In this document: in pieces, positions 1 to 58,213 of the stretch | Layout: each line of letters starts with the position of its first letter | How positions within the stretch are numbered: position 1 is the first letter of the stretch | IMG/VR virus record: IMGVR_UViG_3300043466_000797 | Span: 1 to 58,213 of that record | From: a virus | Reading direction: 5' to 3' (one strand) | DNA length: 58,213 bases | Translations under genes and position numbers: made by a program | The notes under the pieces: model-generated | Database searches by the model: none | Told to the model about the DNA's origin: nothing | The model's input: the letters and a program-made list of their open reading frames with translations, nothing else

Positions 1-1
1 T

Positions 2-97
2 GAGGTTCATGGTTCCCACCCAATCTTAGATATGTTTGGAAATATTCAATATTATGAAAATCATCTAAGAAGAGTCCAGGTGCAGCCAAATGATTAG
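2..97 (+). CDS. 3' end of an upstream structural gene (partial)
   Basis: An open frame enters the window and reads 31 residues from EVHGSHPILD to RVQVQPND before a TAG stop at 95-97. It overlaps the next start codon (90) by 8 bases, which is typical of a tightly packed virion operon. It lies directly before the neck genes, so it is probably the C-terminus of a head-completion or head-tail adaptor protein. Too little is visible to name a family. Confidence 0.55.
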   Translation, partial: EVHGSHPILDMFGNIQYYENHLRRVQVQPND

Positions 98-818
98 TGT
101 ATATTTAGATCCATCATCAAAAAGTAGGCTCTATGCAGAATTAGATGGAAAAGTTGATGGTATAAAAGAGTTAGCATCTAGAAATACTGAAAAAGAAATG
201 CTAGATGCAGCATATTCTATTGCTGCATTAAAGTTTATTAAATCAACTAATCTTTTAGCAAGATCAAAAAAAACCTCTTTCCATCATGTTTATGAATGGG
301 GAGAGACTGGTAAAGAAACTGGTAGATTATTTAGATTAATTAAAAGAAATAATGGCCTAGGTTCTGCAACAATATATACTAAGTTTAATTTATCTAAGAA
401 AAGATCACCTATATCTCCAATACTTAGAACTCCTGGAAATTCCGGTAGAGTTGTAAAAACTAGCGGAGTGTTTAAAAATAAAGCAGAGGTTATGGAATCT
501 GGAAAATCAGTAGGATTTATTACTACAAGAACTATTGCATTCGCAGATAAAAATAGAAATATAGTTTTTGTTCCTGCTGGGAAGTCTATAACAATTAGAA
601 ATCCAGGTGGACAAGATACCTCTGGTTCATTCAGTAAGCATTTTGCATTATGGTGGTCAACAAACTTTAACAATATACTTGATAATTCTGGTGTTATAAA
701 AAAGATAGAAACAAATGTCGCCAGAACACTAAATAGAAAAGGTGCTACTAGATCTGATGTTAGAAATGTTATTTCTAGCACCCTGGCTCAATATAAAACT
801 ATTGGAAGTGTTGTCTAA
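90..818 (+). CDS. Putative neck / tail-completion protein
   Basis: A 242-residue basic protein with no motif I can name. Its position directly before the tail terminator and major tail protein is the place where siphoviruses encode an HK97-gp10-like neck or tail-completion protein that joins head and tail. The N-terminal third is helical and charged; the middle is rich in Ser, Arg and Lys. The start overlaps the previous gene by 8 bases, and the TAA stop shares a base with the next ATG (818). The role is inferred from gene order only. Confidence 0.5.
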   Translation: MISVYLDPSSKSRLYAELDGKVDGIKELASRNTEKEMLDAAYSIAALKFIKSTNLLARSKKTSFHHVYEWGETGKETGRLFRLIKRNNGLGSATIYTKFNLSKKRSPISPILRTPGNSGRVVKTSGVFKNKAEVMESGKSVGFITTRTIAFADKNRNIVFVPAGKSITIRNPGGQDTSGSFSKHFALWWSTNFNNILDNSGVIKKIETNVARTLNRKGATRSDVRNVISSTLAQYKTIGSVV

Positions 819-1327
819 TGGCTGATTATACACAAAATGCTAGAACAGTAATGAATTCATTTTTATGGCAAGAACTGCAATCGGAAGGAATATTAGAGGC
901 TAAAAATTATAGGCCAGATGGATCTACTAAGTCTCTTGTACCAATTGTTCCTATTCAGGAACTACCAGAATTTAATAATTTAATATCAACTCAGCCATAT
1001 TTACTTTATGATTATGAAGTAGAAGGCTATGGAGATCAATGGTGGATTTGTGAAGAAAGAATGCTTTATAGCATTATTGGAACTAGCGTTTCAAAAATAT
1101 CTGAAATAACTGAATTCATGATTGATTTATTTAGAAGATTAGACGACTCTGGTAAAGATGTTCAATTATCTAATAATAAAGATGATATTATAAAATTTTA
1201 TTCAGTAGGACTTCAGTCCGCTACTGCCCCAGCCCCCTTTGAGTCTGAGGGTGGAAGAATGATTGGAACAGTAGAAATTACATATAAATACTCTAGAATA
1301 CTAGATGATAATGGAAGATTCCAATAA
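818..1327 (+). CDS. Putative tail terminator protein
   Basis: A 169-residue protein whose length and place, between the neck protein and the major tail protein, fit a tail terminator that caps the tail tube after polymerisation. The sequence contains a segment (residues 60-110) with WWICEERMLYSIIGTS and a predicted helix running to a DLFRRLDDSG motif, reminiscent of the gpU/HK97 gp10-type alpha-beta fold, but I see no decisive signature. The ATG overlaps the previous stop by one base. Function is assigned from synteny. Confidence 0.5.
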   Translation: MADYTQNARTVMNSFLWQELQSEGILEAKNYRPDGSTKSLVPIVPIQELPEFNNLISTQPYLLYDYEVEGYGDQWWICEERMLYSIIGTSVSKISEITEFMIDLFRRLDDSGKDVQLSNNKDDIIKFYSVGLQSATAPAPFESEGGRMIGTVEITYKYSRILDDNGRFQ

Positions 1328-1376
1328 TCTTTGTTTTAAAGTACTATCATGTTATTATATAAAAGAGGAAAGATTT

Positions 1377-1421
1377 ATGCCGGATACTAATAATATCCGA
1401 AAGGTAGGTGTAAAGAAATAA
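1377..1421 (+). CDS. 14-codon leader peptide before the major tail gene
   Basis: A tiny ORF encodes MPDTNNIRKVGVKK. It has a good purine-rich ribosome site (AGAGGAAAG, about 1366-1373) and its TAA stop (1419-1421) directly abuts the ATG of the major tail gene at 1422. That gene has no strong ribosome site of its own, so ribosomes finishing the leader could re-initiate there. The ORF also contains a small hairpin. It may be a translated leader that tunes tail-protein output, or chance. Confidence 0.35.
   Translation: MPDTNNIRKVGVKK
1381..1399 (+). promoter_or_regulatory. Small hairpin in the major-tail-gene leader
   Basis: CGGATA (1381-1386) pairs with TATCCG (1394-1399) around a 7-base loop. 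It lies inside the 14-codon leader ORF and 23 bases before the major tail protein start, so it could act as a translation-control or mRNA-stabilising element. AT-rich sequence upstream (TATTATATAA near 1352-1361) could supply a -10 box. Confidence 0.35.
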
Positions 1422-2126
1422 ATGGCCGATAAAGGTGAAGTTCGTAATATTATCGTCGGTGCAGCACAGGTCTTCATTTCAAAGGGAGACTCAACTGATA
1501 CCGCTAACTACAAGAAAGTCATGCCAGTATTTGGTTCAACTGCTGCTGGAGATTACTTAACAAGTACAGGTACAGCAGACTGGAGAAACGTTGGATACAC
1601 ATCTGAGGGCTTCGAAATTTCATACGAACCACAATATGGCGAGGTTGAAGTTGACCAGTTGCTTGACTCTGCTCGTATCTTCAAGACGCAATTGCGCGTC
1701 ATGCTTCGTACTTCCATGAGTGAGGGAACACTTCAAAATGTTCGTACCGCTTTTGGTCAGTCAAATGCTTCACAGGTTAATACTGTATACAATACAGCAA
1801 GTACAACAAGTGCAGCATCAGCATATGGAGGAACACTCAATGCTGATGGTTCTGGAAACAACGTCTTGCAATTAGCCGCAGGCGCACTTGGAGAAGCACC
1901 AGTAGAAAGATCTTTGATCGCCGTTGGTCCTGGACCAACAACTGCTGCTGCTACTACAAAGACAGAGAGAATTTATCTCGCTCGTCGCGTTCTTTCTATG
2001 GAGACTGTATCTCACGCTCTCCGCAGAAATGAGGCATCAGTATACCCAGTTACATTCCGCTGCCTTCCAGATGATGATTATGCTGGAGCAGAATACGGAG
2101 AAATTCTAGACAGAGTTTATTCCTAA
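1422..2126 (+). CDS. Major tail (tube) protein
   Basis: A 234-residue protein in the canonical place for the tail tube subunit, between the terminator and the frameshifted chaperones. The N-terminal part (VRNIIVGAAQVFISKGD) and the segment GFEISYEPQYGEVEVDQLLD match the usual beta-rich tube-subunit pattern of actinophages. Codon choice is shifted to CGT, GCT, ATC, GTC and CTT compared with its AGA- and ATA-rich neighbours, as expected for a very highly expressed gene. A stem-loop terminator follows. Confidence is high from position, expression signature and composition. Confidence 0.82.
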   Translation: MADKGEVRNIIVGAAQVFISKGDSTDTANYKKVMPVFGSTAAGDYLTSTGTADWRNVGYTSEGFEISYEPQYGEVEVDQLLDSARIFKTQLRVMLRTSMSEGTLQNVRTAFGQSNASQVNTVYNTASTTSAASAYGGTLNADGSGNNVLQLAAGALGEAPVERSLIAVGPGPTTAAATTKTERIYLARRVLSMETVSHALRRNEASVYPVTFRCLPDDDYAGAEYGEILDRVYS

Positions 2127-2147
2127 TAACTAAATATTTCAAGGTGC

Positions 2148-2185
2148 AACCCCGTCTATTAGGCGGGGTTCATCTTTATGTTTTT
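2148..2185 (+). terminator. Stem-loop terminator after the major tail gene
   Basis: AACCCCG (2148-2154) pairs with CGGGGTT (2164-2170) around a 9-base loop and is followed by a T-rich stretch ending in TTTTT at about 2181-2185. It separates the abundant tail-tube message from the chaperone and tape-measure genes, probably as a partial terminator or 3' stabiliser. Confidence 0.7.
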
Positions 2186-2196
2186 ACATCCTATTT

Positions 2197-2205
2197 TGAT
2201 ATAAT
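2197..2205 (+). promoter_or_regulatory. Extended -10 promoter TGATATAAT
   Basis: The 9-mer TGATATAAT is a perfect extended -10 element. It follows the terminator and precedes the chaperone gene by 26 bases, with a strong AGGAGG ribosome site in between (about 2219-2224). No good -35 is visible. The same 9-mer recurs at six other gene boundaries in this window. Confidence 0.6.
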
Positions 2206-2231
2206 TTAATTAAGTTATTAGGAGGAATACG

Positions 2232-2567
2232 TTGGCTACAAACGTTTATGATACTGCCGAATTAGAACTAGACAATGGAGAAATTGTCATAATTAAACCA
2301 CTTGCTATTAAGCAATTAAAAAAGTTTATGGCAGTAATTAGAGAATTAGACTCAGAAGAGATTAAAACAGAAGAAGATGCTATGGACATTTTTATCAAGG
2401 CATCTATGATTTGCTTAGAAAAGACCGCCCCATCTATTGCGTTCGATAGAGAGGCATTTGAAGAAGCAGTAAATGTCCCCACAATGATGAAGATCCTTGA
2501 AATTTGTGGAGGATTAAAAATGAATGACCCAAATCTACTGGGAGCGGCTCTAGTTGGAACGAACTAG
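2232..2567 (+). CDS. Tail assembly chaperone, short form (gpG-like)
   Basis: A 111-residue acidic helical protein beginning at TTG 2232 after an AGGAGG site. It is the zero-frame product of the two-part chaperone gene that precedes the tape measure in nearly all long-tailed phages. The chaperones coat the tape-measure protein and recruit tube subunits. The pattern of a beta-strand N-terminus (TAELELDNGEIVIIKPL) followed by helices is typical. A minority of ribosomes should shift at 2528-2534 to make the longer form. Confidence 0.85.
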   Translation: MATNVYDTAELELDNGEIVIIKPLAIKQLKKFMAVIRELDSEEIKTEEDAMDIFIKASMICLEKTAPSIAFDREAFEEAVNVPTMMKILEICGGLKMNDPNLLGAALVGTN

Positions 2568-2848
2568 ATCTAGCCGCTCTGGAATCTGAGGCATTTCTGT
2601 TGGGAAACTGGAAAAACTATGATGAACTGGAAGAAAACCTATCACTAGAAGAACTTCTAGCAGTCCTTAACGCTCAAAGGCGTCAAGAACGGGATAAACA
2701 AAAGTTTCTTGCAGCATTGCAGGGAGTCGATCTTTCTGATCCAGAACCATTAGATATAACAGAACTATCAGGATACGATGCTGTACAGGCAGGGTTCGGA
2801 ATTGGCATTGGCTTAGGCCATGCAACTCAGGAGGTAGTTGAAGTTTGA
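2232..2848 (+). CDS. Tail assembly chaperone, frameshifted long form (gpGT-like)
   Basis: Reading 2232-2534 and then 2534-2848 after a -1 shift gives a 205-residue fusion. The second part contains LSLEELLAVLNAQRRQ and KFLAALQGVDLSD, the usual T-domain pattern of actinophage chaperones. The -1 frame has a stop at 2525-2527, so the shift must occur between there and the zero-frame stop at 2567. An in-frame slippery heptamer sits exactly in that interval. The T part alone could start only at TTG 2600 without a good ribosome site, which favours frameshifting. Confidence 0.85.
2528..2579 (+). promoter_or_regulatory. -1 ribosomal frameshift signal of the tail chaperone gene
   Basis: The heptamer CCCAAAT (2528-2534) is in the correct phase (C CCA AAT). 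Six bases later a stem-loop begins: GAGCGGCT (2542-2549) pairs with AGCCGCTC (2572-2579), stacked on CTAGTT (2550-2555) pairing with AACTAG (2562-2567), with a 4-base bulge. Slippery site, spacer and structured stimulator are all present. Confidence 0.88.
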
Positions 2849-5800
2849 GTCGTATAGATATTAATGTAGTTGCTACTGGCAATTTTTCTACAATAGAAGC
2901 GCAGATTGCTAAATTAAAGGCAGACATTGCTGGGTTAAGTGCTGCTGGATTAGCAGTTAACCCACAGGCTACAAGGTCTATGCAGACCTATATATCTACA
3001 TTCTCAGACGCATTAAATGCTAGTGGTAACTTTACCACAAAGATGGTCAATCTTACCTCAGAGACAGAGAGATTTGGAAGAAGCCTTGAAAGAGGAAATC
3101 TAAGGCTCGGACAATACTTTAGAACAGCCACACAACATATTAGAAGTCAACAAGGAGAAATTTCTAAATTAGCCAAAGAAAACGTAAGGCTAATGAATTC
3201 CAGGACACTCGCTCTTGGTGACGGTAGGGCAATGGTTATTACTCCTACTGGGATTGATGAGGCTATTCATAAACAACAAATTCTTAATCAAGAATATAGA
3301 ATTTTCAGACAAGTTGTTGCAGGAGGATCTACTCAATTAATTAACTGGGGAAAGAATACCCAATGGGCAGGACGCCAATTAACCGTTGGCCTTACTGTAC
3401 CGCTAACCATATTTGGAGCGGCTGCAGGAAAAGTATTTATGGATGCAGATAAGCAACTAACAAGACTTGCTAAGGTTTATGGAGATGCTTCCAAGGGAAT
3501 GACAGACCAGTCTGAACTACAAGCAATCAGACAAGAGACACTTGGACTAGCAAAAGAAATTGCATCTACAATGGGTGTTGCTGTTACAGAAACATTGGGA
3601 TTAGCCGCAGACATTGCCGCTACTGGAAAGCAAGGAAATGAACTTCTCGCTGCAACAAATGAGGCAGTAAGACTATCTGTTTTGGGTGAAGTTGATAGGC
3701 AAGAAGCCATGAAAACAACTCTAGCAATTCAGACAGTATTTAAAAAAGATACCCAGGGTCTTGCAGATTCTATTAACTTTCTAAATGCTGTAGAAAACCA
3801 AACATCTACAAGCCTAAATGACTTGTCTACGGCTATCGTAAAGGCTGGTCCAGTTGTACAAGGTCTTGGAGGATCTGTTGAAGATCTAGCCCTGATGCTT
3901 GTTGCTATGCGTGAGGGTGGAGTTCCTGCATCAGAAGCAGCAAATGCTATTAAATCTTCATTAGGTGCATTGATTAATCCAACTAAGCAGACTACAGAGG
4001 TTCTAAGTAAGTTCGGAATCAATATCAATGAAATAGTCAATAAAAATGCTGGTAATGTTATAGGAACACTTACAGATCTACAATCTGCACTAGAAGGTTT
4101 AGATTCACTTTCTCGTCAAAGAGCAATCGAACAACTTTTTGGAAAGTTCCAATTTTCAAGAATCAATGCTCTTCTAAGCAATTTAAATAAGGCTGGAAGC
4201 CAGACTGAACAAGTCCTAGCCCTTGCTGGCATGAGTGCCGCTGATTTAGCAGCCAATGCTGATAAGGAATTAAAGGTTCTTACAGAATCTACAACAGTAA
4301 GATTCCAAAGAGCAGTAGAAACATTAAAGGCAAATCTTATTCCTATCGGTGAGGTTTTTGTCACTATTGCCACCGTATTGATTAATGTTGGAAATAAAAT
4401 TTTAGACGTATTCAATAATCTTCCAGAACCAATACAAGCACTTTTGAAGGGTCTAGGGTATCTAACCGCCTTTGCTGGCCCACTAATTATGATTACAGGT
4501 GTCCTAGGTAACTTCTTTGGCTATCTAATCAAGGGTATAAGTTTCTTTATGGGAATAAAGAGGGCTGGAAGAGGGATATTCCAGCACATCACAGAAGAGA
4601 CTATAGCCGCAGAAAGTGCGACTCTTTCATTAACAGATTCAGCGTTTAAAGAAGAAGAAGCATTTAAGCAATTAGCAGCAGCAATCGATATGCTAAATGC
4701 CAAACTTGAACAACTAGCACTTAATCTCAGAGAAGCCGCAGGAGCAGGGCAAGGAATTGCTACCATGGCTAATGCTGAAGCATCAGCCCTTGCAGGCGCA
4801 GGCGGGATGTATGGTGAACAAAGATTTAGATTTACAGGTGAGGGTGGAAAAACGAGTGGTATAAGCAAGCCACATTATTATTCCGCCGCTAAATTCCTTG
4901 CTGCTACACGCGAAACAGGTGCCCCAACAGAGTTTGCTGGATTAACTGATGCACAGATTAAGGGTGGATTAAGATCACAGCATATGATTGCTCCAGGTGG
5001 CGAATATGGTCTTATCCAAAGTCAATTAGGAAAGCAAACTGCAATATACAGTAATGAACAAGAAAGACAGGATTTCCTTAGCCAAATAACTGGAATTATT
5101 GGTAAGGGTGGATATACTGTAGATCCACAAGCAGCATTAAAGGCAGTTGTCGCAAGTAGAGAAGATTTTATTAAGAGGCAGGCTGAGTTTAGGGCAAGGT
5201 TAGAAGGACTTGCAGAGTTGCCAAGTGACGTATTAACTAGACTTAGTGCTTCATTAAATGAAGCATCAAAATCTGGTGGCGACGTTGCTGCTCAGGCTGA
5301 AAGGATTGTTTCACAAGCAATCGCAGAGGATAAAGCAGCGACTCGTAAATATGCTCAAACTCGCGCAGAAACAATTGACCATCTATCATCTATGCAGAAT
5401 TTAGGAACAGAAGATTTTGCAAAAGAGGCTGCTCTCTATACTGGCTCTAAAGAAGTTAGTGCTAGGGGGAAACTAACTGCTAAGGGAATGACAGCAGATA
5501 TAACTGCATCATTAGATGGTGCAGTTCAGGTTAGTATGGTGCAGTTAGGATCTCAGTTTGCTGCAGACTCAGAATTAATGTTAAAGACAGCGACAGATCA
5601 AGCGATTGGTCAAAGTCGCAGGACTTTCTTGGCTCAAGCAAGAAAGAATGGTCAAAAACTAGTACAATTTATTGATCGCTCTGGAAATAAATTTATAGCA
5701 GATATATCAAATGGATTAGAAAATGCTGTAGTTTACCAACTTGATGAAAAGGGTAGAGAAATTACAGGAGTTCTTTCAAAATCTCAGGCAAAAAAGAAAG

Positions 5801-8800
5801 TTGCATCATCAAGAGCCGCTGCCGCAATTGCTAGATTCCATGCTGCAGAAGATAGATTAGATGCTATGGTTGCTGCCGATATACAAGCGGCAGCCCTGGC
5901 AGAAGAGCAGGCTGCCGCAGGAGTTGATAATCCCAATGCTGGTAAGGGCAGATTTGGAGGCCGTGGAGCAGGGATTGCTATGGGATTAGGATCTATAGCA
6001 TCTATGGCAACCATGTTTGCCCCAACTGGAGATAACCAAGCATTAAATACTGGACTTAATATTCTTGGAGGCGCAGGGCTTGGTGTTTCTATGGGTGCTA
6101 TGGCTGGCCCTCCTGGAATGATCGTTGGAGGTATATTAGGAGCAATTATTCCTTCTGTATCTGCAATGGCAGAAGCCACTCAAAAAACATATGACGAGGC
6201 TAGGGCAAGAATAGAAGCAATCAGATCTCAATTTGGTCGCCTAACTGAACAAGAACAAAACTTGCTTGGTGTAGATATTAAATCTATGTCAGAAATGACA
6301 TTCAATGCGTTAAATAATAAAACTCAAGAAGCAGCAAGTGCTGTAGATGAATTTGCACAATCAATTAGAGATGCTGCTGCTGGAACAGCAGAATATAATA
6401 AGGCTCAAACATTTAGAAATGCAACTAGTGCAGAAGATATTATGAGTTCTGGAGCATTTAGATTGCTAGTAGGATCTGCATTAGCAACTGGTGCTGATCA
6501 ATCTGGGGTAAGAAATATTCTAGAGGCATATATGAAGGCTACAGATAAGCAAGTATATGCTGCAGAAGTTTTTGCTGGCGCAGAGGAATCTATGTCAAGG
6601 GGACTGGAAGGATTTATCCAGTCTGAGCGAGATAGAGTAAGTGGTGCAAATAAAGAGTTACTAGCAGGATTCAAACAATATATGCCTGGAACATATGGAG
6701 AATTAAGTCCAATTCAGGCTGGTAAAGATTTTGCCCAAGCATCAAGAAACTTTGAACAATTTATTGCACAAGGAATAAAAATAGAGGGCATGGATATTAC
6801 CTCCCTTGCCGCAGGGATAATAGATCCAAACTTTATAAGTCAATTAAGTAGAAATGCTACAGGTGCAGATGCTGGATTTGCTGGTCCACAAATATATCAA
6901 ATTCAATTAAATGGTCAAGATATTAGTGCAGAGCAAAGTCAAGCAATACTAGACTCTATTTCTCCAATTACTCAAAGCGTAACTGCTGGAAGTAATATAA
7001 AGATGATAAACCCAGCCATTAAACAGAATCTTGATTTGCTTCAAACCTATAGAGAAGAAGTTTCAGTAGTAGGTAAAGTAATTGCTGATGCATTTGCTAC
7101 TCAGCCATTAGAGGATTTTGAAGATAGTATTCTACCAGTAGTAGAAATGCTAGGACTTACTAGAGATGAAATGCAGCAGTTTAGATCAGAACTTCCACAA
7201 AATGGTAGAGAGGTCTTTGATCAGATATTTGCCAGCACTCAGAGTATGACGGCTGCTATGGCTGCAGCGAGACTTGCTGTTGCAGAAGTTGGATATGATA
7301 TTGATAAGTTGAGGGGTAAGACAGCAGGGGAAATCCTCCTTATTGTGAGACAAGTTATTGTTACAGAGCAGATCCAACAAGGTCTTGCAGACGTTACTTC
7401 TTCTGCAGAATTTAGTGGAAAGACTAGAGAGCAAAGATTACAAGATACTGGGTCAGGTAGCGGTGGTGGTGGATCTGCCGATACATCTGGAATAGAAGAT
7501 GCATATGATAGGCAGATTAAGAAGCAAGATGAATTAATCGAACGCATCAGAAAAGAAAGAGAAGAGCGTCAAAAGTTATTTGACCTAGAAAAGCAAGCAT
7601 TCGACTTTGCTATGCAAGAGCAGGATCTAAAGAATCAAATTGCTCGCGCTAGGGCTGAAGGAAATACTGCCGAAGCCGCCATGCTTCAATCCAGACTTGA
7701 TAATGCTAGGGCTACAAATAAAGAGCAAGAAAATGAAAGACGTAGACAAGAAATCGAAGATCGTAAGATTGAAGCAGCAGAAAAGAGGAAAGAGGCTCTA
7801 CAAAAGGCAAAGGAAATCGCTACCAAGGATGCTCAAGGCGGCGGTGGAGGTGGAGGATCTTCTGCAGAGAAGACTGCTAAAGAAGTAACATATCTTACTA
7901 GACAAGCAATTGATGGAGTGCTAGAAGAAGTTGCACAAGAAAATATATTCTTAAGTCCAGAAGAATTCCTTCAGACAGAACAAATTCAAAAGATGATGAA
8001 GCAATTGCGCGATGGATATGGTGCAACGGTAGAAGAAGCACAGGCATATGCAATGAACTTCTACAATGCCAGTAATCAGATGGTGCTTAGTGCAGTAACC
8101 GACCTTGACGCAATAAGAGATCGCTTCACTCAACAATTTAGCCTTTACGAAGAGTTTACTAATTTACCAGATGAACAAAAGGCACAGATTCAGTCTAATC
8201 TAGAATTTATAATGTTTAACCCAGTACTTTCCCGTGGAGAAAAGATAGATCAAGCAGTAGAATTGTTTAGGAACCTTGGTATGGGACCAAAGGAGGCTGC
8301 AGACGCTGCTAAAGAATCATATGATGTTATTAAGGGTCTATATGGGAAAAATGGGGCACAAACTGTTGTTGATGAATTCAGAAATGAATGGGCTAAGATC
8401 AAAGATGAGTTTGATCCAGAAACAGCAAAAACTGTGTCTACCCTATTCCTTGAGGGGATTAAGGAAGGAAGCACTAAGCCAGAAATTCTTAATGCAATAT
8501 CTGCTGAAATTTATAAATCTACATATACAGATGGCATAGAAAAGGGACTAAACCCAACAGTTGCAGCCGCACTAGCACAGGGCATGGCTGATGAAGTTAA
8601 GACTACAACATCTAATGCCTTAAAGAACTTTAACGTCCAAGTACCATTCGTTGCGACATATGATGATGGAGTTCTTCCTGACTGGCTAAAGAAAACAATG
8701 GGTCCAGGCGCACTTGGTGCAGCAAATAAAGGCATGAGAGCAATGGGCTTTGATGTATCCCATAAGTGGGAAGGCGATCTAGAAGTAACTGCTGATTTAG

Positions 8801-9264
8801 GAACATTGGGAACAGTAGATAATCCAATGTGGGTCCGTATGGCTGGTCCCGCTTCTGCTAACGGAGGACTTATTGCTAGAGGTACTGGCGGAATGATTTA
8901 TGGCCCAGGTGGACCTACAGCAGATATTATCCCAACAATGCTTTCTAATGGAGAATATGTTATTCGTGCATCTTCTGTCAAGAAGTATGGAATTCCATTC
9001 CTAGATATGATTAATAAAGGAATGCTTCCTGCCATGGCTGCAGGAGGATATTCTAGATATCCATCTATGGTTGCTAGAATGGGTGGCGGAGGATACGCTT
9101 ATCGTGGAATGTCTTCTGGCGGATTAGTAAATGAATCATCTGCAGAGTATAATATAAATGTTAACGTATCTGGAACAAATGCCTCTCCTGAAGAAATAGC
9201 ATCAGTTGTTATGCAAACCTTACAGCGTAGAGAAAAAATGAATCGGGCTGGTATTAGAATATGA
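2845..9264 (+). CDS. Tape measure protein
   Basis: This 2139-residue protein sets tail length and is the largest gene in the window. The start is TTG 2845, supported by GGAGGT at 2831-2836 and overlap with the chaperone stop. Features in order: an N-terminal helical region; a TP901-like segment with RQLTVGLTVPLTIFGAAAGK near residue 177; a strongly hydrophobic segment near 495-575; a Gly/Ala-rich hydrophobic segment near 1050-1110; a Gly/Ser linker near 1535; a long charged coiled coil near 1555-1665 and another Gly linker; and a C-terminal GGLIARGTGG...MLSNGEYVIRA segment near 2005 that is common to actinophage tape measures. Its length implies a very long tail. Confidence 0.95.
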   Translation: MSRIDINVVATGNFSTIEAQIAKLKADIAGLSAAGLAVNPQATRSMQTYISTFSDALNASGNFTTKMVNLTSETERFGRSLERGNLRLGQYFRTATQHIRSQQGEISKLAKENVRLMNSRTLALGDGRAMVITPTGIDEAIHKQQILNQEYRIFRQVVAGGSTQLINWGKNTQWAGRQLTVGLTVPLTIFGAAAGKVFMDADKQLTRLAKVYGDASKGMTDQSELQAIRQETLGLAKEIASTMGVAVTETLGLAADIAATGKQGNELLAATNEAVRLSVLGEVDRQEAMKTTLAIQTVFKKDTQGLADSINFLNAVENQTSTSLNDLSTAIVKAGPVVQGLGGSVEDLALMLVAMREGGVPASEAANAIKSSLGALINPTKQTTEVLSKFGININEIVNKNAGNVIGTLTDLQSALEGLDSLSRQRAIEQLFGKFQFSRINALLSNLNKAGSQTEQVLALAGMSAADLAANADKELKVLTESTTVRFQRAVETLKANLIPIGEVFVTIATVLINVGNKILDVFNNLPEPIQALLKGLGYLTAFAGPLIMITGVLGNFFGYLIKGISFFMGIKRAGRGIFQHITEETIAAESATLSLTDSAFKEEEAFKQLAAAIDMLNAKLEQLALNLREAAGAGQGIATMANAEASALAGAGGMYGEQRFRFTGEGGKTSGISKPHYYSAAKFLAATRETGAPTEFAGLTDAQIKGGLRSQHMIAPGGEYGLIQSQLGKQTAIYSNEQERQDFLSQITGIIGKGGYTVDPQAALKAVVASREDFIKRQAEFRARLEGLAELPSDVLTRLSASLNEASKSGGDVAAQAERIVSQAIAEDKAATRKYAQTRAETIDHLSSMQNLGTEDFAKEAALYTGSKEVSARGKLTAKGMTADITASLDGAVQVSMVQLGSQFAADSELMLKTATDQAIGQSRRTFLAQARKNGQKLVQFIDRSGNKFIADISNGLENAVVYQLDEKGREITGVLSKSQAKKKVASSRAAAAIARFHAAEDRLDAMVAADIQAAALAEEQAAAGVDNPNAGKGRFGGRGAGIAMGLGSIASMATMFAPTGDNQALNTGLNILGGAGLGVSMGAMAGPPGMIVGGILGAIIPSVSAMAEATQKTYDEARARIEAIRSQFGRLTEQEQNLLGVDIKSMSEMTFNALNNKTQEAASAVDEFAQSIRDAAAGTAEYNKAQTFRNATSAEDIMSSGAFRLLVGSALATGADQSGVRNILEAYMKATDKQVYAAEVFAGAEESMSRGLEGFIQSERDRVSGANKELLAGFKQYMPGTYGELSPIQAGKDFAQASRNFEQFIAQGIKIEGMDITSLAAGIIDPNFISQLSRNATGADAGFAGPQIYQIQLNGQDISAEQSQAILDSISPITQSVTAGSNIKMINPAIKQNLDLLQTYREEVSVVGKVIADAFATQPLEDFEDSILPVVEMLGLTRDEMQQFRSELPQNGREVFDQIFASTQSMTAAMAAARLAVAEVGYDIDKLRGKTAGEILLIVRQVIVTEQIQQGLADVTSSAEFSGKTREQRLQDTGSGSGGGGSADTSGIEDAYDRQIKKQDELIERIRKEREERQKLFDLEKQAFDFAMQEQDLKNQIARARAEGNTAEAAMLQSRLDNARATNKEQENERRRQEIEDRKIEAAEKRKEALQKAKEIATKDAQGGGGGGGSSAEKTAKEVTYLTRQAIDGVLEEVAQENIFLSPEEFLQTEQIQKMMKQLRDGYGATVEEAQAYAMNFYNASNQMVLSAVTDLDAIRDRFTQQFSLYEEFTNLPDEQKAQIQSNLEFIMFNPVLSRGEKIDQAVELFRNLGMGPKEAADAAKESYDVIKGLYGKNGAQTVVDEFRNEWAKIKDEFDPETAKTVSTLFLEGIKEGSTKPEILNAISAEIYKSTYTDGIEKGLNPTVAAALAQGMADEVKTTTSNALKNFNVQVPFVATYDDGVLPDWLKKTMGPGALGAANKGMRAMGFDVSHKWEGDLEVTADLGTLGTVDNPMWVRMAGPASANGGLIARGTGGMIYGPGGPTADIIPTMLSNGEYVIRASSVKKYGIPFLDMINKGMLPAMAAGGYSRYPSMVARMGGGGYAYRGMSSGGLVNESSAEYNINVNVSGTNASPEEIASVVMQTLQRREKMNRAGIRI

Positions 9265-9770
9265 CACTTTTAACTCCTAGTATTATTAGATTAAAGTATG
9301 CTGCTGGGTCAGAATTTAATAGCGGTGCCAGCGTTGGTACAGGAACAATATTAACTCTATCTGATCATTCTAGATCTCCACTATCTGTTAACTATGAAAT
9401 TATAGATAAGATGGGAAGAATGGCAGATGGGACTATGCGTAGATATGTTGTAGGAAAGAAATCTAAGTATTCATGCCAATGGAATTTGCTACCCACTATT
9501 AGATCCCAAGTTTCTGATGGAAATGCTGATGCTAGAGATATGAAAGAATTCTACGATAAGTATTGCTACGCGCCTCTGGAGATGAGCATGTTCTATATGC
9601 AAAATGCTACAGAAAGAAGTAAGCCAACACAAAACTATGATAAAACATCAGATGCAAATCACTATATAGAAACAAAAAATGTTTTTTGGACAGGGTTCTC
9701 TTTTGATATAATTAAAAGATTCAGAAATTTTGATTACTGGAATATCACAGCAGAATTTACGGAGATCTAA
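9261..9770 (+). CDS. Distal tail / minor tail protein (Dit-like)
   Basis: A 169-residue protein starting at ATG 9261 within an ATGA overlap with the tape measure stop. The position directly after the tape measure is where siphoviruses encode the distal tail protein that forms the ring between tube and tip. The sequence is beta-rich (SPLSVNYEIIDKMGRMADGTMRRYVVGKK) and ends in WNITAEFTEI, like an all-beta Dit N-terminal domain. The role is from context and fold-like pattern. Confidence 0.65.
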   Translation: MTLLTPSIIRLKYAAGSEFNSGASVGTGTILTLSDHSRSPLSVNYEIIDKMGRMADGTMRRYVVGKKSKYSCQWNLLPTIRSQVSDGNADARDMKEFYDKYCYAPLEMSMFYMQNATERSKPTQNYDKTSDANHYIETKNVFWTGFSFDIIKRFRNFDYWNITAEFTEI

Positions 9771-12700
9771 TGCTTGGAGACAGCACAGTAAAAAATTATA
9801 TTAAGAATAATTACGCTCTTGATGTTAAGCCAAGAGTTTTCTTAGAATTTAATGGAAATGATATAGGCTCTCCATATTTTTATGGTACTGGAACAAATCC
9901 AAGTAGCACATATGCTTCTTTAAACTTATCGCTATCTGCCTCAAATGGGGGAACAGTATCTACTGTAGACGCACGCGGGATAGCAACAGGTCTTTCTAAT
10001 GACGTAAAAAAGGCTCAACTTATCTATGGCAGTAACCCACTAGGACAGGTAGAAAAGTCTTTTACTTTTACAACATTAGGCCCAGTAGGGGTAAGGTCTA
10101 TTAAATTTAATATGTTTTTGAAGTCTGACTATGCTTATCAAATATCTAATAATAATTCTACAGCACTAGAGTCATTCAATGTAATTTTAAAGGCGTATGG
10201 ATTAGACTCATCTAATAAGGTAGTTACATCAGAAATAGTAACAAAATCATTAACTGTAGATTCAGTAGATTGGCTTCCAGTTACACTTTCATTTGCTAAT
10301 CCAGATGATGCTGAAGATATTAATAGAGTTAAATTAGAGATTTCTATACATCCTACAAAAGAATACAGCGTGGGATTGCTGGTAGGTCAATTAATTTATT
10401 CAGAAGTATCTCCATACGAAGTGTTTGTTGAAAATAGACTGCCAGTAAAAGAAGTATTTGAAACTAATAGACCTGGAGAATTCTTAATTGATATGCCTTT
10501 AGCAGAAAGGCCAACAGTAAATATTGCTAATGTTGCATTAAATCAACAATGTAGTCCATTACAGATGTGTATGAGTTATGCCATTGGGCCGAAGTATGAA
10601 AACATGCAAAGATCTGTAGCCCCGTTTGAGGGAAATCCATACAGTTACTATGTTTCTGGTTCCACCAGCATACCGTCATCTTCTCAAAGAATGTGGTGCC
10701 TATACCAAAATAAATTTAAAACTAATAAGATAGTTTTAAAAATTAATTCTATTGCATTTACCACAACCAACTTTGCAGTTAAAATATTAACTTCATCGGG
10801 ATGGAGTTCAACATTAATTAGTAGCCAACAGTTTGATAATAACGGAATTTTAACTTTATATTATAATGGCACAGCCTGGACTACAACGAAGTGGTCCAAC
10901 CATCTTTACCCAAGAATAAGAAAAACAGATGGTCAAATATACGTTCAAAATGGTGCATCCGATCTTGCTGGCACAGTTGAAATTCATGGCATATATTTTG
11001 AATGCAATAATATTCAAGTCGTCAATGCAGATTTACAAGGTGTCGGAGCATCTACATTAAGACTAGAAATGATAGAAATTTCACCTAGGCTAGAAATAGA
11101 TGTAACCGATTACTTAGAATCTTTTAACATTATTAAAGAATTAGATTCTAGTGATAGTGTGCTACCAATTGGGAATATATCATCAAATAGTGCTAAGATT
11201 TCCCTGTCTAATATTCCTATCACTAGGACAGAGCCAGACGTTCTTACTGGAGATACAGATCCAGACATTCCACCAATTAGTAATTTTTCTTCACTATCTC
11301 CAATTAAAGGTATGCTTAAAAAGGGAGCAAAGGTTCGGGGAGGATTTGATGTTGACACATCAACATCTGGAACAGGAGTTTCATCATCTAAAGTATATAT
11401 CCCAGCATTTACTATGTATGTAGATGAATGGTCAGACAACGACTCTGCAATAGAAATCTCCGCGTTTGACATTATTAAAAACCTTCAAACTACCCTCTGC
11501 CGTCCAGTATATATGAGAAGCGTGAAGATCCCAGAGGCAATCAGAGCGGTCCTTGATCCAATAGGATTTGGAGACTATTATTATGAAGATCTATCTAACA
11601 TTAGAGTGCTATCATCTAATACTGATTCACAACTAGGGTTTTCTGATAATGAAAAGATATCACATTTTTGGACCTCTAAGGATAGTTCAGTATCAGAAGT
11701 TCTTCAAGATTTAGCAAGGGTCTATCAAATAGCAATGTATGCTGATGAGTATGGCGCTGTAAGGTTTAAGTCACTATATCAATATAGTTCAGACTATAAA
11801 AAATTAACTAGTAGCCCAGCAACAAAATCTGTAGATCTATATGTTCAGGATAAAACAGATGCAAATTCATTAAGCAATCTAGAGTCAGTTGACTTTGTTG
11901 AAAATGAAAAGCCACAATCAATTTCTATTAAATATAAAATCCCACAGGTTGGATTAGAAGAACCAGGAGCCAATACTAAAGAAGGAAAGAATCCAAGTTT
12001 ATTATCAACTAAAAAGGAATCAACTAAAATAGTATGGACATTGCAGGAAGATAATATATCTCTACCATATATTGCAATAACTGGCAATGGAATTTTAGGT
12101 GTTGCACAGAACTATATACCATATAGCCCACTACAATCTACAGTAATTTTTAGAGATATCCCGTATTCATCATTATTACTAATTGATACTGAAATTGTTT
12201 CATATAATGGGAAAGAATATGAATTTACTTATAAAACATCTCCTAGCGGAAGCACTATAAGTCGTAAATTATGCATAATCAAGCAAGAAGATATTGATAT
12301 GGTAGTTAGAAATCTCATGGCTAATGAAAGTGCTAGATATATCTCATATGGTGAAACTGGAAAATTAATGAATGTCCAGCGAGGACTGTATGGTACTACG
12401 CCAACTACTCATACTAAGACTTCTATATCTGGTGGAACTAGATGGAGGGCAAGACAGTTTACTAAGTCTAGCGGAGGATATAAAAATTCTACAGCGGTAT
12501 CTTTAAACTCTAAAAATTTCTCAAATACAGAATTCGGAATACAGGTATCATGCGCTGATAATGATAAAATCATATATGTAAGTCCTAATAATACTAACGA
12601 CAACAGCGACATTGTTGGAAACAAAAAACGACTTTCTGCATCATTTAATATTTCAGATATTCCAAATACAAAAGAGGGCTACCTAGGAGTGGCACTTGGA

Positions 12701-13489
12701 GTAACAATAGATGGTGGGGACGACATAGACTCTGGACTCATAGTTTGGTTTGGCAAGCAGGCAAATAAAAATAAAAAAGAGCCAGTAGTCTTTATTGAGC
12801 AGATAGTCAACGGAAATAGAAAAACTCTAGTTGCTAAAGATGAATTTGAATATAGCGAAAGGCTGTTTGAAGAGGGAGAAAACCTAGAAGTCTTTATATC
12901 TATAAATGATCAAAGAGATGAGTGCATGGTGCTTATTGGTGGCACATCAGCCTTTGCTAGAAAGATTACTGTTAAACCAAATAAGAATGAAGAGAAAAGC
13001 AAGGATGATAAAGATAAAAAAGAGTATAAGAATATGCCAGTTAAATTAGTTAAGCCGCTTCCAAAGTCTGGGTCATTTGGAATAGTCGCTAGCAACTTTG
13101 GATCTGGAATACTAGGACAATTCTTGTTTGGAGCATCAAAGAGGCCGGATGATATGAATGATTTAAATATTTATAATCTAAAGGATGATTATGCCATGTA
13201 TAATGGTAAAACAGCATCTTCAACATACTTCATTGGTGAAAATAATCTGCTAGAAAATATCGTTAGTAAGCAACTTATTCCAGGATTTAATGATTCAGCA
13301 TCAGATAACTTTACTTATACTGCAACACCAGTCGCCAGAGGCATGAGAGTTTTTGAAGTGGACTATGATACTTTCCCAGTAACTAGCACTCCTAAAGTAG
13401 AATTTTTGGGATACACATACAAAATAGATTCTTGGCAGGCTGCTCCATTATTTACAAATAAATACTCAAATTCAGAGGATGATAATTAA
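9770..13489 (+). CDS. Large minor tail / tail-hub protein
   Basis: A 1239-residue, mostly beta protein following the Dit-like gene. Residues 1-430 contain jelly-roll-like stretches that could be carbohydrate-binding or insertion domains. The region around residues 440-800 (LEIDVTDYLESFNIIKELD and later VSEVLQDLARVYQIAMYADEYGAVRFKSL) has the pattern of phage baseplate-hub proteins. A lysine-rich low-complexity insert lies near 1070-1090. It probably forms the tail hub or tip together with the peptidase that follows. The start overlaps the previous stop by one base. Confidence 0.65.
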   Translation: MLGDSTVKNYIKNNYALDVKPRVFLEFNGNDIGSPYFYGTGTNPSSTYASLNLSLSASNGGTVSTVDARGIATGLSNDVKKAQLIYGSNPLGQVEKSFTFTTLGPVGVRSIKFNMFLKSDYAYQISNNNSTALESFNVILKAYGLDSSNKVVTSEIVTKSLTVDSVDWLPVTLSFANPDDAEDINRVKLEISIHPTKEYSVGLLVGQLIYSEVSPYEVFVENRLPVKEVFETNRPGEFLIDMPLAERPTVNIANVALNQQCSPLQMCMSYAIGPKYENMQRSVAPFEGNPYSYYVSGSTSIPSSSQRMWCLYQNKFKTNKIVLKINSIAFTTTNFAVKILTSSGWSSTLISSQQFDNNGILTLYYNGTAWTTTKWSNHLYPRIRKTDGQIYVQNGASDLAGTVEIHGIYFECNNIQVVNADLQGVGASTLRLEMIEISPRLEIDVTDYLESFNIIKELDSSDSVLPIGNISSNSAKISLSNIPITRTEPDVLTGDTDPDIPPISNFSSLSPIKGMLKKGAKVRGGFDVDTSTSGTGVSSSKVYIPAFTMYVDEWSDNDSAIEISAFDIIKNLQTTLCRPVYMRSVKIPEAIRAVLDPIGFGDYYYEDLSNIRVLSSNTDSQLGFSDNEKISHFWTSKDSSVSEVLQDLARVYQIAMYADEYGAVRFKSLYQYSSDYKKLTSSPATKSVDLYVQDKTDANSLSNLESVDFVENEKPQSISIKYKIPQVGLEEPGANTKEGKNPSLLSTKKESTKIVWTLQEDNISLPYIAITGNGILGVAQNYIPYSPLQSTVIFRDIPYSSLLLIDTEIVSYNGKEYEFTYKTSPSGSTISRKLCIIKQEDIDMVVRNLMANESARYISYGETGKLMNVQRGLYGTTPTTHTKTSISGGTRWRARQFTKSSGGYKNSTAVSLNSKNFSNTEFGIQVSCADNDKIIYVSPNNTNDNSDIVGNKKRLSASFNISDIPNTKEGYLGVALGVTIDGGDDIDSGLIVWFGKQANKNKKEPVVFIEQIVNGNRKTLVAKDEFEYSERLFEEGENLEVFISINDQRDECMVLIGGTSAFARKITVKPNKNEEKSKDDKDKKEYKNMPVKLVKPLPKSGSFGIVASNFGSGILGQFLFGASKRPDDMNDLNIYNLKDDYAMYNGKTASSTYFIGENNLLENIVSKQLIPGFNDSASDNFTYTATPVARGMRVFEVDYDTFPVTSTPKVEFLGYTYKIDSWQAAPLFTNKYSNSEDDN

Positions 13490-14499
13490 TGGCTACAGAT
13501 GCTGAAAGAATTGCAATAGTTGTATCGTATGCACTAGCGCAACTTGGAAAGCCTTATAGTTATACAGCCAGCCCTCCAAATTCATGGGATTGTTCTAAGT
13601 TAACAGCAGCAGCATATGCCCAAATAGGAATAAAACTTACTCCATATACCTATGTTCAAGAAAAAGAAATGGTTCCTATTCCTGGTGTGACACCAGGATC
13701 TACTGCTAATTTACAGCAAGGAGATCTATTATTTTTCTTTAAAAATAATACACATCATGTTTCTATGTATATCGGAAATGATGAAATTGTTGAAGCATCC
13801 TCACCAGCAACAGGAGTTAGAACCGCCGAGACATGGTATCAATGGAATGTAACTAATTTCAGTTTTGCCCGTAGAGCAAAGGGTATCGGATCTATTTCAG
13901 ATCCTGCACCAGATCCAGGAAATGGTGGAGGTGGCAATGATGGTGGCAATGATAGCAACCAAAGAGTAGTTAAAACTACAAGACAGGTTGGTCGCGGTGC
14001 TGTAGCATTATCTGGAGTATACGGAACTCCACAAACGGCAAGATTCGCTGCCCTAAATACTACTAATGAAACAGTATATTTAAATATATCTGATGGTGGA
14101 GATACAATAAGTGGTGCTGAAAACGGACTGCTTCAGGTAGTTGCTAATACTGTTTCTGCTGGAGATTCATATGAAATCGTAAGGAATATCTCTGGCGGTA
14201 AGAATAGTTATGAGATTTCTATAGATACTGAAATGATTCAAAGTCAATCTCAGGCAGAAGCAGTTGCATCAATGATTTCTAGATCATTCTCATATAGGTA
14301 TAAAGCAATAAATGTAAAGATCTTTGGTAACCCGCTAATACAAATAGGAGATATTGTTAAATTTAATTTTTATTCTGGAAAGGTCACGAGTTCTTCAGAT
14401 GAATATTATATAGTTACTAAAGTCTCTCATGATTTTAACCAGGGACTTGATACTACTCTGACAATAAAACCATTGATACAAACGGTTGCGGTGGTATAA
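13489..14499 (+). CDS. Tail-associated NlpC/P60 peptidase
   Basis: A 336-residue two-part protein. Residues 1-130 are an NlpC/P60 cysteine peptidase. The catalytic Cys lies in SWDCSKLT (about residue 30), preceded by ALAQLGKPYSY, and the catalytic His lies in HHVSMYIG. The LQQGDLLFF segment between them is also typical. A Gly/Asn-rich linker near 145-160 leads to a beta-rich domain that probably binds the tail hub. It should cut peptidoglycan peptide cross-links during DNA entry. It has no signal peptide and sits among tail genes, so it is a virion enzyme rather than the lysis enzyme. Confidence 0.85.
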   Translation: MATDAERIAIVVSYALAQLGKPYSYTASPPNSWDCSKLTAAAYAQIGIKLTPYTYVQEKEMVPIPGVTPGSTANLQQGDLLFFFKNNTHHVSMYIGNDEIVEASSPATGVRTAETWYQWNVTNFSFARRAKGIGSISDPAPDPGNGGGGNDGGNDSNQRVVKTTRQVGRGAVALSGVYGTPQTARFAALNTTNETVYLNISDGGDTISGAENGLLQVVANTVSAGDSYEIVRNISGGKNSYEISIDTEMIQSQSQAEAVASMISRSFSYRYKAINVKIFGNPLIQIGDIVKFNFYSGKVTSSSDEYYIVTKVSHDFNQGLDTTLTIKPLIQTVAVV

Positions 14500-14500
14500 T
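14492..14500 (+). promoter_or_regulatory. Extended -10 promoter TGGTATAAT
   Basis: TGGTATAAT (TGn-TATAAT) overlaps the end of the peptidase gene and lies about 20 bases before the next start (TTG 14520), with a GGGAG ribosome site between. It may give extra transcription of the tail-fibre genes. Confidence 0.45.
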
Positions 14501-14519
14501 ATAATGGGAGTTGGTCTAA

Positions 14520-14909
14520 TTGGGAAAGCCAGATAATCAAAAAATTGATATAGAAGCCTTAAAAAGAGAACTTCGTCAATACTTTAATTTAAGAATAAAG
14601 AGTGAAATTGATGAAGCATTAGATGAGGCCTTATTTCAAGGTTCCGACGATTCCCCATATGAAGATCCTACTGGAGATACAGAAGATGGTGGTACTGGAG
14701 ATGATCCAAGCAAGCCAGAGCCGTCCCCAACTATTGTTGTAAAATTTAGAAATAACAACAATATATTCACTCTTCCAACAGAAATAAACTCGTTTGGTAA
14801 CGTACTTATTTCAGGAGATGGAACTGCAGCAGTAAATGTAGTTGGCAGAATCTTTGATGAAACTACTGGCATAGAAAGTTATAAAGTGAGGATTAAGAGA
14901 ATTGGTTAA
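14520..14909 (+). CDS. Small acidic tail protein
   Basis: 129 residues starting at TTG 14520 after GGGAG. The N-terminal 45 residues are a charged helix (DIEALKRELRQYFNLRIKSE), the middle is a Gly/Asp/Pro/Ser-rich linker (residues 48-75) and the C-terminal 55 residues are beta-rich. The helix-linker-beta layout fits an adaptor between tail hub and fibre. I recognise no family. Its last 8 bases overlap the next gene. Confidence 0.55.
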   Translation: MGKPDNQKIDIEALKRELRQYFNLRIKSEIDEALDEALFQGSDDSPYEDPTGDTEDGGTGDDPSKPEPSPTIVVKFRNNNNIFTLPTEINSFGNVLISGDGTAAVNVVGRIFDETTGIESYKVRIKRIG

Positions 14910-15837
14910 GGGTAAGTATATATTAAGAGTAGACAATAATGTTATTGCTGAATGCGATAATGTTATTACGGAAGATGGCCTTTCAATAATTAGAAACTAC
15001 CTTGCTGGATCTGCTAGATCATGGGCAGGCTCAATTGCTGTTGGCGCATTAAATTTAAATAATCCAACAACTACAGACTCCGCATTAGAATTCGAAATAT
15101 CAAGGGTTCCAGTTTTAATTTCTAGCGTTGACGATTCAGAGATAGTACTAAATTCAACTTTAGGGCAGGATCTGGAGGGAAGGATTTTTGAACTAGGACT
15201 TTACCCAGAGGTAGTAAATACTACATCGCTGGGCTTTGATGATAAAATAATTGCAACTTTTTCTGAGGTATGGACTGACTCTTCTGGGGTAGAACTAACA
15301 TCTGGTAATTTTTCTGGAACAGAAGCATCTGTTGATGGACGATCTGGATATAGAAACCTTATCATAGGAAATTCTGGAATTACTGCAATTCTAGAATCTG
15401 GAATTGATATCTCTGGCTACACACAACTTGATAGCATAACTATTCTTTATAATACATATTCAACAGGAAGTAACAAAACTGTCAGAATAACATTTTCAGA
15501 TGATCAACTTCCAACAGCAGGAACAAAGTATTATGACTTTACTCTAAGTGGATCTGCAACTGGATATAAAACTGTAACGACATTATTGGGTAATTTTATT
15601 ACTACTGGAGACTTTAATAATAATGTATCTAAAATTACAGTTTCTTCATCTGCAGCATCAGGAGCGATAGTTCATTTAGATGCAATTAAATTTAATGATA
15701 CTGATGAAACCAACCTAGACTTTGCCCTAGTTAGCCGTGCTTTAGTAGGATCTGCAGGAGGTAACACTTCTAATGATTATATTGTTAAGCCATCTGGCGT
15801 AGAAATGGATATAGAATATAGGTTGGAGATTAGTTAA
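14902..15837 (+). CDS. Minor tail protein, beta-rich
   Basis: 311 residues starting at TTG 14902, which overlaps the previous TAA. The opening (residues 9-35, containing NNVIAECDNVITEDGLSIIR) and RIFELGLYP at about residue 94 follow a pattern I associate with phage tail-fibre adaptor proteins. The C-terminal half looks like a jelly-roll carbohydrate-binding fold. It is probably part of the tail tip that contacts the cell surface. Confidence 0.55.
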   Translation: MVKGKYILRVDNNVIAECDNVITEDGLSIIRNYLAGSARSWAGSIAVGALNLNNPTTTDSALEFEISRVPVLISSVDDSEIVLNSTLGQDLEGRIFELGLYPEVVNTTSLGFDDKIIATFSEVWTDSSGVELTSGNFSGTEASVDGRSGYRNLIIGNSGITAILESGIDISGYTQLDSITILYNTYSTGSNKTVRITFSDDQLPTAGTKYYDFTLSGSATGYKTVTTLLGNFITTGDFNNNVSKITVSSSAASGAIVHLDAIKFNDTDETNLDFALVSRALVGSAGGNTSNDYIVKPSGVEMDIEYRLEIS

Positions 15838-15838
15838 T

Positions 15839-18550
15839 ATGGCTATAGAGCAGAATGGTAAAACTTTTACGCTTAAGGGACTAGCGCCTAATGCTACATA
15901 TATTGTAGAGGTTCTTGCAGTTCCTAAAGATGGAAAGCCTTCTGCATGGTCAAAGCCAATTAAATTCAATACTAATGGGAAAGATGTAGCCCCGCCAGCA
16001 ATTACTAATCTAGTAGCAGCCTTCGATGGAAATGGATTTAATGCTACCTGGGATGGAAGTGCGGCAAAAGCAGAGAAAGACTTTTCAGCATTTTCTGTAA
16101 CAATTACTTCTAGTGATTTCCCATTAATTACTAAAACATATGGGACAACATCAGAATCATTTAGTCTCTCCTATGATGACAATCTCTACCTATTTGGTAA
16201 TACTGCTACATCAATAACTATTTCTGTAAGATCATTAGATAGAAGTGGAAATTTAAGTGATGCTGTTTCGGCAACTGCAGAAAATGCTGCTCCTGCAGCC
16301 CCAGCAAATGTTTCAGTAATAGCAGAACCATTAGGATACTCTGTATCATGGGACAAACCATCAGAATCTGATTATGCCTTTAGCAACATATATGAAGCAT
16401 CAACAGTTAGTGGAACTTATACAGTTGTTGCAAGTTCATCATCAATTCCATCTTCTGTTAAAACTACTACCTTTACAGAAAGATTTGTTAAAGTATCCCA
16501 TGTTGACTGGTTTGGTAATGAATCTGATTTAGCACCAGAAGTTGGAATATCTGTAACACCTATTCAGCCAGTATCAGTTGATACCACCCCGCCAGATCAA
16601 AGAACTAGCATTTCATATACCCCAGGTGTAGGGTCTATGATAGTTTCATGGTCTAATCCATCATCAACAGTAAACCAAGATTTGGCTGGCATTACTGTAA
16701 GGTATGCTAAAACAGCATCACCCACCAACTATACTTGGGTAGATATTCCATTTACATATACCTCTCCACTAACTACTGCAACCGTAAATGGGTTATTACC
16801 ATTAACATCATATGATTTTTCAATAAGTACTTTCGATAAAACTCAAAATAGAACCTCATATTCTACTGCATCTACACAAGTAACTTTAGGAGATACTACT
16901 CCACCGCCAAGGCCCAAAGCGCCTACAGTAACTGCTGGGTCATCTGCTGGCGGCCCAATGCTTGTTATTATTTCTCAAGAATCAATAGAGTATGGAACAT
17001 CTACTGCGCTTCCGCTTGACATAGCAGACGTTAAAGTATTTATGCTAGATTCTGGCTATAATACAGCGCCAGGAACAGGAATTTCTACTAATACAAATGC
17101 TTCTGAAATTGGAATGTTTTCTGCTGGATATAATGGCGGCACTAACCAAGAAAAGTTTTATGTACCATTAGAGCAAAATGAACAAAGATATTTTTATACC
17201 CGTATAACTGATACGAGTGGTAATATTTCAGATGCCTCTCCAGCAGTACAATCATCTGCAATGACAGTATTTGATAGTGCGTATATCTCAAGTTTAACTG
17301 CAGATAAAATCGCTACTGGTACGTTAACGGCTGGAAGATATATTGATGTTGGACCATCTTCTTCAACTAGAATAAGAATAGAAAATGTTTCAGGTGGGGT
17401 AGGTAAAATTTTCTCAGGAACTGGGACGTATAATAATTCAGATACAGGATTTTATTTTGACAGCGATGGTAAATTCTCACTTAAAGATAGGCTTTCATGG
17501 AACCCATCTGGTATAGATCCAATTACTGGTGCATCTACTGGACTTTTAACTATTAAAGGATCTATAGAAGCACAAGCAGGATCATTTACTGGAAACATAA
17601 AAGTAGCAAGCCCTGGCTCTATATTTGTAGGCAATAGTGCATCATCTGGCGCTAGAGTTGTTATGAATTCAACTGGCATAGCATTTTTTGATAGCACATC
17701 AACAAATGATAATACTGGGGTTAAATTATTATTTAATACTGCTACGGGAGCATTAACAATAAATGGTTATATAGCAGTAGGTGGTGCAGAGGGGGATATC
17801 ACAACGATATCTGGAAATAAAGTCAGGACTGGCAATATAGAATCTAGCGCACCCACAGAATTTGTGTGGGGAAATAATATTAATAATCCAGATGGGAAAA
17901 ATATATTTGCTACACAAGGAATGAGAATTTCCCTAAGTGATGGTCAGATAATTAGCAAAAACTTCAGAATAAATTCTAGTGGCAGTACATTTTTAACTGG
18001 TCAAGTAACTAGTACTGGATTAATAGTTCAAGGAGGAACTGCAGAATATTCATATAGTAGATATGTTAATGGATCTCAGCAATCAATAATCGCACCACAG
18101 ACATATTATTCTTTGTTATCAAATGATGGAAAAGACTTATTTTTCATCAGTTCTGGTGGAGATCCAGCAAAATTAAGATGGATAGATTCAAGCAATAGGC
18201 AAAGAGGTACGGTAGGATGGGAAGTAAGTGCGGAGCAGGGCGGCGATGCAACTTACTCTAACACTATGGTACTTAGAGCAAATGCCATAGATAATGCTCC
18301 AAGTGCAGATACCCCTGGCAATGTATTAATTCATGCTCAGGGAGTAGGAGGAATTATTGATTTAAGAACTGGTACTAATGGTGTGGTAAGAATTAATGGT
18401 GATCAAATTGAAACTCCAACAACTATAAAAAACAGATATACTAATGGAATGGGCGCTCAGTCACAATCCAATAAAATTACATACGGAACAGGAACTGCTC
18501 CAACAACTAATCCAAATCCACAACCAGGCGACGTTCACTTGAGATATTAA
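15839..18550 (+). CDS. Tail-tip protein with fibronectin type III domains
   Basis: 903 residues. The first 480 contain several fibronectin-III-like repeats (GLAPNATYIVEVLAVPKDGKP at the first one, GLLPLTSYDFSISTFDKTQN at a later one). At about residue 480 comes SSLTADKIATGTLTAGRYID, the typical hinge of phage tail-tip and fibre proteins, followed by a beta-helical and glycine-rich C-terminal half. It is probably a host-recognition fibre or tip protein. The start is ATG 15839, one base after the previous stop. Confidence 0.78.
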   Translation: MAIEQNGKTFTLKGLAPNATYIVEVLAVPKDGKPSAWSKPIKFNTNGKDVAPPAITNLVAAFDGNGFNATWDGSAAKAEKDFSAFSVTITSSDFPLITKTYGTTSESFSLSYDDNLYLFGNTATSITISVRSLDRSGNLSDAVSATAENAAPAAPANVSVIAEPLGYSVSWDKPSESDYAFSNIYEASTVSGTYTVVASSSSIPSSVKTTTFTERFVKVSHVDWFGNESDLAPEVGISVTPIQPVSVDTTPPDQRTSISYTPGVGSMIVSWSNPSSTVNQDLAGITVRYAKTASPTNYTWVDIPFTYTSPLTTATVNGLLPLTSYDFSISTFDKTQNRTSYSTASTQVTLGDTTPPPRPKAPTVTAGSSAGGPMLVIISQESIEYGTSTALPLDIADVKVFMLDSGYNTAPGTGISTNTNASEIGMFSAGYNGGTNQEKFYVPLEQNEQRYFYTRITDTSGNISDASPAVQSSAMTVFDSAYISSLTADKIATGTLTAGRYIDVGPSSSTRIRIENVSGGVGKIFSGTGTYNNSDTGFYFDSDGKFSLKDRLSWNPSGIDPITGASTGLLTIKGSIEAQAGSFTGNIKVASPGSIFVGNSASSGARVVMNSTGIAFFDSTSTNDNTGVKLLFNTATGALTINGYIAVGGAEGDITTISGNKVRTGNIESSAPTEFVWGNNINNPDGKNIFATQGMRISLSDGQIISKNFRINSSGSTFLTGQVTSTGLIVQGGTAEYSYSRYVNGSQQSIIAPQTYYSLLSNDGKDLFFISSGGDPAKLRWIDSSNRQRGTVGWEVSAEQGGDATYSNTMVLRANAIDNAPSADTPGNVLIHAQGVGGIIDLRTGTNGVVRINGDQIETPTTIKNRYTNGMGAQSQSNKITYGTGTAPTTNPNPQPGDVHLRY

Positions 18551-18576
18551 CTAACATTTAGTAGAATGATAAAACT

Positions 18577-20787
18577 ATGCCACTAAGACTTTATGACAAT
18601 AATGACTGGAGAAGCCCTACATCTATTAGGATATATGATAATAGTGATTGGCAGACTGCAAAAGTAGGATATGTATATGATTTGGGAGTATGGAAAGTAG
18701 TCTTTCCAGACCCTATAATTCCATTAGTAAATGTTATAGATAATGGAAGTTGGGCGGAAGTAAATACTGTAGATAGATTTTATGTTCAGATGATTCTAAA
18801 TACTTCAGAACTAGAAAGCATGGTTGGTGAATTATATTCTGGAAGTACTGCCACCGGAACTCCTATACAAACTCAAAATTTTGATTATTCATTTATATTT
18901 GAGGGGTATGAGTACTATATTAGATTTTATGTTCCATCTCCAGGAACATACACAATAAAGGCTACTGCAACATCTATTACTGAAAATTCTGTTTCAGTAG
19001 TCAGCAATCCAATTAGTCCAATTGCTTTATCAGTTAATATTACTTCTGCAAACATTACGACAACATCATATTCAGTAACATGGGATGCTGTAGGTCAGGA
19101 AGAATATACCATTTATGCCAATCCTGTTAACCCAGGTCCGTCAGGCAACACCTTTGAGCAAGGAGTTTCTGCAACAAAGAGGGCGGCAAGCGGTGGAATT
19201 TCCCCACCATTAGCAGGATCGACCCCGTATAGAGTAACTGTTGGAATTCGAAGATCGGGACAGTTCTTATATACTACATCAGAAGTTATAAGAACAACTC
19301 CTGCAGGATATAATCCACAAATTACAAACTTTTCTGCAACATCTACTTGTAATTCAATTACAGCAACATGGACAAATAATGCTGATATTGATAATGGAGT
19401 TATAAGTATTTCAGAGGCAGTAGAGTTTCAACAGGGAATGCCTATTTTTGGGAACACACAAAACTTTAATTTTGTATCTCCTCAAAACTCTAAATCATTT
19501 ATAAGTCTTACTCCTTATGGGTATTTAAATAGTCCAACTGCTGGTATTTATAGGATAGAAATATTTGGAAGAAGCCTAGATAATACTGAAACTCCAGTTC
19601 AAACTATTGATATCAACACTCTTCCAGCATCAATTACTAATGTTCCAAGTTTTAGTGCAACATCATCAACTTACGGGGAGAGTGCTACACTTAACTGGAC
19701 CCATGCTACTGCAAACTGTACAACAAGAACTGGATATACTATACAGTATAAATTAGCAAGTTCTTCAACATGGTCATTAGTAAGTAATCAAATAATGGCA
19801 AATGTTACATCACTTAATATATCCTCGCAGGGAATAGTGCTAACTGCAAATACCGCCTATAACTTTAGAATATTTGCTAGAAGTGATGCTGGTAATAGTC
19901 CAGACTACACCTATGCTGATTTAACTACTAATAATACACCATATTCTATCACTTTATTTAGCGAACCTACTGAAACTACATTTAGTTCAATATCAATGAC
20001 TGCATATTTAGTAAATATTAGTGGTAGTTCAGTACCACTCTCTGGAGTAACAATTAATTTTTCTGCTCAAGAAACGGGAAGAGGGTCGTTTTCCGCCACC
20101 TCAGTAAGTACTAATTCTTTAGGGCAGGCATCCACTACATTCAATACTAATGCAACAAATGGTCCTATAAACTTTACAGCATCTTCTAGCGGCCTAGTAA
20201 GTGGAACAGATTTTACTCTAGTATCTCTATCCAACCCACTTATTCCATCATTATCAGTACTTAATAGGAATGCATTTGGTGTAGACATATCACACTCTAA
20301 TTATAATTCATCATGGTCTTATACTTCATCTGTATCTGGAACTGGCTTTATCTGGCCAGGACAAACAGTTGCATCCACTCAATTTTTACTATATATACAA
20401 ACACAGAATAATTCAGCCCCATCAGCGTCACAGGATGCAAATAATGTGTATTGTACTTCTGGCTCATGGACCTTTGCCCCATCAGTTTCAGTAACAGTTA
20501 ATTCATCTAGAACAGGATATACTAATGGATCAGCCAGCATATCCTCTTCCCCAATTGGGGGATTTAGTCAAAATTATACCTATACATGGTATTATTATGA
20601 TGGTAGTGCGTGGCAATTATGGGGTGCTGGAGATCCAGCGAATAACGGAAGAAGAGGAAAAGGAACCTTTTATGCCTCAAACATTAAAGGAAAGGCTATT
20701 CTGTGTACAGTAGAAGCGACTAGAAATTATTCTGGTACACTTTATGGAGCGAATAGTGCAAATAGTAATAAAATAACAGGGAGTTAA
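18577..20787 (+). CDS. Tail fibre-like protein with Ig/FnIII domains
   Basis: 736 residues. The N-terminus carries a repeated short unit (RLYDNNDW, then RIYDNSDW, then YVYDLGVWKVVF) seen in tail-tip proteins of actinophages. Several fibronectin-III or Ig-like domains follow, and a segment near residues 470-550 (TFSSISMTAYLVNISGSSVPL to FTASSSGLVSG) resembles a bacterial Big-type Ig domain. The C-terminus is Tyr/Trp/Ser-rich. It probably extends the receptor-binding tip. The start ATG 18577 lies 26 bases after the previous stop. Confidence 0.65.
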   Translation: MPLRLYDNNDWRSPTSIRIYDNSDWQTAKVGYVYDLGVWKVVFPDPIIPLVNVIDNGSWAEVNTVDRFYVQMILNTSELESMVGELYSGSTATGTPIQTQNFDYSFIFEGYEYYIRFYVPSPGTYTIKATATSITENSVSVVSNPISPIALSVNITSANITTTSYSVTWDAVGQEEYTIYANPVNPGPSGNTFEQGVSATKRAASGGISPPLAGSTPYRVTVGIRRSGQFLYTTSEVIRTTPAGYNPQITNFSATSTCNSITATWTNNADIDNGVISISEAVEFQQGMPIFGNTQNFNFVSPQNSKSFISLTPYGYLNSPTAGIYRIEIFGRSLDNTETPVQTIDINTLPASITNVPSFSATSSTYGESATLNWTHATANCTTRTGYTIQYKLASSSTWSLVSNQIMANVTSLNISSQGIVLTANTAYNFRIFARSDAGNSPDYTYADLTTNNTPYSITLFSEPTETTFSSISMTAYLVNISGSSVPLSGVTINFSAQETGRGSFSATSVSTNSLGQASTTFNTNATNGPINFTASSSGLVSGTDFTLVSLSNPLIPSLSVLNRNAFGVDISHSNYNSSWSYTSSVSGTGFIWPGQTVASTQFLLYIQTQNNSAPSASQDANNVYCTSGSWTFAPSVSVTVNSSRTGYTNGSASISSSPIGGFSQNYTYTWYYYDGSAWQLWGAGDPANNGRRGKGTFYASNIKGKAILCTVEATRNYSGTLYGANSANSNKITGS

Positions 20788-20789
20788 GC

Positions 20790-21011
20790 ATGAGTTTTGA
20801 ATTAAGTAATGAAGAGAAAAAACGCATATTAATTAATTTAATAAATAACTACGAGAATACAAGATTTCTTGTACAGTCTGAATTAGATGCAGAGTTGTCT
20901 ATAGATAACCCGCTTCCTAATGTAGCAGATGGATATTCTCAGCAAATACTGGATTTATCACAAAAAATAGAATACATAGAAAATAGAATAAATTTATTAA
21001 ATAATGAATAA
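20790..21011 (+). CDS. Small coiled-coil protein A (paralogue of 21455-21700)
   Basis: A 73-residue charged helical protein. It begins at ATG 20790 after a GGGAG site. Residues 10-30 (KKRILINLINNYENTRFLVQ) and the C-terminal coiled coil (SQKIEYIENRINLL) align by eye with the protein encoded at 21455. Its place at the end of the tail-fibre genes suggests a fibre accessory or chaperone protein, but this is inference. Confidence 0.6.
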   Translation: MSFELSNEEKKRILINLINNYENTRFLVQSELDAELSIDNPLPNVADGYSQQILDLSQKIEYIENRINLLNNE

Positions 21012-21432
21012 TGTCGGAACACCAGAAATTATTAATGGTATTGTTGTTGATAAATTTTTAATTGATAGGTGGCCAAATGAATTTAGTGATTGCTGGATAG
21101 CAATTACTAAAAATAATAATAAAGATACTACCTTTCATTTGATAAAAAATAATAGATTCAATGAGGGATCTATAGAAAATACTGATCACATTTCTGATTC
21201 TATATGTAATATTACATATAATAAATTTTACAGATATACATCAATATATACCATTGATGAGTATAGAAATCATGGAATTGCATATTTACTAGCCAGGTGG
21301 GTAAGAACATGGGTGGCTAAAAATTTAGGAATACAGATTCAGATGCCATATCCTCAAGAACGTGTTCCTCAAACACAAAAATTCATAGAGGACTGGAAAG
21401 AACGGTATAATGATATTACTACAAAAATATAA
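21004..21432 (+). CDS. GNAT-like N-acetyltransferase
   Basis: 142 residues, overlapping the previous gene by 8 bases. The segment near residues 79-100, YTIDEYRNHGIAYLLARW, fits the acetyl-CoA-binding motif A of GNAT enzymes (strand, then R/Q-x-x-G-x-G/A, then helix). Such genes occur inside tail-fibre loci, where they may modify fibre proteins or host surface molecules. The substrate is unknown, and the N-terminal half is divergent. Confidence 0.55.
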   Translation: MNNVGTPEIINGIVVDKFLIDRWPNEFSDCWIAITKNNNKDTTFHLIKNNRFNEGSIENTDHISDSICNITYNKFYRYTSIYTIDEYRNHGIAYLLARWVRTWVAKNLGIQIQMPYPQERVPQTQKFIEDWKERYNDITTKI

Positions 21433-21454
21433 CTTATAGTATAATGGAGGTATT

Positions 21455-21700
21455 ATGAACGAAGAAGTATTAAGCGCAGAAGATAGATCTCATATCATAC
21501 GCCAATTTATTAGAAATTTAGTATACTCAAGATATAATGTTGAGATATCTTTAATTGCTGAGAATGCTGTAAGTAGTCCAAATCAAAATAATATCGATTC
21601 TTTTAGTATGCAGTTACAAGAAGCCGATGAAAAAATAGCAGCATTGCAAGAGGAATTAGCAGAAGTAGAAGCAGAATTAGCGACGATTGAAGGAGTATAG
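21455..21700 (+). CDS. Small coiled-coil protein B (paralogue of 20790-21011)
   Basis: 81 residues, mostly helix, ending in a strong coiled coil (AALQEELAEVEAELATIEG). A TATAAT box lies at 21440-21445 and a GGAGG site directly before the ATG. Its layout (short N-terminal helix, conserved-looking IRQFIRNLVYSRYNVE segment, loop with Pro and Asn, C-terminal coiled coil) mirrors the protein at 20790, so the pair probably arose by duplication around the GNAT gene. Confidence 0.6.
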   Translation: MNEEVLSAEDRSHIIRQFIRNLVYSRYNVEISLIAENAVSSPNQNNIDSFSMQLQEADEKIAALQEELAEVEAELATIEGV

Positions 21701-21867
21701 TGTCCAGCACACTTGAATTAGTTGTACAAGAACTACAAAATAGAATTGGTCAGATCACTTCTCAGTATGAAGTACAAATGGCAGTTCTTAAGGCTCAAGC
21801 AACTGAAGAAATTCAAAAAAGAGATGAGAGAATCAGCGAACTTGAGTCTCCATCTGACGGAGGCTGA
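21700..21867 (+). CDS. Very small coiled-coil protein
   Basis: 55 residues beginning at GTG 21700, whose first base is the last base of the previous TAG. The sequence is almost wholly helical (LELVVQELQNRIGQITSQYE, later EEIQKRDERISELES). It may be a third member of the coiled-coil set or a trimeric fibre chaperone. It is supported by tight spacing on both sides, ending two bases before TTG 21870. Confidence 0.55.
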   Translation: MSSTLELVVQELQNRIGQITSQYEVQMAVLKAQATEEIQKRDERISELESPSDGG

Positions 21868-21869
21868 AA

Positions 21870-22268
21870 TTGTCAGCAATAAATGAAGCATATGCGCGTA
21901 TCGACTTTGCCACAATTCAGGAGTTGAAGAATAAGATCAATGATCTAGAGCGTAGGATTCCAACAGAACCTATTGCTAAAGTTCGTAATGAAGATTTATC
22001 AATCAAAGACACTAAGTTCTTTGCCACCGCGATACCAATTCCAAGTGGATCTTCAAACTCCATAAAGGTTAATTTTGGTAGTGGAACATTTTCTTCATGG
22101 CCTGTAGTTACAGCAACATTATATGATCCTACTGGATCAAGTGGTGATAATGAATTGCCTAGTTTAATGATGAGAGATATTTCTAGACTTTCTGTAACAG
22201 TTGATCTCAGAAGAAAAACAAAAAAGAGACTAGTTCTACACGTTATTGCTGTAGGCGAAGATGGATAG
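21870..22268 (+). CDS. Fibre-associated protein, coiled coil plus lectin-like beta domain
   Basis: 132 residues starting at TTG 21870. An N-terminal coiled coil (ATIQELKNKINDLERRIP) leads to a beta domain in residues 48-130 (IKVNFGSGTFSSWPVVTATL and later LVLHVIAVGE) with the spacing of a small H-type-lectin-like fold. It could be a trimeric sugar-binding appendage of the tail. The family call is tentative. Confidence 0.5.
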   Translation: MSAINEAYARIDFATIQELKNKINDLERRIPTEPIAKVRNEDLSIKDTKFFATAIPIPSGSSNSIKVNFGSGTFSSWPVVTATLYDPTGSSGDNELPSLMMRDISRLSVTVDLRRKTKKRLVLHVIAVGEDG

Positions 22269-22528
22269 TGTCTTATAAGCCTATTTTAGATTGGCAAAAA
22301 AGAAATAAAAAAGTAAAAGATGGATACATTATTGTATGGACTCCAGAGCATCCCAAGTGCTTTGGAGGAGGATGGTATTACGAACACCGCCTTGTTATGG
22401 AAAAGAAATATTGTAGAATATTAAAGGACTGGGAAACGGTCCATCACATTAATGCTGACAAAGAATGCAATGAAGAGTATAATCTTTTTGTATGTACACG
22501 CGCCCAGCATATGAAGGCGCATAAATAG
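22268..22528 (+). CDS. HNH endonuclease (HNH_3 type)
   Basis: 86 residues starting at GTG 22268. The segment YYEHRLVMEKKY (residues 37-48), then VHHIN at about 58-62, an Asn at 72 and H81/H85 near the C-terminus give the beta-beta-alpha metal fold of HNH_3 homing-type nucleases. It sits between the virion and replication modules, a common landing site for free-standing homing endonucleases. It probably cuts DNA of related phages lacking the gene. Confidence 0.8.
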   Translation: MSYKPILDWQKRNKKVKDGYIIVWTPEHPKCFGGGWYYEHRLVMEKKYCRILKDWETVHHINADKECNEEYNLFVCTRAQHMKAHK

Positions 22529-22539
22529 ATAGGAATTTT

Positions 22540-23295
22540 ATGAATAACGACCTAAAGTGGATGATGGTTTCAGATGTTCACTTCCCTAGACATGACCCGC
22601 GTAAGGTTGATCTTTTTCTAAAGGTAATGAAATGGTTTAAGCCAGACGCAGTAGACTTGCTTGGTGATATTGACGACGCAGATTCCACTAGTAGGTGGGC
22701 GGCAGACAAGCCGTTAGAAATGTCAATATCTATAGATGATGGAGGAGTTCGTGAGACAAAGCAGTTCCTTAAAGATATCAGGAAGATCGTACCCAATGCT
22801 GATTGTCATTTTCACGATGGGAATCATGGCTGGACTCGCCACGGCGAGTACCTTGCTAAGAAAGCGCCACAGTTCCTTGAAATAGTAACGGCAGATACAC
22901 TATATGATTATTCTAATGCCGGATTTGAATGGCATAATTGGAACGAGCCTCCTGTTCAAAGATTTGGAGATATGTATGGTCATCATGGAGAATCTATCTC
23001 TAAGCACGCTGGAGAGTCAGTTCGTAATGACGTAAATAACTGGGGCGTGTCTCTAGTGCGTGGTCATTCACATAGAATGGGTGCGTACTTCCAGACATAT
23101 AATCTTTCTGGTCAAGAATTACGCGGGTATGAAATTGGGCATCTTTGTGATGAAGATCAGATGGATTATTCTATTCAAAAGAACTGGCAGGCAGGGTTTG
23201 CTGTAGCACATGTTGTTAATGATTACCCACATATGCAATTAATTCAGATACATGATTATACATGTGTAGTAGATGGGAAAGTATTTACTTCATGA
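22540..23295 (+). CDS. Calcineurin-like metallophosphoesterase
   Basis: 251 residues with the ordered metal-binding motifs of the family: SDVHFPRHD near residue 8, LLGDIDD near 40, GNHGW near 95 and a C-terminal GHSHRMG near 183. These bind two metal ions and hydrolyse phosphodiesters. GNHGW is unusual in lacking the usual acidic residue after GNH. Phage members are often placed beside replication genes and may act as exonuclease subunits or phosphatases. The exact substrate cannot be told. Confidence 0.8.
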   Translation: MNNDLKWMMVSDVHFPRHDPRKVDLFLKVMKWFKPDAVDLLGDIDDADSTSRWAADKPLEMSISIDDGGVRETKQFLKDIRKIVPNADCHFHDGNHGWTRHGEYLAKKAPQFLEIVTADTLYDYSNAGFEWHNWNEPPVQRFGDMYGHHGESISKHAGESVRNDVNNWGVSLVRGHSHRMGAYFQTYNLSGQELRGYEIGHLCDEDQMDYSIQKNWQAGFAVAHVVNDYPHMQLIQIHDYTCVVDGKVFTS

Positions 23296-23468
23296 TGTTT
23301 CATAAAAAATGTAATGGTGGTAATGTTTTCATTGATAGAGTATTTTCTCACGAACTTAGAATGGAACTATTCTGCCTTAGATGTGGCAAGAGATGGTTTA
23401 TTAAAAGAGACAAGGGCGCACTTGGTAAATGGCTAAGTCATCAAGAATTAGAAAAGGTAGTTCGTTAA
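23292..23468 (+). CDS. Small zinc-ribbon protein
   Basis: 58 residues. ATG 23292 overlaps the previous TGA (ATGATG); ATG 23295 is equally possible. An upstream in-frame ATG at 23262 would need a longer overlap and is less likely. A His/Cys pair near the N-terminus (MMFHKKC) and FCLRCGKRW give a possible single zinc site. It resembles the many small zinc ribbons of unknown function in actinophages. Confidence 0.55.
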   Translation: MMFHKKCNGGNVFIDRVFSHELRMELFCLRCGKRWFIKRDKGALGKWLSHQELEKVVR

Positions 23469-23941
23469 GATTCTTTTTCATCAATGGTCAGCATCATAGA
23501 GTATTGAGATTAAGTCGTGCTGAAGATTTAATAACAGCGTGGAATTATGAAGAACATCGTCGCGTTAGTTATATATGGTCTGTAGCAAAACAAAATATGC
23601 AAAAAGCATTTACTATGAAACAAGTCTCAAAGATGTTTGATAGAGATCCATTAATGATTCATGAATACATTAAAGAGGGAAAGATAAGACGACCTAAACA
23701 AGCGTATTCCCTTGAAACAAAAGCACCAAGTAAATTTTTATTTAGTGAAGATGATTTAAGAGATTTACACTCATATCTCTTAACTGTACATCGTGGTCGT
23801 CCAAGAAACGATGGTCAGATAACTAATACTAAGTTGATGAGTAGGGCAGAGTTAGAAGCAATGATAAGGCAAGAAACAGTCTTATATACTAAAGATAATA
23901 GCGGCGAATATGTTCCCGTATGGAAACAGCCAGATTGGTAG
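23429..23941 (+). CDS. Helix-turn-helix DNA-binding protein
   Basis: 170 residues. The central part (about residues 61-110: FTMKQVSKMFDRDPLMIHEY, IKEGKIRRPKQAYSL, then KFLFSEDDLRDLHSYL) has the layout of a MerR/excisionase-type winged helix. The C-terminal half is basic (HRGRPRND). It overlaps the previous small gene by 40 bases. It probably regulates the early or replication operon or helps initiate replication. No integrase is seen, so an excisionase role is unlikely. Confidence 0.65.
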   Translation: MAKSSRIRKGSSLRFFFINGQHHRVLRLSRAEDLITAWNYEEHRRVSYIWSVAKQNMQKAFTMKQVSKMFDRDPLMIHEYIKEGKIRRPKQAYSLETKAPSKFLFSEDDLRDLHSYLLTVHRGRPRNDGQITNTKLMSRAELEAMIRQETVLYTKDNSGEYVPVWKQPDW

Positions 23942-23944
23942 ATA

Positions 23945-24184
23945 ATGGGTAAAAAAAAGAAAGAAGAAGAGCCACTAGTTTTAGATCAGGATGGTATACT
24001 CAATGAGTGTGCTACATCTTTAATGGCAGCATTTGACTTTGCGATTGAGCATAGGGATGTTGATTCTATGCTGGCAGTTTCAGATAGGTGGCTTAGGTTA
24101 TATGCCATGCTCTCCCAGTTTGAAGAAGAAGGAAGTTCTGAACAACTAAAGTTAGGATTTATTGATGACAACCCACAATCATGA
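23945..24184 (+). CDS. Small acidic helical protein
   Basis: 79 residues, basic at the very N-terminus (GKKKKEEE) then acidic and helical (ECATSLMAAFDFAIEHRDVD). Four bases separate it from the previous stop and its end overlaps the next gene by 20 bases. I recognise no family. It belongs to the small-gene run that precedes the helicase. Confidence 0.6.
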   Translation: MGKKKKEEEPLVLDQDGILNECATSLMAAFDFAIEHRDVDSMLAVSDRWLRLYAMLSQFEEEGSSEQLKLGFIDDNPQS

Positions 24185-24383
24185 ATCAACAAATGTTAGA
24201 GTTGAACTACAATTTGTAAGAAATCTTGGAAATTATGAGAGCCTTAGAGTATCTATCGGCGTGGAAGATTATGTTCGACAGGGAGAAACTGTTGACGCAG
24301 CAACCGATAGGGTGTATTCTTTTGTAGAAGAGAAGGTAATCGAAAAGGTTTCAGAAATTGAGAAGGAGTTGAAGAATGGCTAA
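24165..24383 (+). CDS. Small conserved-looking protein upstream of helicase
   Basis: 72 residues from ATG 24165; an in-frame TTG sits one codon earlier. A beta-rich first half (VRVELQFVRNLGNYESLRVS) is followed by a helical end (VYSFVEEKVIEKVSEIEKEL). This beta-then-amphipathic-helix layout with a conserved-type GETVDAA turn is common for small proteins near phage recombination genes. Function unknown. Confidence 0.6.
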   Translation: MTTHNHESTNVRVELQFVRNLGNYESLRVSIGVEDYVRQGETVDAATDRVYSFVEEKVIEKVSEIEKELKNG

Positions 24384-24699
24384 GGCTGATACTAAACAGC
24401 CATATGCACTTCTAAGTCTTTATGAAAAACTGTATTCTGACAAATACAATAAGATTGCCCGACTTAACAAGTTTAAGGAAAAGTGGGCCATGCAAGATGT
24501 TATTGAATCAGTCGGCTATGACAGGGCGAGAGAATTGCTTGAGTATTATTTCCGTGTTACTAAGCAGGGGCATCCACTTCAATGGTTCTTCTATAATTTC
24601 GACAGATTAGATGACATGCTGCTACAATCAAACGAGGATGCTCGTCGTCGCCAAAAGTTGCGAGAGGCTACTAAGAAAATGGTGGAGGAAAGTTCATGA
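24376..24699 (+). CDS. Protein preceding the replicative helicase, possible loader
   Basis: 107 residues, basic and helical (KYNKIARLNKFKEKWAMQDV, GYDRARELLEYYFRVTK, then HPLQWFFYNFDRLDDMLLQ). It ends in a 4-base overlap with the helicase start, so the two are translationally coupled. Small helical proteins in this place are often helicase loaders or adaptors. That role is inference from context. Confidence 0.55.
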   Translation: MAKADTKQPYALLSLYEKLYSDKYNKIARLNKFKEKWAMQDVIESVGYDRARELLEYYFRVTKQGHPLQWFFYNFDRLDDMLLQSNEDARRRQKLREATKKMVEESS

Positions 24700-25922
24700 A
24701 TACAGAAGCAGCAGTAATTACATCAGTATGTCAGAACAAAGATATTGCTACTATCTTAGCAGATAATGTTGATGATATTTTCCAGTCTCACCGCGATGTT
24801 TGGGAAGGTCTAAAGTCTTATTATTACAAGTTTAAGTCTGTACCAGATGCCAATGTCCTTCAGGAAAAGTTTAGAGATTTTGAGCCTGTTAAGGTAACTG
24901 CTGAGACTGGGTACTATCTTGATCAACTAAAGAATGAATATCTTGCATCTCGTATGCGTAATTTACTCATGAAGAGTGGATCATCACTAAAAGAAAATGC
25001 TGCCGCTAGGGTTCTTGCAGATATGCAATCAGAAATTGCATCTCTTTCAAGGCTCACCAATAATGTGCGCGACGTTGATCTGACAGATTACGAACTTGCA
25101 GAAAAGCATATTATTGCTGTTCAAGAACGCTCTGCTGTAATGGGTGGTAGCCCAGGCATTAAGACGGGCTTCACGGCACTAGATTTAGCCTACCCTACTG
25201 GTATGGCACCTGGACATTTAATTGTTGCTATCGGCTGGCCTGGACGCGGTAAGACATGGCTCACAGCGTATCTTGCTTGCAAAGCGTGGGAGCAGGGATT
25301 CAAGCCTATGATTGTTTCTCTAGAGATGAGTCCAGAGAATATGCGTGACCGTATTTATACTATGCTTGGAAGCGGAATGTTTAGAGCCTCCGACTTTTCC
25401 CGTGGCAATATTAACATTGATGACTTCCACAATTGGGCAAAGAAGCGTTTTGATGATAAGAATAGTTTTATTCTAGTATCTAACGAGGGGACAAATGAAG
25501 TTACACCGCAGACAGTACAGGGTAAAATCGATCAGCATCGCCCCGACCTTGTTATCTTGGATTATCACCAGTTGTTTAATGATACTAAGCGATCTAATTC
25601 TGAAGTTGAGCGGAACCGTAATATCTCGCGGGAATTCAAACTATTAGCCGTTCGTAATAATATCCCCGTCATTGATATTACAGCAGCCACAATGGACGAT
25701 GTATCAGATCAAGATTCACCACCACTACTATCACAGGTAGCATGGTCAAAGGCTATTGAATATGATGCTGATATGGCAATGGCTGTACATCGTCATCCAG
25801 ATACAAATATCATTGAAGTCGTTAGCCGAAAGAACCGTCATGGAACAGAATTTGCATTCTATCTAGACTGGGATATTGATCGCGGAGTAGTAAAAGAGAT
25901 CTATGACGATGTACCCGTTTGA
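24696..25922 (+). CDS. dnaB: DnaB-like replicative DNA helicase
   Basis: 408 residues. The RecA-like core shows Walker A GWPGRGKTW (about 179-187), the DnaB signature VSLEMSPENMRDR (about 208-220), Walker B LVILDYHQL (about 285-293) and a late KNRHG segment. The N-terminal 150 residues are a short, divergent helical domain. It unwinds DNA ahead of the phage polymerase and should recruit the primase encoded downstream. It is slightly shorter than bacterial DnaB, as is usual for phage forms. Confidence 0.92.
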   Translation: MNTEAAVITSVCQNKDIATILADNVDDIFQSHRDVWEGLKSYYYKFKSVPDANVLQEKFRDFEPVKVTAETGYYLDQLKNEYLASRMRNLLMKSGSSLKENAAARVLADMQSEIASLSRLTNNVRDVDLTDYELAEKHIIAVQERSAVMGGSPGIKTGFTALDLAYPTGMAPGHLIVAIGWPGRGKTWLTAYLACKAWEQGFKPMIVSLEMSPENMRDRIYTMLGSGMFRASDFSRGNINIDDFHNWAKKRFDDKNSFILVSNEGTNEVTPQTVQGKIDQHRPDLVILDYHQLFNDTKRSNSEVERNRNISREFKLLAVRNNIPVIDITAATMDDVSDQDSPPLLSQVAWSKAIEYDADMAMAVHRHPDTNIIEVVSRKNRHGTEFAFYLDWDIDRGVVKEIYDDVPV

Positions 25923-25931
25923 TGATATAAT
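25923..25931 (+). promoter_or_regulatory. Extended -10 promoter TGATATAAT at helicase 3' end
   Basis: The TGATATAAT 9-mer begins one base after the helicase stop codon. It would place the first transcribed base near 25938, about ten bases before ATG 25948 of the next gene, leaving almost no leader and no ribosome site. Confidence 0.5.
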
Positions 25932-25947
25932 GATTTCAGGTATCATC

Positions 25948-26226
25948 ATGGGTAAAAAAATGAAAAGTTTTGGCATTAGTGGTCAAATAAACGATGACTC
26001 ATCTATCCCAAGACTAAGACAAGAATATCAATATCTTATGGAACAAGATATGAGAAGTCAGGGCTACGTCCCCATGCTAGACCTTGACGTACAATTCTGG
26101 TTAGACTATAATGAAGAACAAGACATATACAATTTTGAGATAGTATTATATGGAGTGTATGTCGGTAAAAAGAAAGCCTATCAGTATGAAGGCTTCTCAG
26201 GACAGTCCTTGATACCTAAGCAATAA
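25948..26226 (+). CDS. Conserved hypothetical protein between helicase and primase
   Basis: 92 residues from ATG 25948. I prefer this start over ATG 25903 because the promoter-like 9-mer at 25923 lies between them and the residues before MGKKMKSFGISGQ are not protein-like. The pattern is SGQINDDSSIPRLRQEYQYL, an LDLDVQFWLDYNEE strand pair, then YGVYVGKKKA and EGFSGQSLIPK. It resembles a small family I associate with actinophage replication regions, function unknown. Confidence 0.6.
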   Translation: MGKKMKSFGISGQINDDSSIPRLRQEYQYLMEQDMRSQGYVPMLDLDVQFWLDYNEEQDIYNFEIVLYGVYVGKKKAYQYEGFSGQSLIPKQ

Positions 26227-26234
26227 GGAAGCAA

Positions 26235-27194
26235 ATGCTCTTGGAAACTTACAGCCCCTCGCACATGCGAGCAATAGTAAGGCAACTTGGCCTGCACGTT
26301 GTAAGCGAAACATCTAATGACTTTTTATGCTTATGTCCATTCCATGGCAATAGGCATACACCATCATTTTCTGTAAGCCATCAGAAGGGCTTATATCTAT
26401 GCTTTAATCCATCATGTGGAGCCAGCGGAACTATTGTTGAGTTAGTAAAAAATATTACACATCGTAATGAATTTGAGGCATTAAGATTTATTATTTCTGC
26501 ACAGCAGACTGCACAGGAAAATTTCGAAGAAGAACTTGCAGAAATTCTAGACGAAAAGCCTGAGTACTCCGACTTTGACCAGAATGTCTTAGATCGCCTG
26601 CACTCCCAGATAAATGATAGATCTAGAGAATATCTAAATGGGCGCGGTATAAATGATGAATCAATAGAGCACTTTAAACTTGGATATTCTGCAAGCCAAG
26701 ACATGGTAATTGTTCCAGTACATTCACCAGATGGAATTCCAGTAGGTCTTGTAGGTAGATCAATAGAGGGTAAGTCTTTTAAAAATAGTACAGGGCTGCC
26801 AAGAAACAAGACTATGTTTAATATTCATCGTGCCAAAAGAATGGGCGGGACTGCCATCATAGTAGAGTCCTCCTTTGATGCTATTAGAGTACATCAGTCT
26901 GGATATCCAAATGTTGTTGCTACTCTAGGAGGCTCCATGTCAAAGATAAATCTTAGTAATCTTAATAGAAACTTTAGTAAGATTATCATCATGACTGATG
27001 CTGACGAGGCGGGAAGAAGCCTTGGGAAACTCATAGCAAATACATTAAAGACAAAAGAAGTCTTGTGGGCACACTACTCAAATGATATTCTATATCCACA
27101 TGATGCGAAAGATGTTGGGGATATGACAGAAGAAGAGATTAGAACTTGTATAGAAAATTCCCTTGCAGACTACGAATACAGAATGGTACAATAG
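26235..27194 (+). CDS. dnaG: DnaG-like DNA primase
   Basis: 319 residues. The N-terminal CHC2 zinc domain has CPFH (about 34-37) and CFNPSCGASG (about 56-65). The TOPRIM domain has the conserved Glu in IIVESSFDAI (near 208-217) and the DxD in IIMTDADEAGRS (near 251-261). It makes RNA primers for the DnaE-type polymerase. It lacks the long C-terminal helicase-binding domain of bacterial DnaG (about 600 residues), which is common for phage primases. Confidence 0.9.
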   Translation: MLLETYSPSHMRAIVRQLGLHVVSETSNDFLCLCPFHGNRHTPSFSVSHQKGLYLCFNPSCGASGTIVELVKNITHRNEFEALRFIISAQQTAQENFEEELAEILDEKPEYSDFDQNVLDRLHSQINDRSREYLNGRGINDESIEHFKLGYSASQDMVIVPVHSPDGIPVGLVGRSIEGKSFKNSTGLPRNKTMFNIHRAKRMGGTAIIVESSFDAIRVHQSGYPNVVATLGGSMSKINLSNLNRNFSKIIIMTDADEAGRSLGKLIANTLKTKEVLWAHYSNDILYPHDAKDVGDMTEEEIRTCIENSLADYEYRMVQ

Positions 27195-27238
27195 TTATAC
27201 AGGGCATAATATAGCCCAATATATATAGGAGATATACA

Positions 27239-27904
27239 ATGGGATTAGTAAAAGGTCTTAAGGCCATGAACCAAACAATTGATCGCCCCGCTGCTTCTTC
27301 AGACGGTCCTCGCGGTCGCTGGCTAAAGTTAAACGATGGTCAGAGTGTAAAGATTAAGTTTCTTCAGGAACTAGATCCTGATTCACCAAATTATAGCGAT
27401 AAGGCTGGATTAGCATTTATTGCTGTTGAGCATACCAACCCATCCGATTACCGTCGCAAGGCTCTCTGTAGCATTGAAGACCAGGGTCGTTGCTTTGGAT
27501 GCGAGATGCATCGTCGTGACCCAAAGGCTGGTTGGAAGGGTCGTAGCCGACTCTACTGCAACATCCTTGTAAACGATGGTAATGAAGATCCATACGTTGC
27601 AATTTTCTCTCAGGGTACTGGCCCCAAGTCAGCCACACCTGAGATTATCCAGTACGCTGGAGAAACTGGAAGTATCACTTCCAACACCTGGCGATTGAAG
27701 CGCACAGGAGAGCGTACCGATACAAACTACAGCATCATTCCATTACCTACGGATTCAGATCCAGTAGATATTGACGAACTAGAACTGTTCGATCTTGAGA
27801 AGATCGCAGTTCGTGACGTTCCTTACGATGAGCAAGAAGGCTTCTATACAGGCGTTTCTGGTGGAGAAGATAGCGGTTCATCATCATCAAATGTTGAATG
27901 GTAA
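27239..27904 (+). CDS. Single-stranded DNA-binding protein (gp32-like)
   Basis: 221 residues. The layout is that of phage gp32-type SSBs: a short basic N-terminus, an OB-like core with a Cys/His zinc cluster (ALCSIEDQGRCFGCEMH, near residues 75-91) and an acidic, Ser/Gly-rich tail (GGEDSGSSSSNVEW) for protein contacts. Codons are CGT/GCT/ATC-rich, pointing to high expression. An AGGAG site and TACAAT/TATATATA sequences precede it. A long perfect hairpin follows. Confidence 0.75.
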   Translation: MGLVKGLKAMNQTIDRPAASSDGPRGRWLKLNDGQSVKIKFLQELDPDSPNYSDKAGLAFIAVEHTNPSDYRRKALCSIEDQGRCFGCEMHRRDPKAGWKGRSRLYCNILVNDGNEDPYVAIFSQGTGPKSATPEIIQYAGETGSITSNTWRLKRTGERTDTNYSIIPLPTDSDPVDIDELELFDLEKIAVRDVPYDEQEGFYTGVSGGEDSGSSSSNVEW

Positions 27905-27920
27905 ATAGAAGTTATGTTAC

Positions 27921-27948
27921 GCTAGGGCGGTAGAAATACCGCCCTAGC
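27921..27948 (+). terminator. 12-bp perfect hairpin with GNRA loop after SSB gene
   Basis: GCTAGGGCGGTA (27921-27932) pairs perfectly with TACCGCCCTAGC (27937-27948) around a GAAA loop. No T-run follows, so it is not a standard intrinsic terminator. It may stabilise the abundant SSB message, act as a processing site, or reduce read-through into the polymerase gene 18 bases downstream. Confidence 0.65.
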
Positions 27949-27965
27949 AGCATTATAGGAGAAAA

Positions 27966-30900
27966 GTGACTGATTTAGTACATCTACATGTTCATAGCCA
28001 TTACAGTCTAATGGATGGCCTTTCCTCGCCAGCAGAATTGTTGTCAGCAGCGAAGGATCTAGGTCAGACGGCTCTTGCTGTGACTGACCACGGCACACTA
28101 TCTTCCCACCGCGATATGCAGAAGTCAGCACGCGAGGCGGGATTAAAGCCAATCCTAGGCGTAGAGGCTTATATCTCAGAGACAGACAGATTCGACAAGC
28201 GAGACATTAAGAGTCGTGACGACAATACTCAGGTATTCAACCACATCATCTTGCTTGCTAAGAATCAGGATGGGCTACAGAATCTTCAGAAGTTGTCTGA
28301 GTTAGCCTGGAATGAAGGTTTCTACCGTAAGCCGCGAATCGACTTTGAAGTGCTAAGTGATTATGGTGACGGCCTTGTGGTTCTTTCAGGATGCCTTAAT
28401 GGTCTTATCTCTAAAGCGATTCAGCGTGGGGATGAAGAGAAGGCACGAAACATGCTCAAGTGGTTTAAGAACCGTTTTGACGATGACTTCTATATGGAAG
28501 TGCAGCCGCATAATCCGCCAGAGATTAATCATCAGTTGCTTAACCTAGCAGATGAATACAAGATAAAGCCAGTCACTACCTCAGATTGCCATTTTGCGCG
28601 GGAAGATCAGAGAGCGGTAGAGGAAGCACTACTTATCCTTTCCACTAAGCCTAATATGAACAAAGATGCATCATACGCATCTGGAAAGCAGATTAAGGAC
28701 GTATTCGAAAGACTTAATCATCTTTACCCAGAACGTCCCATTTCTTTTGAGGGCTGGGATCTATTTATTCAGAATCGTCTGGACATTGATACTTGGTATA
28801 AGAATTCTGGAATTGATCGCACAGACATTTATGAAAGTACTCTAGAAATTGCTGATAAAGTTGGAGAGTATGAGTATTACGAAAATCTATCATTACTTCC
28901 CAAGCCAAAGAAAGATCCTAATGTTCAGTTAGCAGAGATGTGTGGATATGCTCTTATCGCTAAGGGTCTAGAGACTGAAGAATATATTAATAGACTTAAT
29001 GAAGAACTAGAGGTAATTAAGGACAAGGATTTTGCCTCTTACTTCCTAGTTGTTGCAGACATGATTCAGTATGCCAAGGGAAACGATATTCTAGTTGGCC
29101 CAGGAAGAGGCTCTGCAGCAGGGTCACTAGTTTGCTATCTATTGGGAATTACAGAGGTAGACCCAATTGAATATGATTTACTGTTTTTCCGATTTATTAA
29201 TCCAGAGCGCAATGACTTCCCCGATATCGATACAGACTTTATGGATAGGCGTCGTAACGAGGTTAAGGAGTATCTACGCAAAAAGTTTAAGAATGTTGCT
29301 AGTATCTCTACCTTCCAATATTTTAAGGATAAGGGTGTTGTTCGTGACGCCTCTCGCGTGTTTGCAGTACCTTTAGGAGATGTTAATAAGGCTCTTAAGG
29401 GAATCGAAACATGGGAGGACTTTGAATCGAATAAGAATACCCGATGGTTCCGTGACAAATACCCAGAAGTCACAGACTTGGCTGCAAAATTGCGTGGTCG
29501 CATTCGCGCAGTTGGTGTCCATGCAGCAGGAGTTGTAGTTGCTAAAGAGCCAATCTCAAAGTACGCTCCGATGGAAACTAGGAGTGACGCTAACGATAAG
29601 GTTAGTGGAAGGGTTCCAGTTATAGCCTATGACATGGAGCAGGCAGCAGATATTGGATTGATCAAACTAGATGCGCTAGGACTTAAGACTCTATCTGTAG
29701 TGAAAGATACTTTAGATATTATCAAAGATCGTCGCGGCAAGGATATTGATCTACATTCTATTTCATTAGACGATGAATTAGTTTACCAAGATCTGTCTAA
29801 TGGATTTACCAAGGGTGTATTCCAGGCAGAAGCAACTCCGTACACCAATCTGCTAATTAAAATGGGTGTAGAAAGATTTGAGGATCTTGTCGCTTCTAAT
29901 GCTCTAGTACGTCCTGGCGCTATGAATACTGTAGGAGCAGCGTACATTGCACGCAAGCAGGGGCGGGAACAAATTAAATACGTCCATGAGATCATGAAGC
30001 CATTTACTGAGCGTACATATGGTGTTATTATCTATCAGGAACAGGTTATGCAAGCCTGCGTCCACCTGGGAGGAATGACTTGGGCAGAGGCTGATAAGGT
30101 TCGTAAGATTATTGGCAAGAAGAAGGATGCCAAGGAGTTTGATGCATTCAAAGATAAGTTTATTTCAGGAGCAGTAAATCATATTAGTGCAGAGGATGCA
30201 GAACATCTATGGCACGACTTTGAGGCACACGCAGGATATTCATTTAATCGCTCCCACGCTGTTGCATATTCAATGTTGTCATACTGGACTGCATGGCTTA
30301 AGCATTACTATCCACTAGAGTTCATCTTTGCTATTCTTAAAAACGAGGGCGACAAGGATGCTAGAACAGAGTACTTGCTAGAGGCAAAGAGATTGAACCT
30401 AAAGGTTTTACTTCCTCATGTTAATGAATCTGACATAGATTTTAGTTTACAGGGAGATAGCATTAGATTCGGACTTGCAGATATTAAGTTTATTAGTGAA
30501 AGTATTAGCAATAAATTAATTGCAGCAAGGCCATTTAGTAATTACGCAGAGTTAATTGAATTTTCCCAGAAGAAGGGGAGTGGTGTTAACAGTCGTGCCA
30601 TTTCTGCACTTAACGCAATCGGTGGCGCGGCCTTCGATGATAATCCCCGTACTGGAAATGAATCTGAGAATTACTATGAGTATCTAAATATTCCTAAGTT
30701 TGACGTTAAGGGAATTACTCCGTATGTAAGATCACAAGTATCTCCACTAGAAGACTTTACAGAAGACGGTTGCTACGTTCTTCTTGCTATGGTTAAGTCA
30801 ATTAAGAAGGGGCAGGGATGGTCAAGAGTAGAATTGGTAGACGATACTGGAGCAATCGGGATCTTTCATTCCGAAAATACACAGATCGAAACAGGAAACA

Positions 30901-31241
30901 TGTACTTCTTCTTAGTAGGGGACAATCGAATTCATCGATATGTTACTATAGAGGACGTAGTTGATCGTAAGGCAGATCCCTTTATTGAATTCCTTTATAT
31001 GGAAGAAGTCCTTGCTGGAGAAGGAGAAAAGTTTATAGTAGATTTTACTAACTATAAAACAAAGGCTGGCAAGATGATGGCACACGTTATTGTGTCTAAT
31101 AAAGATAAAGAAATGCAGAGACTGATTGTGTTCCCCAAACTATATGCACAAGCATTAGGAAAGATGAAGTCGGGAACAATTGTTGATTTGCAAATAGGTA
31201 AAATGGAAGATGGAACACTAACAGTTAGGAATGTAGGATGA
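27966..31241 (+). CDS. dnaE: DNA polymerase III alpha subunit (DnaE type)
   Basis: 1091 residues starting at GTG 27966 after AGGAGA. The PHP domain is at the N-terminus (HVHSHYSLMDG, then AVTDHGTL). The polymerase core has GPGRGSAAGSLVCYLLG (near 377-393) and the catalytic PDIDTDF (near 419-425). Helix-hairpin-helix-like and OB-fold segments follow (YVLLAMVKSIKKGQGWSRVE near 935-955). It is the phage replicative polymerase. It is a little shorter than bacterial DnaE1 but complete in motifs. Confidence 0.95.
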   Translation: MTDLVHLHVHSHYSLMDGLSSPAELLSAAKDLGQTALAVTDHGTLSSHRDMQKSAREAGLKPILGVEAYISETDRFDKRDIKSRDDNTQVFNHIILLAKNQDGLQNLQKLSELAWNEGFYRKPRIDFEVLSDYGDGLVVLSGCLNGLISKAIQRGDEEKARNMLKWFKNRFDDDFYMEVQPHNPPEINHQLLNLADEYKIKPVTTSDCHFAREDQRAVEEALLILSTKPNMNKDASYASGKQIKDVFERLNHLYPERPISFEGWDLFIQNRLDIDTWYKNSGIDRTDIYESTLEIADKVGEYEYYENLSLLPKPKKDPNVQLAEMCGYALIAKGLETEEYINRLNEELEVIKDKDFASYFLVVADMIQYAKGNDILVGPGRGSAAGSLVCYLLGITEVDPIEYDLLFFRFINPERNDFPDIDTDFMDRRRNEVKEYLRKKFKNVASISTFQYFKDKGVVRDASRVFAVPLGDVNKALKGIETWEDFESNKNTRWFRDKYPEVTDLAAKLRGRIRAVGVHAAGVVVAKEPISKYAPMETRSDANDKVSGRVPVIAYDMEQAADIGLIKLDALGLKTLSVVKDTLDIIKDRRGKDIDLHSISLDDELVYQDLSNGFTKGVFQAEATPYTNLLIKMGVERFEDLVASNALVRPGAMNTVGAAYIARKQGREQIKYVHEIMKPFTERTYGVIIYQEQVMQACVHLGGMTWAEADKVRKIIGKKKDAKEFDAFKDKFISGAVNHISAEDAEHLWHDFEAHAGYSFNRSHAVAYSMLSYWTAWLKHYYPLEFIFAILKNEGDKDARTEYLLEAKRLNLKVLLPHVNESDIDFSLQGDSIRFGLADIKFISESISNKLIAARPFSNYAELIEFSQKKGSGVNSRAISALNAIGGAAFDDNPRTGNESENYYEYLNIPKFDVKGITPYVRSQVSPLEDFTEDGCYVLLAMVKSIKKGQGWSRVELVDDTGAIGIFHSENTQIETGNMYFFLVGDNRIHRYVTIEDVVDRKADPFIEFLYMEEVLAGEGEKFIVDFTNYKTKAGKMMAHVIVSNKDKEMQRLIVFPKLYAQALGKMKSGTIVDLQIGKMEDGTLTVRNVG

Positions 31242-31426
31242 GTGAGCAGGCAGTAGATCTTAATCTAGGTAAAGTGCTTATGGCTATTCTTAAAAGATAT
31301 AAGAAAGTAGAAGTAAGTCCACAAGCACTACTAGAAGAAGTAGATGAAAACTATCAATTAAGAATTGATTTTAATGACGAGACAGAGATGTTTGAGATAA
31401 CATTGGAGGAGACAGATGAATCTTGA
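31238..31426 (+). CDS. Small acidic protein between polymerase and MazG
   Basis: 62 residues; ATG 31238 overlaps the polymerase TGA by 4 bases. The layout is an N-terminal helix (LGKVLMAILKRYKKVEVSPQ) followed by an acidic beta hairpin (YQLRIDFNDETEMFEITLEE). It is translationally coupled to DnaE, so an accessory role in replication is possible. No family recognised. Confidence 0.6.
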   Translation: MSEQAVDLNLGKVLMAILKRYKKVEVSPQALLEEVDENYQLRIDFNDETEMFEITLEETDES

Positions 31427-31754
31427 TAAGTTAGCAGAGCAGTTACATGTAACGGCTATAGAAAAAGGATTTTGGACTCCATTAGCATTTATGGAGCCAG
31501 GAGATGATTTTATTTTCTATTGCAAGCAATTAGCAATGGTACATTCAGAAGTGACAGAAGTCCTAGAGGCTTTGCGTAAGGATAAGGGTCAGGATGTTGT
31601 AGTTGAAGAACTTGCTGATATTATCATTCGCGTACTTGATTTATATGCTGGTCTATATGATAATGGAATCGTTACTGATTCATTAAACAAAACAGTTAGA
31701 AAAAAGGCAAGAGTAAATAAGGATAGGCCAAGACTTCACGGTGTTCGTGGATGA
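31416..31754 (+). CDS. mazG: MazG-like nucleotide pyrophosphohydrolase
   Basis: 112 residues of all-alpha fold. The metal-binding pattern is visible as HSEVTEVLEALR (about 43-54) and EELADIIIRVLDL (about 65-77), the ExxE...ExxD arrangement of the MazG/all-alpha NTP-PPase superfamily. It probably converts dNTP/NTP or (p)ppGpp-related nucleotides to monophosphates, adjusting pools during infection. It overlaps the preceding gene by 11 bases. Confidence 0.85.
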   Translation: MNLDKLAEQLHVTAIEKGFWTPLAFMEPGDDFIFYCKQLAMVHSEVTEVLEALRKDKGQDVVVEELADIIIRVLDLYAGLYDNGIVTDSLNKTVRKKARVNKDRPRLHGVRG

Positions 31755-31760
31755 TATAAT
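31752..31760 (+). promoter_or_regulatory. Extended -10 promoter TGATATAAT before 31770 gene
   Basis: TGATATAAT overlaps the MazG stop (31752-31754). The ATG of the next gene begins ten bases after the box ends, with no ribosome site between, so any transcript from here would be leaderless or nearly so. Confidence 0.55.
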
Positions 31761-31769
31761 AGTAATATA

Positions 31770-32039
31770 ATGGAAGGCTATGTCTTAAAGGGCATCGAAG
31801 ATGAATATTTATTAGTTATTAAATCTAGTGAATATGAGGAAATTCTTTACCTTATCGACAGAATTGCCGCTAGTAGACTTAAAAGATATAAAGAGTTTGC
31901 CATAGAATTAGAAAAGAGTTTAAATGATGATGGTCGCAGAAGAGATTCTGGCAAAACTAGACCCAAAAACACGACAAAGAATACAACTAGCAACAGAAGT
32001 AGACGTAAAAAAACAAGCAACTCCAAGCATTGGTCTTAA
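31770..32039 (+). CDS. Small protein with a basic tail overlapping recA
   Basis: 89 residues from ATG 31770. Residues 1-50 (YVLKGIEDEYLLVIKSSEYE then LYLIDRIAASRLKRYKEFAI) are ordinary mixed alpha-beta. Residues 53-89 are Arg/Lys/Ser/Thr/Asn-rich and are encoded in a 116-base overlap with the recA-like gene in another frame. No earlier stop exists in this frame, so the basic tail is unavoidable if the gene is real. It may bind nucleic acid. Confidence 0.5.
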   Translation: MEGYVLKGIEDEYLLVIKSSEYEEILYLIDRIAASRLKRYKEFAIELEKSLNDDGRRRDSGKTRPKNTTKNTTSNRSRRKKTSNSKHWS

Positions 32040-32922
32040 TTTATCACTTAAAGGTGGACTAGGCTATGGCAGACAGGTCATGGTCTGGGGAAACAAGAGT
32101 GCTGGAAAATCTTCATTCTGCCTACAAATGATTGGTATGGCACAGAAAGAAGGAAAGACTTGTGCCTGGATTGATTCAGAATCATCATATTCAGCATCAT
32201 GGGCAGAGGGTCTTGGGGTGGATTCATCTCAATTAATTTATTCTCCAGCCAAGACTATTAATGACATGGTAGATGTAGGAACAAGTCTAATGACTGCTGG
32301 TGTTGATATTATTGTAGTTGACTCTATCTCCGCACTACTTCCAGCCATTTACTTTGACAAAGATGGCGATGAATTAAAGCAACTACAGGATACAAAACAG
32401 ATCGGTGCGGAAGCAAAGGACATGACACATGCAGTCAAAATGCTTAATTACGCTAATCAGGATACTCTCCTGGTACTCATCAGCCAACAAAGAAATCAAT
32501 TTGGCAGTATGCACGCATCACATATCCCAACTGGAGGAATGGCCGTTAAGTTCTTCTCCAGCACGGTTATCAAACTCTGGTCATCAGAAGCAGAAGCAAA
32601 CCAAATAAAAGATGAAGTACAGGTTGGCGATAAATTAATTCAACAAAAAGTTGGTCGTCCAGTAAACTGGATTGTAGATTATAACAAACTTGGGCCTCCA
32701 AATCTTTCTGGACAATATGACTTTTATTACCAAGGATCTCATGTTGGAATAGATAGAGTAGCAGAGGTACTAGACGTAGCAGAAATGATGGGTAAGGTAG
32801 AGCGCGGTGGTGCCTGGTATACAGTACTTGGTGAAAGGCTCCAGGGAAGGGCTAAGGCAGTTCAATATTTAAGAGATAATCCACAAGCAGTAGATACATT
32901 AGAGGCTATGATTTATGGCTGA
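31924..32922 (+). CDS. recA: RecA-like recombinase
   Basis: 332 residues. Walker A is GNKSAGKSS (56-64) and Walker B is IIVVDSISALLP (near 128). The segment QRNQFGSMHASHIPTGG (near 195) matches the L1/L2-type DNA-binding loop region. It is shorter than bacterial RecA and lacks the C-terminal domain, as is usual for actinophage RecA-like proteins. It should drive strand exchange with the Cas4-like nuclease and RuvC-like resolvase encoded downstream. Three ATGs in a row (31924, 31927, 31930) are all possible starts. Confidence 0.88.
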   Translation: MMMVAEEILAKLDPKTRQRIQLATEVDVKKQATPSIGLNLSLKGGLGYGRQVMVWGNKSAGKSSFCLQMIGMAQKEGKTCAWIDSESSYSASWAEGLGVDSSQLIYSPAKTINDMVDVGTSLMTAGVDIIVVDSISALLPAIYFDKDGDELKQLQDTKQIGAEAKDMTHAVKMLNYANQDTLLVLISQQRNQFGSMHASHIPTGGMAVKFFSSTVIKLWSSEAEANQIKDEVQVGDKLIQQKVGRPVNWIVDYNKLGPPNLSGQYDFYYQGSHVGIDRVAEVLDVAEMMGKVERGGAWYTVLGERLQGRAKAVQYLRDNPQAVDTLEAMIYG

Positions 32923-33097
32923 GTCGCTAGAGGAATTCTTGGGATTAAATAAATCAACTAATAATATCGTAAAGGTAAATGGATCACTCTCCTGCCGCGA
33001 CTGTGATGAAATAGTTGCAGAAGGAGAAATTAATGAAGATACTAGAATTCTTTCATTTATTTGTAGCGTAGGACATAAATCAGAGGTAAGTATTTAG
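32915..33097 (+). CDS. Small possible zinc-binding protein
   Basis: 60 residues, ATG overlapping the recA end by 8 bases. A CRDC pair (near 28-31) and C50 with GH further on could bind a metal ion. The rest is acidic. It sits inside the recombination operon. Function unknown. Confidence 0.55.
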   Translation: MAESLEEFLGLNKSTNNIVKVNGSLSCRDCDEIVAEGEINEDTRILSFICSVGHKSEVSI

Positions 33098-33408
33098 TGT
33101 CTGAGGCAAATGAGATTAAAAGGGATGGTGCCAAGGGTCAAAAGAATTCAGGCCGTGGGCAGTACCAAAAGGGAGATGCCAAGTGGCATAACTTTGTAGT
33201 TGATTATAAAGAAACTGCTAAGTCAGTAGCAGTAAATAAGGAAATGTGGGCAAAGATTTGCACAGATACATTTCGCGTAGATAGAAGTATGCATCCACTT
33301 TTAAAATTAATTATTGGTGAGGGTGCATCAAAAGTCAGGCTGGCAGTAGTAGAGTGGGATATTCTAGAAGAATTGGTAGAGGCTTATGAACGTGATAGAA
33401 GCAGTTAG
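33097..33408 (+). CDS. Hypothetical protein in recombination operon
   Basis: 103 residues from GTG 33097, which shares a base with the previous TAG. A basic Gly/Lys/Gln-rich N-terminus (KRDGAKGQKNSGRGQYQKGD) is followed by a compact helical domain with two Trp residues. It may be a nucleic-acid-binding factor. I recognise no family. Confidence 0.55.
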   Translation: MSEANEIKRDGAKGQKNSGRGQYQKGDAKWHNFVVDYKETAKSVAVNKEMWAKICTDTFRVDRSMHPLLKLIIGEGASKVRLAVVEWDILEELVEAYERDRSS

Positions 33409-33703
33409 TGAGATTACAGAGTTTAATGAACTCTCAGAGTTTATGCAAGACCCAGACCTTGATGCGGCAATGGAATTAATTATTAAGTTGATAGCCAAGC
33501 CAGATGTTCCAGCAGCCAAGGCACCAGAGATTATTACTAGGCTGCAGGCCATTGCTGCCAAGTTATCAATTATGTCTAGGTACTATACAACTTTTGAGAA
33601 AGGGCCAGAAGCCTCTAAGAAAAAAAATGTTTACTATACAACAGCAGAAGCAATTAATAAGTTAGTAGATGCACTCAAATACAATGCGAGGTTTGGTCTG
33701 TGA
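33386..33703 (+). CDS. Hypothetical helical protein upstream of Cas4-like nuclease
   Basis: 105 residues, almost wholly helical (EFNELSEFMQDPDLDAAMEL, then APEIITRLQAIAAKLSIMSR). It overlaps both neighbours (23 bases upstream, 4 bases downstream) and so is probably produced in step with the nuclease. No motif that assigns a reaction. Confidence 0.6.
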   Translation: MNVIEAVSEITEFNELSEFMQDPDLDAAMELIIKLIAKPDVPAAKAPEIITRLQAIAAKLSIMSRYYTTFEKGPEASKKKNVYYTTAEAINKLVDALKYNARFGL

Positions 33704-34485
33704 GTAAAAATGTAGTTAAGAGTTTAAAGTTTAAAAAGGTAGACGGTTTCGATTATGCAGAGTTTTCTGCAATGATTGATAAGGCTTACAACGATAGAAA
33801 ACGTGGTAAGCGGGACATGCAGAAGAAAACATTTAGCCCTAGTACCGTAGGATATGGTCATGGAAACTGCCCAAGATACTGGTTTATTGCCTTTAATGGT
33901 GAGGAATTTGATGAGAAATTCGATGCAACCGCTATTGCTAACATGCTTAACGGAACATACGCTCACGAAAGACTGCAAAAGATCATAGAAGAAACAGGCG
34001 TTCTAAAAGAAACAGAGCGAGAGATTATCTCAGAAGATCCTCCAATTAGAGGCTTTGCAGACGTTGTGCTGGATTGGAATGATACAGAGATCGTTGGTGA
34101 AATTAAGACTACGAAAGAAGAGCAATTCATCCATCGTCAGTCATCTATGAAGCCATCGTCCAACCACCTTTTGCAGATACTCACCTATATGAAGGTGGAA
34201 GGTGCGACAGAAGGATTTTTGTTGTATGAGAATAAAAATACTCAAGAAATCTGTATCATCCCTGTCAGCATGAATGAGCGAAATGAGAAGATCATCAACG
34301 ACACATTCGACTGGATGCGCGAGGTTTACGCTATGTATGTTGATAACATCATACCAGCGAGAGGTTTCGCAAAAACGTCATATGCGTGTGCTAATTGCCC
34401 AGTTAAGAAACATTGCTGGGCTGCGAGAAATAATAAATATGGCGAGGGTGTGGAAAAAGTTAGGACATTGGTGCCACCCAAATGA
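33700..34485 (+). CDS. Cas4/RecB-like PD-(D/E)XK exonuclease with Fe-S cysteines
   Basis: 261 residues from GTG 33700. The nuclease core reads GFADVVLDWNDTEIVGEIKTT (split at D and EIK; near 109-129), the D...ExK triad of the PD-(D/E)XK fold. A Cys near the N-terminus (GHGNCPRYW, about 53) and a C-terminal CANCPVKKHC cluster (near 231-240) give four Cys for a 4Fe-4S cluster, as in Cas4 and AddB. It probably resects DNA ends for the RecA-like protein. No CRISPR array is present. Confidence 0.82.
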   Translation: MSKNVVKSLKFKKVDGFDYAEFSAMIDKAYNDRKRGKRDMQKKTFSPSTVGYGHGNCPRYWFIAFNGEEFDEKFDATAIANMLNGTYAHERLQKIIEETGVLKETEREIISEDPPIRGFADVVLDWNDTEIVGEIKTTKEEQFIHRQSSMKPSSNHLLQILTYMKVEGATEGFLLYENKNTQEICIIPVSMNERNEKIINDTFDWMREVYAMYVDNIIPARGFAKTSYACANCPVKKHCWAARNNKYGEGVEKVRTLVPPK

Positions 34486-34766
34486 TATGTGCGAATGATG
34501 GGTGTGAGAATACATTTAACAAATCTACCCATAATCAAAAATATTGCTCTGATGAATGTTGTAGAGAAGCAACAAATAGAAAGATCAGAGATAAATACTA
34601 TGAGCAAAAAGAGCGTCTGGCTGGAAAGAAAAGAAAATGCTCTACTAAGTCATGTAAAAACATATTAAGCAGATATAATGAAGATAACATTTGCAATGAA
34701 TGCTTATCAAAATCAGAAAATGAAAAAAGAGCAGAACTGTTCAGGATAATAAATGTCTCTCGCTAA
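34482..34766 (+). CDS. Double zinc-finger protein
   Basis: 94 residues, overlapping the nuclease stop by 4 bases. The first finger is CANDGCENTF...KYCSDEC (residues 3-26), followed by a basic helix; the second is CSTKSCKNIL...ICNEC (near 53-74). The KYCSDEC pattern resembles zinc domains found near phage endonucleases. It probably binds DNA or assists the resolvase encoded next. Confidence 0.65.
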   Translation: MICANDGCENTFNKSTHNQKYCSDECCREATNRKIRDKYYEQKERLAGKKRKCSTKSCKNILSRYNEDNICNECLSKSENEKRAELFRIINVSR

Positions 34767-35316
34767 ATTAGCCAAGTCGTCCGAAACCTCAGTATTAGGA
34801 ATAGATGCCTCTACGCGCAGCGTTGCGTTCTGTCTTTTTCAGAACAATAAGCCAGTAAAATGGGGCGAGGTATTCTTTGATGGTGGCGATGTGTACGAAA
34901 GGATTCTAGACGCAAAGAAAAAGGTGCGTGGGATTATGAATCAAATCCCGTCCGACTTTGTGGCTATTGAAGCAGCCGTCATGGTTCGTAGTGCTAATAC
35001 AGGATTAAAGATGGCATATATATTTGGTGCTATAATGGCAGAGTTGATATTTGATGGTCGTAAGGTCGTAGAGGTTCATCCTATAACTTGGCAATCATAT
35101 ATTGGAAATAAGAACTTCACTAAGGCTCAGAAAGAACAGGTTAAGAAAGACTTTCCAGGAAAATCTGAGAATTGGTATAAAGCAAAGATTAGAGAGATGC
35201 GTAAGCAAAAAACAATTGACTTCTGTCAGAGTCTAGGGGTTACAGTAGAAAGTGACAATGTTGCTGATGCCTGCGGCATTGGGTGGTACGCAATGAATAA
35301 TATGGTGCGCTCATGA
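34753..35316 (+). CDS. ruvC: RuvC-like Holliday junction resolvase
   Basis: 187 residues. The RNase-H-like core has the first Asp in LGIDASTRS (near 16-24), a catalytic Glu in VAIEAAV (near 73) and the C-terminal acidic pair in DNVADACGIGWY (near 168-179). This is the classic RuvC arrangement. It should resolve branched intermediates before packaging by the terminase. It overlaps the preceding zinc-finger gene by 14 bases. Confidence 0.85.
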   Translation: MSLAKLAKSSETSVLGIDASTRSVAFCLFQNNKPVKWGEVFFDGGDVYERILDAKKKVRGIMNQIPSDFVAIEAAVMVRSANTGLKMAYIFGAIMAELIFDGRKVVEVHPITWQSYIGNKNFTKAQKEQVKKDFPGKSENWYKAKIREMRKQKTIDFCQSLGVTVESDNVADACGIGWYAMNNMVRS

Positions 35317-35474
35317 AGTTATATGAAGACGTAAATTGGCTACGCAAGAGATATATCATAGAAAAAAAGACGACTCAGCAAATGGCTAAAGAGGCTGGAT
35401 GCTCTCACATGACAATCCAAAGAGCATTAGAAAAATATGGACTGATTAAAAATCAGAGAAGGTGGACTAAATGA
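35313..35474 (+). CDS. Small helix-turn-helix protein
   Basis: 53 residues between two ATGA overlaps (RuvC stop at 35314-35316, next start at 35471). Residues 19-44 (KTTQQMAKEAGCSHMTIQRA, then LEKYG) form a clear homeodomain-like/sigma-r4-type helix-turn-helix. Flanking residues are basic. It may be a regulator of the following sugar cassette or a DNA-architecture protein. Confidence 0.75.
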   Translation: MKLYEDVNWLRKRYIIEKKTTQQMAKEAGCSHMTIQRALEKYGLIKNQRRWTK

Positions 35475-36883
35475 ATACAATGTCCTATGTTGTTTGTTGG
35501 GACTCAGTTTACGAAAACTGTCTTAATATTGAAATGAATTTAAAGTCTAATAATTTAGATTATAAAATAATTAATTCATCAAGTTCCCCATCATTAAATA
35601 ATCAATGGATGGACATTGGCAATATTTGGTACTACCGACAGTTTCATGCCGCCCTAAAAGATTTTTCAAATACCGACCATGAACTATTTTGTTTTATTGC
35701 GGGAGATCTAGTAGGAGATTTCGCACAAGTAATTATAACTGCCCAGGAAGAATTAAAAAATGAAAAAATTGGAGTATACGCACCATATTTCACTCATGAG
35801 GCTTGGGGAGAAGGATGCTCTTCTATATCAGAATTAGATAATAATTTAATTATATCAACGCAAACAGATGGCATATTCACAATTCTTAATAAAGAATTGG
35901 CTAGCGAGATGCTTAGTTTTTTTGATTATCTATCTCAAACAGTTGATCTATCACAGATGAAATCTGGCTGGGGTGTAGATTATGTGTATAACATAATGGC
36001 TATCTATAAAGATTTCTATATTTGTAGAGATAGAAGATTTGTTATTACCCATCCAGTAGGAAGTAGTTATGATCATGGTCCAGCCACTTCTGAAATGAAT
36101 GCAGTTCTAGAAACATTTAGCAGTTTTTGTGAAAATAATTTTATCTCCCGCGCAGAGATAAATAGATTATTCAGATTAATAAATCATCGTCGTGATGGTG
36201 GTAGTGTAACTATTTCTGAATTATACCCATCTTCAAATGCTTTCCCCTATCACCTGATTAGTATTAATGATGATAGGATTAAGAACAAGCAAAATATTCA
36301 TCAAATAATGGGTGATAGAGATTATCTAGGTTTAGCCTGTTTAAATGGTAACGATCAGTCAGCCCGTGAGAAGTTCTTTGCGGATAACCCAGAATTTAAG
36401 ATAACATGGGATGGATTCAAGGTAGGCGAGATAGGCAACTTTGCTAGCCATTTCATTGCCTGGAAGTATCTTGTTAATTCGTCAATGGACCGCGTATTAA
36501 TTTTTGAGGATGATTCAGTAGTTGAAGAAGACTTTATTGAAAGAGTTTCTAAGATGATGGAAGAACTTCCTAGAGACTGGGATATTTTTAGTATTTTCGT
36601 GCATCCAAATCAACATGATAGATATAATGATAAAGACTCTGGAGATGTTGTTAAGGCTTACCAGGATTGGTCAACACTATGCTATGTTATATCTAAGTCT
36701 GGGGCTAGAAAACTATATAAGTATGTTTGCGATAATGGAATGGACTATCCAACAGATTGGTTTATATTCCGACATGCAGAGGAGCATAATTTTAATGTAT
36801 TTACTCTTCACCCAAAATGTGCGCTTCCAGTAGTAATTGATGAAAGTCAGCCATCTCTAGTTCAGAATACTGAGAAAATATGA
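35471..36883 (+). CDS. Two-domain glycosyltransferase, GT25-like C-terminus
   Basis: 470 residues. Residues 1-250 resemble a GT-A-type glycosyltransferase domain (VVCWDSVYENCLNIEMNL at the start, GWGVDYVYNIMA near 170). Residues 260-465 look like family 25: HFIAWKYLVNSSMDRVLIFE then DDS (near 325-347), with a DxD-type metal site, and a late DYPTDWFIF. It probably adds sugars to a phage protein, DNA base or host surface polymer. It is coupled by 4-base overlap to a nucleotidyltransferase. Confidence 0.7.
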   Translation: MNTMSYVVCWDSVYENCLNIEMNLKSNNLDYKIINSSSSPSLNNQWMDIGNIWYYRQFHAALKDFSNTDHELFCFIAGDLVGDFAQVIITAQEELKNEKIGVYAPYFTHEAWGEGCSSISELDNNLIISTQTDGIFTILNKELASEMLSFFDYLSQTVDLSQMKSGWGVDYVYNIMAIYKDFYICRDRRFVITHPVGSSYDHGPATSEMNAVLETFSSFCENNFISRAEINRLFRLINHRRDGGSVTISELYPSSNAFPYHLISINDDRIKNKQNIHQIMGDRDYLGLACLNGNDQSAREKFFADNPEFKITWDGFKVGEIGNFASHFIAWKYLVNSSMDRVLIFEDDSVVEEDFIERVSKMMEELPRDWDIFSIFVHPNQHDRYNDKDSGDVVKAYQDWSTLCYVISKSGARKLYKYVCDNGMDYPTDWFIFRHAEEHNFNVFTLHPKCALPVVIDESQPSLVQNTEKI

Positions 36884-37530
36884 TACTAGGAGTTCTTCCC
36901 GCCTCAGGTAAAGCATCAAGACTTAGTGGTATCCCAAAGTTTTGTTTACCTATAAATGATAATCAGACCCTTCTTGAGTGGCATGTAAATAAAATGAAAG
37001 AAGTTTGTGATGATGTTAGAATTTCTACAAGAGAAATGTGGTTACCAATAGTTGAAAGATTGAACCTTGATGTAGAAATAGTTATTGTTGAGCCGTCAAG
37101 TATGGCTGATGCAATATTAAAAACATCTAATAATAAATCTGATAATATTATAGTTGGAATGCCAGATACTTTTATTTTAAAAAGTAAAGATAATTTCTAT
37201 GGAAGAATGATAGAAAAGGACTCCCCAGTAGTCTTAGCCTCATGGGAATGTGATAAATTCTTAAAGGGAAGGGTCGGACAGATAGAATTATCAGGCGATA
37301 GGGTATTAAGTATTGTTGATAAGGATGAGAACTGTCCCTTTGAAAGAATGTGGGGAGCGATATATTTAAATGGTACGGTAGGGCTACTGGACCCTAAACA
37401 AGATGTTATAGGCGATCAGTTCAATTCTTGGATAAGAGATGGGGTAGTGACTACTCATGTTCCATGCTCTGGTAATTATGTTGACGCTGGTAATTTTATT
37501 GGATTGAAGAGGATGTATTCTGAATTATGA
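36880..37530 (+). CDS. Sugar-phosphate nucleotidyltransferase
   Basis: 216 residues. The N-terminus LPASGKASRLSGIPKFCLPI follows the LxAxGxGxRL...KPxLP signature that binds the nucleotide phosphate, with one Gly replaced by Ala. GMPDTF near residue 90 fits the metal-binding Asp. It probably makes an activated sugar (NDP-sugar) for the glycosyltransferase encoded directly upstream. Confidence 0.75.
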   Translation: MILGVLPASGKASRLSGIPKFCLPINDNQTLLEWHVNKMKEVCDDVRISTREMWLPIVERLNLDVEIVIVEPSSMADAILKTSNNKSDNIIVGMPDTFILKSKDNFYGRMIEKDSPVVLASWECDKFLKGRVGQIELSGDRVLSIVDKDENCPFERMWGAIYLNGTVGLLDPKQDVIGDQFNSWIRDGVVTTHVPCSGNYVDAGNFIGLKRMYSEL

Positions 37531-38174
37531 AATCTTTAAATGAATATTTAAAATCTGGCAGACTGTCGTATTCACAAAATAATCAAGACTTGCTAGTAAC
37601 TTATTATTATGGAGATAAGCCTGGGTTTTTTGTGGAATTTGGCGCGATGGATGGGATAGAGTTAAGTAATACTCTACTTCTAGAAAAATATTATGGATGG
37701 AATGGTATAGTAGCAGAACCAATACCTATGTTCTCTGATAAAATATCTAAAAATAGATCTTGCAGTATAGAATATAATTGTGTATCAAATAGAAGCGGGG
37801 ATATTGTAGAGTTTTATGAAACATCTTTCCCAGCACTTTCAACAATTGCAGATTATGCATATAGTGATCATTGGGGTCAGACAAGAGAAGATCATGTAGT
37901 TCATAAAATTGAAACTATATCTTTAAAGGATATGCTTAGTAAGCACAATGCACCAAGTATTGTTGACTATTTATCAATTGATACTGAAGGCTCCGAATTT
38001 GATATTTTATCCGCTTTTGATTTTTCTACAAGGTTTAACATAATAACGTGCGAGCATAATCACTCAAGTATGAGGGAGCCAATATATCAATTATTAACTT
38101 CACATGGGTATAAAAGAATATATGAAGACATATCTGCATGGGAAGATTGGTATATTCATGAAGATTTTAGATAA
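37527..38174 (+). CDS. FkbM-family SAM methyltransferase
   Basis: 215 residues. FVEFGAMDGIELSNTLLLE (near 32-50), GWNGIVAEPIP (near 56-66) and DYLSIDTEGSEFDIL (near 148-162) are the ordered FkbM signatures for S-adenosylmethionine binding. FkbM enzymes O-methylate sugars or related groups, so it probably methylates the product of the two preceding enzymes. All three genes are linked by 4-base overlaps. Confidence 0.85.
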   Translation: MKSLNEYLKSGRLSYSQNNQDLLVTYYYGDKPGFFVEFGAMDGIELSNTLLLEKYYGWNGIVAEPIPMFSDKISKNRSCSIEYNCVSNRSGDIVEFYETSFPALSTIADYAYSDHWGQTREDHVVHKIETISLKDMLSKHNAPSIVDYLSIDTEGSEFDILSAFDFSTRFNIITCEHNHSSMREPIYQLLTSHGYKRIYEDISAWEDWYIHEDFR

Positions 38175-38204
38175 TAAATTAAAGAATAGTATAAGGACTA
38201 ATCA

Positions 38205-39245
38205 ATGAAGATGTATAAAGATTCATCAATGTGCTTTGATGATATTTTATTAGTACCACAGCACTCTACGGTTTTAAGCCGCCGCGAAGTAGATATTTCT
38301 ACAATTATTGGAACTAATGGTAGAAGCATAAGAATGACTGTTCCAGTTATTGCTGCACCTATGGATACGGTATGTGATGGAAATATGGCATATTCCATAA
38401 GAAAGTTAGGCGGCTTTGGAATTATACATAGGTATATGTCAATAGAATTTATGAGGAGAGAACTTGACTTTATAAGTTCTACAGATGCTGTTTCTTTAGG
38501 AGTGGCAGTTGGCGCTAAGGGAGATTACTTAGAGAGGGCTTTTGTTGCCGTTTCTCACGGTGCCCATTTAATTTTAGTAGATACCGCTAATGGTCATAGT
38601 GAATATGCAATTAAGGCAGTTAAAGAGATTCGTCGTAATGTCGGAAATAAGGTCCACGTTATGGCTGGAAATGTTTCAACTTATGAAGGATTTATGAGAC
38701 TTCAGGACGCTGGGGCAGATTCTATTAGAGTTGGAATCGGTGGAGGATCTGTATGTACTACTAGAATTGTTAGTGGTCATGGTATGCCAACACTAGCATC
38801 TATTTTAGATGTAAGATCTAAGATACCGTATGGTGATGGCGCATCCTTAGTTGCTGATGGAGGTATCAGAAATAGTGGCGATGCTGTTAAGGCTTTAGCC
38901 GCAGGAGCAGATGCGGTGATGCTTGGAAGTTACCTTGCTGGTACTGATGAGTCTCCTGGAGAAGTGCATGTAAGTGGTGGTAAAAAATATAAAATCTTTA
39001 GAGGCATGGCTAGCGCAGAAGCACAGTTGAGTGCAATTGGTAATGTTTCAGTTGCAGAAGGAGTAGAGACAACAGTATCCTACAAAGGCACGCTAGAGTA
39101 CGTCATTGAAGAATTTAAGGGTGGTCTAGGTAGTGGACTTTCATATACTGGCGCTCATAATCTAAAAGAATTATATGAAGATTCTATGTTTATCAAAGTA
39201 AGTCAGGCAAGTCTTAGTGAAAGTAGGCCACATGCCCAACATTAA
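38205..39245 (+). CDS. guaB: IMP dehydrogenase / GMP reductase-family enzyme
   Basis: 346 residues of (beta/alpha)8 fold. FDDILLVPQHSTVLSRREVD starts the barrel, AAPMDTV follows, and the catalytic loop GGGSVCTTR (near 180-188) carries the active Cys. LVADGGIRNSGDAVKALAAG and FRGMASAEAQ bind IMP phosphate. The final ESRPHAQH matches IMP dehydrogenase more than GMP reductase. The regulatory CBS pair is absent, explaining the short length. It would raise guanine nucleotide supply. Confidence 0.85.
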   Translation: MKMYKDSSMCFDDILLVPQHSTVLSRREVDISTIIGTNGRSIRMTVPVIAAPMDTVCDGNMAYSIRKLGGFGIIHRYMSIEFMRRELDFISSTDAVSLGVAVGAKGDYLERAFVAVSHGAHLILVDTANGHSEYAIKAVKEIRRNVGNKVHVMAGNVSTYEGFMRLQDAGADSIRVGIGGGSVCTTRIVSGHGMPTLASILDVRSKIPYGDGASLVADGGIRNSGDAVKALAAGADAVMLGSYLAGTDESPGEVHVSGGKKYKIFRGMASAEAQLSAIGNVSVAEGVETTVSYKGTLEYVIEEFKGGLGSGLSYTGAHNLKELYEDSMFIKVSQASLSESRPHAQH

Positions 39246-39504
39246 TACTGAAAAAGAAATCTCTAGAGTGTGTAAAGAAATAGAAGAATTACTTATTAAA
39301 AAGAATCGTGCCTACGGAAACTCCGCACTTGATCCAGTAAGAATATTTTCACAGGCAAACGCTACAGAGCAAATTAAAGTTCGGATAGATGATAAACTTA
39401 GCAGATTTGCCAACGGTGGGGAATTCCCTGGAGATAATGATATTGACGACTTAATAGGTTATCTGGTATTATTAAAGGTAGCGAATAGCGACAACTGGAG
39501 ATAG
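39232..39504 (+). CDS. Nmad1-like (DUF1599) protein
   Basis: 90 residues from ATG 39232; GTG 39217 is in frame but gives a less natural start. The pattern KNRAYGNSALDPVRIFSQAN then QIKVRIDDKLSRFANG and DLIGYLVLLKVA is that of the DUF1599 family, annotated as nucleotide-modification-associated domain 1. It overlaps the IMP dehydrogenase by 14 bases, so a role in modified nucleotide metabolism is tempting but unproven. Confidence 0.7.
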   Translation: MPNINTEKEISRVCKEIEELLIKKNRAYGNSALDPVRIFSQANATEQIKVRIDDKLSRFANGGEFPGDNDIDDLIGYLVLLKVANSDNWR

Positions 39505-39505
39505 G

Positions 39506-39679
39506 ATGCCTCTTTATACTTATTATTGCAAAGTATGCGATTTAGACTTAGAAGTAATGTCTAAAATTTCAGATAGAGATGATCAGCGTTGTGAAGACTG
39601 TGGATATTCAATTATCAGGAATATAGATAGGCCAGGTATGGTCTGGAGTCCCACTCGTAATAATGGATACTCTCTTTAG
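39506..39679 (+). CDS. FmdB-like small zinc ribbon
   Basis: 57 residues. MPLYTYYCKVCDLDLEV at the N-terminus and CEDCGYSIIR in the middle match the FmdB-type single zinc ribbon (MPxYxYxC..C...C..C). Such proteins sit beside terminase genes in many actinophages, but their job is unknown. It starts at ATG 39506 after GGAG, one base after the previous stop. Confidence 0.7.
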   Translation: MPLYTYYCKVCDLDLEVMSKISDRDDQRCEDCGYSIIRNIDRPGMVWSPTRNNGYSL

Positions 39680-39687
39680 GAGATAAC

Positions 39688-39987
39688 ATGCCTCGTAAGA
39701 AAAAAGAATATGACTACGTTCCATATAGCATTAATCCAAATATTCATGTGTATTATGAATTAGAATTTTTAAAAGATGTTATAAAACCAGGAGATAAAAT
39801 TACCTTTAAGAATGTTCGTGGAGAATTTGTCTTTATCTTAATGGCACATAATTCAGAAAAAGATGTTACTTGGATCGATTGTAGGAATCCTGCGACCGGA
39901 GAGTATCGTGCATTTTATGTAGATAGACTTAAAGGTTTAGTAAGGGCTAAAAAGAGTAGAAGGAAGAAGCAACTTGTCAGAGATTGA
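39688..39987 (+). CDS. Small basic protein upstream of terminase
   Basis: 99 residues, basic at both ends (PRKKKEYDY; KKSRRKKQLVRD) with a beta-rich middle (PGDKITFKNVRGEFVFILMA). A GGAG site precedes the ATG. It overlaps the putative small terminase by 14 bases. It may bind DNA during packaging. No family assigned. Confidence 0.55.
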   Translation: MPRKKKEYDYVPYSINPNIHVYYELEFLKDVIKPGDKITFKNVRGEFVFILMAHNSEKDVTWIDCRNPATGEYRAFYVDRLKGLVRAKKSRRKKQLVRD

Positions 39988-40489
39988 ACTAACTAGTTCA
40001 TTTGATCAGATGAATTTAGTTGTAGAAGAATTACTTAAAGGTAAGAATCCTACAGACATTTCTAAATTCTTAGGTATAAAAAGGTCTGAAGTATTAGAGC
40101 ATATAGATACCTGGCGAGAATTGGTGTCTGGAGACTCTAGAATTAGAGAGCGTGCAAAAGAAGCCCTGGCTGGCGCAGATCAGCATTACTCTATGATTAT
40201 ACAACGTGCCTGGGAGACAGTAGATCAGGCAGATGCTAATCAGCAATATAATACTAAGGCTTCTGCTTTAAAAATGATTGCTGATGTAGAGCAAAAGAGA
40301 ATTGATATGCTCCAAAAGGCGGGTCTACTAGAGAATAATGAAATGTCTGCACAACTCCTTGAGACAGAAAGAAAGCAAGAAGTTTTAGTTAGCATATTGA
40401 AAGAGGTTACATCTAACTGCAATGTTTGTAGAGTAGAAGTAGCAAAAAGACTTAGTGAAGTTACTGGTAAGGTAGAAGAAGTTGGTTGA
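39974..40489 (+). CDS. Putative terminase small subunit
   Basis: 171 residues from TTG 39974. A helix-turn-helix-like N-terminus (LLKGKNPTDISKFLGIKRSE, near 19-38) is followed by a long helical region, the usual layout of small terminases that recognise packaging sites. It directly precedes, and overlaps by 8 bases, the large terminase. Position and architecture support the call, but no diagnostic motif exists. Confidence 0.7.
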   Translation: MSEIELTSSFDQMNLVVEELLKGKNPTDISKFLGIKRSEVLEHIDTWRELVSGDSRIRERAKEALAGADQHYSMIIQRAWETVDQADANQQYNTKASALKMIADVEQKRIDMLQKAGLLENNEMSAQLLETERKQEVLVSILKEVTSNCNVCRVEVAKRLSEVTGKVEEVG

Positions 40490-42272
40490 TTTCTCTGACT
40501 TTCTTGATGCGCTAGACGGAGATCTTTTTGAAGAAAGTCCAGTAACGATAGAAGAATTCGTTACTGATAATAATTATCTAGACCTACCTCCATTGTCTGA
40601 TTACCAATACCAGGCAATTAGAGCCATGACTCAGGTTTATAAAAAAGAAACACTAACCAAGTGGTTGGGTACAGAAAATGGAGAAAAAAGATGGACGCAG
40701 ACCTGTAATGAAGTAATCTTGCAGATTGGAAAAGGTGGAGGTAAAGACTTTATTTCCACCATTGGTTGTGCATATGTAGTTCACTTGCTTCTATGCCTTA
40801 AAGATCCAGCAAAGTATTATGGCAAACCACCAGGAGATTCAATTGATATTATTAACATTGCTATCAACGCAGTTCAAGCGAACCGCGTCTTTTTTAAAGG
40901 AATTAAAAGAATCGTTGAACGATCTCCCTGGTTCCAGGGAAGATATATTCCAAAGGCGAACTCTATCGAATTTGATAAATCCATCACTATTCATTCAGGA
41001 CACTCAGAAGCAGAATCATGGGAAGGATACAACGTACTAATAGCGATCCTTGACGAGATATCAGGATTTGAATTAGAAAATACTACTGGTAGACAAAGCC
41101 CAAAAACATCTTCTGCTATTTATAAAATGTATAAAGGATCGGTAGATTCACGATTCCCAGATTTTGGGAAGGTTGTTATGCTTTCATTCCCAAGATTTAG
41201 GAATGACTTTATCCAACAAAAATATAATGAAGCGGTAGCAGAAAAAGAAACAGTTATTAGAGCGTACACCTTTAAAATAGATCCAGATCTACCAGATGGT
41301 CAAGAAGAGAATGAATTCTCTATTGAGTGGGAGGAAGATCATATTGCTTCATATACCCTGCCAAAGATGTTTGCATTAAAGAGGCCAACGTGGGACTTTA
41401 ATCCTACTAGGAAAATAACAGACTTTACAGTTGCATTCTACAAAGATCCGCTAGACGCCTTTACTAGATTTGCTTGTATGCCTCCAGAAGCAACAGATGC
41501 ATTCTTTAAGTCACGGGAAAAGATAGAAATTGCATTTTCTAATCCTAAGATTCTTGTAGATACAGATGGAAGATTTGATAGTTCGTTTATCCCACAACAG
41601 GATAAAGAATATTTTGTCCACGTTGACTTAGCGCAAAAACATGACAATTGTGCAGTATCTCTTTCCCATGTAGATTCATGGGTTCAGATGAAGATCGCTG
41701 GAACATTTACTGAGGCTTCTCCCCGTGTAATTGTAGATGCAGTTAGATACTGGCAGCCTACCTCTACACAAAGTGTTGACTTGTCTGAAGTAAAAGACTA
41801 TATTATTCAATTGCGTGAGCGCGGATTTAATTTAAGGATAGTCACATTTGACAGATGGAATTCTCATGACATGATGCAACAGTTAAAGGCATATGGCATA
41901 AATACAGAAATTCTTTCTGTTGGAAAGAAACATTATGAAGACTTTGCCATGTTAATAACTGAAGAAAGAGTTCATGGTCCAAACCTTAAACTATTAATTG
42001 ATGAACTACTACAACTAAGAATTCGCGGAGATAAAGTAGATCATCCTAGAAAGGGAAGTAAAGACTTAGCAGACGCCGTGTGTGGATCAATATATAATGC
42101 TATTGCTAAGACCCGCCGCGACCAAATGCAGGAAATAGAAATATACTCCTACGATATGCTTGAATCTGATAGCGATAGAGAGTTACAATTAAGAGGTGGA
42201 AGGATAAGGAATGAAAATCTTATTATGCCACCAAATATATCAAATGCTCTAGACAGCATGGAAATAATATAA
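40482..42272 (+). CDS. terL: Terminase large subunit
   Basis: 596 residues. The ATPase domain has Walker A GKGGGKDF (near 83-90) and Walker B LIAILDEISG (near 186-195). The RNase-H-like nuclease domain has HVDLAQKHDN (near 379), VTFDRWNSHD (near 452) and KGSKDLADAVCG (near 526-537) with the catalytic acidic residues. It pumps DNA into the prohead and cuts it. It starts at TTG 40482. Unusually, it lies after the replication genes and not beside a portal gene in this window. Confidence 0.95.
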   Translation: MVDFSDFLDALDGDLFEESPVTIEEFVTDNNYLDLPPLSDYQYQAIRAMTQVYKKETLTKWLGTENGEKRWTQTCNEVILQIGKGGGKDFISTIGCAYVVHLLLCLKDPAKYYGKPPGDSIDIINIAINAVQANRVFFKGIKRIVERSPWFQGRYIPKANSIEFDKSITIHSGHSEAESWEGYNVLIAILDEISGFELENTTGRQSPKTSSAIYKMYKGSVDSRFPDFGKVVMLSFPRFRNDFIQQKYNEAVAEKETVIRAYTFKIDPDLPDGQEENEFSIEWEEDHIASYTLPKMFALKRPTWDFNPTRKITDFTVAFYKDPLDAFTRFACMPPEATDAFFKSREKIEIAFSNPKILVDTDGRFDSSFIPQQDKEYFVHVDLAQKHDNCAVSLSHVDSWVQMKIAGTFTEASPRVIVDAVRYWQPTSTQSVDLSEVKDYIIQLRERGFNLRIVTFDRWNSHDMMQQLKAYGINTEILSVGKKHYEDFAMLITEERVHGPNLKLLIDELLQLRIRGDKVDHPRKGSKDLADAVCGSIYNAIAKTRRDQMQEIEIYSYDMLESDSDRELQLRGGRIRNENLIMPPNISNALDSMEII

Positions 42273-42273
42273 T
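42268..42273 (+). promoter_or_regulatory. -10 box for the tRNA-Ile transcript
   Basis: TATAAT overlaps the terminase stop codon and sits 15 bases before the 5' end of the first tRNA, so it would give a short 5' leader for RNase P to remove. No clear -35 is seen. Confidence 0.45.
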
Positions 42274-42288
42274 ATAGTAATACTGTAC

Positions 42289-42362
42289 GGGGCGGTGGCG
42301 CAGTCGGTGAGCGCAGTACTCTTATAAGGTAAAGGTCGTGGGTTCAAGTCCCACCCGCCCTA
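42289..42362 (+). tRNA. tRNA-Ile (anticodon UAU)
   Basis: The acceptor stem pairs GGGGCGG (42289-42295) with CCGCCCT (42355-42361; one G-U). The D stem is GCGC/GCGC, the T arm is GTGGG-TTCAAGT-CCCAC, and the 7-base anticodon loop CTTATAA puts UAU at positions 34-36, reading AUA. The anticodon stem has one mismatch at its outer end. Bacteria normally read AUA with a lysidine-modified CAU tRNA, so UAU is notable. Confidence 0.85.
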
Positions 42363-42364
42363 CG

Positions 42365-42498
42365 GTTGCAGATGGCAATATCTTAGGATGGTGTAGTTAC
42401 ATACAAATATCCCGTTAATGCGAGTCTGTGCGAGTTGAAAGCGTTGAATTCGTTTCTAGCGTCTTTCGTGCGTAAGAGGGTTCGTAGCCGTCTGCAAC
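42365..42498 (+). ncRNA. Candidate structured RNA between two tRNA genes
   Basis: GTTGCAGATGGC (42365-42376) pairs with GCCGTCTGCAAC (42487-42498): 12 base pairs with one G-U. Inside lies at least one further hairpin (GAAAGCGT 42437-42444 with GCG-T-CTTTC 42459-42467, one bulge). No protein-coding frame of note covers it. The 3' part (GGGTTCGTA...) is reminiscent of a T arm but does not form a proper one. It starts three bases after tRNA-Ile and ends four bases before tRNA-Pro, so it would be excised with them. Confidence 0.6.
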
Positions 42499-42501
42499 TT
42501 A

Positions 42502-42575
42502 CGGGATGTGGCGCAGTTTGGTAGCGCACCTGCTTTGGGAGCAGGGGGTCGGAGGTTCAAATCCTCTCATCCCGA
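42502..42575 (+). tRNA. tRNA-Pro (anticodon UGG)
   Basis: Acceptor CGGGATG pairs with CATCCCG, D stem GCGC/GCGC, anticodon stem CCTGC/GCAGG with loop TTTGGGA giving UGG, and T arm GGAGG-TTCAAAT-CCTCT. CCA is not encoded. The ATG of the next gene begins one base after the discriminator A. Confidence 0.93.
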
Positions 42576-42576
42576 C

Positions 42577-42864
42577 ATGGAAATATTATTTGGTTTAACT
42601 ATAGTTATGGTAGCAATAGAGGCTATATCGGTCTATTACATTATTAGGCATGTTAAACAAATAAGTTCTGGGTTTAATAAATATGTGTCAAACATTAATG
42701 ACAGTAGTGAAATTAATGAAACAATAAATATATACCAAGAAAAGATTTTAGAATTAGAAGAAAAGAATAAAAAACTTAGTTTAGAGAATAAACTGCTTCA
42801 GGAAAAAATAAGCAAGATAAGCAAGCAAATGAAACAAATTAGTGATCATTTTAAACCAAACTGA
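42577..42864 (+). CDS. Small membrane protein with coiled coil
   Basis: 95 residues from ATG 42577, one base after tRNA-Pro. An N-terminal membrane segment (residues 4-24, FGLTIVMVAIEAISVYYIIR) is followed by a linker and a long Lys/Glu/Leu coiled coil. A frame open upstream to 42508 would lie inside the tRNA, so the tRNA-abutting ATG is the only sensible start. There is no ribosome site. It may be a holin-like or envelope protein. Confidence 0.7.
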   Translation: MEILFGLTIVMVAIEAISVYYIIRHVKQISSGFNKYVSNINDSSEINETINIYQEKILELEEKNKKLSLENKLLQEKISKISKQMKQISDHFKPN

Positions 42865-42870
42865 TATAAT
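42862..42870 (+). promoter_or_regulatory. Extended -10 promoter for a leaderless gene
   Basis: TGATATAAT overlaps the previous TGA stop. The ATG at 42877 lies exactly 6 bases after the -10 box, where transcription would begin, so the message would start at its own start codon. Confidence 0.6.
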
Positions 42871-42876
42871 TAATGT

Positions 42877-43113
42877 ATGGGAGACTCAATGGAAACTGAA
42901 GTTCAGGAAGAAGTAAGAGTTCTTACCAGAAGCGATAGGTGTGATGCTCCAAAGTGTCCTGCCCAGGCATGGGTTATCGCTAAGTTTGTAACAGGCGAGT
43001 TGTATTTTTGTGGTCACCACTTTGATAAGTATGAAGTTAGCATTATTCGTGATGCTTATGATATTGTAGATGAAAGAGAATTTATCAATGCTAAATCAGA
43101 ATCTTCTGCTTAG
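42877..43113 (+). CDS. DUF7455-like small zinc protein
   Basis: 78 residues. The pattern RCDAPKCPAQAWVIAKF, then LYFCGHHFDKYE (near 21-55) is that of the DUF7455 family, common in actinobacteria and their phages, with three Cys and two His likely binding zinc. ATG 42877 fits a leaderless start; ATG 42889 after GGGAG is an alternative. The end overlaps the next gene by 26 bases. Biochemical role unknown. Confidence 0.75.
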   Translation: MGDSMETEVQEEVRVLTRSDRCDAPKCPAQAWVIAKFVTGELYFCGHHFDKYEVSIIRDAYDIVDEREFINAKSESSA

Positions 43114-43597
43114 TAAAAAAGATAAAATAAAACTTGTCAGAGAACGTGATGGATTTACATGTGCTATATGCTCAAAGGATTTTAAGGCAAACTCTGATGT
43201 AACATTAGATCATTGGATTCCCCGATCAGCGGGAGGGTCAGAAGATGTATCTAATTTAAGACTTGCTCATAAAAAATGTAACGCATGGAAAAGTGATAGG
43301 ATTCCAAATGAAGATGGAACAATTCCTCCGCGCCCTCCAAGGGCTAATTATCAGGATAGAAAGCGGAGAAAGCAGGAAATACTAGAGGCTTTATGTACTG
43401 ATTGTTATGACGGCAGACTACTTCTTGAAGGAGAAAACTGTCCGATATGCGGAATTCCTGCTGGTCCACACGACTGGCCCCATTGGGCAAAGCGTCCAGC
43501 AAATAAATGTGATCATACACCGCCAGAATGGTGCTGGGCATGTTCTATTGGCATAGTTGACAGGAAGCCAGTATTTTTGGTACTCTTAGAGGGATAG
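43088..43597 (+). CDS. HNH endonuclease with extra zinc motifs
   Basis: 169 residues from ATG 43088. The HNH core is FTCAICSKDF, LDHWIPRSAGGSEDVSNLRL and HKKCNAWKS (near 22-70), with catalytic DH and the two Cys pairs that hold zinc. The C-terminal part has further CTDC, CPIC and CWAC pairs (near 105-155), an added zinc-rich extension. It may be a homing nuclease or a packaging-associated HNH; the gene lies close to the terminase genes. Confidence 0.82.
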   Translation: MLNQNLLLSKKDKIKLVRERDGFTCAICSKDFKANSDVTLDHWIPRSAGGSEDVSNLRLAHKKCNAWKSDRIPNEDGTIPPRPPRANYQDRKRRKQEILEALCTDCYDGRLLLEGENCPICGIPAGPHDWPHWAKRPANKCDHTPPEWCWACSIGIVDRKPVFLVLLEG

Positions 43598-43601
43598 GTA
43601 A

Positions 43602-43672
43602 TCCCCGTTGGTGTAATGGCAGCACAAATGTCTTTGGAACATTTAGTCGAAGTTCGAATCTTTGACGGGGAG
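43602..43672 (+). tRNA. tRNA-Gln (anticodon UUG)
   Basis: Acceptor TCCCCGT pairs with ACGGGGA, anticodon stem AATGT/ACATT with loop CTTTGGA giving UUG (reads CAA), and T arm CGAAG-TTCGAAT-CTTTG. No encoded CCA. It lies in the 90-base gap between the HNH gene and the gene at 43687. Confidence 0.92.
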
Positions 43673-43686
43673 CGGGAGGAGATAAT

Positions 43687-44082
43687 ATGCCTTGGAAAAT
43701 AGTAAGAGACTTTGGTGACTGCAATGGATATGCAGTAGTCAAAGAAGGAACGAGTGAAATTGAAGGTTGTCATGCAACTCGCGCAGCAGCAGTTGCACAA
43801 CAACGTGCGCTATATGCTTCTGAGAACAAATCAATGCATAGTGATGAAGAAGACGAGCGCAGAGGAAAGCGTAAGAATGAACTACGCAAAAGGTCTGTAG
43901 TAGAAAATCATCCTAATTGTGACGGAGGATTTGGCGTAGTTTCTGACGATGACGGAGAATTAAAAGGATGCTATCCAACAAGAAGCGCCGCTGAAGAAGC
44001 CATTCGTCAGCACGATATGGAAGATGATGATGGTATTGATAATGTATGGAGCGGGGCGTTTAGTCCTAAAAAGAAGAAATAA
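43687..44082 (+). CDS. Two-repeat protein with WSGAF C-terminus
   Basis: 131 residues. Residues 10-42 and 77-110 are two copies of one domain: each has (N/D)C(N/D)G, a short strand, E(I/L)xGC, then xTRxAAxxxxR. A very charged linker joins them (residues 52-70). The C-terminus is NVWSGAFSPKKKK; the VWSGAF piece (120-125) recurs in two nearby proteins. An AGGAG site precedes the ATG. Probably structural or capsid-associated, by analogy of the motif, but unproven. Confidence 0.65.
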   Translation: MPWKIVRDFGDCNGYAVVKEGTSEIEGCHATRAAAVAQQRALYASENKSMHSDEEDERRGKRKNELRKRSVVENHPNCDGGFGVVSDDDGELKGCYPTRSAAEEAIRQHDMEDDDGIDNVWSGAFSPKKKK

Positions 44083-44501
44083 TGGCTATTATTATTTGTG
44101 ATATTGATGATACGCTATTAAGGAATGGAACCCAGCCAATTAGATCAACAATTGACTGGATTAATTCTCATCAATCATATACAATTGCATTAGTAACTGG
44201 GCGTCCAAGATCAACAAGGGCAAAAACTATAGCAGCATTACGAAGTGCTGGAATTAAATATAATAGTTTATATATGAATCCATATAGTACTCAAGATTCA
44301 GATAAGTGGAAGTATGAAAAAGCAGTATCATTAAATTCCCGTGGCAATGTAGTACTTGCAATTGAGAATGATGAATCTGCACGCGCAGCATATAGAAGAG
44401 CGGGTGTGCCAAAGGTGGTTTCTCCTGGCTCTTTGTCCGATAACACATTAGAAAAAGATATTTTTAAAGGTGCTTTTATAATAGAAAAGGGATACAATTG
44501 A
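44082..44501 (+). CDS. HAD-family phosphatase
   Basis: 139 residues. HAD motif I is DIDDTLL (7-13), motif II is ALVTGRPR (36-43) with the conserved Thr/Ser, and the ENDES segment near 95-99 fits motif IV. This resembles the 3'-phosphatase domain of polynucleotide kinases, which would mend tRNA or DNA ends. The kinase part is absent. The last residues (IFKGAF, 127-132) resemble the VWSGAF tag of the preceding gene. Confidence 0.75.
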   Translation: MAIIICDIDDTLLRNGTQPIRSTIDWINSHQSYTIALVTGRPRSTRAKTIAALRSAGIKYNSLYMNPYSTQDSDKWKYEKAVSLNSRGNVVLAIENDESARAAYRRAGVPKVVSPGSLSDNTLEKDIFKGAFIIEKGYN

Positions 44502-44635
44502 CACGCGATAAGGTAATTGAAAAACTTAAGGCAAAGAAGATGAAAAACTCAGCGTCTTCTACTGAGATTAGTTCTTTTATTGCAGGATGGAACCAGGCAA
44601 TCAAAGAGGCGATTGATCTTTTAGAAAAAGATTAA
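44498..44635 (+). CDS. Small helical protein
   Basis: 45 residues from TTG 44498, overlapping the HAD stop by 4 bases and ending just before tRNA-Gly. It is basic at the N-terminus (TRDKVIEKLKAKKMKN) and helical at the C-terminus (WNQAIKEAIDLLEKD). No family recognised. Confidence 0.5.
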   Translation: MTRDKVIEKLKAKKMKNSASSTEISSFIAGWNQAIKEAIDLLEKD

Positions 44636-44641
44636 TCTTCC

Positions 44642-44712
44642 GCGAGTGTGGTGTAGAGGTAACACATCTGCCTTCCAAGCAGTTATCGCCAGTTCGATTC
44701 TGGTCACTCGCT
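44642..44712 (+). tRNA. tRNA-Gly (anticodon UCC)
   Basis: Acceptor GCGAGTG pairs with CACTCGC, anticodon loop CTTCCAA gives UCC (reads GGA), and the T arm is GCCAG-TTCGATT-CTGGT. No encoded CCA; discriminator T. Confidence 0.93.
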
Positions 44713-44716
44713 CTAG

Positions 44717-44789
44717 GTGCCTGTGGCGCAACGGAGAGCGCAAATGGTTTCTACCCATTAGGTTGGGGGTTCGAATCCCTCCAGGCACA
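44717..44789 (+). tRNA. tRNA-Arg (anticodon UCU)
   Basis: Acceptor GTGCCTG pairs with CAGGCAC, anticodon stem AATGG/CCATT with loop TTTCTAC giving UCU (reads AGA, the dominant Arg codon of these genes), and T arm GGGGG-TTCGAAT-CCCTC. The next gene's ATG starts one base after the discriminator. Confidence 0.93.
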
Positions 44790-44790
44790 C

Positions 44791-44907
44791 ATGAAAAAGA
44801 TATGTCACAATTGTAAAGTTGAAAAAGATCTAGAGCAATTTTTATTAGTGCCAGGACAAAGAGTTGGTGTCAGAGGAGTTTGCTCAGACTGTCTTAGGGC
44901 CAGATAG
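44791..44907 (+). CDS. Tiny zinc-ribbon protein between tRNAs
   Basis: 38 residues from ATG 44791, one base after tRNA-Arg. CHNC (residues 5-8) and CSDC (31-34) pairs would hold a zinc ion. The last 9 bases, including the stop codon, are also the 5' end of tRNA-Tyr. There is no ribosome site, so translation would rely on a processed or leaderless message. Confidence 0.6.
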   Translation: MKKICHNCKVEKDLEQFLLVPGQRVGVRGVCSDCLRAR

Positions 44908-44980
44908 TCCCCAAGGTGGGGAAGGTGACTGTAAATCACCCGCGAAAGCATGGGGAGTTCGATTCTCTCATCTGGCACCA
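44899..44980 (+). tRNA. tRNA-Tyr (anticodon GUA) with encoded CCA
   Basis: Acceptor GCCAGAT pairs with ATCTGGC, anticodon stem GGTGA/TCACC with loop CTGTAAA giving GUA, a long variable arm (class II), T arm GGGAG-TTCGATT-CTCTC, then ACCA at 44977-44980. Its first 9 bases overlap the end of the tiny zinc-ribbon gene. Confidence 0.92.
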
Positions 44981-44981
44981 T

Positions 44982-45068
44982 GGAAGTATGGCAGAGTGGT
45001 TATTGCAACGGTTTGCTAAACCGTGATCGGGTAATACTGATCCATAGGTTCGAATCCTATTACTTCCG
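44982..45068 (+). tRNA. tRNA-Ser (anticodon GCU)
   Basis: Acceptor GGAAGTA pairs with TACTTCC, anticodon stem ACGGT/ACCGT with loop TTGCTAA giving GCU (reads AGC/AGU), a long variable arm, and T arm ATAGG-TTCGAAT-CCTAT. It starts two bases after the tRNA-Tyr CCA. Confidence 0.92.
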
Positions 45069-45077
45069 CTCTGCTTA

Positions 45078-45154
45078 TGGCGTGTAGCACAATTGGCAGT
45101 TGCAGTCGGCTGTTAACCGACAGGTTGTAGGTTCGAATCCTACCACGCCAGCCA
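45078..45154 (+). tRNA. tRNA-Asn (anticodon GUU) with encoded CCA
   Basis: Acceptor TGGCGTG pairs with CACGCCA, anticodon stem GTCGG/CCGAC with loop CTGTTAA giving GUU, T arm GTAGG-TTCGAAT-CCTAC, then GCCA. A TGATATAAT promoter starts at the very next base. Confidence 0.93.
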
Positions 45155-45163
45155 TGATATAAT
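45155..45163 (+). promoter_or_regulatory. Extended -10 promoter TGATATAAT after tRNA-Asn
   Basis: The 9-mer abuts the encoded CCA of tRNA-Asn and should drive the exported-protein gene at 45234, with a leader of about 65 bases and a TAGGAG ribosome site. Confidence 0.6.
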
Positions 45164-45233
45164 CGTACTGTAAGAATTCCCATTTTCTTATGATGGTAAC
45201 AACTTTCATTAAAAAAATAGGAGAATTTGAAAC

Positions 45234-45623
45234 ATGAAGAAAAATAAAAAAATTATTTTAATAGCAGGAGCCTTCCTCTCTGCCATGGCCTTATCAAGTG
45301 TCGGGACAGCATATGCTATAGAAATGATTAACGTTACAATACCCGTATTCCCTGCTCTTGGAGAGGCAACAGCAGTAGGCTGTGATACTAATGGAGTAGG
45401 AACAACATATACATACGGTAATAGCAGTTCTAATGGAGTTAAGGTTACTGGAATAACTGTTTCTGGAATAGATGCACAATGTAAAAACACTATGGTAGAG
45501 TTTCTTCAATCTGGTGTTGTTGTAGCAACCTATAATTCAGCAGTAACAAATAATGCATCAACAATGACCACAAATATTTTTACTGGTCAGTTTAATGATG
45601 TTCGTGTAACTCTTACACCATAA
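45234..45623 (+). CDS. Small exported protein with signal peptide
   Basis: 129 residues. A basic start (MKKNKK) and hydrophobic core (IILIAGAFLSAMALSSVG) end in TAYA|IE, a likely signal-peptidase site after residue 28. The mature part (about 100 residues) is beta-rich, Thr/Val/Ser-rich, with two Cys that could form a disulphide. It resembles no family I can name and may be a surface or virion-decorating protein, or a superinfection factor. It has its own promoter and a terminator-like palindrome downstream. Confidence 0.75.
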   Translation: MKKNKKIILIAGAFLSAMALSSVGTAYAIEMINVTIPVFPALGEATAVGCDTNGVGTTYTYGNSSSNGVKVTGITVSGIDAQCKNTMVEFLQSGVVVATYNSAVTNNASTMTTNIFTGQFNDVRVTLTP

Positions 45624-45633
45624 ATTATTGTGT

Positions 45634-45661
45634 CCCATGCCCTGAATATTCAGGGTATGGG
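45634..45661 (+). terminator. 28-base palindrome after exported-protein gene
   Basis: CCCATGCCCTGAAT (45634-45647) is followed directly by its complement (45648-45661), with one G-U at 45639/45656. It is not followed by a T run. It lies 10 bases after the stop of the exported protein and directly before the -10 box at 45663, so it may serve as a terminator, an operator, or both. Confidence 0.6.
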
Positions 45662-45662
45662 A

Positions 45663-45668
45663 TATAAT
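45663..45668 (+). promoter_or_regulatory. -10 box for a leaderless mini-gene
   Basis: TATAAT ends six bases before ATG 45675, so the first transcribed base should be the A of the start codon. No ribosome site exists upstream of this ATG. Confidence 0.5.
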
Positions 45669-45674
45669 AAAGTT

Positions 45675-45800
45675 ATGAATAATGTTATCACTACCGAAAC
45701 AATAAGACAGGGCGGTGGAGGAATAACAAATCCAGAACATAAAGATGGAAAAATAAAAATAGGAAAATCTCCATTAAAAGTAAGGCGTGGTAAGAAGTAA
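45675..45800 (+). CDS. 41-residue glycine- and lysine-rich mini-protein
   Basis: It encodes MNNVITTETIRQGGGG and continues to a basic end (KIKIGKSPLKVRRGKK). The placement is precise: a -10 box six bases before ATG, and the TAA stop shares its last base with the next ATG at 45800. The basic tail suggests nucleic-acid or membrane binding. No family recognised. Confidence 0.45.
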   Translation: MNNVITTETIRQGGGGITNPEHKDGKIKIGKSPLKVRRGKK

Positions 45801-45919
45801 TGTTTACATTTTATTGCCTCGTTAAACACAATGGTAACTACTACCTCAAGCCTTACATTACTATTTATAATAATATGATTGAAATAGTAAATTATCCAAA
45901 ATCGTTGACCATATCGTAA
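45800..45919 (+). CDS. 39-residue mini-protein
   Basis: It begins at ATG 45800, sharing one base with the previous stop. The protein is Tyr/Asn/Ile-rich (MFTFYCLVKHNGNYYLKPYI). Its 3' end contains the -35 box of the next promoter. It could be a real tiny protein or a chance frame; the coupled start is the only support. Confidence 0.35.
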   Translation: MFTFYCLVKHNGNYYLKPYITIYNNMIEIVNYPKSLTIS

Positions 45920-45933
45920 TATTCCCGTATAAT
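45905..45933 (+). promoter_or_regulatory. Consensus sigma70-type promoter for the lysis gene
   Basis: TTGACC (45905-45910), a 17-base spacer and TATAAT (45928-45933) make the best two-box promoter in the rightward genes. It lies 32 bases before the endolysin ATG, with an AAGGAGG ribosome site at 45954-45960. Confidence 0.75.
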
Positions 45934-45965
45934 AGAATTCATGTTGCCGCCACAAGGAGGTCAAT

Positions 45966-46580
45966 ATGACGACAATAAACCGATTTGGTGCTGCATTAGT
46001 ATCAACAATAACAGTATTATCAATGATACTAATCTCTCCAAACCTGGCGTATGCTAAGTCTACGCCTTTGGCGGAAGGTACAGGAAACCTTGCCACCGCT
46101 GATACATTAGAAAGAAGGGCAATAACAGATAGAAACTGGACATTGCCATCTAATTGTAATGATAAGCAAGCAAAGATATTGTTTAAGGCGGGTTTTAATA
46201 GACCTGGGATGCTTAGAGGAGCCTGGGCAATTACCTGGCGTGAATCAAAGCACCAGTCACTTGATGAATCTAGCAGATATTTTACAGGTGCCCTAGGAAC
46301 TTGGCAAATCCAGACAAGTGCATGGTCTGGTAGATCCTGGTGGTCTAGAGATAATATGTTAGACAAGGAAAAGCAATCAGAAATTGTAAGGAAGCATTTC
46401 CTTAATGATGGAATGCATAATTGGGGCTATGGATATTCATTTAAGAATGATTCATGGTACGAGAATGCAGGAATGTATTATTCCCTCTGGGGATCTGGAT
46501 TAACTTATTCATGGGTTATTGCACCATTCAATACTGGATGGTCTTTATTCCCAAAGAAATGTACCCCAGAAAAGATTTAA
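45966..46580 (+). CDS. Exported lysozyme/transglycosylase-like endolysin
   Basis: 204 residues. A signal peptide spans residues 1-30 (hydrophobic ALVSTITVLSMILISPNLAYA split at the end; cut after AYA). The mature part has AWAITWRESKH with the likely catalytic Glu93, then TGALGTWQIQTSAWSG, the pattern of SLT/lysozyme-like folds in actinobacterial Rpf and transglycosylase proteins. It should cut glycan strands after Sec export, so lysis may not need a holin for release. Strong promoter and ribosome site fit timed late expression. Confidence 0.78.
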   Translation: MTTINRFGAALVSTITVLSMILISPNLAYAKSTPLAEGTGNLATADTLERRAITDRNWTLPSNCNDKQAKILFKAGFNRPGMLRGAWAITWRESKHQSLDESSRYFTGALGTWQIQTSAWSGRSWWSRDNMLDKEKQSEIVRKHFLNDGMHNWGYGYSFKNDSWYENAGMYYSLWGSGLTYSWVIAPFNTGWSLFPKKCTPEKI

Positions 46581-46594
46581 ATGATAGAATTGTA

Positions 46595-46631
46595 TTCTAG
46601 GCGCAAATAAAATTGCGGCAACAGCCTAGGA
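46595..46631 (+). terminator. Nested hairpin after the endolysin gene
   Basis: TTCTAGGC (46595-46602) pairs with GCCTAGGA (46624-46631; one G-U), enclosing a smaller GCAA/TTGC stem. It lies between the endolysin stop and tRNA-Thr. It may end the lysis message or guide processing of the tRNA 5' end two bases later. Confidence 0.5.
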
Positions 46632-46633
46632 TC

Positions 46634-46707
46634 GCCTCAGTAACTCAGTTGGCTAGAGTATCCGCCTTGTAAGCGGAAAGTCATCGGTTCGAATCCGATC
46701 TGAGGCT
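46634..46707 (+). tRNA. tRNA-Thr (anticodon UGU)
   Basis: Acceptor GCCTCAG pairs with CTGAGGC, anticodon stem TCCGC/GCGGA with loop CTTGTAA giving UGU (reads ACA), and T arm ATCGG-TTCGAAT-CCGAT. The next gene's ATG starts one base after the discriminator T. Confidence 0.93.
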
Positions 46708-46708
46708 C

Positions 46709-47023
46709 ATGGATCATAGTAATGATGAAATAGAACACTTCATGAATTACTTAGAAGATGAAGGTGTCCTAGAATGGGTAGGAATGACTCTTGACGGGGA
46801 TAGAACCTTTGTTTTTAATTTTGAAAAAATGTATGATATATTTCCAGAATTATATGATGCATTAGTAGATGAATTAAATAATGAATTACTTCATTTATAT
46901 GAACTGGGAATGATTACAATAGAATATAATACTGACCTTACTCCTAAATTTAGGATTACAGAGCAAGGTAGGGAGTATTTAGAGGCAAACGGAATTCCAA
47001 TACCAGAGGATTTAGAAGAATGA
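46709..47023 (+). CDS. Acidic winged-helix-like protein
   Basis: 104 residues from ATG 46709, one base after tRNA-Thr. It is very acidic. The segment LHLYELGMITIEYNTDLTPK followed by FRITEQGREYLEANG (near 71-96) looks like the wing and final helix of a winged helix. A DNA-mimic or regulator role is possible. There is no ribosome site. The end overlaps the next gene by 4 bases. Confidence 0.65.
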   Translation: MDHSNDEIEHFMNYLEDEGVLEWVGMTLDGDRTFVFNFEKMYDIFPELYDALVDELNNELLHLYELGMITIEYNTDLTPKFRITEQGREYLEANGIPIPEDLEE

Positions 47024-47550
47024 ATGACAGCCGCAATGTTATTGATTATTACAAAGAATGGGAAACAGATCAGATTAAGGCTGATCTAGATACCCGCCGA
47101 CTTCCATTTATTGTCGGATTTGAGAATCTTTCTGGAGACTTTAATAAGGCTACAGGAATTCGTAATGCTAATGCTTTTATGGCGAAGGAGTGCTGGATTG
47201 TTGGAGCGCGTAAGTGGGATAAGCGTGGTGCAGTAGGAACCCAACACTATAATCACTTGAAATATGCTCCTAACCTAGATAATATTTATCTTCATGAGCC
47301 TTATGTTCGTGATGCAAGATGGGTAGCCATTGATAATGTTCCTGGCGCTATTCCAATTAATGAATATGAATGGAAGCCAGAATCTTTCATGATCTTTGGA
47401 GAAGAACAGCGTGGGCTTAGTCCAATGGCTTTGGGGATGGCAGATGATATTGTTTATATCCCCCAACTTGGAAGTGTTCGTAGTTTAAATGTAGGAACAG
47501 CAAGTGGTATAGTCATGTACGACTATATAAGTAAACTTGGCATGATATAA
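47020..47550 (+). CDS. SpoU/TrmH-family RNA 2'-O-methyltransferase
   Basis: 176 residues of SPOUT fold. Motif 1 is FENLSGDFNKATGIRNANAF (31-50), motif 2 is IFGEEQRGLS (about 124-133) and motif 3 is IPQLGSVRSLNVGTASGI (about 147-164), the knot region that binds S-adenosylmethionine. It probably methylates a tRNA or rRNA ribose; the close tRNA cluster makes phage tRNAs plausible substrates. Confidence 0.9.
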   Translation: MNDSRNVIDYYKEWETDQIKADLDTRRLPFIVGFENLSGDFNKATGIRNANAFMAKECWIVGARKWDKRGAVGTQHYNHLKYAPNLDNIYLHEPYVRDARWVAIDNVPGAIPINEYEWKPESFMIFGEEQRGLSPMALGMADDIVYIPQLGSVRSLNVGTASGIVMYDYISKLGMI

Positions 47551-47551
47551 T
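47543..47551 (+). promoter_or_regulatory. Extended -10 promoter for a leaderless gene
   Basis: TGATATAAT overlaps the end of the methyltransferase gene. ATG 47557 follows the box by 5 bases with no ribosome site, so the transcript should begin at or within a base or two of the start codon. Confidence 0.55.
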
Positions 47552-47556
47552 AAATT

Positions 47557-48237
47557 ATGGCTAAAACATATTTACCAACTGATGGCATGGCGGCTGCTGC
47601 GCGTAGAGCCTTGCAATGGAAAAAAGAAGGAAAGCGCGGCGGCACTAGAGTAGGATTAACTAGGGCAAACCAGTTAGTTAATAAAGAACAACTATCAGAA
47701 GATACTGTTTTAAGAATGCATAGTTTCTTTTCTCGTCATGAGGTAGATAAAAAGGCTCAAGGATTTAGCCAGGGAGAGGATGGATTTCCTAGCCCTGGAA
47801 GAGTAGCATGGGATTTATGGGGCGGTGATGCAGGAGCATCATGGTCATCACAGAAAAGGGATCAAATAATGAAGGATAGAATGGAAAAGTCAATTTGGTC
47901 TGGGGTCTTTTTCCCAGCAGATAAGCCATCAGAGATGGCACTTATTCAAGAAGATGTAGAAGATGCTCCGCTAGATACAGCGGAAGTTGTTCCTACAGAT
48001 TTTGAGGTACAAAGAGAAGATATCTCTGAAGGAACTTCAGTAACGAATGAAGTACAAGAAACACCAGTATTAGATAATGTCAATGATGCTGAAGAAAAAG
48101 TTGTAGAATTATCTGAAGTTGATACTGAGCCAGTCCAACAAACTGAAGTTGTTGAAGAAACTACTACACCAGAAGTATCACAGGTTGAAGAAGTTGTAGA
48201 AACTCCTGTAGTAGAGAATGTAACAGAGACAGAATAA
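47557..48237 (+). CDS. Prohead/protease-associated-type domain with acidic tail
   Basis: 226 residues. Residues 10-100 (AAAARRALQWKKEGKRGGTR, LSEDTVLRMHSFFSRHEVDK, then GRVAWDLWGGDAGASW) match a domain I know from phage prohead-protease-linked proteins. KSIWSGVFFP follows at 111-120. Residues 125-226 are an extremely acidic, Glu/Val/Thr-rich tail of irregular repeats, scaffold-like. It could be a decoration or scaffold-related virion protein expressed apart from the head genes. Confidence 0.6.
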   Translation: MAKTYLPTDGMAAAARRALQWKKEGKRGGTRVGLTRANQLVNKEQLSEDTVLRMHSFFSRHEVDKKAQGFSQGEDGFPSPGRVAWDLWGGDAGASWSSQKRDQIMKDRMEKSIWSGVFFPADKPSEMALIQEDVEDAPLDTAEVVPTDFEVQREDISEGTSVTNEVQETPVLDNVNDAEEKVVELSEVDTEPVQQTEVVEETTTPEVSQVEEVVETPVVENVTETE

Positions 48238-48253
48238 TTAGTTAGGTAATATA

Positions 48254-48634
48254 ATGAAGGTGCTTATTGGTGGCAGCCGTAATTGGGTTGACTACAATCA
48301 TATTGTACGAAAAATGACAATCTTGTTAGAAGACTGGGTAAGAAATAATCCAGAAGACAAGCGAATTATTTTCATACACTCAGCATCTACGCCTGCAGAA
48401 AATATGGTAACAGAATATATCGGCAAGGTTGATAAACTTTTAAAGCAAAAGGGTTACCATATAGACGAAAAGATTGTAAAGAATAATAAGCCAATTTCTG
48501 AAAACATATTTACTTCATCTAACTTAGATATTGATAAGGCAATATTTTTTATCAGAGACTCTTGCAAAAAAACACAGTCTATTGCTAATATAAGTAGTGC
48601 AATAGGAATTCCAACGGAAATAGTGAAAGGGTGA
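48254..48634 (+). CDS. SLOG/DUF2493-like nucleotide-binding protein
   Basis: 126 residues. MKVLIGGSRNWVDYNHIV at the N-terminus is the GGSR signature of YspA/DUF2493-type SLOG domains, Rossmann-like folds that bind nucleotides or nucleotide-derived ligands. The middle (RIIFIHSASTPAENMVTEYI) also fits. Such proteins occur in phages near nucleotide-metabolism genes. Its stop overlaps the next start. Confidence 0.65.
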   Translation: MKVLIGGSRNWVDYNHIVRKMTILLEDWVRNNPEDKRIIFIHSASTPAENMVTEYIGKVDKLLKQKGYHIDEKIVKNNKPISENIFTSSNLDIDKAIFFIRDSCKKTQSIANISSAIGIPTEIVKG

Positions 48635-49009
48635 TGATGATGCCAAAAGGAGATCTTTTCTCGTCTAAGTCGGCGTGACCAAAAGTTTTTGGATCTCGCA
48701 GTTAACGTAGCACAGTCTTCTGAATGTAGAATGAAGCACGGTGCAGTAGTAGTTAGAGGCGGTAGTGTAATCAGCGTAGGCATTAATAAAAATAGAAATC
48801 ATCCAACTGTAGTTTCTTCAGAGCATATTAAAACACATTGTTCTGTACATGCTGAAATTGATGCATTGCGTAAGGTAAAGAATGCTAAGGGAGCCACAAT
48901 TTATGTGGCAAGAGTTAATAGAAAAGGTCAGGATAGGTTGTCCAGACCATGCGACCGCTGCCACGATGCTATTCGTGAGGCGGGTATTAGAAAAGTGGTT
49001 TATACATGA
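48634..49009 (+). CDS. Cytidine/dCMP deaminase-like protein with broken or shifted start
   Basis: The conserved part from about 48662 has CRMKHGAVVVRGG, the zinc-ligand motif HAEIDALR and PCDRCHDAIREAG, all typical of the deaminase family that turns dCMP to dUMP. No ATG, GTG or usable start lies in this frame before TTG 48689, which would cut into the first helix. ATG 48634 overlaps the previous stop and has the right N-terminus (MMMPKGDLF), but reaches the deaminase frame only after a +1 shift near CTTTTC (48655-48660). So it is a recoded gene, a fresh frameshift, or an assembly indel. Confidence 0.65.
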
Positions 49010-49155
49010 GTGATATTAGAAATCTAGAAGTAGTTCTAGACGGAATTAGAGAAGAACTAGCAAGGATAAGAATTGTTCTTGAGCAAGATGCTTATAAGAA
49101 GACAATGATTCTACAGAAAGCGAATGATGAAAACTTTAACACTAAACTATTCTGA
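49006..49155 (+). CDS. Small coiled-coil protein
   Basis: 49 residues from ATG 49006, overlapping the deaminase stop by 4 bases. It is a single amphipathic helix (NLEVVLDGIREELARIRIVL) with a charged end. It overlaps the next gene by 32 bases. Function unknown. Confidence 0.5.
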   Translation: MSDIRNLEVVLDGIREELARIRIVLEQDAYKKTMILQKANDENFNTKLF

Positions 49156-49360
49156 GGCTCACGATTTTGTGGGTAAGAACAGCCATCGTGGATACTTCTG
49201 GGATGGCTGGGATATCAATAGATGGGTTCCTAATCCTTCAGGATTCATGTCAAAGAATGGCATGTATCGTAATGGCAAGTGGGGAATGTCTTACTCGTAC
49301 CCGCTTCAAGATTCAGGTTCCTGGGAAGTAAAGGTTCCTGCCAATGTCGAATATAATTGA
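49124..49360 (+). CDS. Trp/Tyr/Gly-rich small protein
   Basis: 78 residues from ATG 49124 (or 49127). It is rich in aromatic residues and Gly (RGYFWDGWDINRWVPNPSGF, then NGKWGMSYSYPL), suggesting a compact beta fold. I associate such aromatic-rich small proteins with actinophage accessory regions, but cannot name the family. It overlaps the WhiB gene by 17 bases. Confidence 0.6.
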   Translation: MMKTLTLNYSEAHDFVGKNSHRGYFWDGWDINRWVPNPSGFMSKNGMYRNGKWGMSYSYPLQDSGSWEVKVPANVEYN

Positions 49361-49697
49361 TGATCTTGGCTTAGATGCCGATAATCTAAAATGGTATCAG
49401 TTGGCTGCATGTATAAATGCTGATATTAATATGTTTTATGATGATTATGAAACAGATAAATTTGTATCTGCACAGGTAGATGAGATGTGTCTTCATTGTC
49501 CAGTTATCAAACAATGCTATAATGAAGGTGTAAGAAATAAAGAACGTGGTGTCTGGGGCGGTGTGTATATGGACCTTGGACGAATAGACAAAGAATATAA
49601 TGCACATAAGACACAAGAAACATGGAAAAGACTGAAGGCTATACATGGATCAAGTATTCTACACAAAAGAAATGGCGAAAGCGATAAGGCAAGTTAA
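49344..49697 (+). CDS. whiB: WhiB-like transcription factor
   Basis: 117 residues. The four conserved Cys are C23, C49, C52 and C58 (CxxC...C pattern MCLHCPVIKQC), holding an oxygen- or NO-sensitive 4Fe-4S cluster. GVWGG (69-73) is the family turn that contacts the host sigma factor. Phage WhiB proteins can repress or compete with host WhiB and can alter host gene expression. This family is found in actinobacteria and their phages, so it fixes the host phylum with fair confidence. Confidence 0.92.
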   Translation: MSNIIDDLGLDADNLKWYQLAACINADINMFYDDYETDKFVSAQVDEMCLHCPVIKQCYNEGVRNKERGVWGGVYMDLGRIDKEYNAHKTQETWKRLKAIHGSSILHKRNGESDKAS

Positions 49698-49890
49698 GCC
49701 GCCGTTCTCTGGGATTAAACTAGATATAAGAAAGCGTCCAAATTATATAGCACTAACAATTCATGAAGATAATATCATGGAAATGTCTGAATCTAAGCGT
49801 ATGCAAGTAATGGAATACCTCCTTCAGATCCGCGCTATGGTAGAGAACTTTGGCGTCAGATGTGAAATAGAGGGCATAAAATATGTCTAG
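49645..49890 (+). CDS. Small hypothetical protein
   Basis: 81 residues, overlapping WhiB by 53 bases and the next gene by 8. It has a basic N-terminus and a strand-helix arrangement (YIALTIHEDNIMEMSESKRM, then MEYLLQIRAMVENFGVRCEI). No family recognised; the overlaps suggest coordinated translation. Confidence 0.55.
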   Translation: MDQVFYTKEMAKAIRQVKPPFSGIKLDIRKRPNYIALTIHEDNIMEMSESKRMQVMEYLLQIRAMVENFGVRCEIEGIKYV

Positions 49891-50080
49891 TCGTTCTATA
49901 CATCACTACCTTGTTTATATAGAGGAAGATGATTGCTATGGAGTTACTGAAAATATGGGAGCATACGCTAGTTTAGTAAAATACCATAAAGATGGAATTG
50001 AATATAAAGTCATGATATTAAATGAAGATTTAATATTTTTAGAAGATATAAGTATCGGCATAGAGGAAGAAGAAATTTAA
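49883..50080 (+). CDS. Small acidic hypothetical protein
   Basis: 65 residues with a beta-rich pattern (HHYLVYIEEDDCYGVTENMG, then YKVMILNEDLIFLEDI) and an acidic end. It shares one base with the next ATG. It may be a DNA-mimic-like inhibitor, but nothing beyond acidity supports this. Confidence 0.5.
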   Translation: MSSRSIHHYLVYIEEDDCYGVTENMGAYASLVKYHKDGIEYKVMILNEDLIFLEDISIGIEEEEI

Positions 50081-50310
50081 TGGTTTGCTATTCATGTGGT
50101 CAGCCTAAGAACGATCTAACGGCTAAGAAATCCTCCCTTCTGGGTGGCATGAATTTGCTTCTTTGCAAAAAGTGTATAGAATCTAAGTATGAGCCACGAT
50201 GGATTATTATCCTGGCAGGAAGAAAGTTTGGTCCAGATTCAGTAAGGGAGTATGTGGTTCGTCACAGATATGTCGGCAAAGAAATCTCAGCGAGTGAACT
50301 CATCTCCTAG
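50080..50310 (+). CDS. Zinc-binding actinophage-type small protein
   Basis: 76 residues. CYSC (3-6) and CKKC (29-32) pairs form a zinc site. The following EPRWIIILAGRKFGPDSVRE and HRYVGKEISASELI match a pattern common in small actinophage proteins of unknown role. It overlaps the next gene by 41 bases. Confidence 0.6.
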   Translation: MVCYSCGQPKNDLTAKKSSLLGGMNLLLCKKCIESKYEPRWIIILAGRKFGPDSVREYVVRHRYVGKEISASELIS

Positions 50311-50551
50311 CACAAAGCGTTGCAGGGATATAATAAATCAAATTAATCAATTAGCATCACTAATTAGATCTGGAGATGCTACTCAGACAGATGTTAGCGT
50401 ATGCATGTCACTTACCAATAAATTAATTAAATTTATGAATAAGTCAAAGGACATAGACGATTTTTATAAATGGGTCGCAAACGAGACTATAGAAATGTCT
50501 ACAAACATATGCAAAATATATGATAGAACTAGGATAGATGATAAAATATAA
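50270..50551 (+). CDS. Small helical hypothetical protein
   Basis: 93 residues from ATG 50270; an upstream in-frame ATG at 50252 adds six residues and more overlap. The sequence is helical (CRDIINQINQLASLIRSGDA) with polar spacing. No family recognised. Confidence 0.5.
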   Translation: MSAKKSQRVNSSPSTKRCRDIINQINQLASLIRSGDATQTDVSVCMSLTNKLIKFMNKSKDIDDFYKWVANETIEMSTNICKIYDRTRIDDKI

Positions 50552-50582
50552 GTAGCAATCTTTATCTAGGGGAGACAGGCTA

Positions 50583-50876
50583 CTGAATATTCCAGACGCA
50601 ATTCTAATAGCACTAATCGGTTTGATTGGTGCTTTATCTACTGGCGCGGTCGCTAAGTTATTTGATTATAGGCTAGGTAGACTCAAGCACGAATTTGAAA
50701 AGGGCGTGCAGGATAAAGCCGTAGAGGTTGAAGAATTAAAAACTCTGAAGCAGGAATTAGAAAATAGAAAAGAAGAAATACGAAGTCTTGAAGAAGAGTT
50801 AGATAGATGGAAGGGCAAATATTACGAGATGCTTGAACATTTAATTAATCTTAAAGGGCAAATAGAAAAAAAATAA
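50583..50876 (+). CDS. Membrane-anchored coiled-coil protein, CTG start likely
   Basis: 97 residues if translation begins at CTG 50583, seven bases after a strong GGGGAGA site (50569-50575). The N-terminus then forms a full membrane helix (IPDAILIALIGLIGALSTGA). The next start, TTG 50622, would cut this helix in half and has no ribosome site. The rest is a long coiled coil (KTLKQELENRKEEIRSLEEE). It may be a holin partner or spanin-like envelope protein. Confidence 0.55.
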   Translation: MNIPDAILIALIGLIGALSTGAVAKLFDYRLGRLKHEFEKGVQDKAVEVEELKTLKQELENRKEEIRSLEEELDRWKGKYYEMLEHLINLKGQIEKK

Positions 50877-50942
50877 TATCCTAGAAATTGATTACAATTT
50901 AAGATATAATATAAATAGACAAATGCTAGATATTGGAATGTT

Positions 50943-51476
50943 ATGACTTGTATAGTAGGAATAGCCGATGGTAAAAAAGTCTATATGGGTGGAGATTCTG
51001 CTTCTGTAGATGAAGACAATTCTCTAGTATCTTCTAGGAAAGAACCTAAAATTTTTATAAATGGTGGATATTTAATAGGATACGCTGGAAGTTTTAGATT
51101 TGGTAAAATTCTTCAGCACTCCTTTATTCCTCCAAAAATATCTAGCGACAACATAGATAAATTTTTAAATACTACATTTGTGAATGCTCTTAGAGAATGT
51201 TGTGAATTAAATAAGGTAGATCCTGGGTCGGAAGAAGATTCTTCAGAAATGCTTATAGGAGTTTCGGGCAGAGTATTTGAATTCTGTAACGATTGGCACT
51301 TTGGCGAAGATATTAATAATTTTAATTCCATAGGATCGGGAACAAAGTTCGCTCTAGGATCTTTGTATTCTACTAGACGATTAAAGTCTCCAAATGCTAG
51401 AATACAACTAGCACTTGAATCAGCGGAGAAATTCTCTACATCTGTAAGAGGACCATTTACTATATTGGAGTTGTAA
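50943..51476 (+). CDS. HslV/proteasome-like Ntn hydrolase
   Basis: 177 residues. After removal of Met the chain begins with Thr (TCIVGIADGKKVYMGGDSAS), aligning with the catalytic Thr1 and Asp17 of HslV and proteasome beta subunits. A Lys near position 33 (SRKEPKI), the GSGTKFALGSLYSTR segment and the ending FTILEL also match HslV. No HslU-type ATPase is seen in the window. It may digest host or phage proteins, form an inactive decoy, or process itself. The upstream TATAAT (50903-50908) offers a promoter. Confidence 0.7.
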   Translation: MTCIVGIADGKKVYMGGDSASVDEDNSLVSSRKEPKIFINGGYLIGYAGSFRFGKILQHSFIPPKISSDNIDKFLNTTFVNALRECCELNKVDPGSEEDSSEMLIGVSGRVFEFCNDWHFGEDINNFNSIGSGTKFALGSLYSTRRLKSPNARIQLALESAEKFSTSVRGPFTILEL

Positions 51477-51667
51477 TGCTAGATGCTAGAGGTCTTCCGA
51501 CCCCAGAGTGTCCTAGTTGTGGAAGTTGGTTGCTTAAAGTAACCCTTAATTTTGATGAAGAATATAATATATGCTCGTATTTACTTGAAGGAGAGTGTGC
51601 CATGTGTGGTACACTTCTTACTGTACCCACCCCACTAGATCATCCAGACTATGAGGAGATGTTGTGA
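51476..51667 (+). CDS. Small zinc-ribbon protein
   Basis: 63 residues sharing one base with the previous stop and four with the next gene. CPSC (12-15) and CAMC (41-44) pairs form a single zinc ribbon around a beta sheet (LLKVTLNFDEEYNICSYLLE). Small ribbons of this kind are frequent in actinophages. Role unknown. Confidence 0.65.
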   Translation: MLDARGLPTPECPSCGSWLLKVTLNFDEEYNICSYLLEGECAMCGTLLTVPTPLDHPDYEEML

Positions 51668-52119
51668 AAACAGCAGTCATATTCGATATGGACGGAACGC
51701 TTGCAGATGTGTCATCTATTCGTCATCATCTGACTAAATATGATGAGGGTAAGCGCCGCGTTATTAAGCATTTCGATAACTTTCATGCTGAATCTGTTAA
51801 TGTTCCTTCTCATAGTCATGTAGTTAATGCTGCTCAGATTGCCCACATACTAGGACATGCGGTACTAGTTGTTACTGCCCGTAAGCATATGTGGAGAAAT
51901 CACACAGCCTGGTGGCTGGCAATGCATGAGGTTCCTAGCGATATGCTAATGATGCGCGGGGATGAAGACAATCGCAAAGACTATGAAGTCAAGAAAGATA
52001 TGCTTGACACACTCCGTAAGGCATACGATATAATTCATGCATGGGATGATAATCCAAGTATTATCAAACTATGGGAAGAAAGTAATATACCAACTACAGT
52101 AGTTCCAGGATGGGATTAA
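51664..52119 (+). CDS. HAD-family phosphatase, polynucleotide 3'-phosphatase-like
   Basis: 151 residues from GTG 51664. Motif I is FDMDGTLADV (7-16), motif II is VLVVTARK (near 67-74) and the conserved Lys plus HAWDDNPS motif (near 123-131) complete the HAD site. It resembles the phosphatase half of phage polynucleotide kinases. It is the second HAD protein in the window (other at 44082), with little similarity beyond motifs. Confidence 0.82.
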   Translation: MKTAVIFDMDGTLADVSSIRHHLTKYDEGKRRVIKHFDNFHAESVNVPSHSHVVNAAQIAHILGHAVLVVTARKHMWRNHTAWWLAMHEVPSDMLMMRGDEDNRKDYEVKKDMLDTLRKAYDIIHAWDDNPSIIKLWEESNIPTTVVPGWD

Positions 52120-52121
52120 TC

Positions 52122-52169
52122 ATGGACGGAATAGATGACTACTTTGAAATGAAATGGACCAAGCAATAG
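52122..52169 (+). CDS. Possible 15-residue microprotein
   Basis: ATG 52122 starts two bases after the HAD stop and reads MDGIDDYFEMKWTKQ before TAG. The sequence looks protein-like (acidic, aromatic), but the length is too small to judge. No ribosome site of its own; coupling to the upstream gene is possible. Confidence 0.25.
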   Translation: MDGIDDYFEMKWTKQ

Positions 52170-52184
52170 CCCATTTCTAATTAG

Positions 52185-52213
52185 CCCCTATGCTACAATG
52201 AGCATAGGGGTTT
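52185..52213 (+). terminator. 10-bp stem-loop terminator
   Basis: CCCCTATGCT (52185-52194) pairs perfectly with AGCATAGGGG (52201-52210) around a 6-base loop and is followed by TTTAATT. It lies between the HAD gene and the membrane-protein gene, whose start is only 5 bases after the T run. It may be a terminator or a control hairpin for that gene. Confidence 0.65.
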
Positions 52214-52217
52214 AATT

Positions 52218-52577
52218 ATGACTAAAAATAATAGAGCAATGATGTTTGATTATATAAACATTAGATTATCAGATATGATATTGGCAATAAATAACAGATT
52301 TGAGCAAAATGAAAAACAGGTAGAAAGAGCAGAAAGAACACTAAATGAAAGATTGGCTTCTGTTAATGAATTTAGATTAGTTCTTACTGATCAGCAAAAA
52401 CTATTAGTAAATAGAACTGAATACCAGAATCTATCTGATCGTGTGGATAGAATAGAATCTAGGCTAAGTCTACTAGAAGGTAGAGGAAAAGGTCTTAGTG
52501 CTGGCTGGGGGTATCTAGTCGGGGCAATTGGTCTGATTGTAGGATTTATAACAATATTAAGTATAGATTTAATATGA
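52218..52577 (+). CDS. Coiled-coil membrane protein, holin-like (DUF7201 type)
   Basis: 119 residues. Residues 1-85 are helical coiled coil with LNERLASVNEFRLVLTDQQK and RTEYQNLSDRVDRIESRLS, a pattern widespread in phages (DUF7201-like). Residues 93-116 form one membrane helix (GWGYLVGAIGLIVGFITILS). C-terminal anchoring with an N-terminal cytoplasmic coil fits a holin or lysis-control protein. It is separated from the endolysin by about 6 kb. Confidence 0.65.
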   Translation: MTKNNRAMMFDYINIRLSDMILAINNRFEQNEKQVERAERTLNERLASVNEFRLVLTDQQKLLVNRTEYQNLSDRVDRIESRLSLLEGRGKGLSAGWGYLVGAIGLIVGFITILSIDLI

Positions 52578-52630
52578 CTGGTCAATGACTGGTTATTTTT
52601 TCCGATTTACGAAGATTGTGTGGATTTCTA

Positions 52631-52639
52631 TGATATAAT
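52631..52639 (+). promoter_or_regulatory. Extended -10 promoter for the surface-protein/sortase gene
   Basis: TGATATAAT stands 53 bases before the GTG 52692 start, with an AAAGGAG ribosome site at 52677-52684. The gap 52578-52630 also holds a direct TGACTGGT repeat and a T6 run. Confidence 0.6.
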
Positions 52640-52691
52640 AGATATATAGAGGCACCCCATTCCTTTAAAATAAAACTAAAGGAGTTTTCTG

Positions 52692-53252
52692 GTGCAAGAT
52701 AAGACAAGTAATTTAATTATATGGCTAGTAATTGGAGCGATATTCATCGTTACAGTTGGCGCTCTAATTTTTATGTTTAGTTCTTCCGCAAATGCTGGTG
52801 GAGATAAAGTAAGAATATGTCACGCCACCGCATCACAATCTAACCCATATGTAAACATAGAAATTGATTCTTCAAGTATTGAGAATCCTAATGATAAGAA
52901 GTATTTAAACGGACATGGAGATCATGAAAAGGATATCATTCCTCCATTTTCGTTTAATGAATCATCTTTCCCTGGCATGAATTGGGACGATACTGGTCAA
53001 GTGATCTGGAATAATGACTGTAAAGTAGTCACTCCAACACCTACACCAACGCCCACTCCAACGGAGCCAACTCCAACCCCAACACCAACGGAGCCAACTC
53101 CAACACCAACGCCGACAGAGCCAACTCCAGAACCAACGGAGCCAACTCCTACGCCAGAACCAACGGAGACAAATCCAACACCAATCCCAATCCCAACAGA
53201 CATACCCGCTGGTGGGGGAGGCATGGCTGTGGAAGTCCCCGTTTTAAAATAA
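52692..53252 (+). CDS. Membrane-anchored or secreted PT-rich surface protein (short form)
   Basis: 186 residues from GTG 52692. Residues 8-36 are a signal peptide or membrane anchor (IIWLVIGAIFIVTVGALIFM, ending SSANA). Residues 38-115 contain KVRICHATASQSNPYVNIEI and NGHGDHEKDIIPPFSF, a domain known from actinobacterial surface proteins. Residues 117-170 are Pro/Thr/Glu repeats spanning the wall. The zero-frame ends at TAA 53250, directly after an in-phase slippery heptamer that would extend it into a sortase domain. Confidence 0.75.
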   Translation: MQDKTSNLIIWLVIGAIFIVTVGALIFMFSSSANAGGDKVRICHATASQSNPYVNIEIDSSSIENPNDKKYLNGHGDHEKDIIPPFSFNESSFPGMNWDDTGQVIWNNDCKVVTPTPTPTPTPTEPTPTPTPTEPTPTPTPTEPTPEPTEPTPTPEPTETNPTPIPIPTDIPAGGGGMAVEVPVLK

Positions 53253-53713
53253 ATGCTGAAATAGTTCCTGTTGGAATAACTTCTAATAACTCAATAGAAA
53301 TACCTGATGATATCTCAAAGGTAGGCATTTATAAATATGGAGCCGCCCCTGGGTCTAATGGGGGATCTACAATTCTCGTGAGTCACCGCGATGGAGTAGG
53401 TTCAGACCCAGGGGCTTTCTATAATCTGGAAACACTCGCTATGGGGGATAAGGTCGATATTTCCTATATCAATTATACCTCACATTATATAATTATTGAC
53501 CGATTTATGACCAAAAAAGATTCTTTTTATAAGAAAGCACCGAAACTTTTCAGGTATAAGGGTCCTCCACAATTAGTTATGATTACCTGTGGCGGCGGGT
53601 TCGATTTTGAAGCGGGATCATACAAGAAAAATGTAATAGTCATAGCAATCCCATTGACTTATTCACATACAAATATATATAATGGTAAACATACAACATT
53701 AATATTTAACTGA
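52692..53713 (+). CDS. Predicted frameshift fusion: surface anchor + PT linker + class F-like sortase
   Basis: Reading 52692-53249 then 53249-53713 gives 340 residues. The -1 frame has no start codon before GTG 53378, which would delete the first third of the sortase. Across the junction the sequence reads VEVPVLK then INAEIVPVG, a smooth match to the first strands of class F sortases. The domain then has KVGIYKYGAAPGSNGG, catalytic His in ILVSHRDG, LAMGDKV and catalytic Cys in VMITCGGGFD. No Arg follows the Cys; Lys (SYKKN) takes its usual place, so activity is uncertain. It would be a wall-spanning transpeptidase. A simple indel is the main alternative. Confidence 0.65.
53034..53200 (+). 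repeat. Proline/threonine/glutamate repeat region
   Basis: CCAACTCCAACACCAACG-type units repeat through this stretch, encoding PTPTPTE and related units. They form an extended stalk between the anchor and the sortase domain. Such repeats can change length by recombination or polymerase slippage. Confidence 0.8.
53243..53249 (+). promoter_or_regulatory. Candidate -1 frameshift heptamer TTTAAAA
   Basis: The zero frame reads GTT TTA AAA TAA, so T TTA AAA is in the exact X XXY YYZ phase and a stop follows at once. A weak bulged hairpin (AGTTCC 53263-53268 with GGAATAACT 53273-53281) lies 13 bases downstream, further than usual. A GGGGGAGG tract (53214-53221 region) lies about 21 bases upstream, also further than the best-known stimulators. 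Confidence 0.55.
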
Positions 53714-53722
53714 AAGGTTAAA

Positions 53723-54172
53723 ATGATTATTCGTAATGCTGTGAGATGTAATAAGTGTCAGGAAGTTCTTCAGTCCACCCATGTTCATGACTATGTTCAA
53801 TGTATGTGTCAGGAGACTATGGTCGATGGCGGGAATGAATACTTTAGGTACGGTGGAAATGACGTAGAGACTCTATTCGTAGAAACACATAGTCCATATG
53901 TACCACATTCTGTACAACTTGAGAATAGTGATGTTATTTTAGCCGCCCACCATCCAGATACATGTGTTGGATCTATCTGTGCATTGCATAAGCGAACAGA
54001 CCATGTAATGCGTGATTGGGAGCAGAGCCTTGAAATGATCGGTAAAGTATTCATCATGACAAGAATTTGTCCACATGGCATTGCACATACAGATCCAGAT
54101 GACTTCTTTGTTTATGACATTGGATACTGTAAGGACTGTGAACCCCCTCGTAAAGAGGTTATTTATGTATGA
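53723..54172 (+). CDS. DUF7695-like N-terminus, hypothetical protein
   Basis: 149 residues. IIRNAVRCNKCQEVLQSTHV then CMCQETMVDGGNEYFRYGG (residues 2-45) matches a small zinc-containing phage family (Cys pair plus VDGG). The remaining 100 residues are rich in His and Cys (HHPDTCVGSICALH, late CKDC) and may bind further metal. Function unknown. A TGAAAGG site precedes the ATG. Confidence 0.6.
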   Translation: MIIRNAVRCNKCQEVLQSTHVHDYVQCMCQETMVDGGNEYFRYGGNDVETLFVETHSPYVPHSVQLENSDVILAAHHPDTCVGSICALHKRTDHVMRDWEQSLEMIGKVFIMTRICPHGIAHTDPDDFFVYDIGYCKDCEPPRKEVIYV

Positions 54173-54371
54173 ACGCGCTAAAGTTACTCTAAAAAAACGA
54201 CCTGGAAGCACAGAAACGTTTGATATCCTCTGGGAAGAGGGCGGGGTAGAAAAGAATGTCGGTACAGGACAATATATTGAATCAGCCATCTGGTTTTATA
54301 TGCGGGAAAAAGATCTTGACATTTGGATTGACGATGGAGATAATATAACTCAAATAAGAGGAGATTGGTGA
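54165..54371 (+). CDS. Small beta-rich hypothetical protein
   Basis: 68 residues from ATG 54165, overlapping the previous stop by 8 bases. It has a strand-rich pattern (RAKVTLKKRPGSTETFDILW, then KDLDIWIDDGDNITQIR). An open frame extends back to 54075 but its codons there only mirror the preceding gene. No family recognised. Confidence 0.55.
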   Translation: MYERAKVTLKKRPGSTETFDILWEEGGVEKNVGTGQYIESAIWFYMREKDLDIWIDDGDNITQIRGDW

Positions 54372-54847
54372 TGCAAGTTTTTCTACCAGAGAGCGATTTT
54401 GACATAGCCGCCCAACAACTAGACACAAAGCGTCTAGTTAAGCAGTTGTTGGAGGGTCGCCAGATTATGACAATTCTAGTCGGTGAGTCTAAGTCTAACG
54501 CTTGGCGCAATCACCCTGCCGTTAGAATGTTTGACGGTCACCCAATTACCCTATATAATTATCTAGCGGCTATCCGCAAGGAGATGGAGCGTCGTGAGTA
54601 TAAGTGGGAGAAGAATTGGCATGAGATTGAGCGCATGGCAGAAGGTATCACAGACACGGGTCTACCGAACTGGATGGTTGACGAGGATACGTTTTATCAT
54701 GTCCTTACTACCCATCGTGGTAGACTATATGAAAAAGCCCCAGAACTTTACCCACAATACAGGGCGGAATATGAAATCTACCAGAACTATGTATGCTGCC
54801 CAGGAAAATGCACATACTACTGGCCCACACACTTAGGAGAAAAATGA
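54371..54847 (+). CDS. Pyrimidine-dimer glycosylase / MSMEG_6728-like protein
   Basis: 158 residues from ATG 54371; two in-frame alternative starts (54365, 54368) lie just upstream. MQVFLPESDFDIAAQQLDTK, then RLVKQLLEGRQIM and NAWRNHPAVRMFDGH follow the pattern of the MSMEG_6728-like family, related to pyrimidine-dimer DNA glycosylases. It could repair UV-damaged phage DNA. A single-base overlap links it to the gene before. Confidence 0.7.
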   Translation: MQVFLPESDFDIAAQQLDTKRLVKQLLEGRQIMTILVGESKSNAWRNHPAVRMFDGHPITLYNYLAAIRKEMERREYKWEKNWHEIERMAEGITDTGLPNWMVDEDTFYHVLTTHRGRLYEKAPELYPQYRAEYEIYQNYVCCPGKCTYYWPTHLGEK

Positions 54848-55167
54848 CATATCTATCAGGTAATATTAATATGGCAGACGTTACAAAGTCTGAGCCTGTT
54901 TATTCTAGTAACAATATCACTATCACCGCATCCGATCTAAAGTCTAATGACAGGCCATGGATGGCCTATTATGTAACTGCCGATGAATTCTTTGAGGTTC
55001 TGCGTATTGCATACGATGATACTTATGGCGGTGGATCAGATACCCCCTGGCACCCAGAGGATATGTACGTCAATGTCTCTTGTGTCCTAGAGGTCGTTAC
55101 CAATACTCTTTCAAATATGGCAAAACTAAGGTCTGGTCGGCAAGTAAAAGGAATTAAGGAATCATGA
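54844..55167 (+). CDS. Hypothetical protein downstream of glycosylase-like gene
   Basis: 107 residues from ATG 54844, a 4-base overlap with the previous stop and an AGGAG site; a longer frame back to 54793 only mirrors the previous gene. The middle has WMAYYVTADEFFEVLRIAYD and TPWHPEDMYVNVSCVLEVV. Mixed alpha-beta, no family recognised. Confidence 0.55.
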   Translation: MTYLSGNINMADVTKSEPVYSSNNITITASDLKSNDRPWMAYYVTADEFFEVLRIAYDDTYGGGSDTPWHPEDMYVNVSCVLEVVTNTLSNMAKLRSGRQVKGIKES

Positions 55168-55349
55168 CAGAGGTACAATATGTAGCGAATGCCTTGATGG
55201 AGTCATGGTTCCCTAAAAGAAATAAAGATCCTGAGTGGCTAAAAAGCGAGGATGGTCAGAACTGGCAGGAAATAGCCATTCTAGACGCTACAATAGCCAT
55301 AGATGCCCATTTAAAATGGCAGGAACTAAATGGGGACGACCTTAAATAA
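55164..55349 (+). CDS. Small helical hypothetical protein
   Basis: 61 residues with 4-base and 1-base overlaps at either end. It is helical and Trp-rich (MESWFPKRNKDPEWLKSEDG, then AILDATIAIDAHLKW). Part of the coupled small-gene chain 54.8-56.4 kb. Function unknown. Confidence 0.5.
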   Translation: MTEVQYVANALMESWFPKRNKDPEWLKSEDGQNWQEIAILDATIAIDAHLKWQELNGDDLK

Positions 55350-55546
55350 TGTACGTTAAATGCTGGCAATGCTCAGAAAGTATTGATACAATTTCAGTAG
55401 AGAAGCAAGTCTACAGTAATGTAATCAATGATCTGCGCGGGATGCTCTGTAAGAATTCAATGGGAGATTCCTGCGACCTTGATTGGCGGCATGAAGATTG
55501 TAGAGTTATTTCAGCATTAATAAAACACTATAAGGAAAAACTATGA
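55349..55546 (+). CDS. Small Cys-rich hypothetical protein
   Basis: 65 residues. CWQC (5-8) plus later Cys at about 34, 42 and 50 may bind a metal ion, with C..H-type spacing (CDLDWRHEDC). It is overlapped by its neighbours on both sides. No family recognised. Confidence 0.5.
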   Translation: MYVKCWQCSESIDTISVEKQVYSNVINDLRGMLCKNSMGDSCDLDWRHEDCRVISALIKHYKEKL

Positions 55547-55731
55547 AAGTTACAGATTTAGAAGATATTGTAAGTCGCGTGGCCCTTGAATACTTCCAAT
55601 ACAAGAATCCAGGATTTTCTGCTACAGAAAACCCAAATACTGTACATTCATGTATTGATGATACGGCTTTTATTATTAATAAATTTATCAAATATTTCAA
55701 TGATTTAGCAGAGGAGCAGTTGAATGACTGA
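55543..55731 (+). CDS. Small helical hypothetical protein
   Basis: 62 residues, two helices (TDLEDIVSRVALEYFQYKNP and DDTAFIINKFIKYFNDLAEE) joined by a polar loop. Overlaps the previous gene by 4 and the next by 8 bases. Function unknown. Confidence 0.5.
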   Translation: MKVTDLEDIVSRVALEYFQYKNPGFSATENPNTVHSCIDDTAFIINKFIKYFNDLAEEQLND

Positions 55732-55897
55732 CGATGAGAAGGATACCCTCCTAAGGGATCTAAATATTGCTAGCCAGGATGTTAAGAAGAATATCGCAGG
55801 CAAGTCTGGTGAGGGTGCTGAAAAGAAGTACGGTCAGGCTTACGCAGCATGTGTTAAGGCAGGACTCAAGCCAGCACTTAAGCGCAAGTACCGCTAA
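55724..55897 (+). CDS. Small basic hypothetical protein
   Basis: 57 residues. The C-terminal half is strongly basic (EKKYGQAYAACVKAGLKPAL then KRKYR), suggesting nucleic-acid binding; the sequence also has GC-richer codons than neighbours. Its stop shares a base with the next ATG. Confidence 0.55.
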   Translation: MTDDEKDTLLRDLNIASQDVKKNIAGKSGEGAEKKYGQAYAACVKAGLKPALKRKYR

Positions 55898-56127
55898 TGA
55901 AAAGCCCATGCACTAGTAATAAGCACTCTGAATATACATGCCTCATAAAATGGGGAGTGAGCAGTAAGAAGTTCGCAGTAAATAAATGGTGTAAGGAATG
56001 CATTCAGCACCATTCCCACACTCATCTCGTACAGGAATATCTAGCCACGAATGAGCGCGAAAGTAAGAAAGAAATATCAGATATTGAGTCTAAGCCGCGA
56101 CGCGGCAGGAAGAAGAAGGTGGCATGA
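55897..56127 (+). CDS. Zinc-finger-like basic protein
   Basis: 76 residues. Cys5, Cys15, Cys32 and Cys35 with HHSHTH (39-44) could form a zinc site, and the end is very basic (KPRRGRKKKVA). This layout suggests DNA binding. It lies near the origin region and could take part in replication control, which is inference. Confidence 0.55.
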   Translation: MKSPCTSNKHSEYTCLIKWGVSSKKFAVNKWCKECIQHHSHTHLVQEYLATNERESKKEISDIESKPRRGRKKKVA

Positions 56128-56366
56128 GAAATTTTGCCATTACCACAGGACGATGGACTGGCATATGGGCATGGATCTGGTATGCTGATGTAATGCATGA
56201 ATCTGATGATGTACCCTATACGTCATTTAATGCACTCACCAGGCGCGGGGCATTAAGAAAGGCTACCAGATACATTAGAAGGCTTACCTCTCCCATAGAG
56301 AATAAGCAAGCATTCATTTATGCATATGATCAATCACGATTTACATTGGAGAAGATAGATGTTTAG
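56124..56366 (+). CDS. Small aromatic hypothetical protein
   Basis: 80 residues. The N-terminal half is Trp-rich (GRWTGIWAWIWYADVM) and the middle basic (RRGALRKATRYIRRL). Not clearly a membrane protein. It has a 4-base overlap with the previous gene and overlaps the next by 8 bases. Confidence 0.5.
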   Translation: MRNFAITTGRWTGIWAWIWYADVMHESDDVPYTSFNALTRRGALRKATRYIRRLTSPIENKQAFIYAYDQSRFTLEKIDV

Positions 56367-56472
56367 TTTTGTAGGAGATGCCGTCAATAATATGGTCGAT
56401 AAGTTTATTGACTGGGCTATCCCACTTGATAACTTTGGACCATTGACTGACGATGATGAAGTCTCTTGGTAA
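56359..56472 (+). CDS. 37-residue amphipathic mini-protein
   Basis: It begins at ATG 56359 and reads FVGDAVNNMVDKFIDWAIPL followed by an acidic end (DDDEVSW). The helix is amphipathic and could lie on a membrane. Its 3' end overlaps the next small gene by 20 bases. Confidence 0.45.
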   Translation: MFSFVGDAVNNMVDKFIDWAIPLDNFGPLTDDDEVSW

Positions 56473-56596
56473 GTATCTTCTATTTCTTACCATATTCTAT
56501 TTTGTTACTTTTCAGGTGACAAAGGTTATTTTGAGAAGGAATAAGAAGCAATATAATATCCAACATTATTATCCACAGAATGCGATAAATATATGA
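56453..56596 (+). CDS. 47-residue membrane mini-protein
   Basis: From ATG 56453 (or 56456). Residues 7-25 form a membrane helix (KYLLFLTIFYFVTFQVTKV) followed by a basic, Tyr/Asn-rich tail. It contains the first DnaA box of the origin region in its 3' half (56569-56577). First of three tiny membrane proteins in tandem. Confidence 0.45.
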   Translation: MMKSLGKYLLFLTIFYFVTFQVTKVILRRNKKQYNIQHYYPQNAINI

Positions 56597-56703
56597 ATGA
56601 ATCACCGCAAGGCGGGGATTGCCTGACGGCAATTCTGGGCGGGACTTTTACAATTGTCTTCATTACTATAGTAATAATAAGTATACTAGGATGGATCTTC
56701 TAA
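56593..56703 (+). CDS. 36-residue membrane mini-protein
   Basis: ATG 56593 overlaps the previous TGA by 4 bases. A Gly/Asp-rich start (NESPQGGDC) leads to one membrane helix (GTFTIVFITIVIISILGWIF) reaching the C-terminus. Size and topology resemble tiny holins or pinholins, but nothing is diagnostic. Confidence 0.45.
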   Translation: MNESPQGGDCLTAILGGTFTIVFITIVIISILGWIF

Positions 56704-56704
56704 C

Positions 56705-56794
56705 ATGACCAATAAGGAAACAATCAAGATAGTTATCTATTCAGCAGTAGTTATCTATTTGACAGCAAGAATAGGCTATCTTTTATCCACATAG
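56705..56794 (+). CDS. 29-residue membrane mini-protein
   Basis: ATG 56705 lies one base after the previous stop. A short charged start (TNKETIK) precedes one hydrophobic stretch (IVIYSAVVIYLTARIGYLLS). Its stop codon overlaps the region of a DnaA box. Last rightward gene before the origin; may be chance. Confidence 0.35.
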   Translation: MTNKETIKIVIYSAVVIYLTARIGYLLST

Positions 56795-56902
56795 GGCCAT
56801 ATAGGTGTGGATAAGTTGTGCATAAAATACTAAGAAATGTGGAAAAACCTATACAAACAAATTAAAAATAGTATAGGTGTAATTAGGCGCCCCGTCCGAT
56901 AA

Positions 56903-57279
56903 TCGTAATGTCAAGGAAAAATGGGTGATTTTCCCTAAAAATTGCATAAATTTGCCCCCAAAATAGGAAATTTCCCAGAAAAATGTAAAATTCTGGGAAA
57001 AAATAGGGTTCTTCGTAATATCAAATGTGGGCGGGGTATCTTGGAAAATTCTGCGATATTCTTTACTCTTCGTAATATGTATTATATATACTATAGGGGG
57101 AATCATATACTTATCCCGCCCTGTGGATAAATAAAATTAGTTATTCATATACTGTGGATAACATGTGGATAAATTTGCCAAAAATTCCAGCCGATTTTTT
57201 GACTCGTCGTAATATCAAATTTTAAAAATATCGGGAAATCCCGAAAAATTCCAGCCAATTTTTAGGTTCGTCGTAATAT
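56903..57279 (+). repeat. Five TCGTAATRT direct repeats (iteron-like)
   Basis: Copies start at 56903 (TCGTAATGT), 57013, 57070, 57207 and 57271. Two flavours alternate: copies at 57013 and 57207 continue CAAAT, those at 57070 and 57271 continue into GTATTA-type sequence. A longer duplication (AAATTCCAGCC...TTTTT) precedes the last two. They interleave with the DnaA boxes and could bind a phage initiator or repressor. Confidence 0.75.
56971..57000. repeat. 10-bp perfect inverted repeat in the origin
   Basis: TTTCCCAGAA (56971-56980) and TTCTGGGAAA (56991-57000) flank a 10-base AT loop. It may be a cruciform or protein site within the origin, or a bidirectional terminator separating rightward and leftward transcription. 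Confidence 0.6.
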
Positions 57280-57318
57280 GTGTATTAGATTAATTTGATC
57301 GGGCTGCCCCGAAACTTC

Positions 57319-57543
57319 CTATTTGTCAACATACTTCTGGAAAATGTAAATCCAAACGTAGTCAAATCGGATCTTTTCTTCCTCTGTCCATGTGCCCCAC
57401 TTCTTCTTGATGATATCCCTGGTATCAGAAATATCTCCAAGTTCCTTGTCATCCTTGGCAACGGAGATGTATTCATCCCACCGCTCAGGGGTAAAGGCAG
57501 CACCGCTGCTCATGAAGATCTCAAACATTCTAATTGCTTTCAT
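57319..57543 (-). CDS. Leftward small acidic protein near the origin
   Basis: 74 residues on the minus strand (start ATG at 57543). Helical with a charged pattern (MFEIFMSSGAAFTPERWDEY, then IIKKKWGTWTEEEKIRFDYV). A GTTGACA-like box lies within its end, and a TCGGG/CCCGA hairpin (57299-57312) follows. It is transcribed towards the origin from the strong promoter at 57679-57708. It could be a replication regulator, by position only. Confidence 0.6.
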   Translation of the reverse strand: MKAIRMFEIFMSSGAAFTPERWDEYISVAKDDKELGDISDTRDIIKKKWGTWTEEEKIRFDYVWIYIFQKYVDK

Positions 57544-57586
57544 GTCTTTACTCTACCATACCCCTCTGACATTGGTCAAGAAAAGT

Positions 57587-57660
57587 GGTTGGCTGCTAGG
57601 AGTTTTCGAGGCTCCTGCTTTAGTTAACGACTAGGGCGTCCCCTGATAGCCGCACCAACC
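57587..57660 (-). ncRNA. Structured leader or regulatory RNA on the minus strand
   Basis: GGTTGG-c-TGC (57587-57596) pairs with GCA-CCAACC (57652-57660), closing a domain that contains two more hairpins: AGGAG/CTCCT (57598-57602 with 57612-57616) and AGGG/CCCT (57633-57636 with 57641-57644). It lies in the roughly 130-base leader between the promoter at 57679-57708 and ATG 57543. It may be a riboswitch-like leader or a copy-control RNA near the origin. I do not recognise a known class. Confidence 0.5.
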
Positions 57661-57678
57661 TTACCTACATACTTGAAT

Positions 57679-57708
57679 ATTGTAGCACTTCTATGTTTTT
57701 TACGTCAA
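57679..57708 (-). promoter_or_regulatory. Strong sigma70-type leftward promoter
   Basis: On the minus strand TTGACG (57708-57703), an 18-base spacer and TACAAT (57684-57679) form a near-consensus promoter. Transcription should start near 57672 and run left through the structured leader into the gene ending at 57319. The -35 box lies inside the right arm of an inverted repeat. Confidence 0.72.
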
Positions 57709-57723
57709 GCCCTGGCTTGATGT
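57702..57723. repeat. Inverted repeat overlapping the leftward -35 box
   Basis: ACGTCAAGCC (57702-57711) and GGCTTGATGT (57714-57723) form a 10-bp stem with one G-T and a 2-base centre. It directly follows the stop of the leftward gene 58085-57726 and covers the -35 box of the next promoter, so it could be an operator, a terminator, or both. Confidence 0.6.
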
Positions 57724-57725
57724 TT

Positions 57726-58085
57726 CTAAGAGTCAAAGCCTCTGCGAACGAACGACGGAGAATAGCGGGATTCATAGTCTTCCCAAGTTCCTCTATTACC
57801 TCCACCGTTATCCGCAAATCCGCGACCAGGGTTATAGTCGGGTACTTCTTCGTAGTCATTCAGCACCTCATGTACGATACGGGAGCCAAGTTCTCCGATA
57901 ACAGGATCACCCACTCCATAGCGGTATTCGATCTCCATTAGCCTAAACCATCCGATAGCAACTTTATTCAGAGCACTCGCAGGAATGACCCCTGCCAGCC
58001 TGACAGCATCAGCAAACTGGTACGGACTGAACATTCGGTTATACGATGCGTCTACGAACGCCTTGATAGCCTTATCCTCTGCCAT
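57726..58085 (-). CDS. Leftward hypothetical protein
   Basis: 119 residues on the minus strand from ATG 58085, after an AAAGGA site. Residues 1-80 are helical (AIKAFVDASYNRMFSPYQFA, then ALNKVAIGWFRLMEIEYRYG); the C-terminal 40 residues are Gly/Arg/Asn/Tyr-rich and flexible (NPGRGFADNGGGNRG), as in nucleic-acid-binding tails. No family recognised. Confidence 0.65.
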   Translation of the reverse strand: MAEDKAIKAFVDASYNRMFSPYQFADAVRLAGVIPASALNKVAIGWFRLMEIEYRYGVGDPVIGELGSRIVHEVLNDYEEVPDYNPGRGFADNGGGNRGTWEDYESRYSPSFVRRGFDS

Positions 58086-58110
58086 GTTATCCTTTCGATG
58101 GGGAGTATAA

Positions 58111-58116
58111 ATTATA
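58111..58116 (-). promoter_or_regulatory. -10 box for the leftward gene
   Basis: TATAAT on the minus strand sits within the palindrome GTATAAATTATAC (58105-58117), about 25 bases before ATG 58085. No clear -35 is visible. The rest of the window to 58213 shows no feature I can support. Confidence 0.5.
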
Positions 58117-58213
58117 CACGAACGAGCGGGTCTTTGCTAGTGGATATGGAAGATGGAGCCTTTACTCCCCCCTCGCATGAGCAATACATCATGTGATAAT
58201 GACAGTCAAAACA

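Follow-up and report, generated by a model that had tools for sequence, protein, structure and literature searches.

Most of what is known about ribosomal frameshifting in tailed phages concerns virion and tail-assembly proteins. Described cases include phage structural proteins extended by frameshifting, among them coat and tail proteins with Ig-like domains and lambda G-GT (PMC5009743). The gene analyzed here lies in a 58-kb virus record of 38% GC, and by "the window" we mean this whole stretch of DNA. It would resemble the structural genes in that -1 slippage yields a short and a C-terminally extended protein from one gene. Relatives of the extended structural proteins may use another shift or an in-frame extension, which invites comparison with the relative of our gene on viral contig L095. 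The difference lies in what is added: the known extensions are structural domains of virion or assembly proteins, whereas that in the window would be a wall enzyme attached to a surface protein directed to the membrane.

The enzyme most resembles the class F sortases (NF033748), which include that of P. acnes/C. acnes (cited in PMC13257024). Like these, the predicted fusion protein has an N-terminal membrane segment, a Pro-rich linker and the ITCGG and SHRD/GHVD motifs. It differs from them in being encoded by a phage, in carrying an extra surface domain before the linker and in its expression across a frame break, and further in having Lys for the Arg near YxxN and a score under the curated cut-off. 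A third precedent is provided by IS3411 and other IS elements, in which stem-loops located 44-104 nt after the shift site act as distal stimulators (PMC5009743). In the paper library searched we found no phage sortase, in agreement with the original prediction made from this DNA, which knew of no described phage sortase expressed by frameshifting.

We propose, with a probability of about 0.85, that programmed -1 ribosomal frameshifting allows one gene to specify both a surface protein of 186 aa and a membrane-tethered sortase of 340 aa. This reading is drawn from sequence comparison, namely a conserved break, slippery sites, a switch of the selected frame, and a homologue that has its domains in the same order within one frame. 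Most ribosomes would be expected to end at TAA 53250 and release the 186-aa protein. Some would back up by one base on T TTA AAA, or alternatively slip with the Lys-tRNA alone on A AAA, and read on in the -1 frame to give the 340-aa product with its C-terminal class F-like sortase domain. Judging from typical efficiencies, the short protein would be the major and the tethered sortase the minor product. We infer that slippage would occur at a useful rate and that the fusion would be exported, placing the sortase outside the membrane, and that the enzyme may link or process a host or phage surface polypeptide during infection. The idea of the original prediction that it could rebuild the host surface, for instance to block superinfection, is speculative.

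Layout of the gene and its sortase domain

The zero-frame product begins with a hydrophobic helix or signal that ends in ANA, continues with a surface domain of the pattern CHAT...GHxxHxxDIIPPF and a Pro/Thr linker, and closes after a GGGG hinge with ...GGGGMAVEVPVLK* (Table 1). The -1 frame reads INAEIVPVGITSNNSIEIPDD...HRDG...ITCGGGFDF... up to TGA 53713. Upstream, it is open as far as 53024, so that the two frames overlap by 226 nt, and ATG, GTG and TTG are absent from it between 53024 and GTG 53378.

Table 1. Features of the surface protein-sortase gene, numbered by position in the window
Feature	Position	Strand	Remarks
Zero-frame ORF, 186 aa	52692-53252	+	GTG start, TAA stop
Hydrophobic membrane/signal segment LIIWLVIGAIFIVTVGALIFMFSSSANA	52713-52796	+	Hydropathy maximum 2.89
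Surface domain KVRICHATAS...NGHGDHEKDIIPPF...IWNNDCK	52800-53027	+	Common to actinobacterial and Patescibacteria surface proteins
Pro/Thr/Glu-rich linker	53028-53202	+	Sequence
Slippery heptamer T TTA AAA (zero-frame phase)	53243-53249	+	
Zero-frame stop TAA, immediately 3' of the heptamer	53250-53252	+	
Class F-like sortase domain, -1 frame	53249-53713	+	First codon ATA, stop TGA
Sortase catalytic-type residues	His codon 53384-53386, Cys codon 53588-53590	+	
RNA hairpin inside the sortase coding sequence	53336-53423	+	35 pairs, -44.8 kcal/mol

This layout confirmed two points of the original prediction: an in-phase T TTA AAA directly precedes the zero-frame stop, and the sortase frame has no usable start, its first ATG, GTG or TTG being GTG 53378 within the conserved core. 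Internal initiation or termination-reinitiation could in principle produce a separate sortase, as seven actinophage contigs (L087-L093; see below) do have separate, mostly overlapping genes for a secreted protein and a sortase, with their own starts. For our gene we regard this as highly improbable. The window and its relatives L002 and L097 have no ATG, GTG or TTG ahead of the conserved core residues, a start at GTG 53378 would remove approximately the first third of the domain, and the separate enzyme would be without a membrane or export signal. Moreover, the first strand of the domain, VPVLKINAEIVPVG, is built from both frames, and the zero-frame residues that complete it are conserved.

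Alone, the -1 frame matches the Pfam family Sortase (PF04203, E=1.9e-13) and the NCBIfam class F model NF033748 (81.5 bits, profile positions 21-152). With the zero-frame residues added, the class F match extends without a gap to profile positions 13-152 of 155 and rises to 89.6 bits (E=1.6e-25), and in the related contig L004 it increases likewise from 90.7 to 98.9 bits. The claim that class F homology runs seamlessly across the junction is thus confirmed in both phages. Class F is the best sortase class, the next one reaching only E=8.9e-5. Because 89.6 bits does not reach the curated NF033748 cut-off of 166 bits, we name the domain class F-like; two cellular domain-only class F sequences also fall under this cut-off, with 136.8 and 122.6 bits.

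The cellular class F-like sequences used for comparison, 38 in number and taken from actinobacterial genomes, all have a His and a Cys (TC) aligned with those of the window (38/38). It had been cautioned that an Arg after the catalytic Cys is missing, and the window indeed has Lys at this position. However, its absence says little, as Arg occupies the column in only 7 of the 38 cellular sequences, among which there is no conserved Arg column after the Cys. AlphaFold2 gave no usable model from a three-sequence sortase alignment (pLDDT 37.6). For the single-frame protein of L095 (pLDDT 41.3), only the N-terminal helix was well modelled, which corresponds to the hydrophobic segment of the window. 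Scanning genome contigs with the sortase alignment returned no confirmed relative, and 50,697 isolate phages contained neither a relative of the window sortase nor, by two further queries, a class F sortase.

The frame break in related phages and selection on its two sides

T TTA AAA is the only in-phase heptamer of the type X XXY YYZ in the 226-nt overlap. Of the 97 + strand ORFs in the window that are 60 aa or longer, only the zero-frame ORF terminates in such a heptamer; the background rate is 86 in-phase heptamers per 18,830 codon positions. Y YYA AAR heptamers have been noted as shift-prone in E. coli (PMC4066793).

Alignment of homologues showed the frame break and the heptamer to be conserved. 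L002 (sortase 82% identical to that of the window over the part covered) and L004 (66% identical) have the same break and the same heptamer. Their junction reads GCT TTA AAA TAA, and hence their T run has three residues rather than four. In L097 the sortase also lies in the -1 frame, and the in-phase heptamer is T TTT TTA, one codon upstream of the window's heptamer position and separated from the stop by five sense codons. All four broken-frame phages (the window, L002, L004 and L097) have one canonical in-phase heptamer per overlap, and its position in the protein agrees within one codon. A stop codon in the A site may assist the slip, although the five intervening sense codons of L097 speak otherwise.

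L097 and L095 were recovered by searching viral contigs with the surface-domain pattern GHxxHxxDIIPPF; a search for single-frame relatives with the pattern VP[VA]LKI[NK]A gave four matches, all unrelated. L095 has the same domain order in one uninterrupted frame of 413 codons, and the fused translations of the window, L004 and L097 align with it across the junction without a gap there. The original prediction had held that a relative with a continuous frame would speak against it. L095 is such a relative, but it represents a separate lineage beside four distinct broken-frame phages and therefore shows the nature of the fused product rather than an error in the break. One might still suppose that the break is a sequencing or assembly indel in an L095-like single-frame gene, as short A/T runs are indel-prone. 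However, the identical one-base offset recurs in contigs of different metagenomes (IMG ids 3300017917, 3300032050 and 3300034107), where the local runs differ (T3A4, T6) and the heptamers are in phase. The earlier caution that the T4A4 run might hide an indel was not borne out either, because relatives with T3A4 keep the same break. By this comparison the break at 53243-53252 is not a sequencing indel, which we consider the least probable of all explanations.

Another explanation places the slip in transcription: RNA polymerase would slip on the T/A run, so that some mRNAs carry the sortase in frame. T4A4 at the window junction and T6 in L097 would suit this, but L002 and L004 have only T3A4 and yet keep the break and the exact phase of the heptamer. 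T3A4 is shorter than the runs on which polymerases usually slip, and we consider transcriptional slippage improbable.

Selection on the two frames was assessed mainly between the window and L004, a pair whose synonymous sites are nearly saturated (dS approximately 1.3 for the zero frame). The zero frame has a dN/dS of 0.11 for this pair; for the sortase frame of the window, the value is 0.30 against L004 and 0.38 against L002. Over the last 21 codons upstream of the heptamer, pN/pS between the window and L004 is low when read in the zero frame (0.09) and high in the -1 frame (1.97). Over the 28 codons that follow the heptamer, it is the -1 frame that has the low value (0.28) and the zero frame the high one (1.64). 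This reversal means that the selected frame changes at the heptamer, with purifying selection acting on each frame on its own side of the slip site.

The same data bear on the possibility that the gene is decayed, i.e., that a frameshift loss became fixed and left a sortase pseudogene in the broken-frame phages. L095 is intact in a single frame, and in one strain the fusion has been lost, which counts against frameshifting: L010, otherwise 99.98% identical to L011/L004, has lost the 77 nt immediately following AAAATA, a deletion that closes the -1 frame after a few codons and removes the -1 route to the sortase. A relative with the same break and a decayed sortase had been named as adverse to the original prediction; it was found this once, at the strain level, while the other broken members keep the sortase. 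The values of dN/dS in the sortase frame, the retention of His and Cys, the absence of stops over a long divergence, and the constant phase of the heptamer in all broken members make decay very improbable. Taken together, the break, the frame-wise selection and L095 support the predicted route, in which the sortase would be reached from the surface-protein frame via a -1 shift.

Local stimulators and an RNA hairpin in the sortase coding sequence

Frameshift stimulators are usual but not obligatory, and their usual spacing is 5-9 nt. No canonical stimulator was found 5-9 nt 3' of the heptamer, where the local structure is weak and not conserved: the first 60 nt after the heptamer form a weak fold in the window (-6.1 kcal/mol) and a different fold in L004. 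The G-rich SD-like stretch upstream of the heptamer is not retained as GGAGG in L004. The window and L002 share a stem that borders on the heptamer (AUAAAUGCU/GGCAUUUAU), but it was rejected, two of its pairs being broken in L004. The caution that the stimulators are weak was therefore justified, and the only strong hairpin is distal.

This hairpin, which the original prediction did not cover, starts 86 nt after the heptamer, has 12-bp arms (53345-53356 / 53404-53415) and is the most stable fold of 7,266 92-nt segments of the + strand. It is present in all five phages, L095 included. Synonymous recodings that follow phage codon usage were as stable in 0/1000 cases for the window, L004 and L097 and in 1/1000 cases for L002 and L095. 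Synonymous divergence between the window and L004 is 0.25 in the hairpin and 1.07 and 1.42 on its two sides. Comparison with the more distant L097 and L095 no longer shows this suppression, but the pairing is retained. In the five-phage alignment 91% of cells pair, and four pairs show both-sided changes (UA/AU twice, CG/GC and AU/UA; n=5 sequences). The covariation score is 0.237, as against 0.138 for shuffles (0/500) and a maximum of 0.074 after sliding. G-U pairs at columns 164-239 and 201-210 occur in 5/5 phages, which fits an RNA of the + strand. Recombination as the source of the low synonymous divergence is disfavored by the compensatory changes and the recoding test, which argue for selection on the RNA. 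The nucleotide identity of the region is by itself not unique (rank approximately 3 of 2,079 segments versus L011), and Rfam gave no match for the hairpin. Following the stem, the window has CUUUCUAU, whereas L095 and L097 both have CUUUUUA. The 77-nt deletion (approximately position 1073 in L010; L003:4555-4575) leaves the hairpin approximately 9 nt behind the heptamer.

The window resembles IS3411 in that a gene with a proposed bacterial-type -1 frameshift contains a strong stem-loop, interrupted by an internal loop, at some distance from the shift site (86 nt 3' of the heptamer in the window). Unlike IS3411, it lacks a conserved partner hairpin close to the heptamer, and IS3411-like pairing between the spacer and the hairpin's internal loop did not exceed that in dinucleotide shuffles. 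The distance of 86 nt and the presence of the hairpin in the unbroken L095 count against a function as shift stimulator. Given the unsupported spacer pairing and the hairpin in L095, we treat it simply as an RNA element of the gene. It could be a translation-coupled attenuator controlling distal transcription, or a ribosome-pacing element. One may speculate further, with low confidence, that actinophages have a dedicated module of surface protein and sortase for remodeling the host surface, which in this lineage is condensed into a single gene. The -1 shift would then determine how much surface protein is made relative to tethered enzyme, and the hairpin would couple this choice to the fate of the distal message, e.g., as an attenuator opened by shifted ribosomes only or as a distal pacing element.

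Other stable 92-nt folds occur on the + strand of the window at 45593 (-39.9 kcal/mol), 5937 (-39.6 kcal/mol) and 47761 (-37.2 kcal/mol), and in L097 at approximately 14032 (-44.5 kcal/mol); these might be further structured RNA elements.

Surface proteins, sorting signals and sortases in phages

The surface domain matches no Pfam or PHROG family. It occurs at 31 bacterial loci, mostly of Actinobacteria and Patescibacteria, in proteins that often have LPxTG-type C-termini (L022, L027, L029, L036 and L042); a sortase motif within 2.5 kb behind the surface-domain gene was found at 0 of the 31 loci. The zero-frame product of the window ends IPAGGGGMAVEVPVLK and has no LPxTG-type sorting signal (motif, hydrophobic stretch and basic tail), nor does any other + strand ORF within the 58-kb window, which is a fragment. 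The same surface domain is found on phage-encoded, host-surface-directed proteins, gp190 of Arthrobacter phage Racecar (L007:2887-3678) and the protein of L094 (L094:3526-3964), where it is followed by MPDTG or LPRTG, a hydrophobic stretch and a basic tail. These proteins are presumably anchored by host sortases. In contrast to them, the window protein has no C-terminal sorting signal and would bring its own sortase, the domain being joined to a sortase in place of the signal in the window lineage.

In L087-L093, a class F sortase gene comes immediately after the gene for a secreted protein whose C-terminus is PxGGVxTGGGPA or a variant close to it (e.g., L092:2279-3468 and L088:2117-3477), and in at least four of these contigs the stop and start codons overlap as GTGA or TTGA. 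These are possibly phage-encoded sortase-substrate pairs with a new sorting motif; the PxGGVxTG motif was not found adjoining cellular class F sortases. The combination of a secreted protein with a class F sortase is shared with the window, and PxGGVxTGGGPA loosely resembles the IPAGGGG hinge. Unlike in the window, the two are separate proteins, the sortase has its own start and lipobox or TM segment, and there is no frameshift. These pairs suggest that combining a surface protein with a sortase is a more general practice among phages; the window would be its one-gene version. An endolysin gene lies within approximately 1.5 kb in L087, L088 and L093, a tail-fibre gene lies beside the L092 module, and one of the secreted proteins has a weak Excalibur match.

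The window terminase is nearest to those of Streptomyces phages, e.g., Phredrick (60%), and the close relative L002 encodes a WhiB-like protein; the window phage is therefore most likely an actinophage. Directly upstream of the frameshift gene, at 52218-52577 and conserved there in L004, is an ORF for a small protein with a C-terminal membrane segment and a weak match to a phage 'hemolysin' (phrog_937). The region 50943-51476 encodes a proteasome-type peptidase of the HslV family (phrog_1040, E=1.2e-22), with a similar ORF in L002 (2514-3047). Nine tRNA genes lie at 42289-46708, including a tRNA-Ile with the anticodon TAT; the first post-slip codon is ATA.

In summary, frameshifting appears here to deliver a cell-wall transpeptidase. 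L095 provides a natural single-frame control for the purpose of the ribosomal switch, and the hairpin is a separate RNA element with compensatory changes across five phages. If the enzyme is active, the phage would edit the covalent surface of its host during infection.

Follow-up and report, generated by a model that had tools for sequence, protein, structure and literature searches.

The window, which is the whole 58,213-nucleotide stretch of DNA analysed (virus record IMGVR_UViG_3300043466_000797, G000 among the genomes compared), contains at 56.57–57.28 kb what is probably a conserved array of binding sites for the host DnaA protein. Judged from sequence, this array would be part of a replication origin, either serving as the origin or assisting it. 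The box cluster itself is real. All six exact copies of the DnaA box TTATCCACA fall within 56569–57172 (604 bp), with none elsewhere on either strand of the 58,213 bases, and two one-mismatch copies sit among them. The preliminary description had counted eight matches, six of them perfect, in about 600 bases, and had noted an inverted pair of boxes; both statements are confirmed. The site is most likely of a known kind, a DnaA-box origin, that is new in this phage family within the literature searched. A literature search returned no report of DnaA boxes or of an origin for the family, and no origin is annotated in the records examined (Samisti12, Karimac, MindFlayer, BillNye and Annadreamy). 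For a Pseudomonas phage, an Ori-Finder prediction with DnaA boxes has been reported (PMC11512268).

The DnaA-box array

The array consists of the following sites.

56569–56577, plus strand: DnaA box TTATCCACA, directly 5' of a possible 36-aa ORF
56783–56791, plus strand: DnaA box TTATCCACA within the 3' terminus of a possible 29-aa ORF (from translation); makes up the left arm of the inverted pair
56806–56814, minus strand: DnaA box TTATCCACA, which completes the inverted pair on the right and is the first of a conserved triple
56817–56825, minus strand: DnaA-box variant TTATGCACA, one mismatch, middle of the triple, 11 bp from 56806
56838–56846, minus strand: DnaA-box variant TTTTCCACA, one mismatch, third of the triple, 21 bp from 56817
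57122–57130, minus strand: DnaA box TTATCCACA
57153–57161, minus strand: DnaA box TTATCCACA, 11 bp to the next box
57164–57172, minus strand: DnaA box TTATCCACA

The inverted pair occupies 56783–56814 and spans 32 bp, arranged as TTATCCACA-14-TGTGGATAA. In 150 third-order Markov simulations, TTATCCACA occurred on average 0.58 times per whole window and at most twice in any 700 bp. When all 9-mers were compared, TGTGGATAA was the most clustered in the window; only a few other 9-mers reach four copies per 700 bases, one of them being ATATTACGA, which belongs to a second repeat in this region. In the alignment, most close relatives differ from the window by one mismatch at the box at 56569 (CTATCCACA).

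Gene layout and base composition

The array lies where two blocks of genes converge. The elements of this junction are as follows.

56124–56366, plus strand: 80-aa ORF, function unassigned, last listed of the rightward block
56593–56703: possible 36-aa ORF, with the box at 56569 directly upstream
56705–56794: possible 29-aa ORF, overlapped at its end by the box at 56783
56795–57318, no strand: stretch of the convergent junction that lacks plausible genes, putative origin core
57079–57121, no strand: short AT-rich segment next to the boxes (TGTATTATATATACTATAG...), a candidate unwinding element from reading of the sequence
57319–57543, minus strand: 74-aa ORF, function unassigned, first of the leftward block
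57726–58085, minus strand: 119-aa ORF in the leftward block, the query with which syntenic regions of relatives were retrieved

Since the boxes at 56783 and 56569 overlap or adjoin possible small ORFs, only the stretch 56795–57318 is free of plausible genes. The switch of gene direction described earlier is present, and its orientation is convergent. The 'strong AT-richness' also described is overstated: the array region does have a lower GC content (0.343, against 0.382 for the whole window), but the difference is only moderate. By duplex stability the region ranks in approximately the top 1% at 50 bp and only in the top 6% at 300 bp.

Raw GC skew changes sign where the gene blocks meet, reaching a maximum there rather than a minimum. 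At four-fold sites the skew has the same coding-strand sign in both gene blocks, with no replication-strand signal. The skew thus tracks coding direction and speaks neither for nor against an origin. The skew check proposed in the preliminary description did find a sign change at the array, but an uninformative one, and GC skew was rejected as origin evidence. To our knowledge, neither a skew minimum nor strand asymmetry is required of phage origins. Inspection of the region by eye gave nothing convincing as a DnaA-trio motif, and an Rfam search there returned only a chance-level match.

A second repeated motif

Interspersed with the boxes is a second motif, which ends in TCGTAAT and was reported as being in a single orientation; it is present as four repeats of 36 nt plus one shorter copy.

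56903–56911, minus strand: fifth, shorter copy (TTGACATTACGA)
56986–57021, plus strand: 36-nt repeat, copy 1, ending in TCGTAATAT
57043–57078, plus strand: 36-nt TCGTAATAT repeat, copy 2
57180–57215, plus strand: 36-nt TCGTAATAT repeat, copy 3
57244–57279, plus strand: 36-nt TCGTAATAT repeat, copy 4

A TTGACA-like sequence overlaps one of these copies. A related element, TCGTAAA, occurs in the corresponding gaps of Streptomyces phages, and in Annadreamy and BillNye it also precedes numerous other genes. This dispersal weakens the motif as a candidate origin iteron, and it is likely to be a site for a regulator or a promoter element. The element TTTACGAAAGGG, often in the form of a short hairpin, likewise precedes many genes at intergenic sites of Annadreamy (L314) and BillNye (L313), where it could be a regulatory repeat linked to gene starts.

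Two other elements were also observed. In sister phages, a conserved GGCGTTCAGGC...TCTGCCAAGT with a strong hairpin and a T-run after it precedes the gap (G008, 99.0–99.15 kb; G010, 26.77–26.87 kb; G009, 28.3–28.45 kb; G014, 67.19–67.29 kb), and resembles a small, structured, terminator-bearing RNA. In the window, direct repeats at 53057–53167 with 27-bp and 21-bp spacing (GCCAACTCC and its neighbours) lie inside the ORF at 52692–53252.

Conservation in related viral genomes

The array was found at the same place in seven close-relative IMG/VR loci that carry the neighbouring 119-aa gene. The spacing of the triple (21 + 11 bp) is kept in all eight aligned sequences, box pairs lie 11–12 bp apart, and close relatives share the pattern TTWTCCACA-12-TTDTNCACA-2-TTATCCACA. 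Across five lineages, mean identity is 0.88 in the box columns and 0.63 in the other columns. Among complete or long relatives, the convergent junction holds the densest box cluster of the genome in G001, G002, G003, G008, G009 and G010.

In a sister clade (G008, G010, G012 and G014) a 10-bp-phased TCCAC triple occurs once per genome, at the junction only. The junctions of G012 and G014 have no exact boxes, and G011 has neither exact boxes nor the phased triple near its predicted switch of gene direction. Some sister phages (G012, G014) have thus lost the array or keep it in degenerate form, and phages of this group can perhaps do without it. Exact direct box pairs were found in 2 of 47 contigs with a related DnaE, most of which are fragments that may miss the junction.

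Among the matches listed for IMG/VR viral contigs, TTATCCACA pairs spaced by 11–13, 20–24 and 30–33 bp are far above expectation. Phased groups of DnaA boxes are therefore not unique to this phage, and the contigs concerned may include plasmids and prophages. The helical phasing of these pairs (loci L146–L225) suggests that arrays of DnaA boxes could be widespread among environmental phages or contigs that resemble phages.

Isolated Streptomyces phages and their satellites

Five Streptomyces phages of the Stanwilliamsviridae (Samisti12, Karimac, MindFlayer, BillNye and Annadreamy) resemble the window in having a gene-poor gap or junction with the densest group of TTATCCACA in the stretch examined, as well as a repeated TCGTAA[AT] element in the gap. 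Two to four exact boxes lie in the corresponding gap or junction of these phages and of Daubenski, Targaryen and Angela, and only one or two are left in Mildred21 and Paradiddles. The inverted pair spans 32 bp in Samisti12, as it does in the window, and 31–33 bp in Karimac, MindFlayer, Daubenski and Angela. When whole genomes were searched, it was confined to the gap or junction. No box was found in Izzy, nor in the 43 kb examined of the Rhodococcus phage Francesca. The Streptomyces phages differ from the window in having fewer boxes, in a long terminal repeat that in some starts nearby, and in their high-GC hosts.

Satellite phages rely on helpers of this kind, having no replication genes themselves (PMC10690885), and give a mixed picture. 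Boxes are absent from the helper-dependent satellite MulchRoom, which suggests that helper-driven satellite replication can proceed without them. In the satellite MiniFlayer (L321) the only exact box lies ~15 bp from a copy of TTCGTAAATG (15230–15263), inside a membrane-protein gene.

Replication genes and affiliation

Because its IMG/VR relatives measure ~100–108 kb, the window is a 58-kb fragment of a ~105-kb genome. It encodes a replication module and a WhiB-domain protein at the following positions.

24376–24699, plus strand: all-helical protein of 107 aa (phrog_11101), encoded immediately ahead of the helicase and for that position alone a candidate helicase loader
24696–25922, plus strand: DnaB-type replicative helicase
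26235–27194, plus strand: DNA primase
27239–27904, plus strand: single-strand DNA-binding protein (SSB)
27966–31241, plus strand: DNA polymerase III alpha (DnaE type)
49392–49565, plus strand: WhiB domain, pointing to an actinobacterial host

Other genes of the window include tail genes, RecA, resolvases, terminase, a glycosyltransferase and IMP dehydrogenase-like genes, together with nine tRNAs. A cassette at 35471–39245 combines the glycosyltransferase, an FkbM-type methyltransferase and an IMP dehydrogenase/GMP reductase-like gene.

The DnaE is 54–56% identical to that of Streptomyces phages of the Stanwilliamsviridae, and the module keeps the order seen in Samisti12 (phrog_11101 homologue, helicase, primase, SSB, DnaE, RecA, resolvase, RecB-like nuclease, RuvC). 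By these sequence comparisons the genome is related to the virulent Streptomyces phages of that family, without being assigned to it as a member. The Stanwilliamsviridae have linear genomes of 125–135 kb with a long direct terminal repeat, 11–12 kb in BE phages (PMC10690885), whereas the relatives of the window measure ~100–108 kb and the ends of G002 overlap by only 127 bp, as those of a circular assembly would. A blastn search of 53.0–58.2 kb against phages gave no matches. Four contigs (the window, L082, L087 and L088) terminate within 0–660 bases of one gene start beyond the gap, perhaps at a terminal-repeat edge or a variable junction. In the leftward arm of G001 (97.5–103.8 kb) and G002 (95–104.8 kb) the GC content is ~0.5, compared with 0.38 for the rest, and the arm carries a host-like second WhiB.

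Neither domain III nor domain IV of DnaA was detected in the phage records searched, and no initiator gene, including any of the RepA type, was recognised among the ORFs scanned, in which small ORFs were partly covered. A full replication gene set without a recognised initiator counts in favour of an origin that uses host DnaA. The 107-aa protein is conserved and helical and gave a good fold model; this had no PDB match, and a role as helicase loader is thus unsupported on structural grounds.

The WhiB gene suggests that the host is probably an actinobacterium. In the actinobacterial genomes sampled, TTATCCACA lies beside dnaA in small-genome, low-GC species, which appear to be freshwater Nanopelagicales, and high-GC species have mainly TTGTCCACA. 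The Streptomyces phages retain TTATCCACA although the sampled high-GC actinobacteria favour TTGTCCACA. A scan of bacterial genomes with DnaE found no link to a particular host. The oriC of the low-GC, small-genome actinobacteria resembles the window in the box TTATCCACA, in its close pairs and in a gene-free interval adjoining AT-rich DNA. However, the phage site has no dnaA or dnaN alongside, more boxes per 700 bp, and a position at a convergent junction.

Alternative functions of the array

The boxes are clustered above chance, keep their order and helical spacing, and form one site per genome, that of Samisti12 included. Together with a motif found in host dnaA regions, the conserved geometry and the lack of a detected phage DnaA, these features partly support the earlier proposal of a phage origin with host DnaA boxes. 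Counting against it are the missing or few exact boxes in some relatives (G011, G012, G014, Mildred21, Paradiddles, Francesca), the moderate AT-richness and the lack of boxes in the satellite MulchRoom. The same boxes could instead act as a sink, lowering free host DnaA so as to stop or retime chromosome initiation in the manner of datA, with the phage origin lying elsewhere. Dense exact boxes generally bind DnaA strongly, the AT-rich element beside them is not outstanding, and phage copy number increases during infection, so that the sites would multiply. Plasmids bearing boxes titrate DnaA (PMC5835720), and like datA they share with the window a compact group of exact and near-exact boxes. 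However, the window has fewer sites than these systems, with strong helical spacing and a junction location. Six to eight sites per genome, or two to four in the Streptomyces phages, are few for a sink, and a gene-poor junction with helical phasing better fits an initiation complex; we consider a sink unlikely.

Control of transcription, in which DnaA or a protein of the same recognition regulates promoters at the junction and switches between the gene blocks, seems less likely still. The placement of the second motif before many genes of Annadreamy and BillNye indicates that regulatory repeats occur in the phage family, and the TTGACA-like sequence in one copy also fits such a role. Against this, genes converge on the region and so leave little downstream to control, promoter-like matches are no commoner than in shuffled sequence, and the boxes are not dispersed upstream of genes. 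There is also only a slight chance that the array is a relic of a former DnaA-dependent origin, for example that of a plasmid-like ancestor, unused in lytic growth. Its loss in some sister phages would be expected of a relic, but conservation is clearly higher in the box columns than elsewhere in the gap, and the spacing is kept over large distances. In combining boxes with a second repeated motif the window recalls P1-type plasmid-prophage origins, which have RepA iterons and DnaA boxes. It differs from them in that no RepA-like initiator was recognised, the genome is of virulent type with its own DnaE and DnaB, and the repeats do not lie beside an initiator gene. Least probable is a genome-end or packaging signal. 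The boxes do lie within 60–95 bp of where the long terminal repeat begins in Samisti12 (boxes 122951–123016, repeat from 123045) and Karimac (boxes 119227–119259, repeat from 119320), but in Annadreamy and BillNye they are ~5–6 kb from it, and they match the motif of host dnaA regions. This explanation was mostly rejected.

Proposed mechanism and implications

With the array read as an origin or part of one, its motif, spacing and conservation suggest that host DnaA would bind the phased boxes. The resulting complex could open an AT-rich stretch such as 57079–57121, and the phage DnaB helicase might be loaded at the opened site, possibly aided by the 107-aa protein. From the array, the fork would then be taken over by the primase, SSB and DnaE of the phage, whose genes are present. 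The second repeat (TCGTAATAT) is probably bound by another phage or host factor that controls the array or nearby promoters.

A broader claim is put forward tentatively: it is quite possible that, throughout a family of virulent actinobacterial phages which themselves encode helicase, primase, SSB and C-family polymerase, lytic replication begins with host DnaA at a conserved oriC-like array. How large phages with a bacterial-type replisome (DnaE, DnaB) start replication is mostly unknown. The conserved array offers a precise and cheap experimental target, and Samisti12-like phages grow on laboratory strains of Streptomyces. If the claim is true, it would explain why these phages have a replisome without a recognised initiator. 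Phage replication and initiation of the host chromosome would then compete for the same initiator and, if a virulent phage depends on host DnaA, its yield would be tied to the replication state of the host.
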